Positions 1 through 64,000 of a stretch of 64,000 nucleotides of DNA are shown one piece after another. The DNA is from Rubritalea squalenifaciens DSM 18772 (lineage in GTDB: Bacteria; Verrucomicrobiota; Verrucomicrobiia; Verrucomicrobiales; Akkermansiaceae). The notes under the pieces were generated by a model. That model saw only the letters and a list, made by a program, of their open reading frames with translations, did not search any database and was not told the origin of the DNA. Positions within the stretch are counted from its first letter, which is position 1. Each line of letters starts with the position of its first letter. The translations under genes and the position numbers were made by a program. The DNA lies in the NCBI RefSeq assembly GCF_900141815.1, contig NZ_FQYR01000005.1, forward strand, positions 434,001 to 498,000, in the 5' to 3' direction.

Positions 1-699
1 GGCAACTTCCGTGATGCCCTGAAACTGATGAATGCCAGAGGCATTGAGAAAGTGGACGGGGTCCTTGTGGATCTGGGAGTTTCGTCACGTCAATTTGACA
101 GTGATGAGCGAGGGTTCTCTTTCTCTAAAGAAGGACCACTGGATATGAGGATGGGGCCATCTTCTCCACTAACTGCTGCAGACATCGTAAACAGCTGGGA
201 AGAGCAAGAATTGGCTCGCATTTTCTGGGAGTATGGAGATGAACGCGCATCGCGAAAGATTGCCCGTCACATCTGCCAGGAAAGGCAGAAACAGCCCTAT
301 GTCACCACGACCCAGTTAGCGGACAGCATCGAGAAACTGATCCCTCGTCACGGTAAGAAGATTCATCCTGCCACCAAGGTGTTTCAAGCGCTCAGGATTG
401 AGGTGAATGATGAGCTGGGGGCTCTACGTGAGTTACTCGATACCTCAGCAGACCTGCTGGCTAGTGGCGGTCGCCTCTGCGTGATCAGCTTCCATAGCTT
501 GGAGGACCGCATGGTGAAAAGATTTATCAAGGCTACCTCGAAAGAGGAGATCGATAGGCCTGAATGGCCGGAACCTAAACCAAACCCTGACTTCGCGTTC
601 CGCGAGCTTACCCGCAAGCCGGTGAAGCCCTCGGATCAAGAGGTCAAGCGAAACGCCCGCTCACGTAGTGCCGTGTTGCGTGTCGCTGAACGAATTTAA
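1..699 (+). CDS. rsmH: 16S rRNA (cytosine(1402)-N4)-methyltransferase RsmH, 5' truncated
   Basis: RsmH (MraW) methylates N4 of C1402 in 16S rRNA using SAM. The reading frame is open from base 1 (GNFRDALKLM precedes the first internal ATG at 28), so the gene begins outside the window; 232 residues are present of about 300 in the family. Visible signatures are LVDLGVSSRQFD, the FSF...GPLDMRM block, RIEVNDEL and ISFHSLEDRMVKRF near the C-terminus. It is the usual first or second gene of the dcw cluster and is followed 19 bp later by the ftsL-like gene, so co-transcription is expected. mraZ, if present, lies upstream of the window. The identification is firm; the true start cannot be seen. Confidence 0.96.
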   Translation, partial: GNFRDALKLMNARGIEKVDGVLVDLGVSSRQFDSDERGFSFSKEGPLDMRMGPSSPLTAADIVNSWEEQELARIFWEYGDERASRKIARHICQERQKQPYVTTTQLADSIEKLIPRHGKKIHPATKVFQALRIEVNDELGALRELLDTSADLLASGGRLCVISFHSLEDRMVKRFIKATSKEEIDRPEWPEPKPNPDFAFRELTRKPVKPSDQEVKRNARSRSAVLRVAERI

Positions 700-718
700 C
701 CAATTACCATTAAAGACA

Positions 719-1063
719 ATGAACAAGAGACGTTCTCAAGCAAATACCTTTGGAGCTTCCCATGTTGTGATTCTGATCGGAGCCGCATTCATGCTTGCTG
801 TTGCTGGCGTGATGCATGCTTATGTCAAAAACCGTCAGGTGGAAGTAGCTCGTGAGATTGATGAGACTCAGAGACACATCGAGGAAATTCAGGAGCAGAC
901 TAAGCTCATCCTGGTAAACAAAGATCGTAAGTTGAACAGGCACCTTATCCGGAACGAACTCTCTGAGAGAGGTTCGGAGCTCTGTTCTATCCCCCCGCAA
1001 GTAGTGGAGGTAGTCGAACCTGCCACCGGATCTGGCGATGCAGTCGCCGTGTCGACGCCTTGA
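719..1063 (+). CDS. FtsL-like bitopic division protein
   Basis: A 114-residue protein with a short basic N-terminus (MNKRRSQ), one transmembrane helix at about residues 12-33 and a charged, heptad-like segment (about 36-80) likely to form a coiled coil outside the membrane. This is the topology of FtsL, and the position between rsmH and the division PBP is where ftsL sits in most dcw clusters. FtsL sequence is poorly conserved, so the call rests on topology and synteny, not motifs. An in-frame ATG at 668 would overlap rsmH; ATG 719 was chosen because the basic residues then directly precede the membrane helix. The stop is 3 bp before the PBP start. Confidence 0.75.
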   Translation: MNKRRSQANTFGASHVVILIGAAFMLAVAGVMHAYVKNRQVEVAREIDETQRHIEEIQEQTKLILVNKDRKLNRHLIRNELSERGSELCSIPPQVVEVVEPATGSGDAVAVSTP

Positions 1064-1066
1064 TGA

Positions 1067-2956
1067 ATGGATAAAACTGCCCAAAGTCGTTCTCTCATTC
1101 TATGCCTGGTCATTGTAGCCGGGCTTAGTTTGTTGTCGGTGCGATTGGTCAACCTGCAGGTGGTCAATCGTACTCTTTACGCAGAGAAGGCGGGCAGATC
1201 CTATGAGCGCACTTACGAACTCATGGCGGAGCGTGGGGTGCTTCTGGATCGTAACGATGAAATCATCGCGCGTACGATTCGCACCCAGTCGGTCATGGTG
1301 GACAAGTATCACCTCGAGGATCCACGCATCGCAGCCAAAGGGCTGGCCTGCCGTGAGCTGATGAGCGACCCGGAGTGGAATCTCTGGGATGCAGAAAAGC
1401 GGAAGCATAAGATTAATATCAAAAGCAGGAAGATTCTCGCCGAGATGGATACCACTGAGATAGTCAGTGAGCATCTGGAGTATGCGATTGATATGTTGTT
1501 TCGACCATTGGGCATGAGTCGAGAAGAGCTCAAAGACAAGATCGGCTCACTGGATTCTAAGCCCAAGGATAAAATCATCTACAAGGATCTGCCTGCTGAG
1601 CTGGCGACGTTGTTGGATGAGCTGATCAGCGAGCGCTACATTCAGGGTTTCAGGTTCCATGAGTCGGTGAAGCGCTATTACACCTCCCCGTGGCTAGCGA
1701 CACATCTTACTGGATATGTGGATCATGAAGGCCATGGTATGGCGGGTATCGAAAGATCCCTGGATGAATACCTCTCTGGAAAGAATGGTTATCGTAAGGA
1801 GATGAGGGATATCACCGGGATGGTCATGCCAGCCCACAAGGGAAGTACGCTGCCTCCAAAGAATGGTAAGAATGTGAAGCTAACTTTGGATATGGGGCTT
1901 CAAGCGATCTGCGAGGAGGAACTCGATAAGGGAATGGCCGAATTCCAGGGAGTGAAGGGATGTATTGTGCTGATGGACCCACACACAGGAGAGATTTTAG
2001 CGATGGCCAGCAGGCCTCATTTCAACCTCAACAACCGCGAAGGTGTGGCGGAGTATGGGTTTAACTATGCTTTGCAAGCGATCTATGAGCCAGGATCTAC
2101 ATTTAAGGTGGTGGCTGCCGCTTCAGCTCTGAATGAGGGTGTGGTGAATTATGATACGGAGATCTTTTGTCACTGGGGTAACATGATTGATGGAAAGGTT
2201 CGTGTACCGGACCATCATCCCTATGGTGATTTGCCGGTATGGAAAGTTTTGCAGAAATCATCCAATCCAGGGGCATACACTTTGGCGAAGATGACTGGCA
2301 GGGAGAAGTTTTTCGATTATGCAGCTGCATTTGGCTTCGGGAAAAAAACAGATGTGAGCCTTGCGGGGGAGAGTCAGGGGTTGCTCCGTGATACAGGAAA
2401 TCTGGTGGACTTTTCTCGTGTCTCGTACGGGTATGCGGTGAGTGTGACTCCCCTGCAGGTTGCCAATGCCTACTGTGTTCTCGCCAATGGTGGAAAGCTC
2501 ATGCGTCCGCGTATTGTGAAATCCATCGATACGAACGCTGGGATCGTGATCGAAGAAAGGCAGTCTGAGGTAATCCGTAGGGTGATCAGTGAGAAAACAG
2601 CTTCCGACATGAGGCGGGCTTTGGCGACAGTGACACAGAAAGGAGGAACCGCTACACAAGCAGCTGTTCCAGGATTTACCGCAGGTGGTAAAACAGGTAC
2701 CGCCGTAAAGCATGATCCAGTAAACGGGGGCTACCTCGAGGGCCGCTATACCGTGTCTTTTGCAGGAATGTTACCAGCGGAAGACCCTGCCTTTGTTTGT
2801 GTAGTGGTAATCGATGACCCTCAGACAAACGAGGTGAAGCGCTACGGAGGAACGATTGCTGCACCAATTTGGCGTGAGACTGCAAAAAGAGTTGCCGCTC
2901 ACATGAATTTAATACCTACAGAACCTGTCCAAGAAACAGTGACAAGAACGCAATGA
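1067..2956 (+). CDS. ftsI: Class B penicillin-binding protein, FtsI/PBP3 type (peptidoglycan transpeptidase)
   Basis: A 629-residue bitopic transpeptidase that cross-links septal peptidoglycan. One N-terminal transmembrane helix (about residues 9-30) is followed by the PBP dimerisation region and a transpeptidase domain with all three active-site motifs: STFK (nucleophile S344), SSN (398-400) and KTG (542-544). No PASTA repeats are visible at the C-terminus. Placement after ftsL and before murE is the classic dcw order, supporting FtsI rather than PBP2/MrdA. Its stop overlaps the murE start by 4 bp (ATGA), indicating translational coupling. Compared with E. coli FtsI (588 residues) it is slightly longer, mainly in the region before the catalytic domain. 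Confidence 0.93.
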   Translation: MDKTAQSRSLILCLVIVAGLSLLSVRLVNLQVVNRTLYAEKAGRSYERTYELMAERGVLLDRNDEIIARTIRTQSVMVDKYHLEDPRIAAKGLACRELMSDPEWNLWDAEKRKHKINIKSRKILAEMDTTEIVSEHLEYAIDMLFRPLGMSREELKDKIGSLDSKPKDKIIYKDLPAELATLLDELISERYIQGFRFHESVKRYYTSPWLATHLTGYVDHEGHGMAGIERSLDEYLSGKNGYRKEMRDITGMVMPAHKGSTLPPKNGKNVKLTLDMGLQAICEEELDKGMAEFQGVKGCIVLMDPHTGEILAMASRPHFNLNNREGVAEYGFNYALQAIYEPGSTFKVVAAASALNEGVVNYDTEIFCHWGNMIDGKVRVPDHHPYGDLPVWKVLQKSSNPGAYTLAKMTGREKFFDYAAAFGFGKKTDVSLAGESQGLLRDTGNLVDFSRVSYGYAVSVTPLQVANAYCVLANGGKLMRPRIVKSIDTNAGIVIEERQSEVIRRVISEKTASDMRRALATVTQKGGTATQAAVPGFTAGGKTGTAVKHDPVNGGYLEGRYTVSFAGMLPAEDPAFVCVVVIDDPQTNEVKRYGGTIAAPIWRETAKRVAAHMNLIPTEPVQETVTRTQ

Positions 2957-4452
2957 CTTTACGTGAATTAACATCCTATCTGCCGAAGTCGGTTGCCTCT
3001 GGTGACCTGGGTAAATCCGCTATCGACGTGACCTCTGACAGTCGCGAAGTAAAGGAGGGTTTCATCTTTGTTGCCATCCGGGGTAATGAGTCCGACGGGC
3101 ACAAGTACATCAGCCAGGCAGTTGAGGCCGGGGCCGTAGCTATTGTTGCCGAGATCGCTCCTGATGAGCGGTGGGGCAATGATTGCACATGGATTCATGT
3201 GAAAAATTCTCGTTTGGCGCTCGCCAGTCTTGCAAATGCCTTACAAGGGCAGCCATCCGCGAGCCTAAAAGTAATCGGAGTGACTGGCACCAATGGTAAG
3301 ACGACGACAACTTACCTCGCACACCATATTATGCAGACGGTGCTTCGTCGTGCTGGTCTGATGGGGACAGTAAAGTTTCACGATGGGATCGAGGAAGTGG
3401 ATGCTACGCATACCACGCCTGGGCCCGTCGAGCTGCAGAAGGCGCTCAAGTCTATGGTGGATAATGAGTGTCGTGGTGTAGCCATGGAAGTGAGTTCTCA
3501 CGGTATCGAGCAGAACCGTGTGGAAGGTGTTCAGTTTGACGCCGCGGTATTCACCAACCTGACGCAGGACCATCTCGATTACCATGGCAGCATGGAGGCT
3601 TACTTCGGTGCCAAGAAACGTCTCTTCGCCCAGTTGAAGATGCAGGAGGGTAAGAAAAAGCCAGTGGCTGTGATCAATCTCGATGATCGCCATGGCGAGA
3701 GCCTCGTGAAGGAATTGGGTGATCAAATCAAGGTGACTACCTATGGGATGGGAGCTCACTGCGATTTCAAGGCGAGCAAGATTCGCCAGACAATGCAGGG
3801 GACAGAGTTCCAGCTGGATAATCGCGGTAAATCATTTTTGGTGAGAACGCCACTGATCGGGCGCTTCAATGTCTACAATGCCTTGGCTGCGATTGCGTCT
3901 TGTGCGGCAGTGGGTGTCAAAGTGCGTGATGCGGTCCAAGCGATGGCTGAGGCTCCGCAGGTGCCTGGTCGTATGGAGCTGGTTGGTTTCAAGGAAGGCT
4001 TCAGTGTGTTCGTGGATTACGCACACACACCAGATGCGCTGCAGAATGTTTGTACGACTCTCAAAGAGCTCGAGCCTAATCGACTGATCACGGTATTTGG
4101 CTGTGGTGGAGATAGGGATCAGAAGAAACGCCCATTGATGGGTGAAGTGGCTTCTGAGAATTCAAATATTTGTCTGATTACTTCAGATAATCCGCGTTCC
4201 GAGAATCCTGAAGACATCATTGCGATGATCGAGAAGGGGATGAAAAACAAGCAGTACCGAGTGATTGCCGATCGTGAGGAGGCCATCCGTGCTGCCGTGA
4301 ATATCGCAGACAAAGGTGATGTGGTGCTCATTGCTGGCAAAGGGCATGAAACCTATCAGCAATTTGCAGACGACAAAATTGATTTTGATGACCGACAGGT
4401 AGCTCGCTGGGCTCTCAGAGATAGACCAGCACCGAAGAACGATAAGCGTTAA
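2953..4452 (+). CDS. murE: UDP-MurNAc-L-Ala-D-Glu:meso-diaminopimelate ligase MurE
   Basis: Mur ligase, 499 residues, adding the third amino acid to the cytoplasmic peptidoglycan precursor. The ATP P-loop GTNGKTTT is at about 112-119 and the Mur ligase central and C-terminal domains follow. The substrate-selecting motif reads DNPR (residues 412-415), the form typical of enzymes that add meso-diaminopimelate rather than lysine, so an A1-gamma, Gram-negative-type wall is predicted. It starts inside the stop codon of the PBP gene and is followed 6 bp later by murF. Length and domain order are normal for the family. Confidence 0.97.
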   Translation: MTLRELTSYLPKSVASGDLGKSAIDVTSDSREVKEGFIFVAIRGNESDGHKYISQAVEAGAVAIVAEIAPDERWGNDCTWIHVKNSRLALASLANALQGQPSASLKVIGVTGTNGKTTTTYLAHHIMQTVLRRAGLMGTVKFHDGIEEVDATHTTPGPVELQKALKSMVDNECRGVAMEVSSHGIEQNRVEGVQFDAAVFTNLTQDHLDYHGSMEAYFGAKKRLFAQLKMQEGKKKPVAVINLDDRHGESLVKELGDQIKVTTYGMGAHCDFKASKIRQTMQGTEFQLDNRGKSFLVRTPLIGRFNVYNALAAIASCAAVGVKVRDAVQAMAEAPQVPGRMELVGFKEGFSVFVDYAHTPDALQNVCTTLKELEPNRLITVFGCGGDRDQKKRPLMGEVASENSNICLITSDNPRSENPEDIIAMIEKGMKNKQYRVIADREEAIRAAVNIADKGDVVLIAGKGHETYQQFADDKIDFDDRQVARWALRDRPAPKNDKR

Positions 4453-4458
4453 ACCGTC

Positions 4459-5835
4459 ATGAAAAAGACCCCGATAGCCCAAATAGTTGAAGCCGTTCAC
4501 GGTACCCTGCACTGCGGGGATCCGAGTGCGGAGATCACTTCGGTATCTACAGATACGAGAAGCTTGGGTGAAGGGGCCGCGTTCTTTGCGCTCAAAGGTG
4601 AGCGTTTCGATGCTCATGATTTTCTGGATCAGGCTGTCGAGAAGCAGGCGACAGCCATTATTGTAGAGAGAGTACCGGAAGGATTTAATGCCGGTGGCTG
4701 CGCAGTGATCATTGTCGAGGATGCGCTGACAGCTCTGCAGGCATTGGCGTCCTGGTACCGCAGGACACTTGATGTCGAGGTGATCGGTATCACTGGATCT
4801 AACGGGAAGACATCTACGAAGGATTTCACCCGGGCTGTGCTTGAGCAGAAATTCTCAGTCAACGCTACAAAGGGAAATCTCAATAACCACATCGGCCTGC
4901 CTCTCACGGTGCTCAACACTGAGGAACATCATCAGGTCTGTGTGCTGGAGATGGGAATGAACCATCCCGGTGAGATTGCACCGCTATGCAGTATTGCCCA
5001 TCCACGCATCGGTATCATTACCAATATCGGAACGGCGCACATCGAGTACATGGGATCCCGCGAGGCGATCGCTGAGGAGAAAGGTGAACTTGCCAGAGCG
5101 CTGGGGAACGATGGAGTTCTTCTTGTGTCTGCTGCCTGCGATTTCGCTGAGTATTTCCGCAGTAGGACCAAAGCCAGGACGATTGTGGTGGGCAATGGTC
5201 GCGGACTAGTCCGAGCAGAAGATCTGAAGATGGATAACACTGGGTCGGAATTTTCTCTCATCGTCGATGAGGAGGAGCCTATACGAGTCAAGATTCCCGT
5301 GGTGGGACGCCACATGATTTCCAATGCTCTTTTGGCAGCGGGTGCAGGATACGCGCTGGGAATGAGCAAAGAGGAGATCGCCAAGGGCCTGAATAGTGTG
5401 AACCTGACAAGTGGCCGCCTGAGAACCTTCGACTCCGGTGGAGTCACAGTCTTTGATGACACCTACAATGCGAACCCTGAGTCCATGAAGGCGGCTATCG
5501 AAACTCTGTCCGAAGTCAAAGTCACGCCGAGTTCCCACCGTTATGTGGTGCTGGGGCAGATGGCTGAGCTCGGTAATCATGCGGATAATGCCCACCGTGA
5601 GGTTGGTGAGCTTGCTGCTGATAGGGGCTTGATTGTTCTGACTGTTGGTGATCAGGCCTTGGCTATTTCCGAAGGTGCTGCCAGCAAGGGCGGAGAGGCC
5701 AGTCATTTTAATACAACAGAATCTGCAGCGAAATGGTTGCAGGAAAAATGCGTCGCGGGTGACGCGGTACTATTTAAAGGCAGTCGCGCTGCCGCTATGG
5801 AGCGCGTGATGCATGAAGCTTTTCCTAACAAATAA
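4459..5835 (+). CDS. murF: UDP-MurNAc-tripeptide:D-Ala-D-Ala ligase MurF
   Basis: Mur ligase, 458 residues, joining D-Ala-D-Ala to the UDP-MurNAc tripeptide. The P-loop is GSNGKTSTKD with the catalytic lysine at about residue 117; the middle-domain LEMGMNHPGEI and NIGTAHIE blocks and the C-terminal DTYNANPESMKAA motif are typical of MurF and separate it from MurE. The gene follows murE by 6 bp and precedes mraY by 3 bp, in standard dcw order. Nothing unusual is seen. Confidence 0.96.
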   Translation: MKKTPIAQIVEAVHGTLHCGDPSAEITSVSTDTRSLGEGAAFFALKGERFDAHDFLDQAVEKQATAIIVERVPEGFNAGGCAVIIVEDALTALQALASWYRRTLDVEVIGITGSNGKTSTKDFTRAVLEQKFSVNATKGNLNNHIGLPLTVLNTEEHHQVCVLEMGMNHPGEIAPLCSIAHPRIGIITNIGTAHIEYMGSREAIAEEKGELARALGNDGVLLVSAACDFAEYFRSRTKARTIVVGNGRGLVRAEDLKMDNTGSEFSLIVDEEEPIRVKIPVVGRHMISNALLAAGAGYALGMSKEEIAKGLNSVNLTSGRLRTFDSGGVTVFDDTYNANPESMKAAIETLSEVKVTPSSHRYVVLGQMAELGNHADNAHREVGELAADRGLIVLTVGDQALAISEGAASKGGEASHFNTTESAAKWLQEKCVAGDAVLFKGSRAAAMERVMHEAFPNK

Positions 5836-5838
5836 TCA

Positions 5839-7116
5839 ATGTTATATACAATTTACGAATGGTGGCATGAAGCCTCAGAAGCTGGAGCTGATTGGGCTGA
5901 GACTTTCAGCTTCTTGAATATCTTGCAGTACATTACCGTGCGGGCCATCTTGGCTTGTTTGGCTACCTTCTGCCTGTCGTTGGCCATGGGGCCTCGAATC
6001 ATCCGTAAATTGATTTCCCTCAAAGTGGGTCAGCCGATTCGCTCTGCAGAAGAGGTGCACAAGCTCAACGAGCTGCATGGAGCAAAGGCAGGAACTCCTA
6101 CCATGGGTGGAGTACTTATTTTGGCAACCGTCACTATCGCGGTTTTCTTATGTGGTAGACCACTCAACCCGTTTGTCGCAGTAACGATGTTTGTGATGCT
6201 GGGACTTGGTTTGTTAGGCTTCCTGGATGACTACACGAAAGTGAAGCAGAAGAAGTCTGATGGGGTGAGCGCCCGTGGTAAGCTGGCGTGGCAATGTGGA
6301 ATCGCCATCGCTGCTGCTGCCTTCTTGTTCTTCAAGCCTGAGGTGACCGGTACAGCTGGTCAAGTGGTGGCTCAAAAGGAAGTCATTACCGAGCAGGTGA
6401 GTAGTGAGACAAATCCGATAGAATCCAAGGCGGAGCTTCCGCTGAAGGGAGTTAGTGGCTACTGGATGAAGGTCGATAAAAAGCCTCAGCAGCTCAAGGC
6501 GGGCGAGATTACTTTCCCGCTCTACAAGAAGCCTTTGTTCAATCTCTGGTATCTTGCCATTCCCTTCTTTGTGTTGGTGATCATCGGGACTTCAAACGCG
6601 GTGAACCTTACAGACGGTCTGGATGGCTTGGCCACTGGTTGTACGATTACGACAGCCATGGCGTATGCCTTGATAGCCTACCTTGGAGGTAACGTGATCA
6701 TGGGGTATGACTACCTGCACATTCCCTACAACCCACTATTAGGTGAACTTACCGTGGTGCTGGCCAGTCTGGTGGGGGCAGCCTTTGGCTTCCTCTGGTT
6801 CAACTGCCACCCTGCAAAAGTATTCATGGGGGATACCGGGTCCTTGGCGATTGGTGGAGCCTTGGGCACTGCTGCGATCTGTACCAAGCAGGAGATTTTG
6901 TTAGTCGTGATCGGGTGGGTCTTCGTGATGGAGGCGATGTCCGTGATGTTACAGGTGGGTAGTTTTAAGCTGCGTAAGAAGCGTATCTTTGCGATGGCTC
7001 CCATCCATCATCACTTCGAACTTCGAGGCTGGCATGAGAGTCAGGTGATTATCCGCTTCTGGATTATCTCCATTCTCTGTGCGCTTCTCGGTCTAGCTTC
7101 ACTGAAAATTCTCTAA
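5839..7116 (+). CDS. mraY: Phospho-MurNAc-pentapeptide transferase MraY (with internal insertion)
   Basis: Polytopic membrane enzyme that transfers phospho-MurNAc-pentapeptide to undecaprenyl phosphate, making lipid I. Diagnostic motifs are present: LDDYTK (D130, D131), NLTDGLDGLA (256-265) and the HHHFE block near the C-terminus. At 425 residues it is about 65 longer than E. coli MraY (360). The extra length lies mainly at about residues 166-232, a polar segment rich in Lys/Gln/Glu between two membrane helices, just before the conserved LWYLAIPFF helix. The stop TAA shares its last base with the murD ATG. Confidence 0.96.
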   Translation: MLYTIYEWWHEASEAGADWAETFSFLNILQYITVRAILACLATFCLSLAMGPRIIRKLISLKVGQPIRSAEEVHKLNELHGAKAGTPTMGGVLILATVTIAVFLCGRPLNPFVAVTMFVMLGLGLLGFLDDYTKVKQKKSDGVSARGKLAWQCGIAIAAAAFLFFKPEVTGTAGQVVAQKEVITEQVSSETNPIESKAELPLKGVSGYWMKVDKKPQQLKAGEITFPLYKKPLFNLWYLAIPFFVLVIIGTSNAVNLTDGLDGLATGCTITTAMAYALIAYLGGNVIMGYDYLHIPYNPLLGELTVVLASLVGAAFGFLWFNCHPAKVFMGDTGSLAIGGALGTAAICTKQEILLVVIGWVFVMEAMSVMLQVGSFKLRKKRIFAMAPIHHHFELRGWHESQVIIRFWIISILCALLGLASLKIL

Positions 7117-8420
7117 TGTTAGCAGGTAAGAAAATCACCGTACTGGGAGCCGGCCGCAGTGGTCGGGCTGCAGCCCGTCTTGCACAGCAAGCCGGGGCTG
7201 AAGTTCTTGTGTGCGATGCTGCCGGTGAAGCAAGTTTTCAGGGGATGCCCGAGGGGGTGAAAATCCAGCCCGAGGCAGATGAGGCGTATGGTAAGGAGAC
7301 GCAGTCTGATATACTTGTGGTCTCACCTGGCATTGATACGTTTGGCTCCTATGTAAAGGCGTTCTCAGAGCAAGCTGGTGAGGTGATCGGCGAGACGGAA
7401 TTGGCCTATCGCTTTTATCGTGGCAAGATCATTGCCATCACGGGAACCAATGGAAAAACGACCACGACTGAACTCGTGGCCAAGATTATGCGTTCCGGTG
7501 GGGTTAGCTGTGAGCCTTGCGGTAATTATGGGGTGCCGTTCTCTGAAATCGTAATGATGGATGAAGTGCCTCAGTCCGTAGCCCTCGAGGTGAGTTCCTT
7601 CCAGATGGAGACGATCGTAGAGTTTAAGCCAGATGTGGCCATTTGGTTGAATTTCTCAGCCGATCACATGGACCGTTACACGGCGATCGAAGATTACTTC
7701 AATGCCAAACGCAGGATTTTCGAAAACCAGACCGAAAGCGATTTCGCGGTGGTTCGTGCAGGTGAGGACCTGGGTGAACTCAAATCATCTGTGGTTAGCT
7801 TTACCACGGAAGATGAGCCGTCAGATTATGCGCTGGAGAATGGTTGGATCACCTTCCGTGGTGAGAAACTGCTCGACTTGTCCGTTACCAAATTGCGTGG
7901 CTTGCACAATGCTGAGAATGCCATGGCTGCTCTTGCTGCGTGTCGCTGTGCGGGTGTTAGTTTGGGTGCAGTTAGTGAAGCCCTCGCAGGGTTTGCTCCG
8001 CCACTGCATCGATGTGAGCTGATTCGCACACTAGATGGCGTAGAGTATCTTAATGATTCGAAGGCAACGAACTTGCATGCTTTAGATAGTGCTTTGAGAT
8101 CGCAGACCAGACCGGTGGTCTTGATCGCAGGCGGTAAGCAGAAAGGTCTCGATTATTCAGAAATCATTGGACGTCTCAGTAAGCACGCCCACAGTGCTGT
8201 CGTGTATGGTGAGATTGCGGATGAATTAGCTGAAGTATTTAGCAAGGCCGTGTCGACGAAGCGCGTAAATAATTTAGATGAGGCTGTGGCCGAGGCTCGG
8301 CTGTTAGCGAAGCCTGGTGATGCCGTGTTACTCTCTCCAGGAACCTCATCATTCGATCAATTCAAAGGGTACGAGGACCGCGGGGATCAGTTCCGGGAAC
8401 TCGTACATGCACTCAAATAA
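7116..8420 (+). CDS. murD: UDP-MurNAc-L-Ala:D-glutamate ligase MurD
   Basis: Cytoplasmic Mur ligase, 434 residues, adding D-Glu to UDP-MurNAc-L-Ala. It has an N-terminal Rossmann-like UDP-binding domain (VLGAGRSGRAAARLA), the ATP P-loop GTNGKTTTTE (about 112-121), EVSSFQMET, and the C-terminal LNDSKATN and LLSPGTSSFDQFKGYEDRGDQF motifs that define MurD. It begins on the last base of the mraY stop codon, so it is translationally coupled. Length matches E. coli MurD (438). Confidence 0.97.
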   Translation: MLAGKKITVLGAGRSGRAAARLAQQAGAEVLVCDAAGEASFQGMPEGVKIQPEADEAYGKETQSDILVVSPGIDTFGSYVKAFSEQAGEVIGETELAYRFYRGKIIAITGTNGKTTTTELVAKIMRSGGVSCEPCGNYGVPFSEIVMMDEVPQSVALEVSSFQMETIVEFKPDVAIWLNFSADHMDRYTAIEDYFNAKRRIFENQTESDFAVVRAGEDLGELKSSVVSFTTEDEPSDYALENGWITFRGEKLLDLSVTKLRGLHNAENAMAALAACRCAGVSLGAVSEALAGFAPPLHRCELIRTLDGVEYLNDSKATNLHALDSALRSQTRPVVLIAGGKQKGLDYSEIIGRLSKHAHSAVVYGEIADELAEVFSKAVSTKRVNNLDEAVAEARLLAKPGDAVLLSPGTSSFDQFKGYEDRGDQFRELVHALK

Positions 8421-8453
8421 TTGCTCAAAGAATAACCCACCGAACCAAGCAAA

Positions 8454-9236
8454 ATGAAAGACGATAGACTACAGACCAAAAGGCAAACGAAGAAAGGCTT
8501 TCGCGTTCTTCAAGCCAAGATGACTCGCCGTAAGCAGCGGGTTAGTGCCGCGGCCACAGCGGATAGTCTGGACCAAGACGTGCCTAACGTAGGAGTAGGA
8601 CGTGCACTTACTGTGATCCTGGCTCTGCATGTGGTGGCCATCGCCGCCATCTTTATAGGTACACAATGGAATGATAGAGAGCTTGCTACTGTAGAAGAGG
8701 CTGCTCCTGCCAGTGTTGATATTTCTAAAGTGAATACAAAGCTGGATACGGCTTTTGTCCACACTGGAGATACTTATGAAGCTTTTGCTGCCAGGCATGG
8801 AGTGGATGTCAATGAGCTGAGAAAGCTAAACAATGACATGATCCTGCGAGCTGGTGTGAGGCTTACTATTCCTGAGAATAAGATCAGCAATGTGGCTCCA
8901 GCAGTTGCTAACCAGGGAGCTGTTCAGTTAGATGATAACGCCCGCGAGGTGGCTGTCTCTGAGCGTCCACCTGTCGGGGCACTCCCAGTGGAAAATGTGG
9001 AAGAGACGCCAAAAGCTGTTTTGGTGACACCTAGAGGTAGACCAAATATTCCTAGAGCGATTCCGGTGGCCGAGCCAGTAGCTTCTAATGGGTCTTACGT
9101 TGTTCAGAGTGGAGACACCGTCTGGCGCATTTCCCAGAAGTTTCACGTAAGTCAGGATGAGCTACTCAAGCTCAATGGCCTGAGTGACCCACGTAAGCTC
9201 AAGGTGGGAGATAAACTGATCATTCCAGCAAACTAA
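8454..9236 (+). CDS. Membrane-anchored protein with two LysM domains
   Basis: A 260-residue protein with a strongly basic cytoplasmic N-terminus (about 1-50, many Lys/Arg), one transmembrane helix (about 51-68) and two LysM peptidoglycan-binding domains: about residues 101-141 (ending LRAGVRLTIP) and 215-260 (beginning YVVQSGDTVWRI, ending LKVGDKLIIP). A Pro/Val-rich linker separates them. The type II topology puts the LysM domains in the periplasm. It lies between murD and ftsW with only 4 bp to ftsW, so a role in anchoring or localising the division machinery on peptidoglycan is a reasonable inference. No catalytic domain is seen. Confidence 0.85.
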   Translation: MKDDRLQTKRQTKKGFRVLQAKMTRRKQRVSAAATADSLDQDVPNVGVGRALTVILALHVVAIAAIFIGTQWNDRELATVEEAAPASVDISKVNTKLDTAFVHTGDTYEAFAARHGVDVNELRKLNNDMILRAGVRLTIPENKISNVAPAVANQGAVQLDDNAREVAVSERPPVGALPVENVEETPKAVLVTPRGRPNIPRAIPVAEPVASNGSYVVQSGDTVWRISQKFHVSQDELLKLNGLSDPRKLKVGDKLIIPAN

Positions 9237-9240
9237 GACA

Positions 9241-10407
9241 ATGACGCCTAAGCAGTCAGCTTTTGCAGACCGACGCAATGGAATTTTTCTTTGTGTAGCT
9301 GCTGCTGGACTCATTGTACTAGGTTTGGTGATGCTTGCTTCGGTGAGTGTCTGGATGGAAGATGATGGCCAGCAATATTCGCATCTCAGAAAGCAGAGTA
9401 TGTGGATGCTGGTTGGAGTCGTCGGAGCCACGACTCTGGCGATGATTGACTATCGAAGATTCAGAAAATGGATTGTACCCCTGTACGGGTTTGCGACTCT
9501 TCTTCTGATTCTTTGTTACGTGCCGGGTATTGCCCGTGAAATTAAAGGGGAATCTCGCTGGATTGTTGTGCCTCTAGTAGGGCAGTTTCAGCCATCTGAG
9601 GTTGCGAAGATAGCGATTATGATGGGCCTTGCGGCTTGGTTCGCCCATCACCAAGCTGAGACTCGCAAGTTCTGGAAGGGCTTTGCTATTCCGATGGCCA
9701 TTTTAGCGGTGCCTATTCTGTTGATCTTCTTTGAAAAAGATATGGGTACGGCGGCTGGCTTAGGTGCCGCAGGTGTTGCCTTATTGTTTATTGCCGGTAC
9801 GCGTCTCCGCTACTTGATACCGAGTTGCGGTGTGGCGCTGGCTGGTTTCTATGTGCTGGTTCGTATGAATGAGAACCGATGGAACCGCATCATGGCGTTT
9901 TTAGATCTGGAGGAACACAAGCTTGGGTATGGTTTCCAGCAATGGCGTGCACTTTTGGCCTTTGGTAACGGAGGGGTCGAAGGTCTGGGGCTTGGTAATG
10001 GTGCTGAGAAGCATGGCTACCTCCCAGAGGCACACAACGACTTTATCTTTCCAGTGATTGGTGAAGAGCTAGGTCTCTGGTTTGCACTCGGAGTCGTCTT
10101 TTGCTTCGTCATGATTACGGTTTATGGAATCGCCATCGCGGTTCGTGCTCCTGACGTTTTTGGTCGCTTGCTGGCAATTGGCCTCACATGTGCGATAGTG
10201 ATTCCAGCAATGATGAATATTGGCGTGACTACGGCCGTGCTGCCGAACACCGGATTGCCTCTTCCCTTTGTCAGTTACGGGGGAACTAACCTGGTGTTCA
10301 CGATGGCGGCTTTAGGTTTGTTGGTGAGTATTCACCGGCAAAGTTATGGTGGTAGAAAAGAGCATGCCAAACTCCTTGCTGAGAAAAAGCACTGTATTCG
10401 TTTGTGA
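9241..10407 (+). CDS. ftsW: FtsW-type SEDS peptidoglycan polymerase
   Basis: A 388-residue polytopic protein of the FtsW/RodA/SpoVE family, which polymerises lipid II into glycan strands together with a class B PBP. Family signatures visible include QPSEVAKIA, FFEKDMGTAAGLG, GLGLGNGAEKHGYLPEAHND, FIFPVIGEELG and the C-terminal GLPLPFVSYGGTNLV. About ten hydrophobic helices are present. Because the same operon encodes the division PBP and MurD/MraY, FtsW is preferred over RodA. The stop overlaps the GTG start of the next gene by 4 bp. Confidence 0.94.
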   Translation: MTPKQSAFADRRNGIFLCVAAAGLIVLGLVMLASVSVWMEDDGQQYSHLRKQSMWMLVGVVGATTLAMIDYRRFRKWIVPLYGFATLLLILCYVPGIAREIKGESRWIVVPLVGQFQPSEVAKIAIMMGLAAWFAHHQAETRKFWKGFAIPMAILAVPILLIFFEKDMGTAAGLGAAGVALLFIAGTRLRYLIPSCGVALAGFYVLVRMNENRWNRIMAFLDLEEHKLGYGFQQWRALLAFGNGGVEGLGLGNGAEKHGYLPEAHNDFIFPVIGEELGLWFALGVVFCFVMITVYGIAIAVRAPDVFGRLLAIGLTCAIVIPAMMNIGVTTAVLPNTGLPLPFVSYGGTNLVFTMAALGLLVSIHRQSYGGRKEHAKLLAEKKHCIRL

Positions 10408-10931
10408 AGACCTGTTCCTTGATTATTAGCCTCGTACTTGCCTGCTTGCTTGCGTCATGCACTGTGCAGGATGCGAACCCCAGAGTGGTCATAGCAGGAG
10501 GTCATGTCTCTGAAGAAAAGTTGGAGAGTGAGCTATTTTCCAAGGTGAACTCCGAGCGTCTGTCTCGTGGATTGCCGGCTCTATACCGGAGTCGAGGACT
10601 CGATCTCTTGGCTCAACAGCACAGTGACCGTATGGCGGCTAAAGCGAATTCCAGTGGTAGAATAGCTATCAGCCATGATGGTTTTGCCGAGCGAGCCAGT
10701 ATTGCTCGAGACGAGCTGGGTTATCATAGGACGGCAGAAAATGTGGGAGTGAGTGCGGGGCTACGTGAGGTGAATCTTATCGCAACATCTTTGGTGGATG
10801 GCTGGATGGACTCCAGAGGTCACCGGAAGAATATTTTAGCCAACTATCGGTATGCAGGAATCGCTGTCAGGACTGCCAGCCATGGAAGAGGAGTCTACGT
10901 GACCCAGATGTTTGGTAGTGTAGGCAGGTGA
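10404..10931 (+). CDS. CAP (SCP/PR1)-domain lipoprotein
   Basis: A 175-residue secreted protein starting at GTG (GTGA overlap with the ftsW stop). It has a type II signal peptide with lipobox LLASC (C19), then one CAP/SCP domain (about residues 40-172) with LFSKVNSERLSRGLPAL, SHDGFAERA, TAENVG and DGWMDSRGHRKNIL. Bacterial CAP-domain proteins of this YkwD type are widespread but their activity is mostly unknown. Co-translation with ftsW suggests an envelope or cell-wall role, which is an inference. It closes the dcw operon here: the next gene is on the other strand. Confidence 0.85.
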   Translation: MKTCSLIISLVLACLLASCTVQDANPRVVIAGGHVSEEKLESELFSKVNSERLSRGLPALYRSRGLDLLAQQHSDRMAAKANSSGRIAISHDGFAERASIARDELGYHRTAENVGVSAGLREVNLIATSLVDGWMDSRGHRKNILANYRYAGIAVRTASHGRGVYVTQMFGSVGR

Positions 10932-10950
10932 TTTGGAGCTAAGAGTGCAC

Positions 10951-10983
10951 AAAAAAGCACGCCAAGCAGCATGCCTGGCGTGC
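10951..10983 (-). terminator. Rho-independent terminator of lysC
   Basis: Inverted repeat GCACGCCA (10957-10964) / TGGCGTGC (10976-10983), with an 11-nt loop. Read on the minus strand the stem is followed by six Ts (the As at 10951-10956), so it ends the lysC transcript. No T-run follows on the plus strand, but the hairpin may also help stop the dcw operon. Confidence 0.8.
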
Positions 10984-11010
10984 GTGTAAAGTTGCTCTGA
11001 TTGGGGAAGC

Positions 11011-12237
11011 TTACTTGCTAGGAACTTTGTCGAGTTCGAAGGCTGTGTGGACAGCGCGTGCAGCGTCTTCGATTTGAGTCTCGTCAACAGTAACGGCGAT
11101 TTTGATCTCGGAAGTCGTGATCATGCCAATGTTGATTTGTGCTTCACCGAGAGCTTCAAACATTTTCGCTGCTACACCTGAGTGAGAGCGCATGCCGATG
11201 CCGACACAGGAGAGCTTGGCGATACCGGCCTCCGTTTCGATCTTGCTAGCAGGGAGAGTCGCGATGACTGGCTTGAGAGCTGCCTGAGCTTTGCCAAGGT
11301 CATTGCTGTGCATGGTGAAGGAATGGCGAGCCATGCCATCGTGGGCAATGTTTGAGATGATCATGTCGATGTTGATCTCAGCATCGGCGAGACAGCCAAG
11401 GATGCGAGCGGACATGCCAGGTTCATCCGGAATACCGGTGATGGTGAGACGTGCTTGGGAGCGCTCGATCGAGACGCCGCGAATGACTACAGATTCCATT
11501 TGATCGTGTTCTTCGGTTACTATGGTTCCGGGATTATCGTTGAGTGAGGAGCGAACTTCAAAGATAACTCCGTATTTTTTGGCAAATTCTACAGAACGGG
11601 ATTGCATGACCTTGCTTCCGGAGGAGGCCATTTCAAGCATTTCGTCGTAGGAGATTTCAGGGAGTTTACGTGCGTCCTTCACGACTCGTGGGTCGCAGGT
11701 GTAGACGCCATCAACATCGGTGAGAATTTGGCAGAGGTCTGCTTTGACTGCGGAGGCGACCGCGATGGCTGTAAGGTCTGAGCCGCCACGCCCCAGGGTG
11801 TGGATCAGGTCGTCGTTACGCAGGCCTTGGAAGCCGGCAACGATGACCACCTTTCCTTCGCTGAGGTATTGGTTCATCATGGTCGGATCGATGGAGTCGA
11901 TCTTGCCGCGTGTGTGAGAACCTGTGGTGCGAATGCCAGCTTGTCTGCCTGTGACAGAGGCTGCATCGACACCGAGTTCATGGAGGGCCATGGTGACGAG
12001 GGCGATAGACTGCTGCTCTCCAGTGGAGAGGAGTACATCCATTTCTCGCTCTGCTGGCTCGCCAGTGAGTTCTTTGGCCATGCCGATCAGCTTGTCGGTA
12101 ACGCCGCCCATCGCTGAAACTACGGCAACCACCTGGTTGCCTTCGTCACGAAGCTTTTTGATGCGGTTCGCGACATTGCGAATACGGTCAAGTGAACCTA
12201 CGGAAGTACCGCCATATTTTTGAACGATCAGGGCCAT
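11011..12237 (-). CDS. lysC: Aspartate kinase
   Basis: A 408-residue aspartokinase catalysing ATP-dependent phosphorylation of aspartate, the first step to lysine/DAP, threonine and methionine. The N-terminal amino acid kinase domain begins with KYGGTSVGS (residues 7-15) and contains GFQGLRNDDLIHTLGRGGSDLTA and the DVDGVYTCDP block; two ACT domains follow (about 265-400) and should bind feedback effectors. It is monofunctional, with no homoserine dehydrogenase fusion. It is transcribed alone, with a terminator immediately downstream and 324 bp of non-coding DNA upstream. DAP produced through this pathway feeds the MurE reaction encoded nearby. Confidence 0.95.
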   Translation of the reverse strand: MALIVQKYGGTSVGSLDRIRNVANRIKKLRDEGNQVVAVVSAMGGVTDKLIGMAKELTGEPAEREMDVLLSTGEQQSIALVTMALHELGVDAASVTGRQAGIRTTGSHTRGKIDSIDPTMMNQYLSEGKVVIVAGFQGLRNDDLIHTLGRGGSDLTAIAVASAVKADLCQILTDVDGVYTCDPRVVKDARKLPEISYDEMLEMASSGSKVMQSRSVEFAKKYGVIFEVRSSLNDNPGTIVTEEHDQMESVVIRGVSIERSQARLTITGIPDEPGMSARILGCLADAEINIDMIISNIAHDGMARHSFTMHSNDLGKAQAALKPVIATLPASKIETEAGIAKLSCVGIGMRSHSGVAAKMFEALGEAQINIGMITTSEIKIAVTVDETQIEDAARAVHTAFELDKVPSK

Positions 12238-12561
12238 GGATGAGTCGTGTTTGGAAATCTTTATTCGTCGTCAGCCACCTGAGTTGCGACTGCAGAGGAG
12301 GGCGTAGCGGGAAAATGGAAAGAGGGCAAGTGTTGCTTTTGACTGCATTCCGTGAATTGTGACATCTTAGAGCAAAATGGCGCTAAAACATGACAAGCAA
12401 CCGTTAGCTGTGTGGGCGGAAGTGGCTAAGATGCTTGCGTGCTCTTGAGGTAAGTAGCACATACGAAACGGGATCTGTTGTCCGTGGTGTCATGCCTCGC
12501 TGGTATTCAGGAAGTGCCAGCGGGGCTAAAATTTTCAGCCAACAAGTCTGACAGGCAAGAC
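12238..12561. other. Intergenic region between lysC and the feo operon end
   Basis: No coding frame with protein-like features was found. The part near 12238-12400 should hold the lysC promoter, but no clear -35/-10 pair or lysine riboswitch could be recognised. Near 12495-12525 there is an imperfect hairpin (CCTCGCTGG / CCAGCGGGG, one G-T pair) and near 12544-12563 a small one (AAGTCT / AGACTT); neither has a T-run, so their role as terminator of the feo transcript is uncertain. Confidence 0.4.
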
Positions 12562-12753
12562 TTAGGATTGTTGCTTGGTGACAGTCTTTTGCTTCCGCTT
12601 GGCGAGCATCTTTTTCTTGGCCTTGTCAGACATGAGATTGCATCCGCAGCTGCCGCAGCAGGAAGAGCGCTTGAGGCTCACGTATGCCCGCCAGATGACA
12701 ATGATGACAGCGAGCGCTACGATGATCAGGGCAATGGTGGTCTGTGATGGCAC
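12562..12753 (-). CDS. FeoB-associated Cys-rich membrane protein
   Basis: A 63-residue protein starting at GTG (12753). One hydrophobic helix (about residues 6-21) is followed by a short basic stretch and a cysteine cluster CCGSCGC (about 32-38), then a Lys-rich tail. This layout (single TM, then a Cys-rich knot) matches the small FeoB-associated Cys-rich membrane protein family, and the gene lies 65 bp downstream of feoB on the same strand. A role with FeoB in ferrous iron transport is inferred from family context. No in-frame ATG is available near the start. Confidence 0.75.
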   Translation of the reverse strand: MPSQTTIALIIVALAVIIVIWRAYVSLKRSSCCGSCGCNLMSDKAKKKMLAKRKQKTVTKQQS

Positions 12754-12818
12754 GGATAAAATATCTTGCTTGCTTCAGATTACGCAGGAATGACTCAGGC
12801 GCAACTAGTTTGAGCAAC

Positions 12819-14729
12819 TTAGGAGAAGCCAAGGAGTGAGCCGACTTGGAAGACCAAGAGAGCCGCCAAGTAGGCAAATAGTGACATGCCAACTAATTGG
12901 CCTGCGGCCCATTTCAGTGACTTGGTCTCTCTGTGAACAACGGCAGTAGTCGGTAGGCACTGTAGTGCGTAGATGAAGAAGATCAGGAGGCTAACGAGGG
13001 TGAGAGGTGTATAGATCTTGCTTCCATCGGGCCAGGTGGCTGCAGACAGCTGCTCACGTAGCAGTGTGTCCTGCTCTTCTTCCTCCAGGTCTTCGCTGAT
13101 GGAATAGGAGATCTTGAGGGAGCTAACGAAGACTTCGCGGGCTGCGAATGAGGTGAGAACAGAAGTCGCCGTGCGCCAGTCATAGCCGAGAGGTTTGAAG
13201 GCCGGCTCGATGGTGTGACCCAGCTGGCCCATGTAGGACTCTTCCAGGGCGAGTGCTGGCTCCTCAGCGGCTGGGCTGCCTTCGTCTGGTTTCGGGAAAG
13301 TTTGCAAGGCCCAGAGAATAATGGAGAGAACCAGGATGACGGAGCCAGCCTTCTTCAGGAATGCCCAGGCTCTGTCCAAGACGTGACGGAAGAGGTAGCC
13401 GAGTTGTGGGGCGCGATAAGGAGGAAGCTCTAGCATGAAGTGGCTTTCCACTTCGTCGTCAGGAAGGCGGGTGCGCAAAATGCGTGCAGCGACCAAAGCT
13501 GTTACGATGCCAGCCAGGTAAATGCAGAATAGCAGGAGAGCCTGGGCCGCGCTGCCCTGAGTGGGTAAGAGTAAGGCAATCAGCAGAAAGTAAACCGGGA
13601 GACGCGCTGAACAAGACATCCATGGCGCAATGAGGATGGTAATCAATCTCTCGCGGGCGCTGTCGATGGTGCGGGTCGCCATGACTCCAGGAATGGCGCA
13701 GGCGTGAGCAGATAGCAGGGGCAGGAAGGCCTTACCTGAGAGTCCCGCTTTATTCATGATGCGGTCCATGAGGAACGCAGCTCGCGCCATGTAACCACTG
13801 GATTCAAGAAGACCGATAAAGAAGAAGAGGAGGACGATCTGTGGTAGGAAGATCACAGTGCCGCCGACTCCGGCGATGACTCCATTGACGATCAGGTCGT
13901 TCAGATCACCCTCAGGCATGGAATTGGCTACTGTGTCGCCGAGTGATGCGAAGGCTCCGTCGATGGCATCCATCGGGATGGAAGAGAAAGAGAAGATCGA
14001 CCAGAAGACGATAAGCATGATGGAAATGAGTGCAGCCCAGCCCGTGAATGGGTGGAGCAGATACTCATCCAGCTTGTCGCTGAGTGTGAGAGTGTCGTTG
14101 CTTTCACGGCGAGCCGCCTCGTTACAGATGGTCTGGATAAAGGCGGTTCGGGCGTGCTGGCGCTCGAGGTCGGTGCCTGTGGTTTGCCAACGAGTCTCAG
14201 GTATCGCTGGAGCTGGAAGGCGCAGGGCTTGCTTCAGTTCGACGATGCCTTTGCCTTTGTTGGCCTGGATGGGGACGACCGGTACACCAAGTTCCTCGGA
14301 AAGGATAGTGGGATCGAGATGGATACCTCGTGACTCTGCCACATCGACCATATTGAGGGCGATGACGACAGGGTGACCGAGTTCGATGACTTCGAGAGCG
14401 AGGTTGAGATGGCGCTCTAGAGCAGAGGCGTCCAAGACACAGACGGTGATTTCCGGTGCGGGCTGGTCAGCAATGTCTCCGCTCAGGAAATCACGGGTGA
14501 CTTTCTCATCAGGAGAGTTGGGATCCAGTGAATAGCAACCGGGTAAATCGATGAGGTTGATCTTGCGCCCGTGGGTATTACGGAAAGTTCCCGTTTTGAG
14601 ATTTACAGTGACGCCGGCGTAATTCCCAGTTTTCTGGTTTTCGCCTGTCAGGGCGTTGAAAAGCGTTGTTTTACCACTGTTTGGATTACCGACGAGGGCA
14701 ACGGTGTGTTGCTCAGGTGTGGAAGACAT
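12819..14729 (-). CDS. feoB: Ferrous iron transport protein B (FeoB)
   Basis: Membrane transporter for Fe2+, with an N-terminal GTPase-like G domain: G1 GNPNSGKTT (about 14-22), G3 DLPGCYS, G4 NMVD. The following polytopic part has the two Gate/Nucleoside-recognition regions, including MARAAFLMDRIM, HACAIPGVMATRT and FAAREVFVSS. The 636-residue length from ATG 14729 is at the short end of the family. A TTG six bases upstream (14735) is an alternative start; ATG was preferred. It is preceded by feoA and followed by the small Cys-rich protein, a normal feo operon. Confidence 0.95.
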   Translation of the reverse strand: MSSTPEQHTVALVGNPNSGKTTLFNALTGENQKTGNYAGVTVNLKTGTFRNTHGRKINLIDLPGCYSLDPNSPDEKVTRDFLSGDIADQPAPEITVCVLDASALERHLNLALEVIELGHPVVIALNMVDVAESRGIHLDPTILSEELGVPVVPIQANKGKGIVELKQALRLPAPAIPETRWQTTGTDLERQHARTAFIQTICNEAARRESNDTLTLSDKLDEYLLHPFTGWAALISIMLIVFWSIFSFSSIPMDAIDGAFASLGDTVANSMPEGDLNDLIVNGVIAGVGGTVIFLPQIVLLFFFIGLLESSGYMARAAFLMDRIMNKAGLSGKAFLPLLSAHACAIPGVMATRTIDSARERLITILIAPWMSCSARLPVYFLLIALLLPTQGSAAQALLLFCIYLAGIVTALVAARILRTRLPDDEVESHFMLELPPYRAPQLGYLFRHVLDRAWAFLKKAGSVILVLSIILWALQTFPKPDEGSPAAEEPALALEESYMGQLGHTIEPAFKPLGYDWRTATSVLTSFAAREVFVSSLKISYSISEDLEEEEQDTLLREQLSAATWPDGSKIYTPLTLVSLLIFFIYALQCLPTTAVVHRETKSLKWAAGQLVGMSLFAYLAALLVFQVGSLLGFS

Positions 14730-14747
14730 GGTCAAAGTCCGTCTTGA

Positions 14748-14957
14748 TTAAGCTGGGCAGACTAGAATCTGGTCTGCGAGTTTGCGATTGAGTGCCATTT
14801 TAGTGCCGCATACGGAGCAAAGCAGAGTGCGGCCATTGGAGAGCTTTTTGACTTCCATGGTTTCACAGAAGCCCATGCTGCGGAGGCGTTGGCAAGATGC
14901 CCCATTCAAGTGACTGATACGGAATGAACAGCCTACGCTGGCCTGACTAAGTGTCAT
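14748..14957 (-). CDS. feoA: Ferrous iron transport protein A (FeoA)
   Basis: A 69-residue SH3-like FeoA domain protein: MTLSQASVGCSF..., RLRSMGFCETMEV and KMALNRKLADQILV align with the FeoA fold, which is thought to bind FeoB on the cytoplasmic side. The frame is open further upstream (to 15062), but ATG 14957 gives the normal FeoA length and start. The stop lies 18 bp before feoB. Four cysteines (GC, SC, FC, SVCG) are more than usual for FeoA. No convincing Fur box was recognised in the 188 bp between here and the divergent gene at 15146. Confidence 0.9.
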   Translation of the reverse strand: MTLSQASVGCSFRISHLNGASCQRLRSMGFCETMEVKKLSNGRTLLCSVCGTKMALNRKLADQILVCPA

Positions 14958-15145
14958 GGCTGAGTCGGCTTCGAGTTCGTGTGCGATGTCCGTAATGTTC
15001 ACGTGGATACAGTTAATGTAGTTGAGATTCGTTTGCAATAAGAAAAAGGGTCTAAAAGACAAACTTTCAGAGCTATACGTGAAATCGGTGGTTAGATTGC
15101 GATAATTTTTATTTTCTGATGGTCACGCTATGCTAGATTTTCTGC

Positions 15146-16597
15146 ATGAATAGATGGATTTTGGCGGTGTGGGTGTTCCTCGTGTGTGGATTCGCCACGG
15201 CAAATGAGCAGGAGGAGAAGAGTCTTTTTGGCAAAAACTCGGGTGAGAGTTTTGAGGGCAAAGTGGTCGTTCTCAAAGTTGGGGAGGATTCTTTGGTGAA
15301 TACCTATGCCTTCAAGTACTGGAAGAAAGTCCTGAAGCGGGCGGATGAAGAGAAGGCCAAGGCGGTGATTTTTGATTTGGATACACCTGGCGGGCTGGCG
15401 TTTGACACGGCAGATCTGATCACGCAGGTGCTTCCGGAAGTGAAGGTGAAGACGATTGCCTTTGTGAATACGGATGCAATCAGCGCGGGATCCATGGTGG
15501 CCTTTGGTTGTGACAAAATTTATATGCACCCCAGAGGATCTATTGGAGCTACAGGCTTGATATCTGGATCAGGTGCGGAAATTGAGCCGGTTATGCGAGC
15601 CAAGCTGGAGTCAGTATTTGCCTCTTACGTCAAGATTGTGGCCAAGGAGAAAGGGAGAAATGCTGATGTGATGAAGGCCATGATGTTCAAGGACAAGGCC
15701 TACTCTTTCGCGGGGGGTAAAGTAGTCGTGGAAGAGGGGGATCTCCTGACTTTGACTGGAGATGAAGCTGTCTTGATGCATGAAGGTAAGCCTCTGTTGG
15801 CGGACGGCATTTGCGAGGATCTGCTTGCCGTGCTGGCCAAAGAGAATTTAGCCCAGAGTGATGTGGTGGTGGCTGAGCCGACAGGCTTCGAGGCTTTTGC
15901 CTACTGGGTTGCTAAATTTTCCGCCCTTCTTATCGCCGTGGGCTTGATGGGAGCCTTTTTGGAAATGAAGACTCCAGGTTTCGGGATCTTTGGTGGGATT
16001 GCTATTCTGGCCTTTACTGTGTTCTTCCTGGGTAACCATGTGGCGGATAATTTGGCAGGTTATGAGCTGGCAGCCTTGTTTGCCGTGGGATTGATTCTCG
16101 TCATCCTGGAGTTCTTGGTGATTCCCGGAACCTTCTTTGCCGGGGCAGTTGGGGTGGTGATGATGCTTTCCGCCTTGCTGATTGCCATGGTAGACAGAGA
16201 TAGCTTTGAGGGATTTGATACGGACAAGGGACTCATCACACTGACCTCTCTGATCGGGTGGCCTATTATTTTTCTGGCCATCGGTTTGGCTGGTTCCACT
16301 TTGTTGGTGACTCTGTTCATGCGCTTTTTGCCTAGTGTTCCACTTTACAATAGCTTGGCGGTGAATGCTGAGTTGAAGCGAGGCACAGGTATTGAGAAAG
16401 GTGAAGGAGAAGAGTCGGTCCTACTTGGTGTTGAAGGGGTCGCGGAAACAGAGCTTCGCCCTGTTGGTAGAGCGAAGATCAATGGAAAGTTGTTAGAGGT
16501 AGTGTCTGACGTCGGATTCATTCCGGCAGGTGCCAAAATTGTCGTAACGTCCGAAGACGGTATGCGTATAATCGTAGAGGAGATCAAAGAAGCATGA
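15146..16597 (+). CDS. NfeD-family membrane-bound serine protease (ClpP class)
   Basis: A 483-residue protein: signal peptide (about 1-19), a ClpP/crotonase-like protease domain (about 38-235) with DLDTPGGL and NTDAISAGS around the likely nucleophile S113, then four to five transmembrane helices (about 245-400) and a C-terminal NfeD OB-fold (about 420-483). This is the long NfeD1b/STOPP architecture, usually paired with an SPFH/stomatin partner; no such partner is adjacent. The stop overlaps the downstream sigma factor ATG (ATGA), so the two are translationally coupled. The protease role is known for archaeal relatives; the substrate here is unknown. Confidence 0.88.
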   Translation: MNRWILAVWVFLVCGFATANEQEEKSLFGKNSGESFEGKVVVLKVGEDSLVNTYAFKYWKKVLKRADEEKAKAVIFDLDTPGGLAFDTADLITQVLPEVKVKTIAFVNTDAISAGSMVAFGCDKIYMHPRGSIGATGLISGSGAEIEPVMRAKLESVFASYVKIVAKEKGRNADVMKAMMFKDKAYSFAGGKVVVEEGDLLTLTGDEAVLMHEGKPLLADGICEDLLAVLAKENLAQSDVVVAEPTGFEAFAYWVAKFSALLIAVGLMGAFLEMKTPGFGIFGGIAILAFTVFFLGNHVADNLAGYELAALFAVGLILVILEFLVIPGTFFAGAVGVVMMLSALLIAMVDRDSFEGFDTDKGLITLTSLIGWPIIFLAIGLAGSTLLVTLFMRFLPSVPLYNSLAVNAELKRGTGIEKGEGEESVLLGVEGVAETELRPVGRAKINGKLLEVVSDVGFIPAGAKIVVTSEDGMRIIVEEIKEA

Positions 16598-17310
16598 CGA
16601 CAGCAGAAGGTAATAGCACATTCCAACCCACGCGCTGGACTCTGGTTCAGCGAGTCAAAGACGCCTGTGCGGGCGAAGCCCAGGAGGCGCTCAATGAACT
16701 CTGTGGGATGTACTGGAAGCCGCTCTATGCTTATGCCAGAGGTTATGGCAGATCGATGGAGGATGCCGAGGATGTGGTGCAGGGCTTCATGGCGAAAGGT
16801 GTAGAGAAAGCTCTCTTTGCGGCTGCTGATAGAGAGAAGGGCAAGATGCGCACCTTCCTACTTACCGCGTTCAAGCGCTACTTGAGAGATGAGCATGCAA
16901 AGTCGATTGCCGTCAAAAGAGGTGAGGGCAAGGTCGATACCATGGACATCGCCGCTGAGGAGGCGCGTTGGGAAGATAGTGATGCGGAAGATCCTACCCT
17001 GAGCTTTGACAAGCGCTGGGCGCTTATCGTGGTCGAAAGTGCTCGAGAGCAATTGCGCAAAAAATATTACCGCGAAGGTAAGGAGGATTTCTACGAAGCA
17101 CTGGCACAATGTCTCACGGGTGAGTTGGACGGAGGTTATCAGGAAGTGGCGGACCAGTTAGGGGTATCGCTTTCTTCTGTGAAGGTGGGGGTTCACCGGA
17201 TGCGTAAACGCTTCGGTGAAATGCTGAGGGCGGAGATTTTGGAAACCATTGGTGAAGGTGAAGATCCTGATGATGAGCTGAAGTATCTCATCGCGGTGCT
17301 TTCCGATTAG
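16594..17310 (+). CDS. ECF-like RNA polymerase sigma factor, Planctomycete/Verrucomicrobium type
   Basis: A 238-residue protein with region 2-like sequence (about 33-95: LNELCGMYWKPLYAYARGYG, EDAEDVVQGFM) and a C-terminal region 4 helix-turn-helix (about 180-215: YQEVADQLGVSLSSVKVGVHRMRKRF). The N-terminal TRWTLVQRV opening and a long 2-4 linker are typical of an expanded ECF-like group in Planctomycetes and Verrucomicrobia. No anti-sigma gene is adjacent; instead it is translationally coupled to the NfeD protease, and the next gene downstream (332 bp) is a giant pseudopilin-like protein that could be a target. Confidence 0.85.
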   Translation: MTTAEGNSTFQPTRWTLVQRVKDACAGEAQEALNELCGMYWKPLYAYARGYGRSMEDAEDVVQGFMAKGVEKALFAAADREKGKMRTFLLTAFKRYLRDEHAKSIAVKRGEGKVDTMDIAAEEARWEDSDAEDPTLSFDKRWALIVVESAREQLRKKYYREGKEDFYEALAQCLTGELDGGYQEVADQLGVSLSSVKVGVHRMRKRFGEMLRAEILETIGEGEDPDDELKYLIAVLSD

Positions 17311-17642
17311 TCATAGACTTGCTTGGCTAATGGTGGCGTCTTGCTTTGTGCTTAAATAGAGGATGGTATGGTGTCGTCCGGTTCCTTTTTGGGTCCGGTG
17401 TAAATGCTTTCAGGTGTTTTGACTGAGAGTGATTGGGTGAGTACGTTGTACGTACCAATGATTAATAGGGCTCTCAGTGTATTTTTCATTTTTCAGGGGA
17501 ATGTATGTATCATGTGATTTCATGATGCTTCTAAAGCAACTACAGAAACCGAGGTGAATTGTTGCAAGTGAGGGTTCAAAATACGCAATTCGTCTAATTC
17601 CTCAGTCATGACTGAGGAATTTGGCTAAAAGCTCTAATCCAC
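17311..17642 (+). other. 332-bp intergenic leader of the pseudopilin-like gene
   Basis: No coding frame. It is more AT-rich than the flanking genes and ends in a perfect 26-bp palindrome (annotated separately) 22 bp before the next ATG. A Shine-Dalgarno sequence ahead of 17643 is not evident. The promoter of the following gene is expected here, but no consensus elements could be assigned. Confidence 0.5.
17596..17621. promoter_or_regulatory. Perfect 26-bp palindrome, candidate operator or leader hairpin
   Basis: Two 13-bp half sites (AATTCCTCAGTCA / TGACTGAGGAATT) are exact reverse complements with no spacer. It lies 21 bp upstream of the ATG at 17643. In RNA it could form an 11-bp stem with a CATG loop; no T-run follows, so a terminator is unlikely. 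A dimeric regulator site is the simplest reading. Confidence 0.6.
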
Positions 17643-20600
17643 ATGCAAGCAATGAAAACTCAACCCATCATTAAAACTAAAATCGACTCCATGGCTCCGA
17701 GGGGATTTGCCCTCGTGTCTGCGATGACAGTCATGATACTCTTGGTGGTCGTGGCACTCGGTGTCATGTCGCTCTCTTCTAGCACCAGCCGGCAAAGCTC
17801 TTACGATAAGCATGCCGCAGTAGCCGAGGCTAACGCTCGCATGGCGCTGACGATTGCATTGAACAAGCTACAAAGCTATGCGGGGCCAGATCAGCGCGTG
17901 ACTGCCAATGCTCAAATCTTGTCTGAACGTGAAAGTGTGCGCCATCCGCATTGGGTAGGAGCCTGGAAAACGACAGTCGAGGAGAATGGGGTAGAGTATC
18001 CCGTCGTCGGGAAACGCTCGGATGACGGATCTGGTAACCTCTACCAAAATAAATACCTTTATACAGATGTACGCCAGAACATGAGTTCATGGCGAAATGA
18101 TCTTCTGCAGGGCTGGTTGGTCAGTCAGCGTCCGCAACAGGGAGACTCAAAGCAGTTGCATACGCAAGAATTGGATCCTGAAGATCCGATGAATCTGCGC
18201 ATTGTTGGTGAGGGAACTCTGGGGGATAAGGCGCCAGATAGTGATCATGTAGTGGTTGAGAAAGTGTTGGTAAATGCCACTGAGAAGCAGAACAGGGGAG
18301 CCTATGCTTGGTGGGTAGGTGATAATAATCAGAAAGCCTCGTTGAACTTGAGTCTACACAGGGATGATGAGGACAAGGCGCGCCAGAGTGTGGCGGCGAG
18401 TCCCAAAAATGATCCGGCGGTGATTGATCCTCAGATGAAGGATTACTATCCAGCATCCTCATCACAAGACCAAGAGCTTAACGAGACATTGGAAAAGGTC
18501 GTTTCACGTCGCTCTACTGAGTTGGCCAATGACTCTCAGGAGTTCTTTAAGGAGCATTTCCATGCTGTTACTGACATGGCTCCAGGCATTCATGTGGATG
18601 TGCAGAATGGAGGCCTGAAGAAAGATCTGGGGGCTTTGTTGCTGGCCAATCCTAGTGAAGCTTCCGTGAGTTTCGGGGCGCCTAACAGCGCATGGCCAAA
18701 CTCAGGTTTCTCTAGCTCAGACCCGATCATACCAGGGAGCAAGCATGCGATGGTGGGCCCTAACTTTGATATGTTGCGCTCGTGGATGAAGCTGAAGGAC
18801 ATGTCCTTCAGTGGTTATGGAACCAGTGGGGTAGCACGAGGGCAGACTTCCTCTCAAGGCAGCGGCAGTGGAAATATGTGGCTGAAGCCTCACAATACAT
18901 GGATCACTGGTGCCTCCGATGGCTACACTTGGTCATGGGAAAAATGGGGGCAACAGGCTCCAGTCTTTCATCCGGTGGTTACAGAAGCGCGCTGGAACTG
19001 GTTTTTCACTTACTCTAGTACGACTGGAAACCTGCGTCTGCATATCCTTCCACGAGTTTGTGTCTGGAACCCATTTAATGCGGATATGGAAGCTGAAAAG
19101 CTGGTGGTGATGATCGAAAATCCGTTCTACAAGGACTTCAGAGGATGGGCGCGTCATATGAGCTTCCGTCCATCGAATGCAGCCATTCGTTCCGTCAAGG
19201 CGGCTTACAAATCCAAGGACCCAGGGCTTGCCAACTGGAACGAAGGTAATGGCACAATTCAAATGCTCATGAATGAGGGGATATTTCCTCGTGAGCAATT
19301 CCTCTGCTTCACTTTGGACAAAGCCACGATTCCGGCCGGTGAGTGCTTGGTATACAGTGCCGCTCCAAAAAGAAAGGTTACCGATCTGGCTGGTGGGGTA
19401 AAAGTGGGTGAGTATGATGCGAACAATATCAGTACGAACTTGCTGAGTCCTATTTCAGAAGCGAACAAGGATCACTTCTACTATGACTCGAAGGCTACGC
19501 GCTACCGATTCAGAAACAATGGATTGGGTGAGCCCTATGCTCCTACGGTGACGGGGTGGAAGAATTTTAATGATGTCCGGTGGAGAAATATTTTCAGAGA
19601 TCTTTACAAGGCGGATCCTTTAGCTTTGCTGAACTATGCCCCCTGGATCACGGCGCAGTCCAATTTCCGCGTGGTGCTCAAGGGTGTGAATGGCAGTGGG
19701 GCGGTTAGTCACAATGACCTTATCAATGGGCCCCAGTACCCAACCTTGCAGATGTTCAACGGGTCGAATGGTGGCAGTAACAACTGGGGTTTCTTCACTT
19801 GGAAGTACTTCTTCGGCGAGGGTTATCCTGGCTCCAGCAATCGGGTTAAAGTTTGTGAAGGCGGAGATGATATTCTCAGTAATATTCCCAAGCTTCACGT
19901 CTGGGGAGCAAAGCTGCTCTACTTTGATGAATCACTTTCGGAGGCCAATGCACCACCACTGCGCGTCAATCGCTGGGGGGACAAGGATCATGCCGTATGG
20001 AACCAGGCCTTGATCGGAAACTGGAATGTGCGCTCCAACTACACAGCGAGAGCTCCATTTTCTCCGAGTTCTGCGGAGTGGTATGTGAACAGCGCTGGGC
20101 CTTGGGCGCAGGAGTTTGTGCCTTTGCTCGATAGTTCAGACCTACCATTCATCTCCAGCAACGGCTTCTTTGCAAAGCCACCTATGGGTAGGAGCAATCA
20201 GTTTGGCGCAGCCTCATCCATGGTGTTGTTTGATCTGCCTCAGCCCAAGTTTGGTGCTTTGTCCTTGGGGGCATTCAGGCATGCTAGACTGAGCCCGTTC
20301 TCATGGCACCCCACTTATGTGGTGGGACACTCGCTGGCTGCCCACGGCGTTCCGTCCTACTCTACGGCACCACCTAATGTGACGATGGGACCAAGTAGTG
20401 ATCAGGCAGCAACTCGCTGGGATCAGATGAATGGTGGTAAGGAGCCTTTTGGCTATGGGCCTAGAACTCCTTCCAAAAGCCAGCCAGGCAATTCTCTGGC
20501 AAGAGTGTCAGGGCGTCCCGTGGTGGATTCGGCCGCCATACTTCAGCAACAAGATTTTGCGGTGTCTGGTGTGAAGGTTGAAGGACAGGGGGTTGATGTT

Positions 20601-21725
20601 TCTGATGAGATTTTCCTTTATGATATCGCGTTTGAGGTAAACCAGAACCTCTGGGACCAGTTCTTCATTTCGTCCATCCCCATGAATAATGGCAGACCGA
20701 GCTGGTCACCGAGTCAGGGGGATCTTCTCTGGAATTCACGCTACGCTCTTAATTCAAATATCGAGATGCCTGTCGAGCGGATCGAATCACGCTTGTCTTC
20801 AGAAGGGGCAGAGTTTGCATTCTGGAATAGCGCGTACTTTGTGAAGAACCGTGGAGCATTCAATGTGAACTCTACCTCTGTAGAGGCTTGGGCGGCCTTC
20901 TTATCTGGACTCCGAGGTGTTAACCGAACTTCACGTGATGGTTCTGATCTTGAGAGTTCTGAGCTCACAATCTTTGCCAGATTGTTCTCACCGGACGAAG
21001 TCACCGCAGGGGCTAATGGCTCCAGCCCCGATAGTGCATCCGCCTGGGCAGGCGGGCGCAAGCTGTCCGATCAAGAGATCTATTTGCTGGCTGAGAAAAT
21101 TGTCGACCAAGTGAAGGCGAGAGGGCCTTTCCTATCCATGGCGGACTTCGTAAACAGGCGCTTGGAGGGCAGCCAGTCTGGCTTGTCCGGAAGTGATACG
21201 CCAGATTCCAGAATGGGGGCTTTGGACGCAGCTATTCTTGCTGCGGAGCTGAATTCCCAATTCGCTTCCGCTCCAATCTGGGAAACGACGAACAATCAAA
21301 ACAGCCGGGCGAATCAAGCTTCGCTCGAGTTGAACCCAGCGCGCAGCCCAAGAGAGAAAGCGTGGGGTGCTACGGGCTTTCTCATGCAGTCTGATATTCT
21401 GGAGCCATTGGCACCAGCCATGACGGCGCGTGGCGATACCTTCACAATCCGAGCCTATGGAGAGTCGCGCGATGAGCAGGGCAAGATCATGGCCAAGGCA
21501 TGTCTGGAGGCAGTCGTGACGCGGAGTACTGAGTTTGTGGCTGCCGCACCACTGAATGAAACCAACGTGGACCAGGCGGTGGAGAATCGGGCAACGGATC
21601 CTGTTTTGAGACTTAACCGGTCCAGTGGAAGTTATGAGCCTGGTGAAATTGCCAATGTGAACCAGCAATTTGGGCGTCGTTTCAAAGTGATCAATATGCG
21701 TTGGTTGCCAATCAATGAACTCTAA
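17643..21725 (+). CDS. Giant pseudopilin-like secreted protein, Verru_Chthon cassette protein A type
   Basis: A 1360-residue protein whose N-terminus (RGFALVSAMTVMILL, about 20-34) looks like a prepilin/PilX-type leader followed by one membrane helix (to about 45) and SSSTSRQ. The remainder is a large extracytoplasmic region, rich in Trp, Asn, Ser and Gly, without recognisable catalytic motifs; PPNV, WDQ and AWxN-type stretches recur. This matches the large 'A' component of the Verru_Chthon four-gene cassettes known from Verrucomicrobia, whose function is unknown. The B-D genes are not adjacent here. An in-frame ATG at 17652 is an alternative start. The end overlaps the upstream-most ATG of the next gene, suggesting an operon of two. 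Confidence 0.7.
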   Translation: MQAMKTQPIIKTKIDSMAPRGFALVSAMTVMILLVVVALGVMSLSSSTSRQSSYDKHAAVAEANARMALTIALNKLQSYAGPDQRVTANAQILSERESVRHPHWVGAWKTTVEENGVEYPVVGKRSDDGSGNLYQNKYLYTDVRQNMSSWRNDLLQGWLVSQRPQQGDSKQLHTQELDPEDPMNLRIVGEGTLGDKAPDSDHVVVEKVLVNATEKQNRGAYAWWVGDNNQKASLNLSLHRDDEDKARQSVAASPKNDPAVIDPQMKDYYPASSSQDQELNETLEKVVSRRSTELANDSQEFFKEHFHAVTDMAPGIHVDVQNGGLKKDLGALLLANPSEASVSFGAPNSAWPNSGFSSSDPIIPGSKHAMVGPNFDMLRSWMKLKDMSFSGYGTSGVARGQTSSQGSGSGNMWLKPHNTWITGASDGYTWSWEKWGQQAPVFHPVVTEARWNWFFTYSSTTGNLRLHILPRVCVWNPFNADMEAEKLVVMIENPFYKDFRGWARHMSFRPSNAAIRSVKAAYKSKDPGLANWNEGNGTIQMLMNEGIFPREQFLCFTLDKATIPAGECLVYSAAPKRKVTDLAGGVKVGEYDANNISTNLLSPISEANKDHFYYDSKATRYRFRNNGLGEPYAPTVTGWKNFNDVRWRNIFRDLYKADPLALLNYAPWITAQSNFRVVLKGVNGSGAVSHNDLINGPQYPTLQMFNGSNGGSNNWGFFTWKYFFGEGYPGSSNRVKVCEGGDDILSNIPKLHVWGAKLLYFDESLSEANAPPLRVNRWGDKDHAVWNQALIGNWNVRSNYTARAPFSPSSAEWYVNSAGPWAQEFVPLLDSSDLPFISSNGFFAKPPMGRSNQFGAASSMVLFDLPQPKFGALSLGAFRHARLSPFSWHPTYVVGHSLAAHGVPSYSTAPPNVTMGPSSDQAATRWDQMNGGKEPFGYGPRTPSKSQPGNSLARVSGRPVVDSAAILQQQDFAVSGVKVEGQGVDVSDEIFLYDIAFEVNQNLWDQFFISSIPMNNGRPSWSPSQGDLLWNSRYALNSNIEMPVERIESRLSSEGAEFAFWNSAYFVKNRGAFNVNSTSVEAWAAFLSGLRGVNRTSRDGSDLESSELTIFARLFSPDEVTAGANGSSPDSASAWAGGRKLSDQEIYLLAEKIVDQVKARGPFLSMADFVNRRLEGSQSGLSGSDTPDSRMGALDAAILAAELNSQFASAPIWETTNNQNSRANQASLELNPARSPREKAWGATGFLMQSDILEPLAPAMTARGDTFTIRAYGESRDEQGKIMAKACLEAVVTRSTEFVAAAPLNETNVDQAVENRATDPVLRLNRSSGSYEPGEIANVNQQFGRRFKVINMRWLPINEL

Positions 21726-21738
21726 CAGAACTATATTT

Positions 21739-22692
21739 ATGAATTTTCAGATTAAGTCATGCAAATCAGTGATCACAGGTTTAGCAGTCCTGTTGTTAGT
21801 TCCTGCTCAGGTCTCTTTGGCCCAGCAGCCTGAGGCAGCAGCTAAGGGGGGAGCTTTGGATGCCGAGGGGCGACCACAAGCCTACCTCTCACTGATTGCT
21901 ATCGGTCCTGAGGCGAAGAGACGTTATCGAGCGATGACAAGTGAGGAGCGCGAAAATATCGCCGGAGGTGCATCTAAAGGTGAGGCCGCGGAATTGTCTG
22001 CGGAGGAGTTAAAGTCTATGAAGGGCTTACCGGTACTCATGCCGCCCAAGGAAGGGGAGTTGCCACCATCATCCCTGATGTTTGCCGATGGAAAAACGAC
22101 CACAGCGGACGGTAAGAGTGTCGATAAGATTGTCCAGCTGTCAGTAGGTTTTAATGCCGGGGGAGCCTTTGTCCCTGTGCCCGCTGGTAAGCCGTTACCA
22201 CTGAAAGCGCCGGTGCAGAAAGGTGGACGTGAGGGTTACGATGATTGGTTTACCGTGGCTCCCATGCAGCCGGGAGCTACCAAGTTGTTGTTGATGTATC
22301 CGAGCAACAAAGGGGATCATCGCTGGAACTATAAGCCACATTATCGTGAGCTGAAGGCTGACCCTGCCTCCTTTCCTGAGAATCAGGTTTTGGCTCTCAA
22401 CTTCACGAGACGTCCTGTCCAGTTCATGATCGGTGCTGATACGCAGATCATCAAACCAGGGGGCTCCCAGAAATACACCGTGGAGAATGCGCGTAAGTTG
22501 ATTCGCTGTGTGGCTGCGGCTAAAGGTTATGGAAAAGGCTATATCATCAACAGCGGTTTCAGGGGCGATCAGTTGATTCGTAAAATCTATATTTTCCACG
22601 AAAGCTTGAGTGCTGATGGAAAATCCAGCGAAATCAAAACGATTCAGGTGAACCTCCCGCATACAGATAGTTCACTGACGAAAACACCTTGA
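21739..22692 (+). CDS. Secreted protein of unknown function
   Basis: A 317-residue protein with a signal peptide (about residues 1-31, cleavage likely after VSLAQ) and an extracytoplasmic domain. No known domain was recognised. The ATG at 21739 gives a clean signal peptide; an ATG at 21715 overlapping the preceding gene would add eight residues. It sits 13 bp behind the giant pseudopilin-like gene on the same strand, so the two are probably co-expressed and may work together on the cell surface. It ends before a convergent PEP-CTERM gene. Confidence 0.65.
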   Translation: MNFQIKSCKSVITGLAVLLLVPAQVSLAQQPEAAAKGGALDAEGRPQAYLSLIAIGPEAKRRYRAMTSEERENIAGGASKGEAAELSAEELKSMKGLPVLMPPKEGELPPSSLMFADGKTTTADGKSVDKIVQLSVGFNAGGAFVPVPAGKPLPLKAPVQKGGREGYDDWFTVAPMQPGATKLLLMYPSNKGDHRWNYKPHYRELKADPASFPENQVLALNFTRRPVQFMIGADTQIIKPGGSQKYTVENARKLIRCVAAAKGYGKGYIINSGFRGDQLIRKIYIFHESLSADGKSSEIKTIQVNLPHTDSSLTKTP

Positions 22693-22700
22693 TGAACCAT

Positions 22701-22737
22701 GAAAAAGTCCTCGCACTGACAGAATAGTACGAGGACT
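22701..22737 (-). terminator. Rho-independent terminator of the PEP-CTERM gene
   Basis: Inverted repeat AGTCCTCG (22706-22713) / CGAGGACT (22730-22737) with a 16-nt loop; on the minus strand it is followed by five Ts. It lies 37 bp beyond the stop at 22775 and could also serve the convergent plus-strand gene. Confidence 0.65.
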
Positions 22738-22774
22738 GAATATGAGTTTATGGTGTCGTTTTTCTGGTAAGCAC

Positions 22775-23695
22775 TTAACGGCGTCTTCTCAGGATCATGG
22801 CGATGCCGCCAAGTCCAATCAGGGCGGATGAGCTAGGTTCTGGAACGGCCACGAGTTCCACAACGACCTCTCCTGAAGCGGCTAGGCCAGTGCCATAATG
22901 GACGGTGAATTGATGACCGCTATTGTTGGGGTCGAGCACATTGCCGAATACTCCGGTGCCGTCGCCGCCGCTGACTCCCGTGAAGGCATCGATACCAGTG
23001 ATGATAGTCCAGGTGTCGCCAACATTGTAGGCGCCGCCCAGTTCCATGTGCAGGGTAGAAGTGGAGCCCAGCTCGAGAGCGTTAAGTGTGCTGGCGATCG
23101 TGGTAATGCTGGTGCCGCTTGTGGCAAATCCTAAGATGCCGTTATTGTCTACAACGAGTTCGTCTTGTGGTCTGTTTGCAGCATAGGCGGATCCAGCTTC
23201 GAAGAAGAGTTTACCATTGATGATCTCAAGTGCCTTACGCGCGTCTAGTGTGCCACCAGTGCTCACATTGACGAAGCCCTGTCCGCCGCTGCTATCGCCT
23301 AGAAAGAGGTCGGCGCCAGCACCGAGCACGGATAGTGTGCCGCCACTGTTCACATTAATGGTGCCCACGGATCCTGCCCCAGAGCCAACGAAGATGCCAG
23401 GCGTGCCATTGGCGGTAGAAAGTGTGCCTCCATTATTAATGTTGAGTGTGCCAGAGGTGCCGTTGGCACCGACATCTAGCCTTCCGGTCCCGATACTGTA
23501 TGCGCTGCCGAGATCCGCGGTGTTACCATTTTCGATGGTGCCGTTGTTGGAGCCAGTCGGGGTGCCGTTGTCCCAGTTTCCTGCATTACTGAAGTCTGAG
23601 TCTATGCTGCCGAGGAAAGTAGTCGCGGCGTCTGATAGGCAAGTGGTAGTGAGGATAGTCGAGCAGGCTAGAATCCATGCTTTTCGTTTTTTCAT
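22775..23695 (-). CDS. PEP-CTERM anchored secreted protein with beta-helix-like repeats
   Basis: A 306-residue exported protein: signal peptide (about 1-23, ending SDAA), a repeat region of Gly/Asn/Thr-rich strands (GTLNINNGGTLSTA, GTINVNSGGTLSVL, GFVNVSTGGTLDAR; about 80-155) that should fold as a parallel beta-helix similar to autotransporter-associated repeats, and a C-terminal sorting signal with VPEPSSSALIGLGG, a hydrophobic helix and RRRR. PEP-CTERM proteins are processed by an exosortase (EpsH-like), not encoded in this window, and are linked to exopolysaccharide production. The regulator gene at 23836 is on the same strand immediately upstream. Confidence 0.9.
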   Translation of the reverse strand: MKKRKAWILACSTILTTTCLSDAATTFLGSIDSDFSNAGNWDNGTPTGSNNGTIENGNTADLGSAYSIGTGRLDVGANGTSGTLNINNGGTLSTANGTPGIFVGSGAGSVGTINVNSGGTLSVLGAGADLFLGDSSGGQGFVNVSTGGTLDARKALEIINGKLFFEAGSAYAANRPQDELVVDNNGILGFATSGTSITTIASTLNALELGSTSTLHMELGGAYNVGDTWTIITGIDAFTGVSGGDGTGVFGNVLDPNNSGHQFTVHYGTGLAASGEVVVELVAVPEPSSSALIGLGGIAMILRRRR

Positions 23696-23835
23696 AGTGT
23701 CGTGTTTGTTCTGTGTGGATTCCCCAAATCAATGGTTGTCATAGGGGATATGGAACTTACAACACTGTGAGAGACAGGTGACAAAAAGATAGCTGCTGAT
23801 GACTATGCCTACAAGAGACGTGGTTAATGGGATTG

Positions 23836-24903
23836 CTATGACAGGTTTTTGAGGCTGTTGCCAGGTATCCAGGTCGATTCGATAATCGTTTCGTCGATTT
23901 TGTCTGGATGCTCACCTCGATTGAGTAGGTAGTCGAGGACTGCTGGCATATGCGCCAGGCTGTTATTCTTGATACGCGCGATACTGGGGCAGAGGTGATT
24001 AAAATGAGGATCTTCAGAGATTGAGATGAGGGATACCTCATCGGGAACTTTGATCCCTGCATTTAGTAGGAACGAGGAGGCCATCAAGTACTGGAAGAAA
24101 TTGCCCACGATAATGCAGCTGGGTGGGGTGTGGCTGAATAGTTTGGCCAGGCCTGCATGATAATCTTCGGGGCCGTTCCCGTGGATGGAAGGCAAATGGT
24201 AAGTAGGTGAGAAGTGCATCCGCTGAGACTCAAAGAAGGGAATGAGTTCAGCTGTCATGCGCTCAATGACGGAGGCGCTTTTATTCCACAGAGGATTAGA
24301 CACTCGCATGTGACCAGCCTCCCAGGCTTGCCGGAACCCTGAGGAGATCAGGTGAAAGTAACTGACATTGTAACGTTTGATGTTTGGGCTGGAACAACCC
24401 AAGCCTATGGTGCGGATACCCATTTTCTGGATGGCTTCACTGACTTTGGCTTCCAGTGAAACAGTGATGACTCCTTTGGGGCGGATGTCTCGAAGGATGA
24501 TTTTTAGGTCCTGAAGTCTTCTTGGGAGGACAAGGTACTCGGCCTGGAGGTTTTCACGGCTACAGAGCTTGCTGAAAGCCTTGAAGCGCTCCCGGTTGAG
24601 GTAGTTGGTGTCAGGGAGAGATCTGTCGCAAATGTAAAGGATTCTGCCGACGCCTAGCCCTCTGGATTTGGCTTGGTCTCTGAGGGCTTTTTGATTGATC
24701 TCTCGGCGCATTCCCCGCTGGGCGGGGAGAAGGATTTGCAGCTGCTCCAGGTGATCAAGTGCACGCTCTACGGTGATTCGGCTGACTTGGTATTTTTTGC
24801 CGAGAGCCTGTACTCCGGATAAGTACCTGCAGGGCTCGCGGGTGAGGTCTTCGATGAGAGCCTCGGCGAGATTCTGCCAGCGGTAGAGGTGTTGCAGCTG
24901 CAT
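23836..24903 (-). CDS. Transcriptional regulator, GntR-like HTH with LacI-type ligand-binding domain
   Basis: From ATG 24903, 355 residues. The N-terminus has a winged-helix region (about 5-72: LAEALIEDLTREPCRYLSGVQALGKKYQVSRITVERALDHLEQ) like GntR proteins, and the rest (about 85-350) a periplasmic-binding-protein-like sensor of LacI/GalR type, including VPDEVSLISISEDPHFNHLCPSIARI, the typical LacI-family C-terminal block. Such regulators normally respond to sugars. The adjacent PEP-CTERM gene is a possible target, but no operator was found. The frame is open to 24999; the shorter start was chosen because the HTH begins there. Confidence 0.82.
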   Translation of the reverse strand: MQLQHLYRWQNLAEALIEDLTREPCRYLSGVQALGKKYQVSRITVERALDHLEQLQILLPAQRGMRREINQKALRDQAKSRGLGVGRILYICDRSLPDTNYLNRERFKAFSKLCSRENLQAEYLVLPRRLQDLKIILRDIRPKGVITVSLEAKVSEAIQKMGIRTIGLGCSSPNIKRYNVSYFHLISSGFRQAWEAGHMRVSNPLWNKSASVIERMTAELIPFFESQRMHFSPTYHLPSIHGNGPEDYHAGLAKLFSHTPPSCIIVGNFFQYLMASSFLLNAGIKVPDEVSLISISEDPHFNHLCPSIARIKNNSLAHMPAVLDYLLNRGEHPDKIDETIIESTWIPGNSLKNLS

Positions 24904-24984
24904 AGCTACTTCTATAGCGGATGAGGTGTGTGCGGCAAAGGTTTTGCGATTGCTTCTGAAAGAGACGTTTCTCAAAAGAAGAAA

Positions 24985-25012
24985 ACCCTCCCGTCCCAAG
25001 GAACGAGAGGGT
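24985..25012 (-). promoter_or_regulatory. Terminator-like hairpin in the regulator's leader
   Basis: Inverted repeat ACCCTC (24985-24990) / GAGGGT (25007-25012) with further inner pairing (CGT/ACG). On the minus strand it is followed by a T-rich stretch (TTTTCTTCTTTT), like an intrinsic terminator, but it lies about 82 bp upstream of the regulator start and no minus-strand gene precedes it. An attenuator in the 5' leader is possible. The remainder of the 24904-25251 gap shows no gene. Confidence 0.45.
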
Positions 25013-25251
25013 CACTTTGTGTTCTGCTCTCTTTACACACAAAAATGATTCACAGCACAGTCGCCAAATTTACACGCATATACTCAGGCTCCTGCATTTG
25101 CTGTTGCTCATTGATAGTTGATATCACAGGGATTTGCAAAAAATTGCAGTGAGCTTGTGATGGTTCAATTTATATACCAGTTCGGATGAAGTGGTCGGAA
25201 ATGAAGCTTGGGCTTGCATACTGGCTGACGTGATTTCATGTTTCCAGCGTT

Positions 25252-25731
25252 ATGGGAAAGCAGAAGAAAGTCTTGTTTGTCTGTACGGGGAATACATGCC
25301 GTAGTCCAATGGCCGAAGGGCTGTTCCGTAAAGCCGTGGGCGGCCGTGGTGACTACGTGGTATTGGGCTCTGCAGGAGTGTCTGCTTTTGATGGTGACCG
25401 GATCAGCCAAGATACCCAGATCGAGCTGAAGAAGCGCGGTGCAGAGATGAAGGAGTTTGCCAGCCGCATGGTGACCGAAGAGATGCTCAAAGATGCCACC
25501 CATGTATTTGCCATGACGGAGGCTCATCTGCACATGCTGGTGAGTGCTTTCCCTGAATATCAGGATAAATGCCACTTGGTCTGTGACTTTATTGAGATCG
25601 ATGGCCAGGCTGGGCTCGATGTGCCAGATCCGATCGGCATGGGGCCACGGGCTTATCGGGCTGTCGGTAATGTGCTCGAAGCGGCGATTCCGGCGCTGAT
25701 TGGTTTCATGGATCAGCCCGAGGGGGAGTGA
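25252..25731 (+). CDS. Low-molecular-weight phosphatase, arginine/tyrosine type
   Basis: A 159-residue LMW-PTP fold protein. The phosphate loop is C11-TGNTC-R17-S18 at the N-terminus, and the general-acid aspartate lies in VPDPIGMG. Thr at position 15, directly before the second Cys, is the same [12 protein letters not shown] sequence found in B. subtilis YwlE, where this Thr favours phosphoarginine over phosphotyrosine. Whether protein arginine phosphorylation exists in this organism is not shown by the window. It stands alone between a regulator and nuoB, 94 bp before the latter. Confidence 0.88.
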
Positions 25732-25825
25732 TTTTTCGCTAAGAGTAGTTTTTACAGGGTTTAGGCTTGAGGAGTCAGGAGCGAGAGTCCATGTTCGCAG
25801 CATAGGGGATAACCCCACTTTCATT

Positions 25826-26377
25826 ATGGTTTCTGTAGATCCCAATAGTTCCGATTTCGCCTACGATTCTAAGATCGAGGGAAACATCATTTTCACTCGC
25901 GTAGACGCCGCCATCAACTGGATGCGTAAGAACTCACTCTGGCCGATGCCGATGGGGCTTGCATGCTGCGCGATCGAGCTGATGGCTACCGCTTCTTCAC
26001 GATTCGATATTTCCCGCTTCGGTGCGGAGGTGATGCGTTTCTCACCACGTCAGGCAGATGTGATGATTGTGGCTGGAACAGTGACCTACAAGATGGCTCT
26101 CGCCGTGAAGCGAATCTGGGATCAGATGCCTGAGCCCAAGTGGTGCATCGCCATGGGTGCGTGTGCCTCATCTGGCGGTATGTACCGCAGCTATGCCACC
26201 CTTCAGGGGATTGACCGCCTGATTCCTGTGGATGTGTACATTTCCGGCTGCCCTCCGCGTCCAGAGGCTCTGATTGAAGGCCTGATGAAGCTGCAGAAGA
26301 AGATTGAGGAGGAGCAATCCGCCAAAGGTCTCAAGAGCGATCCTGAGGAGGAGAAAGTACGCGGCCTCTCTATTTAA
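25826..26377 (+). CDS. nuoB: NADH-quinone oxidoreductase subunit B (NuoB)
   Basis: A 183-residue peripheral-arm subunit of complex I carrying cluster N2. The 4Fe-4S ligands are visible: tandem C47-C48 in GLACCAIEL, Cys in GACASSGG, and Cys in [13 protein letters not shown] 25826 is chosen because it matches the family's start; the frame is open back to 25700, which would overlap the phosphatase gene. nuoC follows by 32 bp. nuoA and nuoD, the usual neighbours, are missing from this locus. Confidence 0.95.
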
Positions 26378-26409
26378 CTGAATGAACGACTTTTTGTAGA
26401 CGGACTATC

Positions 26410-26973
26410 ATGAGCGAGCACGTTTCCCGTATTGAATCCAAGTTTGGCGACCAAGTCATTGGCAGCAAAGAATTTCGTGGCGAACACACCGTCATCGTAG
26501 CCCTGGATGCTCTGCACGAGGTGCTGGCATTCTGCCGTGATGAACTGGGCTACAACTTCCTGATCGATATCAGCAGTGTGGATCATGAGACTGTGCATCC
26601 ACGCTTTGAGATGGTCTATGAGCTCGCTTACGTGGACAATAGTCATCACCTGCGTGTCAAAGCTCCCGTGGCCGAGGACGAGCAGGTAGAGAGTGTGGTC
26701 GATCTCTGGAAGACCGCCGACTGGCACGAGCGCGAGGTCTATGACATGATGGGAATCAAGTTTTTGAATCACCCGAACCTTAAGCGCATCCTGATGTGGG
26801 AGGGCTATCCTTACTTTCCACTGCGCAAAGAGTTTCCGCTGGCAGGCAAGCCTACCGAAATGCCGGATGTGGCGACCACGGGTGTAGCCCCTATGGAGGG
26901 CGGACCATTCGTAACCAGCTCCTGTGCGAAGTCTACGGTGGCTGGTGAGCCCCGCGCCAAAGGGGAAAGCTAA
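26410..26973 (+). CDS. nuoC: NADH-quinone oxidoreductase subunit C (NuoC)
   Basis: A 187-residue subunit of the complex I hydrophilic arm. Typical blocks are LIDISSVDH, FEMVYEL, the WKTADWHEREVYDMMGIKF motif and the NLKRILMWEGYPYFPLRKEFPL motif. It is a separate polypeptide, not a NuoCD fusion, with a C-terminal extension of about 35 residues (Gly/Pro/Ser-rich, no obvious function). It is followed by a strong terminator, so this is a two-gene nuoBC transcription unit. Confidence 0.94.
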   Translation: MSEHVSRIESKFGDQVIGSKEFRGEHTVIVALDALHEVLAFCRDELGYNFLIDISSVDHETVHPRFEMVYELAYVDNSHHLRVKAPVAEDEQVESVVDLWKTADWHEREVYDMMGIKFLNHPNLKRILMWEGYPYFPLRKEFPLAGKPTEMPDVATTGVAPMEGGPFVTSSCAKSTVAGEPRAKGES

Positions 26974-26985
26974 GTGTCTGAATGC

Positions 26986-27018
26986 AAGCCTGTCATCTTC
27001 ATGACGGGCTTTATTTTT
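26986..27018 (+). terminator. Rho-independent terminator of nuoBC
   Basis: Stem AAGCCTGTCAT (26986-26996) / ATGACGGGCTT (27001-27011), 11 bp with one G-T pair and a CTTC loop, followed by TATTTTT. It lies 13 bp after the nuoC stop. Confidence 0.88.
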
Positions 27019-27053
27019 GAGCGTTTTCAAGCTCGACTTGTCTGATACACTGA

Positions 27054-27833
27054 GTGATCGACAAGAATGTACGTACAGTAGGGTTTTACACCCTGGAGAA
27101 AAAGCGTGCTTGGTGGCGTAAGGTTACGCTGCCTAAGCCGGGCTTTGACGTGATCACCCTGACTTGTGTAGCGCTCTTGTTGATTCATTTCGTGATCGAG
27201 CTAAAGGGGGGCGCGCTTTACTGGCGGCCGCTTTATTTTTCACTGGGCTTGTCTCATGAGGGGATCATGGCGGGTAAAGTCTGGCAATTATTCAGCTACG
27301 CCCTGTTGCACGGGAACTGGCCGCACGTGCTGGCCAATGTCTTGATGCTCTGGCTGATCGGAGGAAGGGTGCAGGCGATCATCGGGCAAAAGAAACTGGC
27401 ACTGACTCTGCTGGCTGGTGTGTTTTTGGGCGGCGTGTTTCATTTGATGGCAGACCTCATGACCGGGCCTGAGGGCTGGCGTCTCTTGGTAGGGGCTTCT
27501 GGAGCGGTGATAGCTCTTTTGCTCCTGCTGACGAGTCTCTCGCCTGACTCGAAAATGTTCCCGATCCCAGTGAGTAGCCGTAATCTGGGACTAGGGGTGA
27601 TGATGGCTTCTTTGCTCTTGGCTTTGATGAGGCCAAGTATGGGGGTGCCAGGTCTTTCTCAGGCGGGTCTGTGGATCAGTAGCTTGGGCTTTGAATCCAT
27701 GCTCTCTCAGGTAGCGCATGCCTGTCACTTTGGAGGTGGAGTCGCCGGTTTGTTGATGGCCCGTGTCGTCTATGGGCGGAAGGTCACCTTGGAGTATCTT
27801 CAGAAACAGCGGAGAAAGCGGGAGGGGAACTAA
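27054..27833 (+). CDS. Rhomboid-family intramembrane serine protease
   Basis: A 259-residue polytopic protein with about six membrane helices. Rhomboid signatures are present: HGNWPHVLANVLMLWLIG (H91, N95 in TM2), the GxSG-type motif VGASGAV with nucleophile S149, and the catalytic histidine in ACHFGGGVAG (H225). It should cleave membrane-anchored substrates within or near the bilayer; the substrate is unknown. The start is GTG 27054, without a clear Shine-Dalgarno; no in-frame ATG is available ahead of the first helix. It is separated from nuoC by a terminator, so it has its own promoter. Confidence 0.88.
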   Translation: MIDKNVRTVGFYTLEKKRAWWRKVTLPKPGFDVITLTCVALLLIHFVIELKGGALYWRPLYFSLGLSHEGIMAGKVWQLFSYALLHGNWPHVLANVLMLWLIGGRVQAIIGQKKLALTLLAGVFLGGVFHLMADLMTGPEGWRLLVGASGAVIALLLLLTSLSPDSKMFPIPVSSRNLGLGVMMASLLLALMRPSMGVPGLSQAGLWISSLGFESMLSQVAHACHFGGGVAGLLMARVVYGRKVTLEYLQKQRRKREGN

Positions 27834-27892
27834 CAGGCCTCTGTCACGCTTGAGGGTTGAGTTTGTCCAAGATCTCAGGCAGGAATAGCTTT

Positions 27893-28192
27893 ATGGAACA
27901 CCATGTCTATTTCTGGCTCAAAGATGAGCACCAAAACGATCAGGATAGAGCTGCCTTTGAGGCTTCTCTGGACCAGCTTCTTAAAACCCCGAATATCGCC
28001 AGTGGTGGATGGGGGAAGCCTTCTAATACACCTGAGCGCCCTGTGACCGATAAGAGTTTTGATTACGGTCTGTACCTTCGCTTCGATTCTCTCGAGAAGC
28101 ATGATGCCTATCAGGTGCATCCTGAGCACGATGTTTTCATTGATGCGAGTAAGCATCTCTGGGCAAAGGTACTGGTGATGGATGTCGATTAA
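27893..28192 (+). CDS. Dabb (stress-responsive alpha/beta barrel) domain protein
   Basis: A 99-residue protein with the ferredoxin-like Dabb pattern: an N-terminal EHHVYFWLK strand, a helix containing FEASLDQLL, a central FDYGLYLRFDSLEKHDAYQVHPEHDVFI block and a C-terminal KVLVMDV strand. The HxxF...HP..H spacing is typical of Dabb proteins. Function in bacteria is generally unknown. The ATG at 27893 follows an AGGA sequence by about 8 bases, which favours it over an ATG at 27857. Confidence 0.85.
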   Translation: MEHHVYFWLKDEHQNDQDRAAFEASLDQLLKTPNIASGGWGKPSNTPERPVTDKSFDYGLYLRFDSLEKHDAYQVHPEHDVFIDASKHLWAKVLVMDVD

Positions 28193-28219
28193 TCCGCTCC
28201 GGCGAATTTATTTTATGAA

Positions 28220-28251
28220 AAAAGCGCACCAAGGAATCTTGGTGCGCTTTT
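28220..28251. terminator. Bidirectional terminator between convergent genes
   Basis: Near-perfect hairpin AAAGCGCACCAAG / CTTGGTGCGCTTT with a GAAT loop and A-run/T-run on the two sides, so it can act on both strands. It serves the Dabb gene (stop at 28192) and the convergent TIM-barrel gene (stop at 28277). Confidence 0.92.
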
Positions 28252-28276
28252 TGATGAAAGGGGAATGTGAGACAGC

Positions 28277-29176
28277 TTACTTGTAGTCAGCGCTGTACTT
28301 GTCACGGACCTTGAGGAGAAGCTCCTTGGTCTTTTTGATGCCTTCCTGTTCGGAGATCTTGCCGCCTTCCCATTCGATGCCTACGTGGCCGCGGTAGCCG
28401 GCGTCGAGGACGATCTTCATGGCTTTCCAGTAGTCGGTCTGGGTTTCCTCGCCCGCTTCGTTGAAGACGCGTGACTTGGCGGATACGCCCTTAGCGAATG
28501 GCATGAGTTCTTTGATGCCCTTGTAGCGGTCGTACTGGTGGAAGTTGCCAAAGTCTGGGAGTGAGCCGCAGTTTGGCATGTTGACAGCCTTGAGAACGCC
28601 TTCCACCCAAGCACCGTCAGAAGAGAGGCCGCCGTGGTTTTCCACGCAGATGCTGATATCGAAATCCTTGGCGAAGGTAGCAAGCTTGCTGAGGCCTTCG
28701 GTGACGCGCTTGGCAGCTTCCTCGCGGTTGCCGTGGCCGTGTGCGTTTACGCGGATGCTGTGGCAGCCGAGGAACTTGGCAGCTTCCACCCACTTCTTGT
28801 GGCGGTCGACAGTCTTGTCGATAGCTTCAGAGGTCTTGGCTCCGATGTGGCCTTCGCGGTCGATCATGATGAGTACGTTGGTCACGCCTTCATCAGCGGA
28901 GCGCTTCTTGAGCTCGCCGAGGTACTTCATGTCCTTGGCCTTGTCGAAGAAGAAGCCATTGACGTATTCCACGGCAGTGATGCCAAATTGCTCCTTGGAG
29001 TATTTCGGGAAATCGAGGTTGTCGAGCTTGCCGCCGTTGATGGTGCGGTGCAGGGACCACTCAGCCAGAGAGATCTCAAAAAGTGGTTTTTCTTCTTCGC
29101 CTGCCATGAGGAAGCTAGGGAAGCTTGCGGCGGCAAGAGAGCTAAGGGATGTGGTTAAGAAGTTTCTGCGGTTCAT
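28277..29176 (-). CDS. Tat-exported sugar phosphate isomerase/epimerase-like TIM-barrel protein
   Basis: A 299-residue protein with a twin-arginine signal (MNRRNFLTTS, hydrophobic run, cleavage near FLMAG) and a xylose-isomerase-like TIM barrel (about 35-290). Metal-site residues of this fold are suggested by ICVENHGG, LPDFGNFH and VGIEWEGG (Glu, Asp/His, Glu). Related proteins in PVC bacteria act on sugars or inositol derivatives, but the substrate cannot be read from sequence. Tat export fits a pre-folded, metal-bound enzyme. The next gene upstream on the same strand also carries a Tat signal, 102 bp away. Confidence 0.85.
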   Translation of the reverse strand: MNRRNFLTTSLSSLAAASFPSFLMAGEEEKPLFEISLAEWSLHRTINGGKLDNLDFPKYSKEQFGITAVEYVNGFFFDKAKDMKYLGELKKRSADEGVTNVLIMIDREGHIGAKTSEAIDKTVDRHKKWVEAAKFLGCHSIRVNAHGHGNREEAAKRVTEGLSKLATFAKDFDISICVENHGGLSSDGAWVEGVLKAVNMPNCGSLPDFGNFHQYDRYKGIKELMPFAKGVSAKSRVFNEAGEETQTDYWKAMKIVLDAGYRGHVGIEWEGGKISEQEGIKKTKELLLKVRDKYSADYK

Positions 29177-29278
29177 TGTATAGTATTCTAGGATTAGAGG
29201 TGTTAGGTTACTTGAAGTTCTAGGTTAAATCTGAGAGTGTGGCTAGTGGTAGTTGTGGCAGCATGAATGAAAAATTTT

Positions 29279-30004
29279 TTAGCGCAAGGCAGCTTCGAAG
29301 ATGTCCTTCTTGCCCTCGAAGGGATCGCTATCGATGCTGAACCAGCTGGATTTCGCCGCACGCTGTGGATCATAGGGTGGGGCAAAGACGTCCACCAGCT
29401 GGGTCAGGCTATGGGCTTTCAGGGTGTGGATGTTGCGCGCCTTAGAGGTGAGGGAGGAGACCTCGCCTTTTTTCATGACCGTGTCTGCGGATTTTTTGAA
29501 GAGGAAGGTTTCATGGCCCTTGCGCACGCCGAGCATGTCGTAGTTCTGCACGGAGATTTCACCCGTTGCGCACTGGATGACGCCCGTCATGCCCGGGTGG
29601 TCATGTGGCGGGATGAACTCACCTTTCTCAAACTGGAGCAGGCAGACAGCGAAGTCGCGGTTCTTCTCCAGGTCCTCGAAGTCTACGCGGCCATTCCCGA
29701 GTCCGCGTTTGCAGTTTTCAAAGCCTTTCAGAAGTGCCGGATCTTTCAGATTGAGTCTCTTGGTGAGCTGAACAACTTGCTGGATGTAGGCTTCCTCTTT
29801 CCAGTGATCGAGGTGCTGAGTCTTGGCGACCTTGTCTACCTCGCTGAGGAAGGCATCCCAATTGATGGTGGCGTCCTTGGCCAGACGGCCGTTGCAGGCA
29901 TTCGCCCGGGTGGCCAGTGAGGCGATGCTGGGTAGCGCTAATGTAAGACCCAGGAAGCCTGGGAGAGAGGTGCGTATGAATTGACGGCGGTTGTAATCAT
30001 CCAT
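29279..30004 (-). CDS. Tat-exported PCO/ADO-type thiol dioxygenase (cupin)
   Basis: From ATG 30004, 241 residues. A Tat signal (YNRRQFIRTS plus hydrophobic stretch to about residue 36) precedes a cupin resembling the plant cysteine oxidase/2-aminoethanethiol dioxygenase family: PPHDHPGMTG supplies H134 and H136, and RNIHTLKAH supplies the third iron ligand H193; GEISVQNYD follows the first pair as in ADO. These enzymes oxidise free thiols or N-terminal Cys using O2 and Fe2+. A Tat-exported version is unusual, since known PCO/ADO enzymes are cytosolic. ATGs at 30034 and 30106 are in frame but would place extra residues before the Tat motif. Confidence 0.75.
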   Translation of the reverse strand: MDDYNRRQFIRTSLPGFLGLTLALPSIASLATRANACNGRLAKDATINWDAFLSEVDKVAKTQHLDHWKEEAYIQQVVQLTKRLNLKDPALLKGFENCKRGLGNGRVDFEDLEKNRDFAVCLLQFEKGEFIPPHDHPGMTGVIQCATGEISVQNYDMLGVRKGHETFLFKKSADTVMKKGEVSSLTSKARNIHTLKAHSLTQLVDVFAPPYDPQRAAKSSWFSIDSDPFEGKKDIFEAALR

Positions 30005-30134
30005 GGTATTGAGAGCAGTGTTGTTTTCTTCCATTCTGAGCGTCGCCGTGCAGCAGCTCTGTCTTCTTGAGACGGAAGTACGCTTCTCATTATTCATATT
30101 TTGCAAATAAAGCCAATCTCGCTAATCTCGTCCT

Positions 30135-30665
30135 ATGAGCATCAGTACGCGAAGGGGCGATGAAGGAATGACCGATCTTATGTTTGGCAGGCGTGTGCCT
30201 AAAACGCATCCACGTATGGCCACGCTGGGGGCTGTGGACGAGTTGAACGCGGCTCTGGGTGTCGTGAGGGCCGGTGAGGTGCCCGAGGAGCTCAGAGAGT
30301 GGGTGGATGGCGTACAGTCGCGCTTGGTCGGGCTGATGGGAGTCATTGCCACACATGAGGAGGATCACGCCAAGTATCAGGAAAAAGGCTACCAGGGGAT
30401 CACTGGGGAGGATGTGAGCTGGCTGGATGATCTTGTGCAGGAGCTGGAGCAGGAGCGGCGCAATCGATTCCGCGGCTGGTCCAGGCCGGGTAAGGCCGGA
30501 GCGCTGAGTGGTGTGCAGCTGGATGTAGCCCGTACCATCGGGCGCCGTGCAGAACTCTGCAGCTGGAGTGTAGAGGATGAGGCGCTTAGCGTCGCCCGCC
30601 AGTTTCTCAACCGCCTCTCCGATGTGCTCTGGTTACTCGCCCGCGAGGGAGAGAAGCAGGGCTAG
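30135..30665 (+). CDS. PduO-type ATP:cob(I)alamin adenosyltransferase
   Basis: A 176-residue four-helix bundle enzyme making adenosylcobalamin. Visible family blocks are TRRGDEGMTDLMFGRR (ATP-binding N-terminus), TLGAVDELNAALG, LDVARTIGRRAE and FLNRLSDVLWLLAR. It is probably monocistronic and ends before a strong bidirectional terminator. No cobalamin riboswitch was recognised upstream (only 130 bp separate it from the divergent thiol dioxygenase gene). Confidence 0.92.
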   Translation: MSISTRRGDEGMTDLMFGRRVPKTHPRMATLGAVDELNAALGVVRAGEVPEELREWVDGVQSRLVGLMGVIATHEEDHAKYQEKGYQGITGEDVSWLDDLVQELEQERRNRFRGWSRPGKAGALSGVQLDVARTIGRRAELCSWSVEDEALSVARQFLNRLSDVLWLLAREGEKQG

Positions 30666-30717
30666 CGCTTGGCTGGGTTCTCACGGCCTCCGCTTGAGGT
30701 GCTAAATTTTGGAACAC

Positions 30718-30754
30718 AAAAAAGCCCCGGTCCTCTGAGTGACCGGGGCTTTTA
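30718..30754. terminator. Bidirectional terminator after the adenosyltransferase gene
   Basis: Perfect 12-bp stem AAAGCCCCGGTC (30721-30732) / GACCGGGGCTTT (30741-30752), 8-nt loop, with an A-run before and TTTTATT after. It lies between two convergent genes and should stop both. Confidence 0.93.
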
Positions 30755-30782
30755 TTCAATAAGATTTGAATCGAGATCCGAA

Positions 30783-31442
30783 CTATCGGCGACGACGGAA
30801 GAGTGTCGCAAGCGCTCCAAGGCCGATCAGGGCGAAGGAGGATGGTTCTGGGATGGCAGTAACTTGGTCTGCCACGAAATCAGCTTGGGGAGTAGTGCCT
30901 CCTACGGTCGAATCTCCAAATAATATTTCAAATGTGCCATCAGTGTCTGGAATTTCAAAAGCAGGGCCACCAGGAGCAAGGTTCTGATCAGCTGTCATTC
31001 CTGTCAGGACGCCAAAATTTTCATTTGCTCCGACTGTGCCTGATAGTGAGGTAATGGACTCAAAGAAGACAAAGACGAGTGGGTCATTGTTGGAAATACC
31101 TGAGTCTTTGAGGATGTCATCAACTGCGCGTCCTACAAATTGACCGTTCGAGTCGCCATTGAACGCTGCTATTAGTTCAAAACCTCCAACGGTTATAGGT
31201 GTAGCGACAGCTGAATCGGCCTGAGGTGTTTGGGAGAGGTCAAAACCAATTAATGCAGATCCAAAAGAGCTGGTAGAAGAGTTGTCAGTGTTAACGAAAA
31301 GTAGACCTACTGCATTATCCTGAAGTGAAGTGGTCCCATCACTTTCGTAGAATGTCCCGAGTGACATTGTATAGCTGACAGCGGCAGAGCCGATAGGAGT
31401 CAATAGTAAGGCTGAAATTGCCGATATATATAAGCTTTTCAT
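30783..31442 (-). CDS. PEP-CTERM anchored secreted protein
   Basis: From ATG 31442, 219 residues. Signal peptide (about 1-19, ending IGSAA), an Asp/Ser/Gly-rich body without a recognised domain, and the C-terminal sorting signal AIPEPSSFALIGLGA plus hydrophobic helix and RRRR. It follows the TIGR02597-type gene by only 16 bp on the same strand, so both are probably one operon. The frame is open to 31502, but the shorter start gives the clean signal peptide. The processing exosortase is not in this window. Confidence 0.88.
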   Translation of the reverse strand: MKSLYISAISALLLTPIGSAAVSYTMSLGTFYESDGTTSLQDNAVGLLFVNTDNSSTSSFGSALIGFDLSQTPQADSAVATPITVGGFELIAAFNGDSNGQFVGRAVDDILKDSGISNNDPLVFVFFESITSLSGTVGANENFGVLTGMTADQNLAPGGPAFEIPDTDGTFEILFGDSTVGGTTPQADFVADQVTAIPEPSSFALIGLGALATLFRRRR

Positions 31443-31458
31443 AGATGGCTTTGTGAGA

Positions 31459-32553
31459 TTAATTGTTGTATGTTGATGGGTTTGTCCAGAATACGACGCC
31501 ATTGGTGCCTTTGGCTTTGCGGATTACGATGCCTTGAGATGGGCTGATCACTTCATCTCCGACATCGCCAGAGTCACCACTCGATACAAATTTTTTCCAA
31601 GTCTGAGTTGGTCCATCAAAGTAGTATCTGGACTCTGGGTTCCTGTTTTGAGTATTTGGATCACTGTTGTCGAAGACAAATATCTGATCAAAAATACCAT
31701 CAAAGCCGGAGTCCCTGGGTTCAAAATTCTTTTCAGCCCCACTAGTTATGAATCCTAGATCTTTGATTTTGACATCAATAGGTCTCGGAATTGCAACAAA
31801 GTTGTCCTGTGAGGAGGTGTCATTTACAGACAATGGTATCACGCTGTCTCCAAACATTACTGTCCCTGTTGGGCGATATGTTGTAGGGTTGGTAACACCT
31901 GCTGTGTGACGGATGATGAAATGTCTGTCAGGCCACAATATTGTATCATTTGCTGATCCACTTTTGCCTACCTCATTCCATTGATCGTTGAAGATGTAGA
32001 ATTTGCGTTTGGGGTTTTTGTTTGTTCCGATTGCGTCGAAGTCAGGTAGTTGGATTGAGGAGTTTGCGGTTCCAGCAAAGACACTTGGAGCAGGTACTAG
32101 TGTAGCCTGTGTACTTGGAGGAAAGAGGGTGCCTAGAGTCCAGAATTTATAGATGGTGAACTTGTTGCCATCTTCGATCATGGTGCGGGTGGCACCAGAG
32201 GCGTCGAGGGTATCTATAGTGACGGTAGTGGCAGTATTTCCGGTGATTTGGTAAATTTCGCCTTCGAGTTGGCCGCTGGTGAAGCGGACATAGTACAAAT
32301 TAGAGTATTGGTCGGTGGTGAGGCCGGAAACGTTGGCCATCGTGAATGTGGCGCTACTTCCACTGCCTGAAGGACTTCCAGAAACAGTCGTGCTGATACT
32401 GTCTGTGGTGTTTAGGAAAGGAACTGAGACAATCGTGTCCGAGTTTGGAAGGCAGGTAACGGTGTTGTAACCTACTGCTGCGGTGGTCGCCTGGCCGTGG
32501 GCCATGAATGTCAGGCCAAGCACGGAGCTAAGGGTTAGGATAGTTTTTTTCAT
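31459..32553 (-). CDS. TIGR02597-type secreted protein of Verrucomicrobia
   Basis: From ATG 32553, 364 residues with a signal peptide (MKKTILTLSSVLGLTFMAHGQ). The mature start AAVGYNTVTCLPNSDTIVSVPF is the hallmark of a paralogous family (TIGR02597) restricted largely to Verrucomicrobia, of unknown function. The rest alternates strand-like segments (GQLEGEIYQITGNTATTVTIDTL; FWTLGTLFPPSTQATLVPAPS; NKNPKRKFYIFNDQWNEVGK) suggesting tandem beta domains. Pairing with a PEP-CTERM gene 16 bp downstream hints at joint surface display. The 265 bp upstream contains its promoter but no recognised site. Confidence 0.78.
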   Translation of the reverse strand: MKKTILTLSSVLGLTFMAHGQATTAAVGYNTVTCLPNSDTIVSVPFLNTTDSISTTVSGSPSGSGSSATFTMANVSGLTTDQYSNLYYVRFTSGQLEGEIYQITGNTATTVTIDTLDASGATRTMIEDGNKFTIYKFWTLGTLFPPSTQATLVPAPSVFAGTANSSIQLPDFDAIGTNKNPKRKFYIFNDQWNEVGKSGSANDTILWPDRHFIIRHTAGVTNPTTYRPTGTVMFGDSVIPLSVNDTSSQDNFVAIPRPIDVKIKDLGFITSGAEKNFEPRDSGFDGIFDQIFVFDNSDPNTQNRNPESRYYFDGPTQTWKKFVSSGDSGDVGDEVISPSQGIVIRKAKGTNGVVFWTNPSTYNN

Positions 32554-32817
32554 GGTATGATTGGTTGATCGCTGAAGTTGGAGATTTAGAGGTGATTTCA
32601 TGACAATGAAATCTGTGCATGAGTATAGGCGGGTACGCTACTGCACTACCTTGATAAGAATCTTTTGCATAGATGGTCATCTGGCAAGTCGAAAAGTGGG
32701 AAAGATTCTTAATCTTCTGTTAATGCTAAGTGATTTGTTGATTTTGCAACTATCTGACGATGAGTGTTTACGAGTGATTTTCGAGGAAAATGCCTTGTTG
32801 AAAATTTAGTTATGTAA

Positions 32818-32848
32818 ATGAAAAACCGCCCTCATTGGAGGGCGGTTT
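32818..32848 (-). terminator. Rho-independent terminator of the suf operon
   Basis: Perfect 11-bp stem AAACCGCCCTC (32823-32833) / GAGGGCGGTTT (32838-32848) with ATTG loop; on the minus strand it runs into TTTTTCATTT. It lies 62 bp after the sufD stop and marks the 3' end of the suf transcript. Confidence 0.9.
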
Positions 32849-32909
32849 GGAAGTTCGGATGATGAACACGCGTATGAAAGCGGGTTCATCTTGATTGATT
32901 GTCAGAGTC

Positions 32910-34196
32910 TTAGACGACGGCTTTGAATTTGGCGTCGATGTAGGCGAGGACGAGAGCTTCGAGTTCTTCGTTCTCGAGACGCTCGACCACCTCCACGGAG
33001 AATCCGCGGGCAATGAGCTGTCGGGCGACCTTTGGCTGAACACCACGGGCCTTCAGGTAGAAGATCTCCTCGTCGCTGATGGCGGCGGCGGTGGAGCCGT
33101 GTGAGCACTTGACCTGGTCGGCATTGATCTGCAGTCCTGGCATGGAGTTTGCCTCGGTGGTGTCGTCCATGAGGAGGTTGCGGCAGGTCTGGTAGGCATC
33201 CGTGTAGTGAGCGCCTTCTTCTACGGAGATGAGTCCGGAGAACACGGTCTTGGCATTGCCGTAGAGGGTGTTCTTGTATAGGAGGTCACTGTAGGTGTGC
33301 GCAGCGGAGTGGTCCTGGAAGGTGCGCTGGTCGTACTTCTGCTCGCCGGCCGGGATAGAGATGGAGAGCATGTCTGAGTGTGCGCCCGCACCACTGAGGG
33401 TGGAGAGGGACTCGTTGCGTGCCCAGATGGCGCCGACATTGAGGATGAATCCTTTGGCGTTAGCGTCTTTCTCTACCTTGGTGTTGTTGATCTGGATGAT
33501 CTTGGAGGCAAGGTTGAGATCCTGGATGGCGGAGTAGTTGAGATTCGAGCCGGTGCCGGCGATGAGGTCATTCATCGCGATGCAGAGGGCTGGCTTGTCG
33601 CCTGCGGTCTTGAAGTAGTCTACCACGGTGACTTTAGCGTTGTCTTCGGTAACCACGAGAGTGTGCGGGAAAATAGCCGCGTTCTCGCCAGAGACGATGT
33701 GGTACACCTCGATCGGGAGGTCGACTTCCACGTTTTTAGGGACGTAGACGAAGAGGCCATTGCTAAGGTGTGCCTTGTGAAGGGCGGCGTACTTGGCGGA
33801 GCCAAGCTTGGTGTCACCCTGCATGAAGTATTTTTCAACGAGCTCTGCGTGCTCGTTCAGTGCGTCCGCAAGTGGGAGGCAGATCACGCCTTCCGGAAGT
33901 TCAGCCTCGGCGTGAACGAGCTCGTCGTTTGCGAAGATGAACTGGGCGGCGGTGTTCTCCAGGCCAGAGATCTCCATGTCGATATCGTCAGAGTCCACGA
34001 AACCGGCCGGGGCGAATGCGTCGAAATCAAGTTGCTTCAGATCACCAAAGCGCCAAGTTTCATCCGTACGAGATGGTTTCGGCAGCGCGCTGTAAGTCTC
34101 CCAAGCCTTAGCCTGAGCGTCGGTGAACCATGCGGGAGCTCCTTCGAGTGTGCTTGGTCGGGAGTTGGTGATGGATTGAATTTCCAATGTTTCCAT
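32910..34196 (-). CDS. sufD: Fe-S cluster assembly scaffold protein SufD
   Basis: From ATG 34196, 428 residues. SufD forms the SufBC2D scaffold on which Fe-S clusters are built. Family features: an N-terminal helical part (WFTDAQAKAWETYSALPKPSRTDETWRFGDL), a central right-handed beta-helix, and the C-terminal block KCSHGSTAAAISDEEIFYLKARGVQPKVARQLIARGF. It is the last suf gene and is separated from sufB by the inserted GxxExxY unit; removing that unit would leave a gap of only 49 bp. The cysteine desulfurase gene sufS and sufE/U are not in this operon. Confidence 0.94.
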   Translation of the reverse strand: METLEIQSITNSRPSTLEGAPAWFTDAQAKAWETYSALPKPSRTDETWRFGDLKQLDFDAFAPAGFVDSDDIDMEISGLENTAAQFIFANDELVHAEAELPEGVICLPLADALNEHAELVEKYFMQGDTKLGSAKYAALHKAHLSNGLFVYVPKNVEVDLPIEVYHIVSGENAAIFPHTLVVTEDNAKVTVVDYFKTAGDKPALCIAMNDLIAGTGSNLNYSAIQDLNLASKIIQINNTKVEKDANAKGFILNVGAIWARNESLSTLSGAGAHSDMLSISIPAGEQKYDQRTFQDHSAAHTYSDLLYKNTLYGNAKTVFSGLISVEEGAHYTDAYQTCRNLLMDDTTEANSMPGLQINADQVKCSHGSTAAAISDEEIFYLKARGVQPKVARQLIARGFSVEVVERLENEELEALVLAYIDAKFKAVV

Positions 34197-34222
34197 TAGT
34201 CTTTTGGTTGAGCTGTTTTCTG

Positions 34223-34251
34223 CCACAGATTATTTAGATTTGAGACAGATT
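34223..34251 (+). repeat. Left 29-bp inverted repeat of the GxxExxY unit
   Basis: Begins CCACAGATT and ends GACAGATT. It is the exact reverse complement of 34663-34691. It touches the stop codon of the internal gene. Confidence 0.95.
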
Positions 34252-34656
34252 TTATTGTTTCGGGTAATTGTTCAGTTTGGAGACTCTTTTAAACTCCAGG
34301 GATTGATTTTTGAAATTGATGAGAATTCCGACTTCAAGTCCTGTGATAGCCAGATAGCTTAAGATTTGAGAGTAATGAGCCCCATTCAGGCCGTCTACAG
34401 ACTTGGCTTCAACGATGACGTTGTTGGCGACAAGTAGGTCAGGGATTAATTTGCCAACTTCATTCCCACGGTAATGGACGGGGAACTCGGTTTGCTGGGA
34501 GAATGGGATGTTCTGGTGTTCGAATTCGATGCAGAGTGCGTTTTCGTAGATTTTCTCGTTGAGCCCACCTTTGAGTTCGCGGTGTACCGTCATGGCAGCA
34601 CCGATGATTTGCTTGGTCAGGGCTTGATGGGGGTATTCTTTGTCAGGAAAATCCAT
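34252..34656 (-). CDS. GxxExxY family protein
   Basis: A 134-residue protein of the GxxExxY family (PF13366), with the defining motif G-L-N-E-K-I-Y in LKGGLNEKIYENAL, the conserved HxELG-like opening (AMTVHRELKGG) and nuclease-like strands LIPDLLVANNVIVEAKSV (the D...ExK pattern resembles PD-(D/E)XK endonucleases) and GILINFKNQSLEFKRV. The family is common in PVC bacteria and Bacteroidetes; its function is not established, and a nuclease role is inference from the D-ExK pattern. It is co-directional with suf and likely transcribed by read-through from sufB. It is carried by the inverted-repeat unit annotated above. Confidence 0.9.
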   Translation of the reverse strand: MDFPDKEYPHQALTKQIIGAAMTVHRELKGGLNEKIYENALCIEFEHQNIPFSQQTEFPVHYRGNEVGKLIPDLLVANNVIVEAKSVDGLNGAHYSQILSYLAITGLEVGILINFKNQSLEFKRVSKLNNYPKQ

Positions 34657-34662
34657 CTACAC

Positions 34663-34691
34663 AATCTGTCTCAAATCTAAATAATCTGTGG
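34663..34691 (-). repeat. Right 29-bp inverted repeat of the GxxExxY unit
   Basis: Exact reverse complement of 34223-34251, ending CTGTGG on the plus strand. It lies 6 bp upstream of the internal gene's ATG, so it occupies the leader and may carry its promoter or ribosome-binding region. Confidence 0.95.
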
Positions 34692-34714
34692 TTAAAAGAA
34701 TCGTTTGGGTTGGG

Positions 34715-36154
34715 CTAGCCGACTGAGCCTTCCATTTCGAGGTCGATGAGGCGCTTGAGTTCGACGGAGTATTCCATAGGGAACTGGGATACGAGGTCGT
34801 TGACGAAGCCGTTCACGGCGAGGGACATGGCTGCCGCCTCAGAGATGCCGCGCTGCTGCATGTAGAAGAGCATTTCCTCGGATACCTGGGATACGGAGGC
34901 CTCGTGCTGGGTAACGTGCTGGTTACCGCGGACGGTGATGGCTGGGTAGGTATCGGTACGGGAGTTGCTGTTGATAAGCAGGGCGTCACACTCGGTGTTG
35001 TTCTTGCAGCCTTTGAGGTGCTTGGGAATGTGAACTTGTCCACGGTAGGTGGAGATGCCTTCACCCACGGAGATGGACTTGGATACCACGTTGGAGGTGG
35101 TGTTGTCCGCCGCGTGGATCATCTTGGCGCCGGTGTCCTGGTGCTGGCCGTTGTTCGCGAGAGCGATGGAAACCACTTCGCCGCGAGCACCTTCGCCCTT
35201 CATGACGACGCCTGGGTACTTCATGGTCAGGCGGGAGCCGATGTTACAGTCGATCCAGCGGATCTCTGCGTCTTCATGGGCAAGACCACGCTTGGTCACG
35301 AGGTTAAACACGTTGGAGGACCAGTTCTGTACGGTCACGTACTGGATCTTGGCGCCTTTCATGGCGACGAGTTCCACGACAGCGGAGTGCAGGGTAGAGG
35401 TCTCGAACTGAGGTGCGGTGCAGCCTTCCATGTACATGACCTCGGAACCTTCGTCGGCAATGATGAGAGTACGCTCGAACTGACCGAAGTTCTCGGAGTT
35501 GATACGGAAGTAGGCCTGTAGGGGCTGCTTCACTTTCACGCCCTTAGGTACGTAGATGAAGGAGCCGCCGGAGAATACTGCGGAGTTCAGTGCGGAGAAC
35601 TTGTTGTCACCGGTCGGAATGACCTTGCCAAACCATGGGCGGAAGATTTCCTCGTGCTCGCGGAGGCCTTCGGTGGAGTTTACGAAGATGACGCCTTCCT
35701 TCTCGAGCTCTTCCTTCACGTTGGAGTAGGCAGCCTCTGAGTCGAACTGGGCTTCTACGCCAGCGAGGAAAGCACGCTCCTGCTCAGGGATGCCGAGGCG
35801 TTCGAAGGTTTCCTTCACGTCGTCAGGTACATCGTCCCAGCTGCGTTTCGGGCGCTCACCGTCGGAGAGGTAGTAGCGGATTTTGTCGAAATCGATGTTG
35901 TTGAGGTCGTCGGTAGCCCAGTGAGTAGGCATCGGCTTGGATTCAAACACGTCGAGTGCCTTGTGGCGGAACGCGCGGATCCAGTCCTTTTCCTTCTTAA
36001 CGTCTGAAATGTAGTCGATGGTCTTGGCGTTCAGACCATAGCCGGCATCGTACTTGTGCCGCTCAGGGAAGCGGAAGTCACCCTTGGCGCGGTCGATGGA
36101 GATCGCCTCGTGGGTTTCCTGGTCGATAGTGGCTGTGTTGTCTTGGAGATCCAT
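34715..36154 (-). CDS. sufB: Fe-S cluster assembly scaffold protein SufB
   Basis: A 479-residue scaffold subunit of SufBC2D. Typical blocks are [34 protein letters not shown] (conserved Cys region), [71 protein letters not shown] and the C-terminal [18 protein letters not shown]. Length is normal. It follows sufC with a 104-bp gap that contains one copy of a dispersed hairpin repeat. Confidence 0.97.
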
Positions 36155-36174
36155 ATGATGGTTAATGGTAAATC

Positions 36175-36211
36175 GTTATTGGTTAACGGGGGCTTGCGGC
36201 TCTGGGGAGCC
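36175..36211 (+). repeat. Dispersed hairpin repeat, copy A
   Basis: GTTATTGGTTAAC... ending in the perfect hairpin GGCTCTGGGGAGCC (36198-36211). Two more copies are at 57927-57964 and 57984-58021. This copy sits in the sufC-sufB intergenic gap. Confidence 0.75.
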
Positions 36212-36258
36212 GGACGATTTAGAAGAAGGGAGTGATTCTCTCTTCTTGATGCTGCTGC

Positions 36259-37008
36259 TTAGGCAGTCACTGGCTTGGTGAGGTGGTCGTAGCCTTTTTC
36301 CTCGAGTTCGAGGGCGAGCTCTGGGCCACCGGTCTTGATGATCTTACCGTCGAACATCACGTGTACTACGTCTGGCTTGATGTAGTTGAGAAGGCGCTGG
36401 TAGTGGGTGATGACGAGGAAGCCGCGCTCTTCGGAGCGGAGCATGTTGACGCCTTTGGAAACGATCTTGAGCGCATCGATATCGAGGCCGGAATCGGTCT
36501 CATCGAGGATGCAGTACTTAGGATCGAGCATCATCATCTGGAGAATTTCGTTACGCTTCTTCTCACCGCCAGAGAAGCCTTCGTTGACGGCGCGGGAAGT
36601 GAACTTGCGGTCCATTTCCAGTGCGTCCATCTTCGCGTAGAGGTCCTTGTAGTAGGCTACTGCGTCGATTTCTTCACCTTCTGGAAGGCGAGCGGAGAGG
36701 GCAGCGCGGATGAAGTTGGCGTTGGATACACCTGGGATTTCCATTGGGTACTGGAAGGCGAGGAAGACACCCGCGCGGGAGCGCTCGTCTACTTCCATCT
36801 CAAGGAGGTCTTCACCGTCCATGGTGATGGAACCACCAGTGACTTCGTAGTCTTCGTGACCAGCGATGATCTTGGAAAGGGTGGACTTACCGGAACCGTT
36901 TGGACCCATGATGGCGTGCACCTGGCCCTTAGGGATTTCCAGGTCAAGGCCCTTGATGATCTCAGTGTCACCGATCTTGGCGTGAAGGTCTTTGATGATG
37001 ATGGACAT
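36259..37008 (-). CDS. sufC: Fe-S cluster assembly ATPase SufC
   Basis: A 249-residue ABC-type ATPase that powers the SufBCD scaffold. Walker A is GPNGSGKST (about 35-43), the ABC signature FSGGEKKR (about 145-152), Walker [12 protein letters not shown]; the [11 protein letters not shown] segment is typical of SufC. It is soluble, with no membrane segment. It is the second gene of the operon, 68 bp after the Fur-like regulator gene. Confidence 0.97.
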
Positions 37009-37076
37009 AGCGAAGTGTAATTCGTTGTTGGTTGTTCGTGTGTAGGTTGGTTTGCCTCTGTACTGAGGCGAAATGC

Positions 37077-37481
37077 TTATTTCTTTGAAATGGTGCCGTG
37101 GAGGGTGATATCCAGATTCGTGATGGTGGCGTTCTCCGGGAGATCCAGAAAATCGGCGAGGTTGACTCCCTTCTTGAACTGGATGTCGTGGATGCGGCCG
37201 GTGGCGTCATCATAGAAATGCCCGTGTTCCGTCAGGTTCGGGCAGTAGCGGGATGACTCACGCTCGAAATTCACCTGTTTCACCGCGCCGTGTTCTACAA
37301 GTGCTTCGAGGCAGTTGTAGACTGTGGCTAGCGAGGTGCCGGGTGCGCGCACCTGGACGCGATCGAATACTTCCGATGCGGTAGGATGGTCGCGGTGCTC
37401 CATGAGTACACGGTAAACCTCCTGACGCTGCTTGGTCATGCGCAGGCCGGGGATGTTTAGTGTGTGATTTTCGTGATTCAT
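37077..37481 (-). CDS. Fur/PerR-family transcriptional regulator heading the suf operon
   Basis: From ATG 37481, 134 residues. The winged-helix domain [28 protein letters not shown]...[23 protein letters not shown] is clearly Fur-family, followed by a dimerisation/metal domain with [17 protein letters not shown]. The CxxC zinc pairs that most Fur and PerR proteins carry are absent; only two cysteines remain (YNC and YCP). It could sense iron, peroxide or cluster demand. Being first in the suf operon and preceded by a PerR-type box (37527-37545), it is probably autoregulatory and the operon's regulator, in place of SufR or IscR. An in-frame ATG at 37520 would overlap the operator side; the shorter start is preferred. 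Confidence 0.88.
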
Positions 37482-37526
37482 GGGCACGCGGGAAGCTAGC
37501 CTCGCCAGAGACGGGTTCAAGCCTTA

Positions 37527-37545
37527 ATTTAGAATTATTCTAAAT
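37527..37545. promoter_or_regulatory. PerR/Fur-type operator upstream of the suf operon
   Basis: A 9-1-9 inverted repeat, ATTTAGAAT-T-ATTCTAAAT, matching the PerR-box pattern TTAGAATNATTCTAA exactly. It lies 46 bp upstream of the Fur-like ATG (37481), at the position expected for an operator over the suf promoter. Confidence 0.8.
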
Positions 37546-37641
37546 AAGTGATCTGGGGTAAGGCTGCGGCGTAGTGCTAGCTATCGCGCTGATAATCAAG
37601 TCAATATTCCATAAAATAGGAAGAAAGGGGGCGCTGATAAC

Positions 37642-38919
37642 TTAGACTGTCTTGTCAGCAATGGCTTTGAGTGTGTCCTCGATGATGGGAACTCCAGTGT
37701 ATTTCTTCAGGAGTTTGTCTACAGCCTTGATGACTTTCGGGTCACTGTGTTTCATTTTAGATCCTGAGCCAAAGCCGGAGAGGACGTCCTCTGAGAGATC
37801 ATTGATGTCTTGCAGAGCCTCGTAATAGAGGACGTTGGTTTTCTCTTTGCCGAGTTCATCTGAAATGCTCTCAATGGCGGCTTTGTTTTTGCTGGTGGGC
37901 TCGTATTCAGACAGCAAGAGCTTGGCTGTGGCGTAGGCCCGGTAGGGTTCCTTGGCCTTGAGTTCGTTGATCCAGCTGAGCATGGAAACTTCAAAGTCGG
38001 CAGCCTCGTCCATGTGGTCTTTCTGTTCCCGGGCGAGGTAGCGTGTCTGCAGCCAGATCATGCCATCGATCATGAGCCACTTCGGAGAGACGCCGTGGCC
38101 GCCGGGGTGCATGCGGTGAATGGCCTTCTTGCCTAGTTTCTTGTTGGCATGGGCAGAGGTGTAGCGGTTGTAATCCTTGCCGCCGCCGATGATGAAGTAG
38201 TCCTTGCCTTTGGGGTCATGGCCATCCGGAATGTAGCCGACGTTTGGCATGGCTCCTGTGCATTTGTTCTCGGCGCTGTTGGCAAAGGCCGTAGCACCGC
38301 CGCCGGAGTTGCCCATGAAGTAGGTGCGTTCTTTCTCTACAGGAAGAGTTTCATAGATGTGCTCGAGGCAGGACTGGCACTTCTTGAGGTTGTCCTGAAA
38401 GTCGTTCTTGTTTTTGGATTCCACGGAGATGGCGAGAATCCAGCCGCAGGTTTCGGCTCCTTCGGAAATGGTATTCAGGAGGTTTTTGTTTCCACCGCCG
38501 GAGTGGGTGTAGAACATCAGTGGTGCCTTGCGGCCTTGCTTGAGTGACTTCGGCAAGTAGAGCAAATAGTGGGCTCCGTTGCTTGCCTCGATCGGGCCGA
38601 CAACTTCACCTTGCGGGTGTGGGAGGTCGGTAGCGGGTTGTGAGTCCGAGCCGGATGGCTTGCTGGCCTCAGCGATCTCGGCCTCGAAATGCTTGTGGAT
38701 GAAGTCCTGGTCTTCCTGGATGAAGATAGTGATGGGAACCTTGACGGTTTTGCCGTCGTCTTTCTTCATGACGACTTTATCCCCTTCAATGGAGGTGATG
38801 CTGGCATTGACAGTTTTACCGTTGGAAGCCGTCCAGAGGCGTTGCTCAGTGGGGGCGGCGTTGATTTGGGTAGAGAGTAGGAGGAGCGAGAGTAGGTAGG
38901 TTTTGGAGCGCAAAAGCAT
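37642..38919 (-). CDS. Secreted SHD1-domain plus alpha/beta-hydrolase protein
   Basis: From ATG 38919, 425 residues. Signal peptide (about 1-21), a Sla1-homology-like SHD1 domain (about 24-80: RLWTASNGKTVNASITSIEGDKVVMKK...) common in PVC secreted proteins, a linker, then an alpha/beta hydrolase domain with the nucleophile elbow G-N-S-G-G (about 205-209) and a candidate catalytic His in MHPGGHGVSP. The C-terminal 120 residues are helical without a known domain. The esterase family resembles PHB depolymerase/feruloyl esterase-like proteins, but the substrate is unknown. Confidence 0.75.
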   Translation of the reverse strand: MLLRSKTYLLSLLLLSTQINAAPTEQRLWTASNGKTVNASITSIEGDKVVMKKDDGKTVKVPITIFIQEDQDFIHKHFEAEIAEASKPSGSDSQPATDLPHPQGEVVGPIEASNGAHYLLYLPKSLKQGRKAPLMFYTHSGGGNKNLLNTISEGAETCGWILAISVESKNKNDFQDNLKKCQSCLEHIYETLPVEKERTYFMGNSGGGATAFANSAENKCTGAMPNVGYIPDGHDPKGKDYFIIGGGKDYNRYTSAHANKKLGKKAIHRMHPGGHGVSPKWLMIDGMIWLQTRYLAREQKDHMDEAADFEVSMLSWINELKAKEPYRAYATAKLLLSEYEPTSKNKAAIESISDELGKEKTNVLYYEALQDINDLSEDVLSGFGSGSKMKHSDPKVIKAVDKLLKKYTGVPIIEDTLKAIADKTV

Positions 38920-39001
38920 AATCCATACTAAGTCAGGTAGGATTCTACTCGGCAAGATATTTTAGGGTGGGCAGATGTTTTTTGAGTCGTTAATGGTTTA
39001 T

Positions 39002-39526
39002 ATGCACAAGAGCATCGACAAGGTTTTGATTACTGAGGAGGCTATCCGTGAGCGTCTGGATACTGTGGCCAAGCAGGTGATGGAGGATTTTCAGGCGGAG
39101 GAACTCGTGGTGGTGGCCTTGCTCAAGGGGGCCTTGGTGTTCGCCGCAGATATGTGCCGCAGGATGCCGGTTCCCTTGATCATCGAGACCGTGAATGTGG
39201 CCAGCTACCACGGCGGTACAGAGAGCTCGGGTAAGGTGAAGTTTCTGGATGCTGGGATGCCTGACGTCGGCGGGAAGAAAGTGTTGGTGATGGATGATAT
39301 CCTGGACACGGGTTTGACCATGGATGCGGTGATTCGGGAGCTGCTAGAGGCGGGGGCCGAGGAGATTCGCAGCTGTGTGCTGCTGAGCAAACGCAAGCAA
39401 AGATCCGTGGAGTGCGAGGCCGACTACGTGGCTTTTGAAATCGATGACGAGTTTGTGGTTGGCTATGGCCTTGATTACCAAGGACTCTATCGGAACCTCC
39501 CCTATGTAGGGGTTTTGAAGGTGTAA
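39002..39526 (+). CDS. hpt: Hypoxanthine phosphoribosyltransferase
   Basis: A 174-residue purine salvage enzyme that converts hypoxanthine/guanine and PRPP to IMP/GMP. Signatures are VVALLKGALVFAADM, the flexible-loop SYHGGTESSGKV, the PRPP motif VLVMDDILDTGLT and the purine-binding FEIDDEFVVGYGLDYQGLYRNLPYVG. ATG 39002 (MHKSIDKVLITEEAI) agrees with family N-termini; the ATG at 38975 has a better Shine-Dalgarno-like sequence (GGGTGGG) and would add nine residues, so the start is uncertain. Confidence 0.95.
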   Translation: MHKSIDKVLITEEAIRERLDTVAKQVMEDFQAEELVVVALLKGALVFAADMCRRMPVPLIIETVNVASYHGGTESSGKVKFLDAGMPDVGGKKVLVMDDILDTGLTMDAVIRELLEAGAEEIRSCVLLSKRKQRSVECEADYVAFEIDDEFVVGYGLDYQGLYRNLPYVGVLKV

Positions 39527-39557
39527 TTTTTCAGAATCGGGTGTAGAGCTAGAGTGT

Positions 39558-40676
39558 ATGAGATGTTCGATTGTTAGGGAGCTGGATAGGCTGGATGATT
39601 TTCTTCAACAGAAGGGGCAGTTGCACTGCGCCGTTGTGCAGGGGCTGGATTTCAATGGGGTTGAGATAGACTGGCAGCGCCTGGATTGTCAGGGAGCCGT
39701 GTTTCTAGGGTGTCATTTCCCGGTGGAGGTGACTGCAGAGTTTCTGGCGGCCAAAGGAGCTTTAGTATTTCCGAAGATTCCAGGCCTTCCCTATGAAACC
39801 TACCGTAACCGGCTCTACTCGCGTGCCGAGCTGATGAAGGGGTGGACTCCTCTGCATGACCGCAGTAAGGACAAGATCATCTATGATCACTTTGTAGCAC
39901 GCGGAAAGGGGCGTCCGGATATTCTGGAGTCGCTCGCTCAGCGTTTGCACGACCATGCCATTGATGATGCTTTACAGGATCTGTTAGAGGGGCGCGTGGA
40001 AGAGGGTGGGAAGAAAAAGGTCATCGGCATCATGGGCGGGCATAGCACGGCGCGTGATGATGAGTATTATAAGAAGGTGGTCCGCTTGGCCAGAGACCTC
40101 AGTAAGGAGGGCTACTTCATCGCCAGTGGCGGTGGACCAGGAACGATGGAGGCGGCGAACCTTGGGGCCTGGTTGAAAGATGTGGATGATCAGGGCTTGG
40201 AGGAAGTCTTTGCCATTCTGGCGAAGTCTCCACGCTACACGGATGAGGGATACATGGAGGCAGCGCAGGATGTGCTGGATCTCTACCCGCACGGTGGCTC
40301 CAGCCTGGCTGTGCCAACCTGGTTCTATGGGCACGAACCTACCAACCTCTTCTCCGCGCACATCGCCAAGTATTTCTCCAATAGCATTCGCGAGGATGGT
40401 CTGTTAGCTATTGCGGATCAGGGAGTCATCTTTGCTCCGGGGAGTGCTGGCACTACCCAAGAGATATTCATGGATGCCACACAAAACCACTACGTGACTT
40501 TTGATGAGATCAGCCCGATGATTTTCCTTGGCGTCAAGCGCTACACGGAGGAGACCATGCTCTATCCATGTATCCAGAACCTCTCGGAAGGCAGGAAGTA
40601 CGCTGAATACCTTCTCTGTACGGATGAGGTGGCAGAGGCGGTGCAGTTCATCAAAGACCACCCGCCTATCAGATAA
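39558..40676 (+). CDS. LOG-family-like Rossmann nucleotide-binding protein
   Basis: A 372-residue protein. The C-terminal two thirds (about 150-365) have the LOG/lysine-decarboxylase-like fold with IGIMGGHSTARDD, ASGGGPGTMEAANLGA and APGSAGTTQEIFMDA; the last is a variant of the canonical PGGxGTxxE motif (GS-A for GG-x). The N-terminal ~140 residues are less recognisable. Members can be nucleotide 5'-monophosphate phosphoribohydrolases. It is 31 bp downstream of hpt on the same strand, consistent with a nucleotide-metabolism operon. The variant motif leaves catalytic activity uncertain. Confidence 0.78.
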   Translation: MRCSIVRELDRLDDFLQQKGQLHCAVVQGLDFNGVEIDWQRLDCQGAVFLGCHFPVEVTAEFLAAKGALVFPKIPGLPYETYRNRLYSRAELMKGWTPLHDRSKDKIIYDHFVARGKGRPDILESLAQRLHDHAIDDALQDLLEGRVEEGGKKKVIGIMGGHSTARDDEYYKKVVRLARDLSKEGYFIASGGGPGTMEAANLGAWLKDVDDQGLEEVFAILAKSPRYTDEGYMEAAQDVLDLYPHGGSSLAVPTWFYGHEPTNLFSAHIAKYFSNSIREDGLLAIADQGVIFAPGSAGTTQEIFMDATQNHYVTFDEISPMIFLGVKRYTEETMLYPCIQNLSEGRKYAEYLLCTDEVAEAVQFIKDHPPIR

Positions 40677-40693
40677 ACAAGATTCTAAAAAAC

Positions 40694-40730
40694 AGCCCGG
40701 TAGATGAAGCATCTTACCGGGCTTTCTCTT
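40694..40730. terminator. Bidirectional terminator between LOG-like and PepSY genes
   Basis: Hairpin AGCCCGGTAGATG / CATCTTACCGGGCT (one bulged T, AAG loop), with AAAAAA ahead and TTCTCTT after. It can end both converging transcripts. Confidence 0.85.
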
Positions 40731-40745
40731 GGTCGTGATTTGCTT

Positions 40746-41831
40746 TTAACTCTTCCTCTTCTGCCTCAGTCTGGATAGGCCGATGTAGGTGCCAGAGAGG
40801 GCCAGAATGGCAGGGGAAAGGCCGAGTACACACCAGATGATTTTCACTGGAATGCCACCGAAATTTCCGTAGTGCAGCGGACGGAAGGCATCGTAGGCCT
40901 GCAGGTAGGCTGGGGTGTCGCGGATGTCTGTCGCGCTTTGCAGTTCGCCAGTCTTGGCATTAAAAACGGTCACGCAAGAGTAGTCAGAGTGCATCGGTGA
41001 GCGGGTCTCCGAGTAGCCGTAGAAGTAGATAGGGTCATCGCCCGGGTGGTGGGGCAGGGAGATGTACATTTCTTTGAATCCTTCTATCTCCTGTTTGCTT
41101 TTGGCGATCATCTCATCGAGCGACACTTCTAGCACCGGAGTGCGCTCCAGATGAGCGTGCTCTTCCTCGTGTTCTTCATTGAGGTGGCCGAGGATGTGCT
41201 GGATGTTCCAGAAGGCGCCAGTGAAGCCGAGAATCAGGAAGAAGGGTGCGGTGACGATGCCGATACGCTTGTGGAGGTTGCCGGAGAAGAGACGCAGGGA
41301 GGTCTTCCATTTCATCTTGAAAAAGCTTTTCCAGAACTTGCGGTAGATGAAGAAGCCACTGACTCCTAACAGGCAGAGCATCACGCCGATGAGCCCGATG
41401 ACAACGAGACCGACATGGTCAGCTAGGAAGGTGTAGTGAAACTCTAGCACCCATCCCGTGAAGGTGTCGGTGAATTCTGTGGAGGGGGCCAGAACCTTGC
41501 CACTGTATGGATCGATACGACCCATGGTCCAGTGTTCCTCGTCGTGCGGGTCCATCAGAAAGACATAGTCCGCGCAGTCGTGCTTCCGAGGAAGCGCCCA
41601 GCCTGCGACGATTTGATTCGGGTAGGATTCGCGGGCTGTAGCGGTGAGTTGGTCGTACGGCAGGCGCTCGGCAGAAGCTGGCACATCGAGCTTGTTCTTG
41701 GCGGGATCCCACAGTGCGTCGATTTCAGTTCTAAATACGAGGATGGATCCTGTTAGGGCGATGAGCAGCAGCGGGACGCCTGCAAGCAGCCCTAGGATGG
41801 AGTGTATCTTCCAGATGGTTTTGACCTTCAT
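40746..41831 (-). CDS. PepSY-associated TM protein, probable siderophore/iron reductase
   Basis: A 361-residue inner-membrane protein with four main membrane helices (about 12-33, 133-160, 190-215, 330-350) and the PepSY_TM layout: HSILGLLAGVPLLLIALTGSILVF at the start, HYTFLADHVGLVVIGL and the conserved LHKRIGIVTAPFFLILGFTGAFWN. His-rich loops (HEEEHAHLE) may bind metal. Family members near TonB receptors are thought to reduce ferric siderophores in the periplasm. It is 100 bp downstream of the TonB-dependent receptor on the same strand, with a terminator between, so partial read-through or its own promoter is expected. Confidence 0.85.
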   Translation of the reverse strand: MKVKTIWKIHSILGLLAGVPLLLIALTGSILVFRTEIDALWDPAKNKLDVPASAERLPYDQLTATARESYPNQIVAGWALPRKHDCADYVFLMDPHDEEHWTMGRIDPYSGKVLAPSTEFTDTFTGWVLEFHYTFLADHVGLVVIGLIGVMLCLLGVSGFFIYRKFWKSFFKMKWKTSLRLFSGNLHKRIGIVTAPFFLILGFTGAFWNIQHILGHLNEEHEEEHAHLERTPVLEVSLDEMIAKSKQEIEGFKEMYISLPHHPGDDPIYFYGYSETRSPMHSDYSCVTVFNAKTGELQSATDIRDTPAYLQAYDAFRPLHYGNFGGIPVKIIWCVLGLSPAILALSGTYIGLSRLRQKRKS

Positions 41832-41861
41832 GGTGTGTGGTGTCGTGGGTGTCGATGGGCA

Positions 41862-41894
41862 TAAAACCTCGCCCGTTGGAGGAACGGGCGAGGT
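41862..41894 (-). terminator. Rho-independent terminator after the TonB receptor gene
   Basis: Perfect 12-bp stem ACCTCGCCCGTT (41866-41877) / AACGGGCGAGGT (41883-41894), 5-nt loop; followed on the minus strand by TTTTAT. It lies in the 100-bp gap between the receptor gene and the PepSY gene. Confidence 0.8.
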
Positions 41895-41931
41895 CTGGTA
41901 TGAGTCGGGGGGATGGTACTACTATTTCAGA

Positions 41932-44007
41932 TCAGAACTGATAGGTGGCAGAGAGGTTGATGGTGCGGCGTGAGCCATAGAAGGAGCGACCTCCCTGCGT
42001 GGTGGCGACAAATTCCTTGTCGAAGAGATTGTTAACGTTGAGCTGGAAATCGATGTCATTCCAACGGTAGCCGATCATGGCATCTGCGAGAGTATAGGAA
42101 TCCGTGTGGATGGAGTCGCTGCCATCCCAGTTCTTGCCCACATAGCGTACGCCGAGGCCGGTGCGGAAGTTTTCCAGCTTGCCTGAAGAAGGGTCGTAGG
42201 TGACCCATGCAGAGGCCTGATGCTCGGGCACGGTGGCCAAGCGTGGGTCGCCAGGGAGAGTCTCGTCCGCTGTCTCCAGGTAGGTGTAGGCGGTCTGGAA
42301 AAAGAAGTCGTGGTAGCGTGCCTTGAGCTCCAGTTCGGCACCCTGGATGCTGACTTCACCACTTTGTGTTAGGGTGGGGCCTGAGCCGACTGGGCGGTTC
42401 TTCTCCTTGATGTCGAACACCGATGCTGTGAGGAGGGCATCTGCGAAGGAAGGCTTGTACTTCACGCCTACTTCGTGCTGCTCGCCGAACTTCGGCTTGA
42501 GTTGCTGGTTGCTGGTGGTGTCGAAGCCCAGAGGTTCGAAGGATTCCGCGTAGGAGTAGTACGGGGCGATGCCGTTGTCGAACTGGTACATGATGCCGGC
42601 GTCGAATGTCCACTCGCTCTCGTCGGTAGTGAGGGAGCCATCGTCAGTCTTCAGGTCATCGTGACGGGCGCCAAGAGAGAGGATCCAGTTGTCGATGGTG
42701 AAGTGGTTATGGAGAAAGATGCCTGTCTGGCGCTGGGAAGTCTCTGGATTGTCAGTGAGGGGTCCATAGGCGCTGAGGTTGCCGTAGACCGGGTCATAGA
42801 TATTGATCGCGCCACCAGTGGCGATGGTGGTGCCGAGACCATAGGCCGTATCATTATCCAGTGTGTTGTCTACGTAGTCGACGCCGAGTTGCATCTTGTG
42901 CTGTACTGGGCCGTATTCGAAGTTTCCGTGAAGGATGGCATTGGCGGACCAGGTGCGTGAGTCAGCATGACTGGCGTAGAGGGTGCGGGGTACGGTGCCG
43001 TCTGGCTGGATGACCGGTGGAGCCACGTAGGCTACCCAGTGGGAATAGTACTTCGACTTGGCATCTACGAACCGTGCATTGGCGCTTACTGAGAAGGTGT
43101 CATTGATTTGGTGATCGAAGAAGGCGCTAAGTGCGGTCTGGTTAGTATCGTAGCGGTCCCAGCCAGGCTCGCCGATGAAGGTTTCGGTGCCAATGTGTTT
43201 GCCGGGTAAGAGGGTGCCTTCGTTCGGGAGGAACTGCAGGGTCTGGCCTCCGTCGTTGTCCTGTACGTTTAGCAGGAATGTTAGGGAGGTTTCGTCACTC
43301 GGCTTCCAGGTGATGGAGGGCATGAAAATGGCGGCATCATCGCGTACCCAGTCGACCTGAGTTCCGGAGCGGCGGTAGAGGCCGACCATGCGGTAGAGGA
43401 GTGTACCTTCCTCGTTCAGAGCCCCAGTGAAGTCCATGCCAATCTGGCGGCGGTCGTAACTGCCGTATTGAAGGTTGATTTCTTTGTGCTCGGATGCGTT
43501 CGGGAGCTTGGAGACGGAGTTGATAATGCCGCCCACCGCGCCGCGGCCGTAGAGGACTGAGGCGGGACCTTTCACTACTTCCACCTGCTCCAGCGTGTAG
43601 ATGTCTGGGCGAGTATTGTTATAGTAGCCGAAGAGGTGCTGGAAGCCATCGTGGAAAGACAGCGGGTTGAGACCGCGTACGCGGGCGGAATCCAGGCGGG
43701 AGTCTAGACCGAAGGGGCCAGAGAGGACGCCGGAGCTGTAGCCGATGGCTTCCTGGATCGATTGAGCACCACGTTCAGTGAATTGCTCTTGAGTGATGAT
43801 GTCTATGGCCCGCGGAGTTTCGTATAGAGAGGATGGCAGTTTGGAATTCAGGCTGACCTCAGGACTGATTTTTGGGGAATCTGCGGTAATCGAGGACTCG
43901 GGCAGGTTCTGGGCGTTTGGCGCTGATGGCTCACTCTGAGTGGCTTCTTCAGCAGCCAGCACTTGATAGGATGCCAGCAGTGCGACGGGCAGGAGTACGT
44001 GTTTCAT
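41932..44007 (-). CDS. TonB-dependent siderophore receptor
   Basis: A 691-residue outer-membrane receptor. Signal peptide (about 1-18), plug domain (about 55-165: PRAIDIITQEQFTERGAQSIQEAI..., VRGLNPLSFHDGF, LEQVEVVKGPASVLYGRGAVGGIINSVSK) and a 22-strand barrel ending in the aromatic terminus NLSATYQF. The plug sequence is typical of FhuA/FpvA-type ferric siderophore receptors. No signalling (STN) domain is present. Together with the PepSY protein downstream it forms a small iron uptake unit; a Fur box was not recognised upstream. The ExbBD-TonB energising system is not in this window. Confidence 0.92.
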   Translation of the reverse strand: MKHVLLPVALLASYQVLAAEEATQSEPSAPNAQNLPESSITADSPKISPEVSLNSKLPSSLYETPRAIDIITQEQFTERGAQSIQEAIGYSSGVLSGPFGLDSRLDSARVRGLNPLSFHDGFQHLFGYYNNTRPDIYTLEQVEVVKGPASVLYGRGAVGGIINSVSKLPNASEHKEINLQYGSYDRRQIGMDFTGALNEEGTLLYRMVGLYRRSGTQVDWVRDDAAIFMPSITWKPSDETSLTFLLNVQDNDGGQTLQFLPNEGTLLPGKHIGTETFIGEPGWDRYDTNQTALSAFFDHQINDTFSVSANARFVDAKSKYYSHWVAYVAPPVIQPDGTVPRTLYASHADSRTWSANAILHGNFEYGPVQHKMQLGVDYVDNTLDNDTAYGLGTTIATGGAINIYDPVYGNLSAYGPLTDNPETSQRQTGIFLHNHFTIDNWILSLGARHDDLKTDDGSLTTDESEWTFDAGIMYQFDNGIAPYYSYAESFEPLGFDTTSNQQLKPKFGEQHEVGVKYKPSFADALLTASVFDIKEKNRPVGSGPTLTQSGEVSIQGAELELKARYHDFFFQTAYTYLETADETLPGDPRLATVPEHQASAWVTYDPSSGKLENFRTGLGVRYVGKNWDGSDSIHTDSYTLADAMIGYRWNDIDFQLNVNNLFDKEFVATTQGGRSFYGSRRTINLSATYQF

Positions 44008-44092
44008 AGGAGCGCAAGCTAGACGATTGCACTCAGATTCCGCTAACGCTGGGTTGAGGATGATTAGCGGTTAATTGTCTTTTAAACTTCCG

Positions 44093-46297
44093 TTAGAAAA
44101 ACGACAGGCAGTCCATGTCGAAGACGATGGTGACGTCGTCTGGTGGCGGGGTGGCGGCCAGGGTGCGCTGCACGTGCTGGTGCAGAGCACGGGCGGAGGT
44201 GGACTTGAGCATCAGCTGGTAGCGGAACTGGCCGTGGGCTTTGGCGAGCGGGGAGGGCATGACCTCGCCGATCTCGATCTGTCCCGGGCAGTCTTTGCTG
44301 AGGCGCTTGTGAAGGTTTTCCAGGGTGAACTCTGCGCGGCGCTCGTGGGTGGAGCGGGTGCCTAACAGGGCACAGTGCGCAAAGGGTGGATAGAGGAACT
44401 GGTTTCTGAACTGCAGTTCCTGTTCGGCATAGCCATCGAAGTCATGATGGCGGGCGTACTGGATGGATGGGGAATGGGGGGTGAAAGTCTGGACGATCAC
44501 TTCGCCCTCCATTTCGCCACGACCGGCGCGGCCGGCCACCTGGGTGAGCAGCTGGAAGGTGCGCTCACCTGCGCGGAAGTCCGGCACGTGCAGGCCGAGG
44601 TCGGCATTGAGGATGCCTACGAGGGTGACGTTTGGGAAATGCAGTCCCTTGGCGATCATCTGGGTGCCGATGATAATGTCGATCTTGTGGGCCTTGAATT
44701 TATTCAGCGTGTCACGCAGGGCATTCTTGCGGCGCATGGTATCGGCATCGATACGGGCCATGCGGGCCTGTGGGAAAACTTTTTGGATGACTTCCTCCAC
44801 CTTCTGGGTGCCGTAGCCTTGCAGACGGATGGCTTCATCTCCACAGGAGGGGCATTTGCGCGGGGTGATGGATTGGTAGCCGCACATGTGGCAGATCAGG
44901 CGTTCCTCCGTGCGATGGTAGGTGAGTGGAATGGCGCAGTGCTGGCACTCACAGACATGGCCGCAGGGCGGGCACTGGAGGGAGCGGGCGAAGCCGCGGC
45001 GGTTGAGGAAGAGGATGATCTGCTCCCCGTTCTCTAACTTCTTCTCCATGGAAGCGCGGAGGCGATCGGACAGGATGGCGATGCGGCCTTTCTGCTTCTG
45101 CGCTTCGATACGCATGTCCAGCACGCGGATGATGGGCATGGTCTGCGCATCGGCACGCGCGGTGAGGCGAATGAGCTCGTACTTGCCGGACTGGGTGTTC
45201 TGGAAGGATTCCAGCGATGGAGTGGCGGAGCCGAGCACGACAGGGCATTTCTCGAAATGGGCACGCAGTACGGCGATGTCTCTCCCGTGGTAGCGCGGGG
45301 CGGTTTCCTGCTTGTAGGTGTTCTCGTGCTCTTCGTCCACGATGATGATACCGAGATTGGTGAGAGGGGCGAAGATGGCGGAGCGGGCACCGATAACGAT
45401 GCGGGCCTGACCATTGCGGATGCGGTGCCATTCATCAAAACGCTCGCCCTGGGAGAGGTGGGAATGGAGCACGGCCACCTGGTCCTGCATGGCGGCGAAG
45501 CGGGACTTGAAGCGCTGGACAGTTTGTGGAGTGAGGGAAATCTCGGGGATCAGGACGATGGCGGTCTTGCCCTCGTCGAGGGCGTGCTGGACGGCCTGCA
45601 AGTAGACCTCCGTTTTTCCAGAGCCAGTCACCCCGTGTAGCAAGATCGGTTTGGTCTGTCCGGGGGCTGTGATTATTTTGAGCGCCTCGGCTTGCTCTTC
45701 GTTCAGAGGCAGCGGCTTGGACTCCAGAAATTCCTGGTCGGCATCCGGATCGCGGCGAACGGCCTCGGAAATCATTTCCACGTAGTCGTTTTTGACGAGC
45801 GATTTGACTGAGGAGCTGACGGAGCCACCCCCTAGATCCTTGAGCGCCATCTGGCCACCGGAAGATTTCAGGAGGGTGAGGATGATGTGCTGCTTCGGCG
45901 CGCGCTTGGCGAGCTTGGCCAGCGTTTCGTCATCGGGAAAATCCTTGATGGCGACTACCTTGCGGGTCTTTTCCGAGTGGGTGTCCTGCCGCACGGATTC
46001 GGGCAGGAGGGAGCGCATGACCATCTCCAGCGGGGCCACGTAGTAGTCTGCGATCCATTTGCCCAGCTTCATCAGATGCGGGGTGATCAGGGGCTCGGGA
46101 TCGATCAGGGAGGAAATGGCGCGCAGGCGGAACGAAGTCTGCGGTGGCTCGCCGATGTCCAGCACGGTGCCGGTGGAGTCCCGGTTGCGCAGGGGAATGC
46201 GTACACGGCAGCCGGTCACGACAGGCATTCCCTCTGGGATGAGGTAGTCGAAGACGAGCTCGGACGGGCCGTCGATGAGAACACGGGCTGATTGCAC
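44093..46297 (-). CDS. priA: Primosomal protein N' (replication restart helicase PriA)
   Basis: A 734-residue DNA helicase that restarts stalled forks. N-terminal DNA-binding domain (VLIDGPSELVFDYLIPEG...), Walker A GVTGSGKTEVY (about 230-240), DEEH box, GSATPSLES, eight Zn-binding cysteines in the CPPCGHVCECQHC...CHMCGYQS...CPSCG block, and the C-terminal motifs DADTMRRK, IIIGTQMIAKGLHFPNVTLVGI and QVAGRAGRG. Length is normal for PriA. It is separated from the TonB receptor by 85 bp on the same strand. Confidence 0.97.
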   Translation of the reverse strand: MQSARVLIDGPSELVFDYLIPEGMPVVTGCRVRIPLRNRDSTGTVLDIGEPPQTSFRLRAISSLIDPEPLITPHLMKLGKWIADYYVAPLEMVMRSLLPESVRQDTHSEKTRKVVAIKDFPDDETLAKLAKRAPKQHIILTLLKSSGGQMALKDLGGGSVSSSVKSLVKNDYVEMISEAVRRDPDADQEFLESKPLPLNEEQAEALKIITAPGQTKPILLHGVTGSGKTEVYLQAVQHALDEGKTAIVLIPEISLTPQTVQRFKSRFAAMQDQVAVLHSHLSQGERFDEWHRIRNGQARIVIGARSAIFAPLTNLGIIIVDEEHENTYKQETAPRYHGRDIAVLRAHFEKCPVVLGSATPSLESFQNTQSGKYELIRLTARADAQTMPIIRVLDMRIEAQKQKGRIAILSDRLRASMEKKLENGEQIILFLNRRGFARSLQCPPCGHVCECQHCAIPLTYHRTEERLICHMCGYQSITPRKCPSCGDEAIRLQGYGTQKVEEVIQKVFPQARMARIDADTMRRKNALRDTLNKFKAHKIDIIIGTQMIAKGLHFPNVTLVGILNADLGLHVPDFRAGERTFQLLTQVAGRAGRGEMEGEVIVQTFTPHSPSIQYARHHDFDGYAEQELQFRNQFLYPPFAHCALLGTRSTHERRAEFTLENLHKRLSKDCPGQIEIGEVMPSPLAKAHGQFRYQLMLKSTSARALHQHVQRTLAATPPPDDVTIVFDMDCLSFF

Positions 46298-46399
46298 GGG
46301 GGGAGTCTTTCGTGTGGCTTGTGAAGATGCAAGATGATTGTCTGTAGCTGTCAGTGGTGGCGGTAGAAAACTAGCCTCCCATTGTAATGGCTGGAATGG

Positions 46400-46423
46400 G
46401 CCCTGAGGGACTACTCTCAGGGC
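46400..46423 (+). promoter_or_regulatory. Hairpin overlapping the ribosome-binding region of the 46427 gene
   Basis: Perfect 8-bp inverted repeat GCCCTGAG (46400-46407) / CTCAGGGC (46416-46423) ends 3 bp before the ATG at 46427 and includes AGGG, the only Shine-Dalgarno-like bases there. The RNA hairpin could limit translation. Confidence 0.45.
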
Positions 46424-46426
46424 GTT

Positions 46427-46771
46427 ATGAAATACGGGACAGTCAAAGGAAACGGAATCTCACGTGTCGGCAAGTTGAGCCGCATGAGTACCAGTTCCGG
46501 CGTGTCCCTGCGTGGCGGCAGTAGATTGGGTAAGTCTATTCCCTCTATTCATCCTGAGCCAAACTTTGGCCGGGTGTTCGGTATCATGATGCTGGTGCTG
46601 AACCTGCTCTTTCTGGTGCTGATTGTCAGGGATAGCTCGAACATGGGACTGGTGATCGTGCTGATCCCCGGCTTCTTGATCAGCTGCCTCTTCTGGCGCC
46701 GTAACAAAGCTTTAGTGTCGTTACTAGGCCTCTTACTTGGATTGACCGTGTTGCTAGGTCTCACGGTCTAG
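46427..46771 (+). CDS. Small membrane protein of unknown function
   Basis: A 114-residue protein with a basic, Ser/Gly-rich N-terminus (about 1-45) and three hydrophobic stretches (about 49-67, 72-89, 94-114). No family was recognised. It lies on the plus strand divergent from priA (129-bp gap). The hairpin described just upstream overlaps its start. The reading frame is convincing in membrane topology but not in homology, so it is kept with moderate confidence. Confidence 0.55.
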   Translation: MKYGTVKGNGISRVGKLSRMSTSSGVSLRGGSRLGKSIPSIHPEPNFGRVFGIMMLVLNLLFLVLIVRDSSNMGLVIVLIPGFLISCLFWRRNKALVSLLGLLLGLTVLLGLTV

Positions 46772-46924
46772 TGTGTGGAGTGTCTTTCGTCTCCCGGCGG
46801 CTCCGGCCCATGGGAGGCGGAAGGCTAACATCAAGTAGCTTTAAGCTCAGGGGGAATGTCTGGCTAATGCCTTGACCCGTCGTGATGAGGTCGATTACGT
46901 TAGGCTAACTGTATTACTGTTTTT

Positions 46925-47176
46925 ATGGCGGAAACTCCTTTTAAATTCTATTGCGACGAATGCGGGCAGAAGATCTCTGTTCGTGAAAAGCAGTACGGCA
47001 TGAAGTCGAATTGTCCCAACTGCAAAGTGGCTATTACTGTCCCGGTGCCGGAGGGGGGTGAAAGCATGGCGCTGGCAGCTGAGCCGGACGCCCTTCTCTC
47101 CACACGGGAGGTGCTCATCTTTGGCTGTGTTCTACTACTCGGCGCTCTGATTGCCGGGGTATTTGTGGCGTTGTGA
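46925..47176 (+). CDS. Zinc-ribbon membrane protein
   Basis: An 83-residue protein: a zinc ribbon with CxxC pairs C10/C13 and C30/C33 (FYCDECGQKISV, SNCPNCKVAI; MJ0042-like), a polar linker, and a C-terminal membrane helix (about 63-83). The same N-terminal arrangement occurs in the large protein at 58889, suggesting a family of zinc-ribbon tethered proteins in this genome. Function unknown. It is followed by 108 bp and then the ECF sigma gene. Confidence 0.72.
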   Translation: MAETPFKFYCDECGQKISVREKQYGMKSNCPNCKVAITVPVPEGGESMALAAEPDALLSTREVLIFGCVLLLGALIAGVFVAL

Positions 47177-47284
47177 AGTGCTACTTGTCGTAGTTTCGTT
47201 CTCCTTGGCCTTCTGAGAAAAACAAAAATATCTCAAAATGATGTCACAAAGTAGGTGACTGATGCCAATGGGGGGTGAAAGACT

Positions 47285-47818
47285 ATGCAAGCTGTGGCAG
47301 AAATAAAATTATCGAAACGCGAGGCGTTTTCCGAGCTGGCGCGGGAGCACCACCGGGAACTTCTGGTCTATGCGCGGGCGCTGACCCGGGAGGAGCACCA
47401 GAGCAGGGACATCGTGCAGGAGTCCTTTGTGGTGGCCTGGCAGAATATGGGCAAGTTCGACGTGACGAAGGACTTCGGAAGCTGGATGCGCGGCATCGTC
47501 CGCAACAAGTGGAAGGAGCAGATGCGCCGCAACAAACGCCAGATCGCTCTTGATGACGGCGCGCTGGAGATGATGGAGGCGGAGATGCGAACGTGGCAGG
47601 AGCTGCGGCAGGATGGCGGGCCGAGTGTCTTTATGAAGCTCGAGCAATGCCTGGAAAAGCTGCCCGAGGGTCTGATGCTGAGTGTGCAGAGCTTTTACTA
47701 CGAGGGCTGCAGCACGGATGAAGCCGCCGAAAAAATGGAGGTAAGTGGCGCGACCCTGAGAAAGCGCTTGGAGAGAGCTAGGCAGGCACTGAAGGAATGC
47801 CTGGGAGGAGAGAATTAA
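47285..47818 (+). CDS. ECF RNA polymerase sigma factor
   Basis: A 177-residue sigma-70 family protein with region 2 (about 12-80: FSELAREHHRELLVYARALTREEHQSRDIVQESFVVAWQNM) and region 4 (about 118-168: LEKLPEGLMLSVQSFYYEGCSTDEAAEKMEVSGATLRKRLERARQALKECL). The upstream GGGGGG-rich sequence is near the start. It is followed 27 bp later by a membrane von Willebrand protein whose cytoplasmic head looks like an anti-sigma region, so the two probably form a sigma/regulator pair. Confidence 0.9.
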   Translation: MQAVAEIKLSKREAFSELAREHHRELLVYARALTREEHQSRDIVQESFVVAWQNMGKFDVTKDFGSWMRGIVRNKWKEQMRRNKRQIALDDGALEMMEAEMRTWQELRQDGGPSVFMKLEQCLEKLPEGLMLSVQSFYYEGCSTDEAAEKMEVSGATLRKRLERARQALKECLGGEN

Positions 47819-47845
47819 AAGAATTTGTTAGAAAGGAGAATAGTC

Positions 47846-50146
47846 ATGGATAAGGACGATAGACTGATGGAAGAGCTGCTCAAGGAGCATGCCCGCAAGG
47901 GTAGTGGAGCGGACGAGGATTTCCTCAAGGATTTGGAGGATCGCATTGATGCCGAAGACAAGGTGGTCGTGATGCAGAAGAAAGATAGCCCCGGGAACCG
48001 CTGGGCGCTGAGTGCGGGCATCGCCGCCTGTCTGGCGCTGGGTGTGGGTGGCATCTATTTCTGGCAGGAGCGCCAAGGGGATGCGGATATCATTGCCTAC
48101 GACAGCACGGCGACTGAGCAGATCGCTGCTCAGAGTGAGCCGCCGGTAGCTTATAGTGAGAAGAAGGTAGCTGAGGCGGAGACTGTCCAAGAGAAGCCTG
48201 AGGTGGCTAACATGGTGGCACGCAAGCCATCTGCACCATCCGGTGCAATGGCGAAGGTGATAGGTTCAAAAGAGGCTTCACCAACGCCCATTCCTGTACC
48301 GGAGCAGGCTTTGCCTGAGCCTAGCCTGGATTTTGGTAATGGAGATGGTTTTGGCGCAGGCTGGGGGAGTGGTAATGGGCAAGGGTCAGGTGGTGCTGAT
48401 GGCTTTGCTGCACCGGCTAAAGTGAAGCGTGCTCATAAAGGGGATGTGGCTGATATTGTGTATGGCAGAGATGTTGCTCAGGGAGAGAGGTTGGCAACTG
48501 CTCATGACTACACCAAGTTCAATGCCCAGGTTCAGGAGTATGAGAAAGCTAGGACCGAATTGTCTAACTTGAGGCTTGCTGGTGCCGATAATCAGAAAAT
48601 CCTCAAGCAGCAGCTAGAGGTGAATGAGCAAAGAAATCGCCTCGCAGTTATGTCTCAGAAGACAGGCATTCCTTACATGGGGCAGCCTAAGAAACCAGAA
48701 CTCAGCCGTGAGCAGTATGGCAAGCTGGTAGAGAACAGGTTCGTGGCTCCCGTGGATGAGCGCAGCGCTCTCTCTACCTTTGCGGTGGATGTGGATACGG
48801 CCAGCTACGCCAACGTGCGCCGGATGATCAATGAGGGCATGCAGATTCCCAAGGACTCCGTCCGGGTGGAGGAGATGATTAACTACTTCGACTACCAGTA
48901 CGCGCAGCCTGAGGGTGAGCATCCCTTTGCGGTGCAGGTGGATTCCGCGGCCTGTCCATGGAATGAGAAGCATCGCATCGTGCGCATCGGTGTGCAGGGC
49001 AAGGACATCATCCGCGAGCAGCGACCGCCTGCCAACCTGGTCTTTCTGCTGGATGTGAGCGGCTCCATGAATAGCCCGAACAAGCTGCCGCTGCTCAAGC
49101 AGTCCATGAACTTCTTGTTAGAGGAGTTGAATGAGAAGGATTCGGTCAGTATCGTGGTCTACGCCGGGGCGATTGGTCTCGCGCTACCTGCTACCAAGAT
49201 GGATGACACCGGGCGCCAGCAGGTGGCGGATGCCATGGAGAAGCTCAGTGCCGGTGGCTCCACCGCAGGTGGCCAGGGCATCAAGTTGGCCTACCAGGTG
49301 GCCAAGGAGCAGTTCAAGAAGGACGGTATCAACCGCATCATCCTGGCGACCGACGGTGACTTCAACGTGGGCGTCTCCGACACCGATTCCCTGACCAAGA
49401 TGGTGAAGGAAAAGGCGAAGGAAGGCACCTACCTCAGCGTGCTCGGATTCGGCAGCGGGAACATCAATGACAACATGCTGGAGTCCATCACCAACAGCGG
49501 CAATGGAAACTACAGCTACATCGATACGGTGAAGGAGGGTCGCAAGGTTCTGCTAGAGGACATGATGGGTACCATGGTGACCATTGCTAAGGATGTGAAG
49601 GTGCAGGTGGTGATGAACCCGAAGAAGGTGAAAGCCTACCGCCTGATCGGCTACGCCAACCGCATGCTGCCTCCGGAAGCCTTCCTGGACAAGAAGGTGG
49701 ACGCGGGTGAGATCGGCGCCGGGCACACCGTCACCGCGCTCTATGAGATCATCCCGGCGGACGGCAAGCCCTTCGGTCCTGAGATCGATGGCTCACGCTA
49801 CTTCGAGAAGCCGGAGGAAAAGCCAAACCCTGCCATCAAGGACAGCGATGAAACCATGTTCGTGAAGCTCGCCTACAAGAAGCCCGACCAGAAGATGGAC
49901 GATGAGAGTACCTACTTCTCCGTGCCTTTCGCCGACCCTGGCACCGGCATCAAGGAAGCTAGCGCGGACCTGAAGTTCGCCAGCGCCGTCGGTCTCTTCG
50001 GCATGGTCCTTCGCGATAGCGAGTACAAAGGCAGCGGCGACCTCAATACCGTGATGGAACTCGCCACCGCCGGCAAAGGCCCCGATGGCAAAGGTCTGAG
50101 GGAGGAGTTTATCAAGCTCGTTCAAAAACTGAACGAGAAGGAGTAA
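47846..50146 (+). CDS. Membrane von Willebrand factor A protein, YfbK type, probable sigma-factor regulator
   Basis: From ATG 47846 (strong GAAAGGAG Shine-Dalgarno), 766 residues. A charged cytoplasmic head (1-50), one membrane helix (about 52-73), a long Gly/Pro/Ala/Gln linker, a YfbK-type N-terminal domain (about 275-395: FVAPVDERSALSTFAVDVDTASYANVRRMI...), a vWA domain with MIDAS DVSGSMN (403-409) and the C-terminal DUF3520-like part. This N-in/C-out layout resembles an anti-sigma factor fused to a periplasmic vWA sensor; it directly follows the ECF sigma gene. The anti-sigma role is inferred from layout, not from a recognised zinc-anti-sigma motif. A start at 47825 is in frame but lacks the ribosome-binding site. 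Confidence 0.85.
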   Translation: MDKDDRLMEELLKEHARKGSGADEDFLKDLEDRIDAEDKVVVMQKKDSPGNRWALSAGIAACLALGVGGIYFWQERQGDADIIAYDSTATEQIAAQSEPPVAYSEKKVAEAETVQEKPEVANMVARKPSAPSGAMAKVIGSKEASPTPIPVPEQALPEPSLDFGNGDGFGAGWGSGNGQGSGGADGFAAPAKVKRAHKGDVADIVYGRDVAQGERLATAHDYTKFNAQVQEYEKARTELSNLRLAGADNQKILKQQLEVNEQRNRLAVMSQKTGIPYMGQPKKPELSREQYGKLVENRFVAPVDERSALSTFAVDVDTASYANVRRMINEGMQIPKDSVRVEEMINYFDYQYAQPEGEHPFAVQVDSAACPWNEKHRIVRIGVQGKDIIREQRPPANLVFLLDVSGSMNSPNKLPLLKQSMNFLLEELNEKDSVSIVVYAGAIGLALPATKMDDTGRQQVADAMEKLSAGGSTAGGQGIKLAYQVAKEQFKKDGINRIILATDGDFNVGVSDTDSLTKMVKEKAKEGTYLSVLGFGSGNINDNMLESITNSGNGNYSYIDTVKEGRKVLLEDMMGTMVTIAKDVKVQVVMNPKKVKAYRLIGYANRMLPPEAFLDKKVDAGEIGAGHTVTALYEIIPADGKPFGPEIDGSRYFEKPEEKPNPAIKDSDETMFVKLAYKKPDQKMDDESTYFSVPFADPGTGIKEASADLKFASAVGLFGMVLRDSEYKGSGDLNTVMELATAGKGPDGKGLREEFIKLVQKLNEKE

Positions 50147-50187
50147 GGAAAAAGGATAGAGGAAAAAGGTTCTCCAGTGTGTGTATC

Positions 50188-50218
50188 AGCCCATCCGTGA
50201 AAGCGGGTGGGCTTTTTT
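50188..50218 (+). terminator. Rho-independent terminator of the sigma/vWA operon
   Basis: Stem AGCCCATCCG (50188-50197) / CGGGTGGGCT (50204-50213) with one G-T pair, followed by TTTTTT. It lies 41 bp after the vWA gene stop. Confidence 0.88.
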
Positions 50219-50230
50219 GGAGCAGTAAAA

Positions 50231-51325
50231 TTACTCTTCCCAGCCCTCTTTATTTTTGGGGTACCAGTAGCCATAGGCTTTGTGCATGTCTGCGGAACAG
50301 CCGCCGCCGGCCATGGCTGGGCCTACGGTTACACGGACGGTGGTTTTCCAGCTCTCTCCGTCTTTGCTGAGTTTGATATCCACGAGGGTGCCGAATTCCT
50401 GGCTTTGTTTGTCTTGATACCACGAGTGTGCGCCGCGAGGGCGCTGCTTGAGGGTTTCCATACGGCTGGCAGGGCGTGCCTGTGGCAGGGTCTTGCGGAT
50501 TTCCTTGAGTATGGCTGGGGAGGGGTCTTGGCCATTCCAGGCGATGAAGTAGATGATCTCCGGTGAATTATGGGGAAGAACACTTGCGATGAGTCCGGTG
50601 GGGTAAGTCTCGATCACTTTTTCATCTCCGGCTTTGGCGAGTAACTCGCAGACGGCCTTGTCCGCGGCGTCACCGTCGCTATGCGTGAGTAGGTTGGTGA
50701 TGGGGAGGTATCCATGGCGGTCCCAGATCTCGGGATCGGCACCGTTTTTCAGCAGGAATTTGACCCATTTGGCATTGCTTGAAATGGCGGCGAGGTGCAG
50801 AAGGGTATCGCCGGATTCGAAGTCGACCGCTTCGTTGACCTTAAGGCCACGTTTGATGAGGGTGGCGAGTAGGTCCAGGTCTTCGTGGTCGAATGCCACC
50901 AAGGCGGCAGGGCTGAGCTCCTTATGGATGGGGTCGCGGTCGTCTCTTTCCTTGGGGCCTGAGGTGATGATTTCTCTGGGCGTGATATGGATGGTGATCC
51001 AGCCATTGCCGTTTGACGCGGTGAACAGGTCTACCCGGATCCGCTTCTCGTCTTCGTATCCACCGTGAAGCCTGACTGGCTGGTCTGATCCCTTCAGCTT
51101 GATTTCGTTCTCGGTGTATGGCTCTACATAGAACTGGGCGATGTGTGTGAAGGGGGGCGAGTCTTCGCCGTTGGTGTACCAGAACACTCCATCATTGAGC
51201 CCGTCGTTCTTTTGGCCAATGGCGAGCGCCTCCTCGCGCTTCAGCGACTGAGCATGGCCAAGTACGGGTGATAGAATCAGGAGGGTGAGCAGGAGGCGGG
51301 TGATGTGAAGAGAGCGGTGAGTCAT
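50231..51325 (-). CDS. Secreted ankyrin-repeat protein
   Basis: A 364-residue protein with a signal peptide (MTHRSLHITRLLLTLL..., cleavage near GHAQ), a non-repeat domain (about 26-130) and ankyrin-like repeats at about 140-270 (FDHEDLDLLATLIKRGLKVN, SGDTLLHLAAISSNAKWVKFLLKNGADPEIWDRHGYLPITNLL). The last 60 residues form a Trp/Gly-rich tail. Function unknown; a periplasmic protein-binding role is plausible. Its first 15 codons are nearly identical in DNA to those of the next gene (see repeat at 53467). Confidence 0.8.
   Translation of the reverse strand: MTHRSLHITRLLLTLLILSPVLGHAQSLKREEALAIGQKNDGLNDGVFWYTNGEDSPPFTHIAQFYVEPYTENEIKLKGSDQPVRLHGGYEDEKRIRVDLFTASNGNGWITIHITPREIITSGPKERDDRDPIHKELSPAALVAFDHEDLDLLATLIKRGLKVNEAVDFESGDTLLHLAAISSNAKWVKFLLKNGADPEIWDRHGYLPITNLLTHSDGDAADKAVCELLAKAGDEKVIETYPTGLIASVLPHNSPEIIYFIAWNGQDPSPAILKEIRKTLPQARPASRMETLKQRPRGAHSWYQDKQSQEFGTLVDIKLSKDGESWKTTVRVTVGPAMAGGGCSADMHKAYGYWYPKNKEGWEE
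51281..51325 (-). repeat. Signal-peptide-coding repeat, copy 1
   Basis: A 45-bp stretch (43/45 identical to 53467-53511) encoding MTHRSLHITRLLLTL. Identity is confined to the signal-peptide start and does not extend upstream of the ATG or into the mature protein. Confidence 0.85.
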
Positions 51326-51348
51326 GGTAGAGATAAATGGTCGATGGC

Positions 51349-53511
51349 TTACTGGCTCACGCGTAGTTGGAGGAATGCTTTGGAGGAGGCGCTGTGGGGA
51401 ATGGTGGCGGTGCGCTTGCCGTTGGCATCCGGGGTGCTGAGGGAGACTCCGGTCTGGGTCCAGTTGCTAAGGTCGGTGCTGGTCCAGACCTCGTAGTTGA
51501 TGCCCGGTGTGTCCCCCTGGAAGGTGATGCCGGCGGTGGTCTCGCCGATTTCCATCTGTGGCAGATTTGGCGCGTTGTTCTGGTAGGCCTTGAGGTCAAG
51601 GGCATACTCCATGAGGAGTGGCACGTCGTCGCCATTGGGGTCCTCGTTGAGGGAGAGCGTGTGGTCCTGCTGGTTTTCTAACAACCAGGCTGCGTTGGGG
51701 TAGGTGGAGGTGTCGATTTCTACGAGGTTGTAGTCAGTCCATGGTGCTGCGTCGAACCCTGTGGCACCTTTAAGGTAGTAGATGGTGATATCGCTGCTAA
51801 AGGGGGAGTTTGTTTCATTTACTAAAGGGGCATTTCCTAGGAGATAAAGTTCATTGAGGAGGTTTGATCTGAATTCGCTAATCTGTTGTATCGTGCTGGG
51901 GAGAATTAGTCTTGATGGTGTTTTTCCAAAGCTGAAAATATTCGTCTCAATACTTGTTACGCCCTCAGGTATGATAACTTCTTCCAAATTTTCGCAGCCC
52001 TGAAGAAAGTTGGAGTATACGGTTGTAAAGTTGGGGCTGAGGGTTACGGATTTTAGGTTGTCACAATATGTGAAAAACGATCCTATAAAGATTTTTCCGC
52101 CTATGAAAGTGGATGGTAGAATTACTTTTGTTAGGTTGTCGCAATGAAGGAAGGCATAAAGGTCGATATATTGAAGTCCCTCAGAAAAATGGATGCCACT
52201 CAGGTTTCTGCAGTAACGAAATGCGCCGTAGCGTATCCAATCCACAGAACTGGGGATGGTGACTTGGGTGAGATTGATGCATTGTGCAAATGCGTAGATG
52301 CCGATAGTCTGGGTGCCGTGTGGGATTGTGTAGTTGCCAGCTCTTCCTCGCGGGAAGTTGAATAGGATGTCGCCGTCTGTTACAAACAAGACACCATCGA
52401 TACTTGAGTAAACAGCGTTACTCGGGGCTACATTCAGAGCTTGTAAGTTGAAGCATTCTGTAAAAGAGCGGTAATCAATATTGGTGACACTGGAGGGAAT
52501 GTTGATTTCGGTGAGTTTCTCACATCCTGAGAAGGCGTAGGTGCTCAGAGTTGTGGTGTTCTGTGGGATGGTGTAAGTTCCGACTTTACCTTGTGGGCAG
52601 ATGTATAGTGTGTTGCCATCGTTCTCAAACAGGACACCGTTGCTGCTTGAGTAGATAGTATTGTCTGGATGGATATTGAATTCTGATAGGTTCGTGCACC
52701 CTGTGAAAGCGTTGTCGGCTATGGAGGTGACTGAATCAGGGATGTTAATGAATTCTATGGTGGTGCAGAGATTGAATGCTAAAGTATTAATGTAGGTCGT
52801 CCCGTCAGGGGTGGTGTAGGATGTGGATGGCTTTGCTGGAGGGTAGAATAAGAGGCCTGAACCGTTCTGGGTGAACACGACTCCGTTAGAGCTGCTCAAG
52901 GCCAAGTTTCCTTCTTCTACGTGGACGGCTTGGAGATTGGAGGTGTCCTTGAAAACGGATAGTATAACTTGCTGTACACTCTCGGAGCCAGTGTCTGCGC
53001 TGAGGCTTGCGGGGATAGTGACTGAGTTCAGGCCAGTGCATTCTAGAAAGGTGTACGGATAGAAGGAGGTGACGCCATCTGGAATAGCATAGTCTGTTGT
53101 GGTGCTGCGTGCATTAGGGTATCTGATGATCTTGGTCATGTCCGCGGAGAACAGGATGCCGTCTACGCTGGTGATGGCGGTATTGCTCTCCGCTACATGG
53201 AAAGCTTCCAGGGAGTTACAGCCAATGTAGTGGTATGGCGGGTATTGTATCTGGGAGGGATAAGAGATTGAAGTGATCAGTGAGCAACCTTTAAACGTCC
53301 TTCCGTCGACAGAGGTCACAGGCAGGCTCTCGATAGTCTCGGGGATGACGATGGTTCCAGTAGCTGCCTCATCACAGTCCGTGATCGTGACGGAGGTTCC
53401 GTTTACGATTTCGTAAGTTAGAAAGCCCAAAGTGCCGGCGCTGGCGTGGAGGCTGAGCGCGGTGAAGAGGGTGAGCAGCAGGCGGGTGATGTGAAGAGAG
53501 CGGTGATTCAT
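51349..53511 (-). CDS. Secreted leucine-rich repeat (BspA-like, LRR_5) surface protein
   Basis: A 720-residue protein: signal peptide (MNHRSLHITRLLLTLF..., cleavage near HASA), then about 15 BspA/LRR_5 repeats (about 40-560) of the form I-P-x-x-V-T-x-I-x-x-x-A-F-x-x-C-x-x-L, e.g. VTIPSSVDWIRYGAFRYCRNLSGIHFSEG, then a C-terminal region (about 600-720) ending FLQLRVSQ. BspA-like LRR proteins are surface binding proteins in host-associated and free-living bacteria. The C-terminal end (WTSTDLSNWTQTG...FLQLRVSQ) resembles the C-terminus of the lamin-tail-domain protein at 62742 (...FMRLRVLTP), possibly a shared terminal module. Confidence 0.88.
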   Translation of the reverse strand: MNHRSLHITRLLLTLFTALSLHASAGTLGFLTYEIVNGTSVTITDCDEAATGTIVIPETIESLPVTSVDGRTFKGCSLITSISYPSQIQYPPYHYIGCNSLEAFHVAESNTAITSVDGILFSADMTKIIRYPNARSTTTDYAIPDGVTSFYPYTFLECTGLNSVTIPASLSADTGSESVQQVILSVFKDTSNLQAVHVEEGNLALSSSNGVVFTQNGSGLLFYPPAKPSTSYTTPDGTTYINTLAFNLCTTIEFINIPDSVTSIADNAFTGCTNLSEFNIHPDNTIYSSSNGVLFENDGNTLYICPQGKVGTYTIPQNTTTLSTYAFSGCEKLTEINIPSSVTNIDYRSFTECFNLQALNVAPSNAVYSSIDGVLFVTDGDILFNFPRGRAGNYTIPHGTQTIGIYAFAQCINLTQVTIPSSVDWIRYGAFRYCRNLSGIHFSEGLQYIDLYAFLHCDNLTKVILPSTFIGGKIFIGSFFTYCDNLKSVTLSPNFTTVYSNFLQGCENLEEVIIPEGVTSIETNIFSFGKTPSRLILPSTIQQISEFRSNLLNELYLLGNAPLVNETNSPFSSDITIYYLKGATGFDAAPWTDYNLVEIDTSTYPNAAWLLENQQDHTLSLNEDPNGDDVPLLMEYALDLKAYQNNAPNLPQMEIGETTAGITFQGDTPGINYEVWTSTDLSNWTQTGVSLSTPDANGKRTATIPHSASSKAFLQLRVSQ
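53467..53511 (-). repeat. Signal-peptide-coding repeat, copy 2
   Basis: 43/45 identical to 51281-51325, encoding MNHRSLHITRLLLTL of the LRR protein. Divergence begins immediately on both sides. Confidence 0.85.
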
Positions 53512-53976
53512 GGATGCATGAGATGGGAATGTCTGTGCGCGCCTGGATGGGCCAAATGGATAAGCGCGAAGCAGTCGGACACAGTGGCGGGAATTGCCGC
53601 TATTTTTCTAGGTGAATTGTCTCGGCATGGTCAAGGGTTTCCGTGGGGAGAGTTGGTGGAGGGGGTGATTTCATAGAATGAGTTTTGGTGGCCGTGCTGG
53701 TCTGTTTGCGGGGAGGGGGGGGCTGTCTTTTGAGTTTAATTAAGCGCAAAAAGATATTATATTGGTAGATGTGTATAAATATGAGCTTTTTGTGTTTTTG
53801 GTGATTGTTTGGGGTATATGTATTTAACTAACTTTAATATTGCGTGAAAAGTAATGATGTGTGGCGTGATGTGTATTTAAAATTAATCAAATGCGTGATA
53901 CGTAAAAAGATAAGTTTATCTGGTGGATTATTTTGACCGCCATGGACTTGCAGCTAGAACAAACACGCAAATACAC
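53512..53976 (+). other. 465-bp AT-rich divergent intergenic region
   Basis: The stretch from about 53735 to 53940 is strongly AT-rich, in contrast to the GC-richer genes on both sides. It holds three GCGTGAnnnGTA motifs (annotated separately), a 6-2-6 palindrome AGATAA-GT-TTATCT at 53908-53921, and presumably the promoters of both divergent genes. No protein-coding frame is convincing. Confidence 0.55.
53842..53904 (+). repeat. Three GCGTGAnnnGTA iterons upstream of a PEP-CTERM gene
   Basis: Copies at 53842-53853, 53864-53875 and 53893-53904, with start-to-start spacings of 22 and 29 bp. They end 72 bp before the ATG at 53977 and are candidates for a regulator-binding array. Confidence 0.55.
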
Positions 53977-54966
53977 ATGCTAAAAAACACAACCCATACC
54001 ATTGCCGTGCTGGCAGTCTCTGCCGCGGTGGCTCAGGCCGCGACAGTGTCCTCAGTAGGCAATGGCAACTATATCGACGGTCCTACCTGGAGCGACGGAC
54101 TGGCACCCAGTGGTGGCAACGACTACGTGATCCAGAACAATGTGGAGTATGTCGGAGACAACACCCAGAACCTCGCGGGCGACAGTGTCACCATCAACTC
54201 TGGTTTCCTGCGTCTGCAGGCGAATAGCCAAACTGGTACTGACATCTACAACATCAACAACCTCACGCTGAATGGCGGAGCCCTGCATATGCGCTCCAGT
54301 AACCAGTACACCAGATTCATGCGTCTGGGTAACAATGTCAATGTGGCAGCGGATTCCGAGATCCGTCTGGGGGATGGAGGTGAGCAGTTTGAGCTACACG
54401 GCTACCTGAATGGAGGACTCTCCGGCAGCGGGAATCTGAGCTTCATCAGTAATGTGGGCAATAGCGCGGAAGACTTCGGTGGCCTGCACGCCACGGTGGC
54501 GGACAGCGGTTTCACTGGTGACTGGTACGTGAACTCTATCGATACCGGCTACGCCAATCTGCTGGCCGAGGCGAGTAATGCGCTGGGAACAGGAGCCGTC
54601 GTGCTGGACACGCGTGCCTTCCTTACCGTGGCTGCTGCGGGCGGAATCGATTCCATTGCCGGAATCACGCTGAATACCTCATCTTCCCAGCTGGTGCTCA
54701 CTAATGCCTGGGATAACTCAGATGCCTATCTTGAGATCAATGACGGCACGCTCGATCTGGGTGACGGCAATTCAGTGATCGGCGGTCTGACCATCGGTGG
54801 CAATACCATCGCCAACGGCACCTACGATGCCAGCCAGCTGACAGATTTAGGCTTCGGCGGTATTTATACCGGCACTGGTTCACTCTCCGTAGTGCCAGAG
54901 CCTAGCACCAGCATGCTGAGCCTGGTGGGGGCCTGTGCCTTCATCCTGCGCCGCAAGCGCCACTAG
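53977..54966 (+). CDS. PEP-CTERM anchored secreted protein
   Basis: From ATG 53977, 329 residues. Signal peptide (about 1-22, AVAQAA), a body of Asn/Gly/Thr-rich strands typical of beta-helix/autotransporter-associated repeats (LSGSGNLSFISN, NTIANGTYDASQLTDLGF, the latter being a common C-terminal block of such proteins), then VVPEPSTSMLSLVGACAFILRRKRH, the PEP-CTERM sorting signal. An in-frame ATG at 53923 exists but the shorter start gives the proper signal peptide. It has a long AT-rich upstream region with iterons and a good terminator downstream. Confidence 0.9.
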   Translation: MLKNTTHTIAVLAVSAAVAQAATVSSVGNGNYIDGPTWSDGLAPSGGNDYVIQNNVEYVGDNTQNLAGDSVTINSGFLRLQANSQTGTDIYNINNLTLNGGALHMRSSNQYTRFMRLGNNVNVAADSEIRLGDGGEQFELHGYLNGGLSGSGNLSFISNVGNSAEDFGGLHATVADSGFTGDWYVNSIDTGYANLLAEASNALGTGAVVLDTRAFLTVAAAGGIDSIAGITLNTSSSQLVLTNAWDNSDAYLEINDGTLDLGDGNSVIGGLTIGGNTIANGTYDASQLTDLGFGGIYTGTGSLSVVPEPSTSMLSLVGACAFILRRKRH

Positions 54967-55003
54967 TCGCGCCAAACAGATCTACCCTCAACCTACTATC
55001 TAG

Positions 55004-55035
55004 ACGGCTTCTCCACATGGGGAAGCCGTTTTTCT
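55004..55035 (+). terminator. Rho-independent terminator of the PEP-CTERM gene
   Basis: Stem ACGGCTTCTCC (55004-55014) / GGGGAAGCCGT (55019-55029) with one G-T pair and an ACAT loop, followed by TTTTTCTTT. Confidence 0.9.
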
Positions 55036-55099
55036 TTGTAGCCTTAGGTTAGGCGACTGGCTTGACTTTGGAAGGTGGAGAGTGTGAGGTCTTAGTTAA

Positions 55100-55711
55100 A
55101 TGATTTGTAAATTTGTTAGTTGGGTGGTGGTTTTGGGATTTTTAGCAGTGGGGTGTGAAGATAAGGTAGTCGTGGAGGCTAAAGAAGATACTGCGGAACG
55201 AGTGCCTGAGCCGACTGTGCAGGTTAGTGATGTGAAGCTGAGTGTTCAGATGGTCAAGGAGTATGAATTTGATTCAGGACTGGTGATGAAGGTGCTTGAA
55301 CTAGTACCGCAGGGGAATGTAAACGGTGTGCTTAGGGTACTGCGTATTCAAGATGGCAAAGCGGAGGAAATGCAGAGTCTGAAGTTCACAGGCATGTATG
55401 CCCCAAGTAGTGTGGCGCTGATGGAGAGTACGGAGGTGCTGGATTTTGCCTATGATATTAAGGCGTCTAGCACGGGCAGAAAATATTATAAGGTGGAGTT
55501 TCCTGAGAATGCCGAGAAGGGGGGCACGAGTACTAAGAGTGCGCAGCTTGATTTAACGTCGGAAGAGTGTGTGATCTGGGAGCGCAGTTTCTATGTGGGT
55601 GGTGTGCCCAAGATGACTTCAACGACAGTGGGAAGGTTGGAGGAGTCTTTGTCGGAATCAAGGGAGTATCCTAATCGTGTGCAGTTCGTCGTGGTGGTGA
55701 AGATTGAGTGA
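55100..55711 (+). CDS. Putative lipoprotein of unknown function
   Basis: A 203-residue protein with a lipoprotein signal (MICKFVSWVVVLGFLAVGC, lipobox LAVGC, C19), an acidic linker and one predicted beta-rich domain without recognised family. No ribosome-binding site is strong. It is convergent with the small gene at 55719, with only 7 bp between the two stops. Its composition resembles its neighbours. Confidence 0.65.
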   Translation: MICKFVSWVVVLGFLAVGCEDKVVVEAKEDTAERVPEPTVQVSDVKLSVQMVKEYEFDSGLVMKVLELVPQGNVNGVLRVLRIQDGKAEEMQSLKFTGMYAPSSVALMESTEVLDFAYDIKASSTGRKYYKVEFPENAEKGGTSTKSAQLDLTSEECVIWERSFYVGGVPKMTSTTVGRLEESLSESREYPNRVQFVVVVKIE

Positions 55712-55718
55712 AGGGGGC

Positions 55719-55970
55719 TCACTTTCTGTGCTCACTGATGAATTTTGTGAGGAAGCGTTCGAGGTCGTCGTCTTCGAGGTTGAACATGTCGAATCCAGTA
55801 TGTTGAAAGCCGTCTTCTGCTGTTTCGGTTATTATGCCGTAGCCGCTGTTAGTTTGGGAGTACTTGTTCTGGAGTACGTAGATAAGCTGTTGGAAGCGCA
55901 TGTCTGGATCGCGCTGCCAGATTTCCTGAATGAGTAGGAGGATTCGTTCGATGCGGGCGGGGTCTCTCAT
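55719..55970 (-). CDS. Small conserved protein, possibly DUF1040/YihD-like
   Basis: An 83-residue soluble protein beginning MRDPARIERILLLIQEIWQRDPDMRFQQLIYVLQNKY. The ERILxLIxEIWQRxPDxRFxQL pattern resembles a small family found across bacteria, including E. coli YihD (DUF1040), though the C-terminal half differs. Function unknown. It is flanked by other short unknown genes. Confidence 0.65.
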   Translation of the reverse strand: MRDPARIERILLLIQEIWQRDPDMRFQQLIYVLQNKYSQTNSGYGIITETAEDGFQHTGFDMFNLEDDDLERFLTKFISEHRK

Positions 55971-56044
55971 TTGTTGTCAGGCTGGTGGTCCGGGCAGGAG
56001 CAGGCGCGAGTGCTGAGCCAGTTATTGGCGCTGAGTGAATGGTA

Positions 56045-56455
56045 CTAACAGTCCGCGTATTTCACGAAGTGGGTGATGATTTCACCGTCGAAGGGGCGGT
56101 CGCTGAGGGTGAGCTGGTCGTAGTCCAGTTGCATGATGTCGTAGATGGAGTGGGCTTCCTGCCATTCATAGATTTCGTATTCTGGTATTGGCGGGGCTGG
56201 GGATGAGATGATGAGAGTCCTGCCTTCGTCCACGCTCCACCCGGTGCGAGTGGGGGCCTCTGTAGGGTCCTCTTCGAAGCATTTCGGTTTCTCCGGGTAT
56301 CCCCAGCGGGCTGCTCCATCCTCATAGAGCCACAGTTCCATGCGGTCAGCTGTTGCGACAGGCTCCAATTCGCTGATGCTAGGACCGTTGAGCTTGCTCA
56401 CCCATTTGCCGACTAGGCGGTCGTCGTTTGTAGAGAATATGTTTGGTGGGGTCAT
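56045..56455 (-). CDS. Hypothetical protein
   Basis: A 136-residue acidic protein, no signal peptide or membrane helix. Segments such as LVGKWVSKL, RMELWLYEDGAARWGYP and RTLIISSPAPPIPEYEIYEW suggest a lipocalin-like or small beta-barrel fold (GKW...G...W...L pattern), but no family was recognised. It is on the same strand as the gene at 55719, 74 bp upstream of it. Confidence 0.5.
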   Translation of the reverse strand: MTPPNIFSTNDDRLVGKWVSKLNGPSISELEPVATADRMELWLYEDGAARWGYPEKPKCFEEDPTEAPTRTGWSVDEGRTLIISSPAPPIPEYEIYEWQEAHSIYDIMQLDYDQLTLSDRPFDGEIITHFVKYADC

Positions 56456-56560
56456 TTTGTTGCTTTCAGGTGGGAATCAATGTGTTGGAAGAACTGGTAG
56501 GTAGCTTTTCTCTAGCAGCTGGCGGGAGGAGTGGGGAGCTTTTTCTGTGGCCGATCCTTC

Positions 56561-56666
56561 CTCCACCCCTGTCGGGGTGGTTGTTGTGAGGGGGGTGGGT
56601 TTCCGGGGTACGCTAGCGGGGGCAAGCTTAACCGTCGCGCTACTCTCCATTACCCCTCCGGGGTGT
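56561..56666. repeat. GC-rich cruciform-like intergenic element
   Basis: Starts with hairpin CCACCCC-TGTC-GGGGTGG (56563-56580) and ends with ACCCC-TC-CGGGGT near 56652-56664; between them lies a G-rich/C-rich segment that can partly pair. The layout (small hairpins at each end of about 100 bp) resembles dispersed intergenic palindromic elements common in PVC genomes. Only one copy is in this window. Confidence 0.45.
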
Positions 56667-56696
56667 GAGGCTGATTACCTGCTAGATGGAGCTTTT

Positions 56697-56724
56697 ACCG
56701 CGAATGGCACGAATCTCACGAATG
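56697..56724. repeat. CGAAT motif repeated three times at 9-bp spacing
   Basis: CGAAT occurs at 56701, 56710 and 56719, in the context ACCGCGAATGGCACGAATCT. The phased short-motif pattern is like the AGATT triple in the terminal repeats of the GxxExxY unit at 34223, and may be a solo relic of a related element. Confidence 0.5.
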
Positions 56725-56814
56725 CGGGAAAGGTGAAGTCTTTGTTAGATGGAACGTTTTGGACACAGCTTGGGAGGAGGGCTTTTTCCCTCTTCTATCT
56801 CCTTACTCACTTAC

Positions 56815-56893
56815 TTACCTATTTACCTATTTACCTATTTACCTATTTACCTATTTACCTATTTACCTATTTACCTATTTACCTATTTACCTA
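56815..56893 (+). repeat. 8-bp tandem repeat (TTACCTAT), about ten copies
   Basis: Nine exact TTACCTAT units from 56815 to 56886 plus a partial tenth. It lies 12 bp beyond the dus stop codon (dus is on the minus strand), so it would be in the 3' untranslated region. Copy number is likely to vary by slippage. Confidence 0.95.
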
Positions 56894-56904
56894 ACGACAA
56901 GACC

Positions 56905-57915
56905 CTACTCCACCGGCAGGGTGTCCTGGAAGAGTTTGCCGGAGAGGTGGTCGGCGGCGATGTCTTCGAGCTGGGAGACGGAGGTGACGGTGCAGAGGAG
57001 CTGGCGGAGGGGCTTGGCGCCACGGAAGCCTTTGCAGTAGGTCATGAGGCGTGAGCGCATGGCCATGACGGTGTGTTTCTCCTCTCCGCCGTAGCGATCG
57101 GATTCGATGGCGAGTGTGCAGTGGCGGATGATGAGCTTCCAGCGCTCCTCGATGGGGGCGGGGGCGAGGTGTTCGCCAGTTTCGATGAAGTGCTTGGCTT
57201 CGCGGAAGACCCAGGGGTTCTGCATGGCGGCGCGGCCGATCATGAGGCCGGAGACGGCGGTTTCCTTGCGGCGCTTTTCCACGTCTTCACCGCAGGTGAT
57301 GTCGCCATTGCCGACGACGGGGACGGAGACGGAGCGGGCGCATTCATCAATGATGTTCCAATTGGCTTCCCCACGGTAGCCCTGGGAGCGGGTGCGACCG
57401 TGGATGGAGATGGCCTGCATGCCGCAGTCCTCGAGGATCTTGCAGACTTCAGGGCCGTTGATGGACTTCTCATCCCAGCCGACGCGGATCTTGGCGGTGA
57501 CGGGGACTTGGTCTCCCACGGCTTTGTGGACGCCCTCGGCCACGGAGGCGAGTAGTGGGCAGTCACGCAGAAGGGAGGAGCCGCCGTTCTTGGAGACGAC
57601 CTTGTTGACCGGGCAGCCGTAGTTGATGTCGATAAAGTCCGGGCGCTTCCAGTCGATGATCTTTTTGGCGGCTTCGCCCATGGCTTCGCCATTGGCGCCG
57701 AAGAGCTGCACGCCTACCGGGCGCTGTTCCTCGGTGAAGCTGGTGTACTTGCGGGTACGGTCGTCCCGGCGCACGATGCCTTCTGCGGAGACGAACTCAG
57801 TGACCATGACGTCTGCGCCGAGTTCTTTACAGATGGTGCGGAATACCACGTCTGTGACACCTGCCATAGGTGCCAGAAAGAGAGGAAATTTGCCGTTGTC
57901 GAACCAGGGAAGCAC
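56905..57915 (-). CDS. tRNA-dihydrouridine synthase (DusB-like)
   Basis: A 336-residue FMN-dependent enzyme that reduces uridines in tRNA. TIM-barrel signatures are FLAPMAGVTDVVFRTICKELGAD, VQLFGAN, the catalytic-Cys motif DINYGCPVNKVV, TAKIRVGWD, ISIHGRTRSQGYRG, VVGNGDI and GLMIGRAAMQNPWVF. The pattern is closest to DusB-type enzymes. The 5' side is flanked by two copies of a dispersed hairpin repeat. Confidence 0.93.
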   Translation of the reverse strand: MLPWFDNGKFPLFLAPMAGVTDVVFRTICKELGADVMVTEFVSAEGIVRRDDRTRKYTSFTEEQRPVGVQLFGANGEAMGEAAKKIIDWKRPDFIDINYGCPVNKVVSKNGGSSLLRDCPLLASVAEGVHKAVGDQVPVTAKIRVGWDEKSINGPEVCKILEDCGMQAISIHGRTRSQGYRGEANWNIIDECARSVSVPVVGNGDITCGEDVEKRRKETAVSGLMIGRAAMQNPWVFREAKHFIETGEHLAPAPIEERWKLIIRHCTLAIESDRYGGEEKHTVMAMRSRLMTYCKGFRGAKPLRQLLCTVTSVSQLEDIAADHLSGKLFQDTLPVE

Positions 57916-57926
57916 GTTTGTGAATG

Positions 57927-57964
57927 GTTATTAGTTAATTGGGGCCTGGCGGCTCTGGGGAGCC
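57927..57964 (+). repeat. Dispersed hairpin repeat, copy B
   Basis: GTTATTAGTTAATTGGGG... ending in the perfect hairpin GGCTCTGGGGAGCC (57951-57964); very close to copy A at 36175. It lies just upstream of the dus start. Confidence 0.75.
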
Positions 57965-57983
57965 GGGCTGGCCGTCAGTTAAA

Positions 57984-58021
57984 GTTATTGGGAACCTGGG
58001 TGCTTGTGGCTCTGGGGAGCC
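57984..58021 (+). repeat. Dispersed hairpin repeat, copy C
   Basis: A more diverged copy: GTTATTGGGAACC... with the identical terminal hairpin GGCTCTGGGGAGCC (58008-58021). It is in tandem with copy B, 19 bp apart, and adjoins the stop of the coiled-coil gene at 58028. Confidence 0.65.
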
Positions 58022-58027
58022 AAAGTC

Positions 58028-58729
58028 CTAGGTGGCGTAGAGGATGCGGCCGCAGTTCTCGCACTGTGAGATGGCTTTTTCTGCCTGTACGCTGGCTGCA
58101 GTGGAGGAGGTGACCTTCATGTGGCAACCGCCGCACTGTGAGCCTTTTAGGGGTGCAACGGGGTCGGTGCCCTTGGAGTTGCGGAGGCGGTCATAGAGGG
58201 CAAGTAGGTTCTCGTCAATAGGTTCGACGAGAGTTTCGCGCTCTGCAAGAGCTTCTTCGAGGCGTTTTTTGGTTTCGCCAGCCTTCTGGTCGAGCAGGGC
58301 GATGTCCTCATCGACCACGGATTGGGTCTGACCGAGGGCTTTCTGGGCGAGCTCCAGCTTTTCCTTCAGCACATCCGACTTCTCCATGAGCTCAAGTTCC
58401 TGGGTCTCGAGTTCGTCGACCATCTCGGTGTAGTTGACGATTTCCTTGGCGATGGCGGTGTATTCATCGTTCTTCTTGGTCTCGAACTGCTGGACCTTGA
58501 GCCTGTCGATGGTGTTGCGGCGGGTGGAGATATCGAGCTCGACGGATTTGATGGCGACTTCGTTCTCCTGCAGGGCGGCCTTGGCGGTAGCGACGGCTTG
58601 GGTGTCGTTACTGAGTTTTTCTTCGGCACGAGCTTTCTCCCTGGGGATTAGTTCAAGTTCCTTGCGGAGTGCGTCTATCTTCTGGTCCCTGTTCTGGACG
58701 ACGAGCAATGATTCTACCTCTGGAAGCAT
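58028..58729 (-). CDS. Coiled-coil protein with C-terminal C4 zinc ribbon (PF02591/CT398-like)
   Basis: A 233-residue protein: a long antiparallel coiled coil (about 10-180, heptad-rich, Glu/Lys-rich) followed by a C4 zinc ribbon with CGGCHMKV (about 200) and CENCGRILY at the C-terminus. This is the zf-RING_7/CT398-like architecture, widespread in bacteria and known in Chlamydia, where the homologue binds type III secretion and sigma-54 components. A role here is not established. It is next to dus on the same strand. Confidence 0.85.
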   Translation of the reverse strand: MLPEVESLLVVQNRDQKIDALRKELELIPREKARAEEKLSNDTQAVATAKAALQENEVAIKSVELDISTRRNTIDRLKVQQFETKKNDEYTAIAKEIVNYTEMVDELETQELELMEKSDVLKEKLELAQKALGQTQSVVDEDIALLDQKAGETKKRLEEALAERETLVEPIDENLLALYDRLRNSKGTDPVAPLKGSQCGGCHMKVTSSTAASVQAEKAISQCENCGRILYAT

Positions 58730-58888
58730 GGGATAGAGTTAGACCTTGCGGGCGGTGAGGGCAAGGCGCATCTGAGCTAGAAGAGGCATTATTTCCTCCG
58801 AAATAGAGGGCATTGCTCTGAAAAACATTGTTGCTGGCCAGAATTCTCTCTAACGATTATGATGATTAGCGTACTAAAAAGGTAGTTT

Positions 58889-60481
58889 ATGGCAGCTGAG
58901 GGAAAAATTAAGATACAATGCAGTGAGTGTGGCCAACAGTTCGATATCGACCCCGAGTTGATGGGGAGACTGGTCGAGTGTGGTGAATGCCAGCATCATT
59001 TCCATGTGGATAGCAGCTGCATCCTGAAGCAGAGCATGCGCCACTACCCAGGAGAGAAGGTGGGGGACCTCAGTATGTTCTCCAAAAAGATTCCTGAAAT
59101 GGAGACCTCCGGGCCTGTAGGCTTCCGCACGGTGGCTTATGAGCAGCAGGTGGATCCGAATGATGTGATGCCGCTTGGAGCCAAGCGTCTGGTCTGTATT
59201 TTTGCCGGGATCATCGTGGCCCTGGTGGTGGTGCTGATCTTTGTCTTTGGTAATGACCCGGCCAAGCGCGCCGGGCTGATGTTAGATGTGGGGAATGACA
59301 AGCGCTACATCCTCTGCGGTTTTGCTGCCTTGATTTCCTCCATGCTGCTGATCTACGGCTTCCGTAAGAAGCGGCTCGCCGGTGTGATCCTGAGTCTGCT
59401 GATCGCTGGAGGTTTGCTGTCTCTGCCGACATTCTATCCTGCGTACTTCTCACCCGCATCCAATCAGGAGATCGCGGCTCCCCAGGACCAGCCGGACCAG
59501 GAGCTGGATGAGCGCAAGTCCCAGCTGCGCTACAAGTCCAGCATTGGCTACGGGCCAGTGGAGACGGCGATTGCCAATTACGGGGCGGATAGTGTGGTGG
59601 CGATCGTGCTGCTGGAGAGCAGGCTGGAATTTCTGGATACGGTAAAATCCTACCTCAGCGAGGGGCTGCAAGCTCAAGCCATGCCGAAGGACTTCGCTGG
59701 CTCCAGCAGAAATGTGGAGGGCCGCAAGGTGGATCTGGTGCTGTATACCAATATCGGGGTCAGCTTCGACGAAGCGGCTGAGGTTTGCCAGGGCTTTGGC
59801 AAGGTGGTCAATCAATACCCGGAGCTACGTGTGATCGAAGTGGAGGTGAACCCTTCAGACCTGGTGACCCGCAAGGCCTCGATCCTTTCCGATGAGAATT
59901 CCATTGATTTCTACAATGCGAACTACAAGGAGCTCAGCCATATCGATCCCGAGCGCCAGCTGGCAGCGATTCGCCGCCTGGGTGCGGCCAAGCAGGTGGG
60001 ACGCCGTGCGGATGTCGTGAATTTGCTGCTGCGCAGGCTTTCCGAGGATTCCTATCCCTACAAGGAGGATATCGTTAAAACACTGATGAACTGGACGATG
60101 CCGGAGGACAATGCCGGGGCTGTTGTGAAGAAAGTCGCTGACAAGGTGGTGGAGCTGAATCTCGCGATGCCGGACATCTATGTGGAGTACCTGATCGAGC
60201 ACAACGTGCCTAAGATCGGCGATATACTGATCTACACCTGGAAGAAGGACCCAGCTGTTTCCGAGCCGATGATGGTGAGAGGCGGGGAACGCTCTGAAAT
60301 GGCCCTGGTGGAGGCTCTGCCCAGACTGGAGAAGAAGTACATGAAGTCCGCGGCGAATATCCTCCGCAGGATCGGTACCAAGTCTTCCGTTCCCGCTCTA
60401 CAGGAAATGCTGGAGCGCGCCGATGAGTCTGCCAAGCCGGCTATCGAGACAGCCATCGATGCCATGAAGACGCGTGGCTGA
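58889..60481 (+). CDS. Zinc-ribbon membrane protein with HEAT-like C-terminal domain
   Basis: A 530-residue protein: N-terminal zinc ribbon (C11, C14, C31, C34; MJ0042-like), three membrane helices (about 100-122, 138-156, 162-182), and a large soluble region (about 200-530) whose last half has helical HEAT-like repeats (e.g. SEMALVEALPRLEKKYMKSAANILRRIGTKSSVPALQEML). Function unknown; it may be a scaffold. It is divergent from the coiled-coil gene and ends before a strong terminator. The zinc ribbon matches that of the small gene at 46925. Confidence 0.78.
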   Translation: MAAEGKIKIQCSECGQQFDIDPELMGRLVECGECQHHFHVDSSCILKQSMRHYPGEKVGDLSMFSKKIPEMETSGPVGFRTVAYEQQVDPNDVMPLGAKRLVCIFAGIIVALVVVLIFVFGNDPAKRAGLMLDVGNDKRYILCGFAALISSMLLIYGFRKKRLAGVILSLLIAGGLLSLPTFYPAYFSPASNQEIAAPQDQPDQELDERKSQLRYKSSIGYGPVETAIANYGADSVVAIVLLESRLEFLDTVKSYLSEGLQAQAMPKDFAGSSRNVEGRKVDLVLYTNIGVSFDEAAEVCQGFGKVVNQYPELRVIEVEVNPSDLVTRKASILSDENSIDFYNANYKELSHIDPERQLAAIRRLGAAKQVGRRADVVNLLLRRLSEDSYPYKEDIVKTLMNWTMPEDNAGAVVKKVADKVVELNLAMPDIYVEYLIEHNVPKIGDILIYTWKKDPAVSEPMMVRGGERSEMALVEALPRLEKKYMKSAANILRRIGTKSSVPALQEMLERADESAKPAIETAIDAMKTRG

Positions 60482-60517
60482 TCCCTGGATGACATCAGGT
60501 TCAAAGTATCAACAAAG

Positions 60518-60545
60518 AAAGGCGCCCTCGCAGGCGCCTTTTTCG
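60518..60545. terminator. Bidirectional terminator
   Basis: Perfect stem AAAGGCGCC (60518-60526) / GGCGCCTTT (60533-60541), 6-nt loop, followed by TTTT on the plus strand and preceded by AAAGAAA. It separates two convergent genes. Confidence 0.9.
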
Positions 60546-60558
60546 TGGGCGGGGCTTC

Positions 60559-61089
60559 CTAGTTTTCCGGGCGTTTCTTCGCGTAAGGTTGGAACGCAAC
60601 TTGGAGCTTTTTCAGGGCATCCGCAGTCAGGTCGTATTGCCTGGTGACCTGCGGGCTGCAGTAGATGATCTCCCCGCATTCCAGGCCGATGAAGATGTAG
60701 CGGCTGATGCCGTCTACCTGCCAGCAGACCACGTAGTCCGGGTGGAAGGGGCCGCAGTCTTTCTGACCGCTGTAGGTCTTGATGGAATCTGCGTCTGTAA
60801 TGATCTCCCGGATGAGGGGGCTCTGAGACGCGCTTGCCCCGGGGGCATAGAATGCCTGGGAGCAAAGGATGACGACGTCTTTCCGTGAGAGCTCTTGAAC
60901 GAGCGAGCTTTCATCTTTTTGAGAGGAAGGAAGTCCTTCGTAGACCACCAGCTCATCCGCTTTCGCCGCTGAGAGGCGGAGCTGGTCGAGGGGGGTGGTA
61001 CTTGTTTCTTGGGCGGTGAGAGGGCTGCTTGCGACTGTAATCATGGCAAACAGCGTGCCAGCTGTCTTGGGTAATGTTTTGAACTGCAT
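60559..61089 (-). CDS. Secreted protein of unknown function
   Basis: From ATG 61089, 176 residues with a signal peptide (MQFKTLPKTAGTLFAMITVASSPLTAQ). The mature part has three cysteines (CSQ, DCGP, LECGE...YCSP) that may form disulfides, and no recognised family. The frame is open to 61149, but the shorter ATG starts the signal peptide properly. It is convergent with the zinc-ribbon protein and has 328 bp of non-coding DNA upstream. Confidence 0.65.
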   Translation of the reverse strand: MQFKTLPKTAGTLFAMITVASSPLTAQETSTTPLDQLRLSAAKADELVVYEGLPSSQKDESSLVQELSRKDVVILCSQAFYAPGASASQSPLIREIITDADSIKTYSGQKDCGPFHPDYVVCWQVDGISRYIFIGLECGEIIYCSPQVTRQYDLTADALKKLQVAFQPYAKKRPEN

Positions 61090-61417
61090 TCGACTATGGG
61101 GGGAGGTGGTTTGGCTACCGAGGTGGCCGTGGCGCTGGTTATTAAACAAACGTCTTACCTGTCTTCATAGGTGTCTCATAATAAAAGATCAATGAGAAAT
61201 TGTACGCGGGTTCGTCCTTTTTATCTCCTCGTGTTTATTGAAATATAAGTTTTGTTACCTATCGGGTTTTACAAATCACCACGCTGTCTTGCCTTTATCT
61301 CCAGCTGGAATCGTTCGTCTCTATCTGATGTGCTTGGGTCTTTGTGGAATATTTGGCTTTCTTAAGCTTTCTCTTCGAGCTTGCAAGTTAGGACAGGTGC
61401 AGTGATGTTGTGTTCAT
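61090..61417. other. 328-bp intergenic region upstream of the polymerase gene
   Basis: No gene, repeat or LexA-like (SOS) box was recognised. The middle section (about 61185-61340) is AT-rich and should contain the promoters of the divergent genes. Confidence 0.4.
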
Positions 61418-62677
61418 ATGAGTACTTTTAGTGAGGTTTCAGCCTTGTTTCTGGATTTCGATTCCTTCTTTGCCTCTGTGGAGCAGCACATGCATCCGGA
61501 GCTGCGGGGGAGGCCGATCGGGATTGCTCCGGTGTTGACGGATACGTCGTGCTGTATCGCGGCCAGCTATGAGGCAAAGGCTTTCGGGGTGAAGACCGGG
61601 ACTGGTGTGCGGGAGGCGAAAAGCCTGTGCCCGGAGATCCTGATCGTGGAGGCGAAGCCGCCGGAATACATCAAGTACCACCATCAGCTGGTGGCGGCCG
61701 TGGAGTCCTGCATCCATGTGGAGGCTACTTTGTCGATTGATGAACTCTGGTGCCTGCTGCCTGAGAATCTAAGGCAGCGGGAGCAGATAGACGAGCTGGC
61801 CTATCGTATCAAGCGGGCGATCGCTAGAGAGGTGTCTCCCTGCATTACCTGCACGATCGGAGTAGCGCAGAACCGCTGGCTGGCGAAGATGGCTTCCAAG
61901 ATGAGAAAGCCGGATGGCTACCTGCTCCTGCTTCCGGAAGACCTGCCTGAGGCACTCTATGGCCTGAAGCTCTCAGACGTGCATGGGGTTGGCTCCTCGA
62001 TGGAGCTGCGTCTGCATGCCCGGGGAATCCATACGGTAAAGCAGCTCTGTGAAGCCTCGCGCAGCAAGCTGCATTCGGTATGGGGCTCGATCGAGGGTGA
62101 ACGGCTGTGGATGAACCTGCATGGGGCGGTGCTTCCCGAGCGTGAGGTGGAGCGGCGCAGCATCGGCCATTCTCATGTCCTGTCTCCGGAAAAACGCGAG
62201 CAGGACAAGGCGCTGCCCGTGCTGCACAAGCTTACGCAGAAGGCGGCGGTGCGGCTGCGCTCTCATGGCATGTTAGCCGGATCTCTGCACATTCAGATCC
62301 GCTATGTACACGGACCTAGCTGGGCGGCGGAGTGCCGTTTCGAGCATAGCGCGGATTCTATCTTGTTTGCGCGGACGGTGAAAAGACTCTGGCGGCAACG
62401 CCCGGACAAGAGCACCAAAATCCTCAAACTCTCGATGACGCTGGCGCATTTGTTAGAAGAGGCGAACCACACGCCATCGTTGTTTGAGGCGGACATGCGG
62501 CCCCGCATGGAGCTTTCCCGGACAATGGACCGGATCCAGGCGAAGCTGGGCAGGAAGGCGATCCATCTGGGTTGTGACCATGATGCGCTGGCTGATGCGC
62601 CGATGCGGATTTCCTTCACCCACATTCCAGACTTAGGTCTGGAGGGCTCTGCGGATCTCCATGAGGACGAAGCCTAG
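61418..62677 (+). CDS. Y-family DNA polymerase (DinB/UmuC-like)
   Basis: A 419-residue translesion polymerase. The palm motif LDFDSFFASVEQ carries metal ligand D13 and likely steric-gate F18; the second ligands are in SIDELW (D108, E109). A thumb HhH region (LSDVHGVGSSMELRLHARGIHTVKQL) and a little-finger domain follow, and SLF near residue 353 (HTPSLFEAD) resembles a beta-clamp-binding motif. SIDELW in place of the usual SIDEAY suggests a divergent branch distinct from typical DinB. It is monocistronic; no SOS box was recognised. Confidence 0.88.
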   Translation: MSTFSEVSALFLDFDSFFASVEQHMHPELRGRPIGIAPVLTDTSCCIAASYEAKAFGVKTGTGVREAKSLCPEILIVEAKPPEYIKYHHQLVAAVESCIHVEATLSIDELWCLLPENLRQREQIDELAYRIKRAIAREVSPCITCTIGVAQNRWLAKMASKMRKPDGYLLLLPEDLPEALYGLKLSDVHGVGSSMELRLHARGIHTVKQLCEASRSKLHSVWGSIEGERLWMNLHGAVLPEREVERRSIGHSHVLSPEKREQDKALPVLHKLTQKAAVRLRSHGMLAGSLHIQIRYVHGPSWAAECRFEHSADSILFARTVKRLWRQRPDKSTKILKLSMTLAHLLEEANHTPSLFEADMRPRMELSRTMDRIQAKLGRKAIHLGCDHDALADAPMRISFTHIPDLGLEGSADLHEDEA

Positions 62678-62685
62678 CAGATTTA

Positions 62686-62711
62686 GCCCCCCCCTTAATG
62701 ATAAGGGGGGC
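62686..62711. terminator. G/C-tract hairpin between convergent genes
   Basis: Stem CCCCCCTTA (62689-62697) / TAAGGGGGG (62702-62710) with ATGA loop, flanked by one further G-C pair. No T-run follows on either strand, so termination efficiency is uncertain. Confidence 0.45.
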
Positions 62712-62741
62712 AGAAGTGGCTATGATCTTGTAAATCCGCAG

Positions 62742-64000
62742 TTAGGGGGTGAGGACTCTGAGTCGCATGAACTGCTGCTTCTTTGCGGGGGAGGCGGGAG
62801 AGCTTAAGCGCCATTTACGGGTGTTCGTGCCGTCGCCATTATCGCTATCTGACATCAGTTCGATATCTACTCCGAGAATGGCATCCTCCCAGAAGCCGAG
62901 GTCGTTTGAGACTTGTGGAATCACATAGGTATTACCAAGATTGCGAATGTTTGTCTCTAGGGTGAGGTACTGGGCGGGGTTTCCATCAATGTTTAAAGTT
63001 TCTAGCTTGGGAATGTGAGTGAAGCCGCTCCCCCGAATGTCTCGGCCCAAGGCGTAACTGGCCATTTCACTCCAGCCGCCCACAACCGCTAGGGGGTCAG
63101 TTTCACCGCGGGCAGCCAGCCATGCATCAAACAAGTAGCTCGCCCCAGCCGGAGTACCGCCAATGATGTTTTCTGCAGCCCAGTTTGTTGGGATATTGTG
63201 ATCTGGGCGTGTGCTGGGGTTCTGCAGGAGTAGGGAAGAACCTGATGCTAGAGGCCACGGAGAGGTATTCATATAAGTGAAGCTTTGAATCGTGCTGTTA
63301 GTAGAATCATCTAGTTTCACTTTTTCGCCCCCATTGTTTAGGGATGTACCGTCTGTAAATTCTCCGGCGATGAGCGAGGATACACCCGTGCCATAGGCGG
63401 CTTCAAACGCTGTGCGGTCTTTCACGACCAGCACACTCTTGCCCGGTGCTAGTGAGGTGACAGAAGATCCTGTAAAGCTGAACTCAATACCGTCGGAGAA
63501 ATGGACGCCTGTTAGGCTGACTGTTTCTGTGGTGGAGATATTGGTTATCTCGATGAATTCTGCATTTGGGTTAGCAGGAGAGTTGTAGAGGAACTCGGAG
63601 ACGACTAGGTAGCGCTGGGCGTCAGACGGGCTACCACTGTAGTTGTAGGTTTGCACCGTTTCTGAGCGTTCGTTTTTAAGGATGAGATCTTCCCCAAAGC
63701 TGGACAAGTGGCCTGCATAGGGACCTGTGACTAGGCGTTTCTCGTTACCCCTTGGTGACGAGGAGCGGGTGACAAACTTATCGAGTTTGGGAGACACGTA
63801 GAGTGTTCCGTTCCTGGGGATGACAGTGCCAGCTGGGAAGGTGAATTCTACACCGCTGGAGATGCTCCAGCCACTGATGTCGATTTCTGTGCTCTCACTG
63901 TTAGTCAGTCGGATATACTCCTGATCTTGATCTCCTCCGGCAGGGTTATAGTCCACCGCATCAATGACGACGTTTGGGTTCGTGGGTTGTGAGCCTGGGA
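62742..64000 (-). CDS. Lamin-tail-domain (LTD) surface protein, N-terminus beyond the window
   Basis: The frame stays open to the window edge; residues VVIDAVDYNPAGGDQDQEYIRLTNSES show that the protein begins outside (5' truncated). At least 419 residues are present. Two lamin-tail domains are visible: one at the edge of the window (EYIRLTNSESTEIDISGWSI..., FTFPAGTVIPRNGTLYVS) and one in the middle (VVSEFLYNSPANPNAEFIEITNIS..., LAPGKSVLVVKDRTAFEAAYG). The C-terminal part (WLAARGETDP..., ending QQFMRLRVLTP) lacks a PEP-CTERM signal and resembles the LRR protein's C-terminus. Such LTD proteins are secreted; function unknown. Confidence 0.85.
   Translation of the reverse strand, partial: PGSQPTNPNVVIDAVDYNPAGGDQDQEYIRLTNSESTEIDISGWSISSGVEFTFPAGTVIPRNGTLYVSPKLDKFVTRSSSPRGNEKRLVTGPYAGHLSSFGEDLILKNERSETVQTYNYSGSPSDAQRYLVVSEFLYNSPANPNAEFIEITNISTTETVSLTGVHFSDGIEFSFTGSSVTSLAPGKSVLVVKDRTAFEAAYGTGVSSLIAGEFTDGTSLNNGGEKVKLDDSTNSTIQSFTYMNTSPWPLASGSSLLLQNPSTRPDHNIPTNWAAENIIGGTPAGASYLFDAWLAARGETDPLAVVGGWSEMASYALGRDIRGSGFTHIPKLETLNIDGNPAQYLTLETNIRNLGNTYVIPQVSNDLGFWEDAILGVDIELMSDSDNGDGTNTRKWRLSSPASPAKKQQFMRLRVLTP

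Follow-up and report, generated by a model that had tools for sequence, protein, structure and literature searches.

The described system closest to the locus analyzed here is that of RAYT enzymes and REP repeats. According to the available parts of the two publications, the RAYT gene lies between two inverted repeats, its stop codon is often located beside a repeat, further repeats are scattered outside genes, and the enzyme and the repeat coevolve; in some genomes the repeats are concentrated within about 200 kb (PMC2817692, PMC3116915). Doublets make up 61% of the REPs in the genome of the second paper, as given in the part available (PMC3116915). Intergenic direct repeats of the TAACTGA type are described, in the accessible portion of the source, from Beggiatoaceae, Cyanobacteria, and Bacteroidetes (PMC4679880), and a MITE in hupL of Ca. 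Thiomargarita nelsonii was tied by its authors, in the portion of the article available, to a PD-(D/E)XK_2 gene (PMC4853749). A literature search, with preprints and most subscription journals outside its reach, found no link of the GxxExxY protein family to flanking repeats, and no function is stated in the available portions of open-access papers naming the family.

A repeat-flanked gene in the suf operon

The window, i.e., the whole 64,000-nucleotide stretch of the Rubritalea squalenifaciens genome that was analyzed, contains a 469-bp unit with a GxxExxY gene between sufB and sufD (Table 1). A preliminary description of this DNA had reported 29/29 inverted repeats around exactly one GxxExxY gene, and this was borne out: the two repeats (arms) are 29 nt long, 100% complementary, and spaced by 411 nt, and the single GxxExxY gene between them ends in a stop codon that abuts one arm, while 6 bp separate its ATG from the other. 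None of 100 shuffled windows contained the 29-mer, even when three mismatches were allowed. The gene is co-directional with sufB and sufD, and the coordinates agree with the claim that the unit interrupts this gene pair, since the gap of 518 bp would be 49 bp without the unit.

Table 1. Features of the repeat-flanked unit and its neighbors (window coordinates)
Feature	Position	Strand	Remarks
5' arm	34663..34691	-	sense strand CCACAGATTATTTAGATTTGAGACAGATT; three CAGATT-like units, spaced 9 and 11 bp
Last full unit plus degenerate fourth unit (CAGATTGTGTAGATG), ATG start inside	34654..34668	-	one mismatch to CAGATTNNNYAGATT
GxxExxY gene, 134 aa, predicted PD-(D/E)XK nuclease	34252..34656	-	motif residues E34, D73, E83, K85
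3' arm, exact inverted copy of 5' arm	34223..34251	-	directly after stop codon
sufB, operon neighbor upstream (context, outside element)	34715..36154	-	relatives 70-94% protein identity
sufD, downstream neighbor (context)	32910..34196	-	ATG 34196; longer GTG start of the ORF list falls within 3' arm

On the sense strand the arm reads CCACAGATT-ATT-TAGATT-TGAGA-CAGATT and thus consists of three CAGATT-like units; a fourth, degenerate unit (CAGATT-GTG-TAGATG) reaches into the start codon. No inverted repeat of at least 12 nt was found inside the window arm, which starts with CCACAGATT and is not a palindromic REP with a GTAG or CGTC head. The arms of the other loci were judged to be non-palindromic by eye only.

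The position is not one shared by all close relatives: none of the 28 other genomes having a sufB match contained a TIGR04256 (GxxExxY) match within 20 kb of it, so that among the genomes searched the suf position is special to R. squalenifaciens. The readable sufB-sufD gaps of relatives contained no GxxExxY gene and were too diverged for base-exact ends; the comparison had no junction in L048, L062, L065, L068, and L059, met a contig edge in L045, and had an unreliable sufD start in L058, L063, and L070. Because of this divergence, no exact empty site was obtained at the sufB-sufD junctions, and the idea of a recent insertion proved by an empty site was rejected. In three relatives the gaps (L051, L046, and L044 of genomes G002, G005, and G010) contained gene-less AT-rich tandem-unit sequence, as judged by eye, and in G002 a PF05635 gene is located just upstream of sufB. 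Considering these three gap sequences and the PF05635 gene, the suf operon may be a place where such sequences often land. Exact arms, together with the lack of the unit in relatives, suggest that the window unit reached the suf operon fairly recently.

The GxxExxY protein

The only Pfam match of the window protein was PF13366 (E 2.5e-38, 131.5 bits; curated cut-off 22), and it also matched TIGR04256 (E 2.6e-41, 140.6 bits; curated cut-off 35). The G-x-x-E-x-x-Y signature is formed by G31, E34, and Y37 and the D...(E/D)-x-K pattern by D73, E83, and K85. The nuclease-like D...ExK pattern noted in the preliminary description is real: E34, D73, E83, and K85 recur as E-D-(E/D)-K in 86 of the 95 loci surveyed below, and an AlphaFold2 model (pLDDT 88.3, seven sequences) has the PD-(D/E)XK fold. 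The best structural match of the model was SSO0001 (4ic1; Z 9.4, rmsd 2.7, 97 residues), which we take to be a Cas4; lower-scoring matches were restriction-type folds and lambda-type exonucleases. Cas4 proteins have four cysteines for an iron-sulfur cluster. The 134-residue window protein contains one cysteine and, therefore, no such four-cysteine set. The likeness to SSO0001 is in the fold alone. No match to the Y1 HUH transposase profile (PF01797) was found in the window protein. As judged from the model, the GxxExxY protein is a predicted PD-(D/E)XK nuclease with an intact motif.

Arms around other genes of the family

TIGR04256 matches were present in 40 of 58 genomes, including that of the window. 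The survey used 91 of the 110 listed matches, without the 18 weakest ones and without G053:C3:64824. Together with loci from other phyla they yielded 95 non-redundant loci after removal of near-identical duplicates, L020 (the same as L001), and matches of fewer than 80 profile positions (including L010 and L011). An arm pair was defined as an ungapped inverted repeat with a score of at least 14 within 400 bp on each side of the conserved core.

Inverted arm pairs were found in 59 of the 95 GxxExxY loci, versus 8 of 950 swapped-flank pairs and 10 of 1,010 mechanically defined control ORFs of 90-220 codons from the same loci; the remaining 36 loci had no ungapped pair at score 14. Direct-orientation repeats reached the same score in 19 of the 95 loci, which means that array density explains a part of the signal but not the inverted excess, the inverted orientation being three times as common. 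With gapped scoring, 51 of 95 loci exceeded the 1% swap threshold. The arm sequences vary from locus to locus (CCACGGAATACACGGAACACACGGAA, GACAGGATTAACAAGATT, CACGCAGAGCCGCGGAGACGCAGAG, etc.) and have a common periodicity of 9-10 nt. A CCRC or GACA start served as an anchor in 80 of 118 arms, and in these, T accounted for 49%-71% at the adjoining outer positions -3 to -5, versus a background of 21%.

Outside the home phylum, arms were found in the single Nitrospirota locus and in two of three loci of Alphaproteobacteria. In plasmids, six of eight records were examined (arm scores 21, 19, 16, 11, 11, and 9); arms were seen in records of Bacteroides, Sphingomonas, and Bernardetia, and Treponema, a fusobacterium, and Persicobacter had weak arms or none. 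No GxxExxY relative was confirmed among viral contigs (viral_contigs). The two phage records with a GxxExxY match both represent one halovirus; the relative in the phage record KC292026.1 (Halogranum tailed virus 1) is located at 91528-91884. In the available part of another source, a relative is listed for an alga virus (PMC12085832).

Arm class and protein phylogeny

Similarity of the proteins correlated with similarity of their arms (Mantel r 0.217, a value not reached in any of 999 permutations; 59 loci, kinship ignored), and when the 58 other loci were ranked by arm similarity, the nearest protein relative had a median rank of 3. By class rules set after the arms had been viewed, 49 of the 59 loci were assigned to nine arm classes and 10 stayed unlabeled. 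On the tree of the 59 proteins these classes required 12 changes against a shuffled mean of 32.6 (0 of 200 shuffles as low), a count that is inflated by related sequences. The classes ACAGAATT, ACAGGATT, CRCNGAG, CRCNGAT, and CACAAA clustered when taken alone (0-6 of 500 shuffles as low). Four of the nine classes showed no clear clustering singly: CRCGAAT (38/500), CACGGAA (24/500), and both two-locus classes (500/500). For the family as a whole, sequence comparison indicates that the repeat and the enzyme coevolve.

Gene-less arrays

The preliminary description had held that mobility would lack support if the repeat occurred only here. The 29-mer itself, with up to three mismatches, is indeed found nowhere else in its own genome (G000), but its unit class has 39 further copies: the pattern CCACAGATTN{2,4}AGATT had 41 matches in G000, two being the element's own arms and 39 gene-less, and its reversed control had none. 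In ten relatives this pattern gave five matches in G005, one in G010, and none in the other eight. Of the 41 own-class arrays, 38 are located within contig C2 at 290-490 kb, several of them inside longer repeated modules, so these arrays are not independent insertions. This region of about 200 kb (G000:C2:290000-490000, parts of which are covered by L154, L155, and L156) is densely occupied by arrays that belong to several classes and mostly share one orientation, and the parts viewed contain genes for two GNAT acetyltransferases, a member of the 2'-5' RNA ligase family, and an IS200-like Y1 transposase.

The relation between gene class and gene-less copies was also followed in other classes. 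Among 15 genomes, a gene with CACGAAT arms was found in G000 and G004 only, and these had 106 and 27 CACGAAT pairs, respectively, counting their own arms; there were 25 in G005, 9, 7, and 6 in three other genomes, and 0-1 in the remaining nine. CGCGAAA pairs numbered 18 in G029, whose gene at site A (see below) bears such arms, and six in the sibling genome G017; against the link, there were 15 in G005, where no such gene was found, and none in the carrier G043. Among 15 genomes, the ACCGGGAT class occurred only in G029 (five, two being the arms of an element) and G017 (seven, no such gene found). CACGGAA hits were numerous where no such gene was found (19 in G004, 18 in G000, and 16 in G002), and carriers had 15 (G017), 5 (G022), 1 (G005), and 1 (G011), with six in the sibling G029; outside elements, there were seven such arrays in G017 and five in G029. 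Thus, a simple link between gene class and gene-less copies fails for CACGGAA, and the other classes are mixed.

A generic array pattern had 930 matches in 58 genomes against 271 for the reversed control, and the flanks of the 95 loci contained 36 matches of this pattern. The median excess per Mb was 2.55 in the 40 genomes with GxxExxY genes and 0.12 in the 18 genomes without them (Mann-Whitney p 1.5e-4; Spearman 0.52 with gene number; kinship ignored in both). Exceptions, with no GxxExxY gene found, were G018 (47 arrays), G039 (19), and G024 (12). Among the matches listed, the arrays of G018 were mainly of the CRCTGATTTCRCTGA kind.

As a rule, a gene-less copy is a single arm. Four classes with 131 arrays in total (CACGAAT not included, and the G002 and G004 rows left out for CACGGAA) contained five inward-facing pairs within 700 bp; four enclosed a GxxExxY gene (the window, L026, L039, and L074), and the fifth, in G029, was gene-less. 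For CACGAAT, at least three gene-less inward pairs were seen by eye among the matches listed (G000:C2:396102/396468, G002:C107:92319/92572, and G004:C213:22965/23186). A gene-less inverted ACCGGGAT pair, 79 bp from start to start, was observed in L193 (G029:C1:1060261-1060356), and the sibling G017 has other arrays there. As for empty sites of gene-less arrays, the search covered five G017/G029 regions, and both flanks were recovered from the sibling for one of them, where a different array pair was present instead of an empty site.

Old sites and signs of allele replacement

At many GxxExxY loci both neighbors are shared across genera. At site A (10 loci) the proteins formed one clade versus the two outgroups used. 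Two loci of this site, L018 and L111, have neighbors that are about 93% identical, proteins that are 51% identical, and different arms. In tests on pairs chosen after the identities had been seen, a clade of L018 and L111 was rejected (p-AU 3.3e-5), though their neighbors group together; clades of L026/L039 (p-AU 0.153) and L024/L081 (p-AU 0.143) were not rejected. L111 has retained an outer CACGGAA array beyond the limits of its current CACGAAT element, in a stretch aligning with the arm region of L018, as if one element had replaced another. Some old sites thus bear signs of allele replacement. The dN/dS ratio was 0.026-0.076 in four of eight ortholog pairs, with dS of 1.2-3.0 near saturation, and the other four had no usable dS.

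The preliminary description had interpreted the unit as a mobile cassette without a transposase, in whose mobility the GxxExxY protein perhaps takes part. A self-contained unit of a gene and inverted repeats lacking a transposase is indeed present; neither mobility nor a causal part of the protein in it found the same support. Direct repeats of at least 5 nt, as expected for target-site duplications, were present in 3 of 59 loci against 2.05 expected by chance. The term "mobile cassette" is too simple because there are no target-site duplications above chance and no exact empty site, and several other GxxExxY sites are old and shared between genera and bear signs of allele replacement.

Proposed explanation and alternatives

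Our preferred reading, with a probability of about 0.55, is that the window unit belongs to a widespread two-part element composed of a GxxExxY PD-(D/E)XK nuclease and a cognate array with approximately one helical turn per unit. Two inverted copies of the array surround the gene, and arrays of the same kinds also occur gene-less elsewhere, mostly as single arms. The protein would bind the arrays belonging to its class, with one unit in each turn and on one face of the helix, and would cut or nick them at the T-rich outer edge; repair of the break would then place a copy of one arm or of the complete arm-gene-arm unit in an intergenic gap. Subsequently, the gene could be replaced and its arrays left behind; L111 looks like such a case, and arrays left in this way would explain the classes without a gene.

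The same layout was found in a second family. Freestanding genes of PF05635 (23S rRNA IVP, a four-helix bundle) were surveyed in the same relatives (L158-L187; 27 of 30 loci used, three clipped), and inverted arms with a score of at least 14 were present in 17 of the 27 loci, versus 8 of 270 swapped pairs and 2 of 27 loci in direct orientation. The arm units are about 7-8 nt by eye. Examples of such genes are located in L098 at 1213-1572 and 12242-12601. The anatomy is, therefore, not tied to a single protein, a finding compatible both with convergent elements and with a passenger role of the gene. A broader proposal, which we put forward tentatively and consider rather doubtful, is that arm-gene-arm units form a general bacterial class with helically spaced arrays and at least two unrelated small proteins (GxxExxY and PF05635), in which the protein reads the array as a password and drives its copying; such a class would account for many unexplained intergenic short tandem repeats.

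The passenger role, in which the arrays are spread by an IS200-like/RAYT enzyme, by a reverse transcriptase, or by slippage and conversion, and GxxExxY is cargo between arms, is an unlikely alternative. The unrelated PF05635 family in the same anatomy, the IS200-like Y1 gene among the arrays of the own-genome cluster, and the classes for which no matching gene was found, namely CACGGAA (G000, G002, and G004), CGCGAAA (G005), ACCGGGAT (G017), and generic arrays (G018), are consistent with it, whereas the tracking of protein clade by arm class, the threefold prevalence of inverted over direct orientation, and the presence of GxxExxY in four of the five inward-facing pairs of four classes argue against it.

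The orientation of the genes bears on a further alternative. Where both predicted neighbors, judged by ORF length only, are on one strand (67 of 95 loci), the GxxExxY gene had the same direction in 60 cases and the opposite one in 7. For the two-part element, the 6 bp between arm and ATG in the window leave no room for a promoter outside the arm, so the gene is probably transcribed by read-through of the operon in which it resides; this would account for the sense bias. The bias would also suit an RNA-level element like the intervening sequences of 23S rRNA, with arms forming a transcript stem cut by RNase III or a similar enzyme. The window RNA was predicted to fold with paired arms into a strong stem (z -5.8), and the size and arm length are near those of the Coxiella intervening sequence (428 nt with a 28-bp stem, as given in the available part of PMC4990558). 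Against selection of the arms as an RNA stem, mismatches in 1,554 arm columns showed no sense-strand G-U excess (22 of the sense G-U type, 35 antisense, and 50 transversions). One-armed copies are common, no Rfam match was found in 33500-36500, and a stem needs no periodic units, and we consider an RNA-level element improbable. A defense or self-marking nuclease that attacks array-free DNA, with arrays as protective or guide sites and their spread incidental, is very improbable: it is in line with the fold nearest to SSO0001 and lambda-type exonucleases and with the differing alleles at shared sites, but leaves unexplained the housekeeping-operon location, the lack of a partner gene, and the intergenic gene-less arrays.

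Comparison with known systems

Several described elements share single features with the GxxExxY loci. Compared with classical IS elements and MITEs, they differ in the lack of target-site duplication above chance. The 23S rRNA intervening sequences with S23p are similar in their size of about 430-470 nt, one small ORF, terminal inverted repeats of nearly 30 bp, and the lack of a transposase, as far as described in the available part of the source (PMC4990558); the window unit differs in being located between sufB and sufD instead of in rRNA and in encoding another protein, and the arm mismatches gave no sign of selection on an RNA stem. The TAACTGA repeats also consist of short tandem intergenic units with a scattered distribution and no known mechanism; their units are 7 nt long, nearer by eye to the arm units of PF05635, and the accessible portion of the source links no flanked gene to them (PMC4679880). 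The hupL MITE likewise represents dispersed inverted-repeat DNA associated with a PD-(D/E)XK gene; according to the available text, its nuclease belongs to PF12784, and its 19-bp inverted repeats are capped by 10-bp direct repeats, with no arrays of units (PMC4853749).

The RAYT-REP system shares more with the loci. Common traits are a stop codon beside a repeat, copies scattered outside genes, and a concentration of repeats, in some genomes, within about 200 kb. Its inverted-repeat-flanked gene has a counterpart in the window and in 59 of 95 loci, and covariation of arm class and protein is seen in the GxxExxY family. An excess of repeats in the carrier genome is present for the unit class of the window (41 matches, 0 reversed) and not for the 29-mer, and other classes are mixed or contrary. 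The differences are that GxxExxY is a predicted PD-(D/E)XK protein whereas RAYT is a Y1 transposase, that the arrays are non-palindromic and made of short units, and that gene-less copies are mostly single arms whereas REPs, as described in the available part of the source (PMC3116915), are mostly doublets (REPINs).

In our analysis, the best reading of the GxxExxY genes and their arrays is a RAYT-REP-like organization in which the enzyme is unrelated and the repeats are not palindromic. The recurrence of the layout in many bacteria, with arms that vary along with the protein and are often found gene-less at other places, points to an element of nuclease and repeats that has been overlooked. 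Tying GxxExxY to a cognate array provides a directly testable substrate for the family. If true, this reading would link orphan small nucleases with the short tandem repeats scattered in intergenic DNA, and the RAYT-REP organization would have a counterpart that differs in enzyme fold and in repeats.
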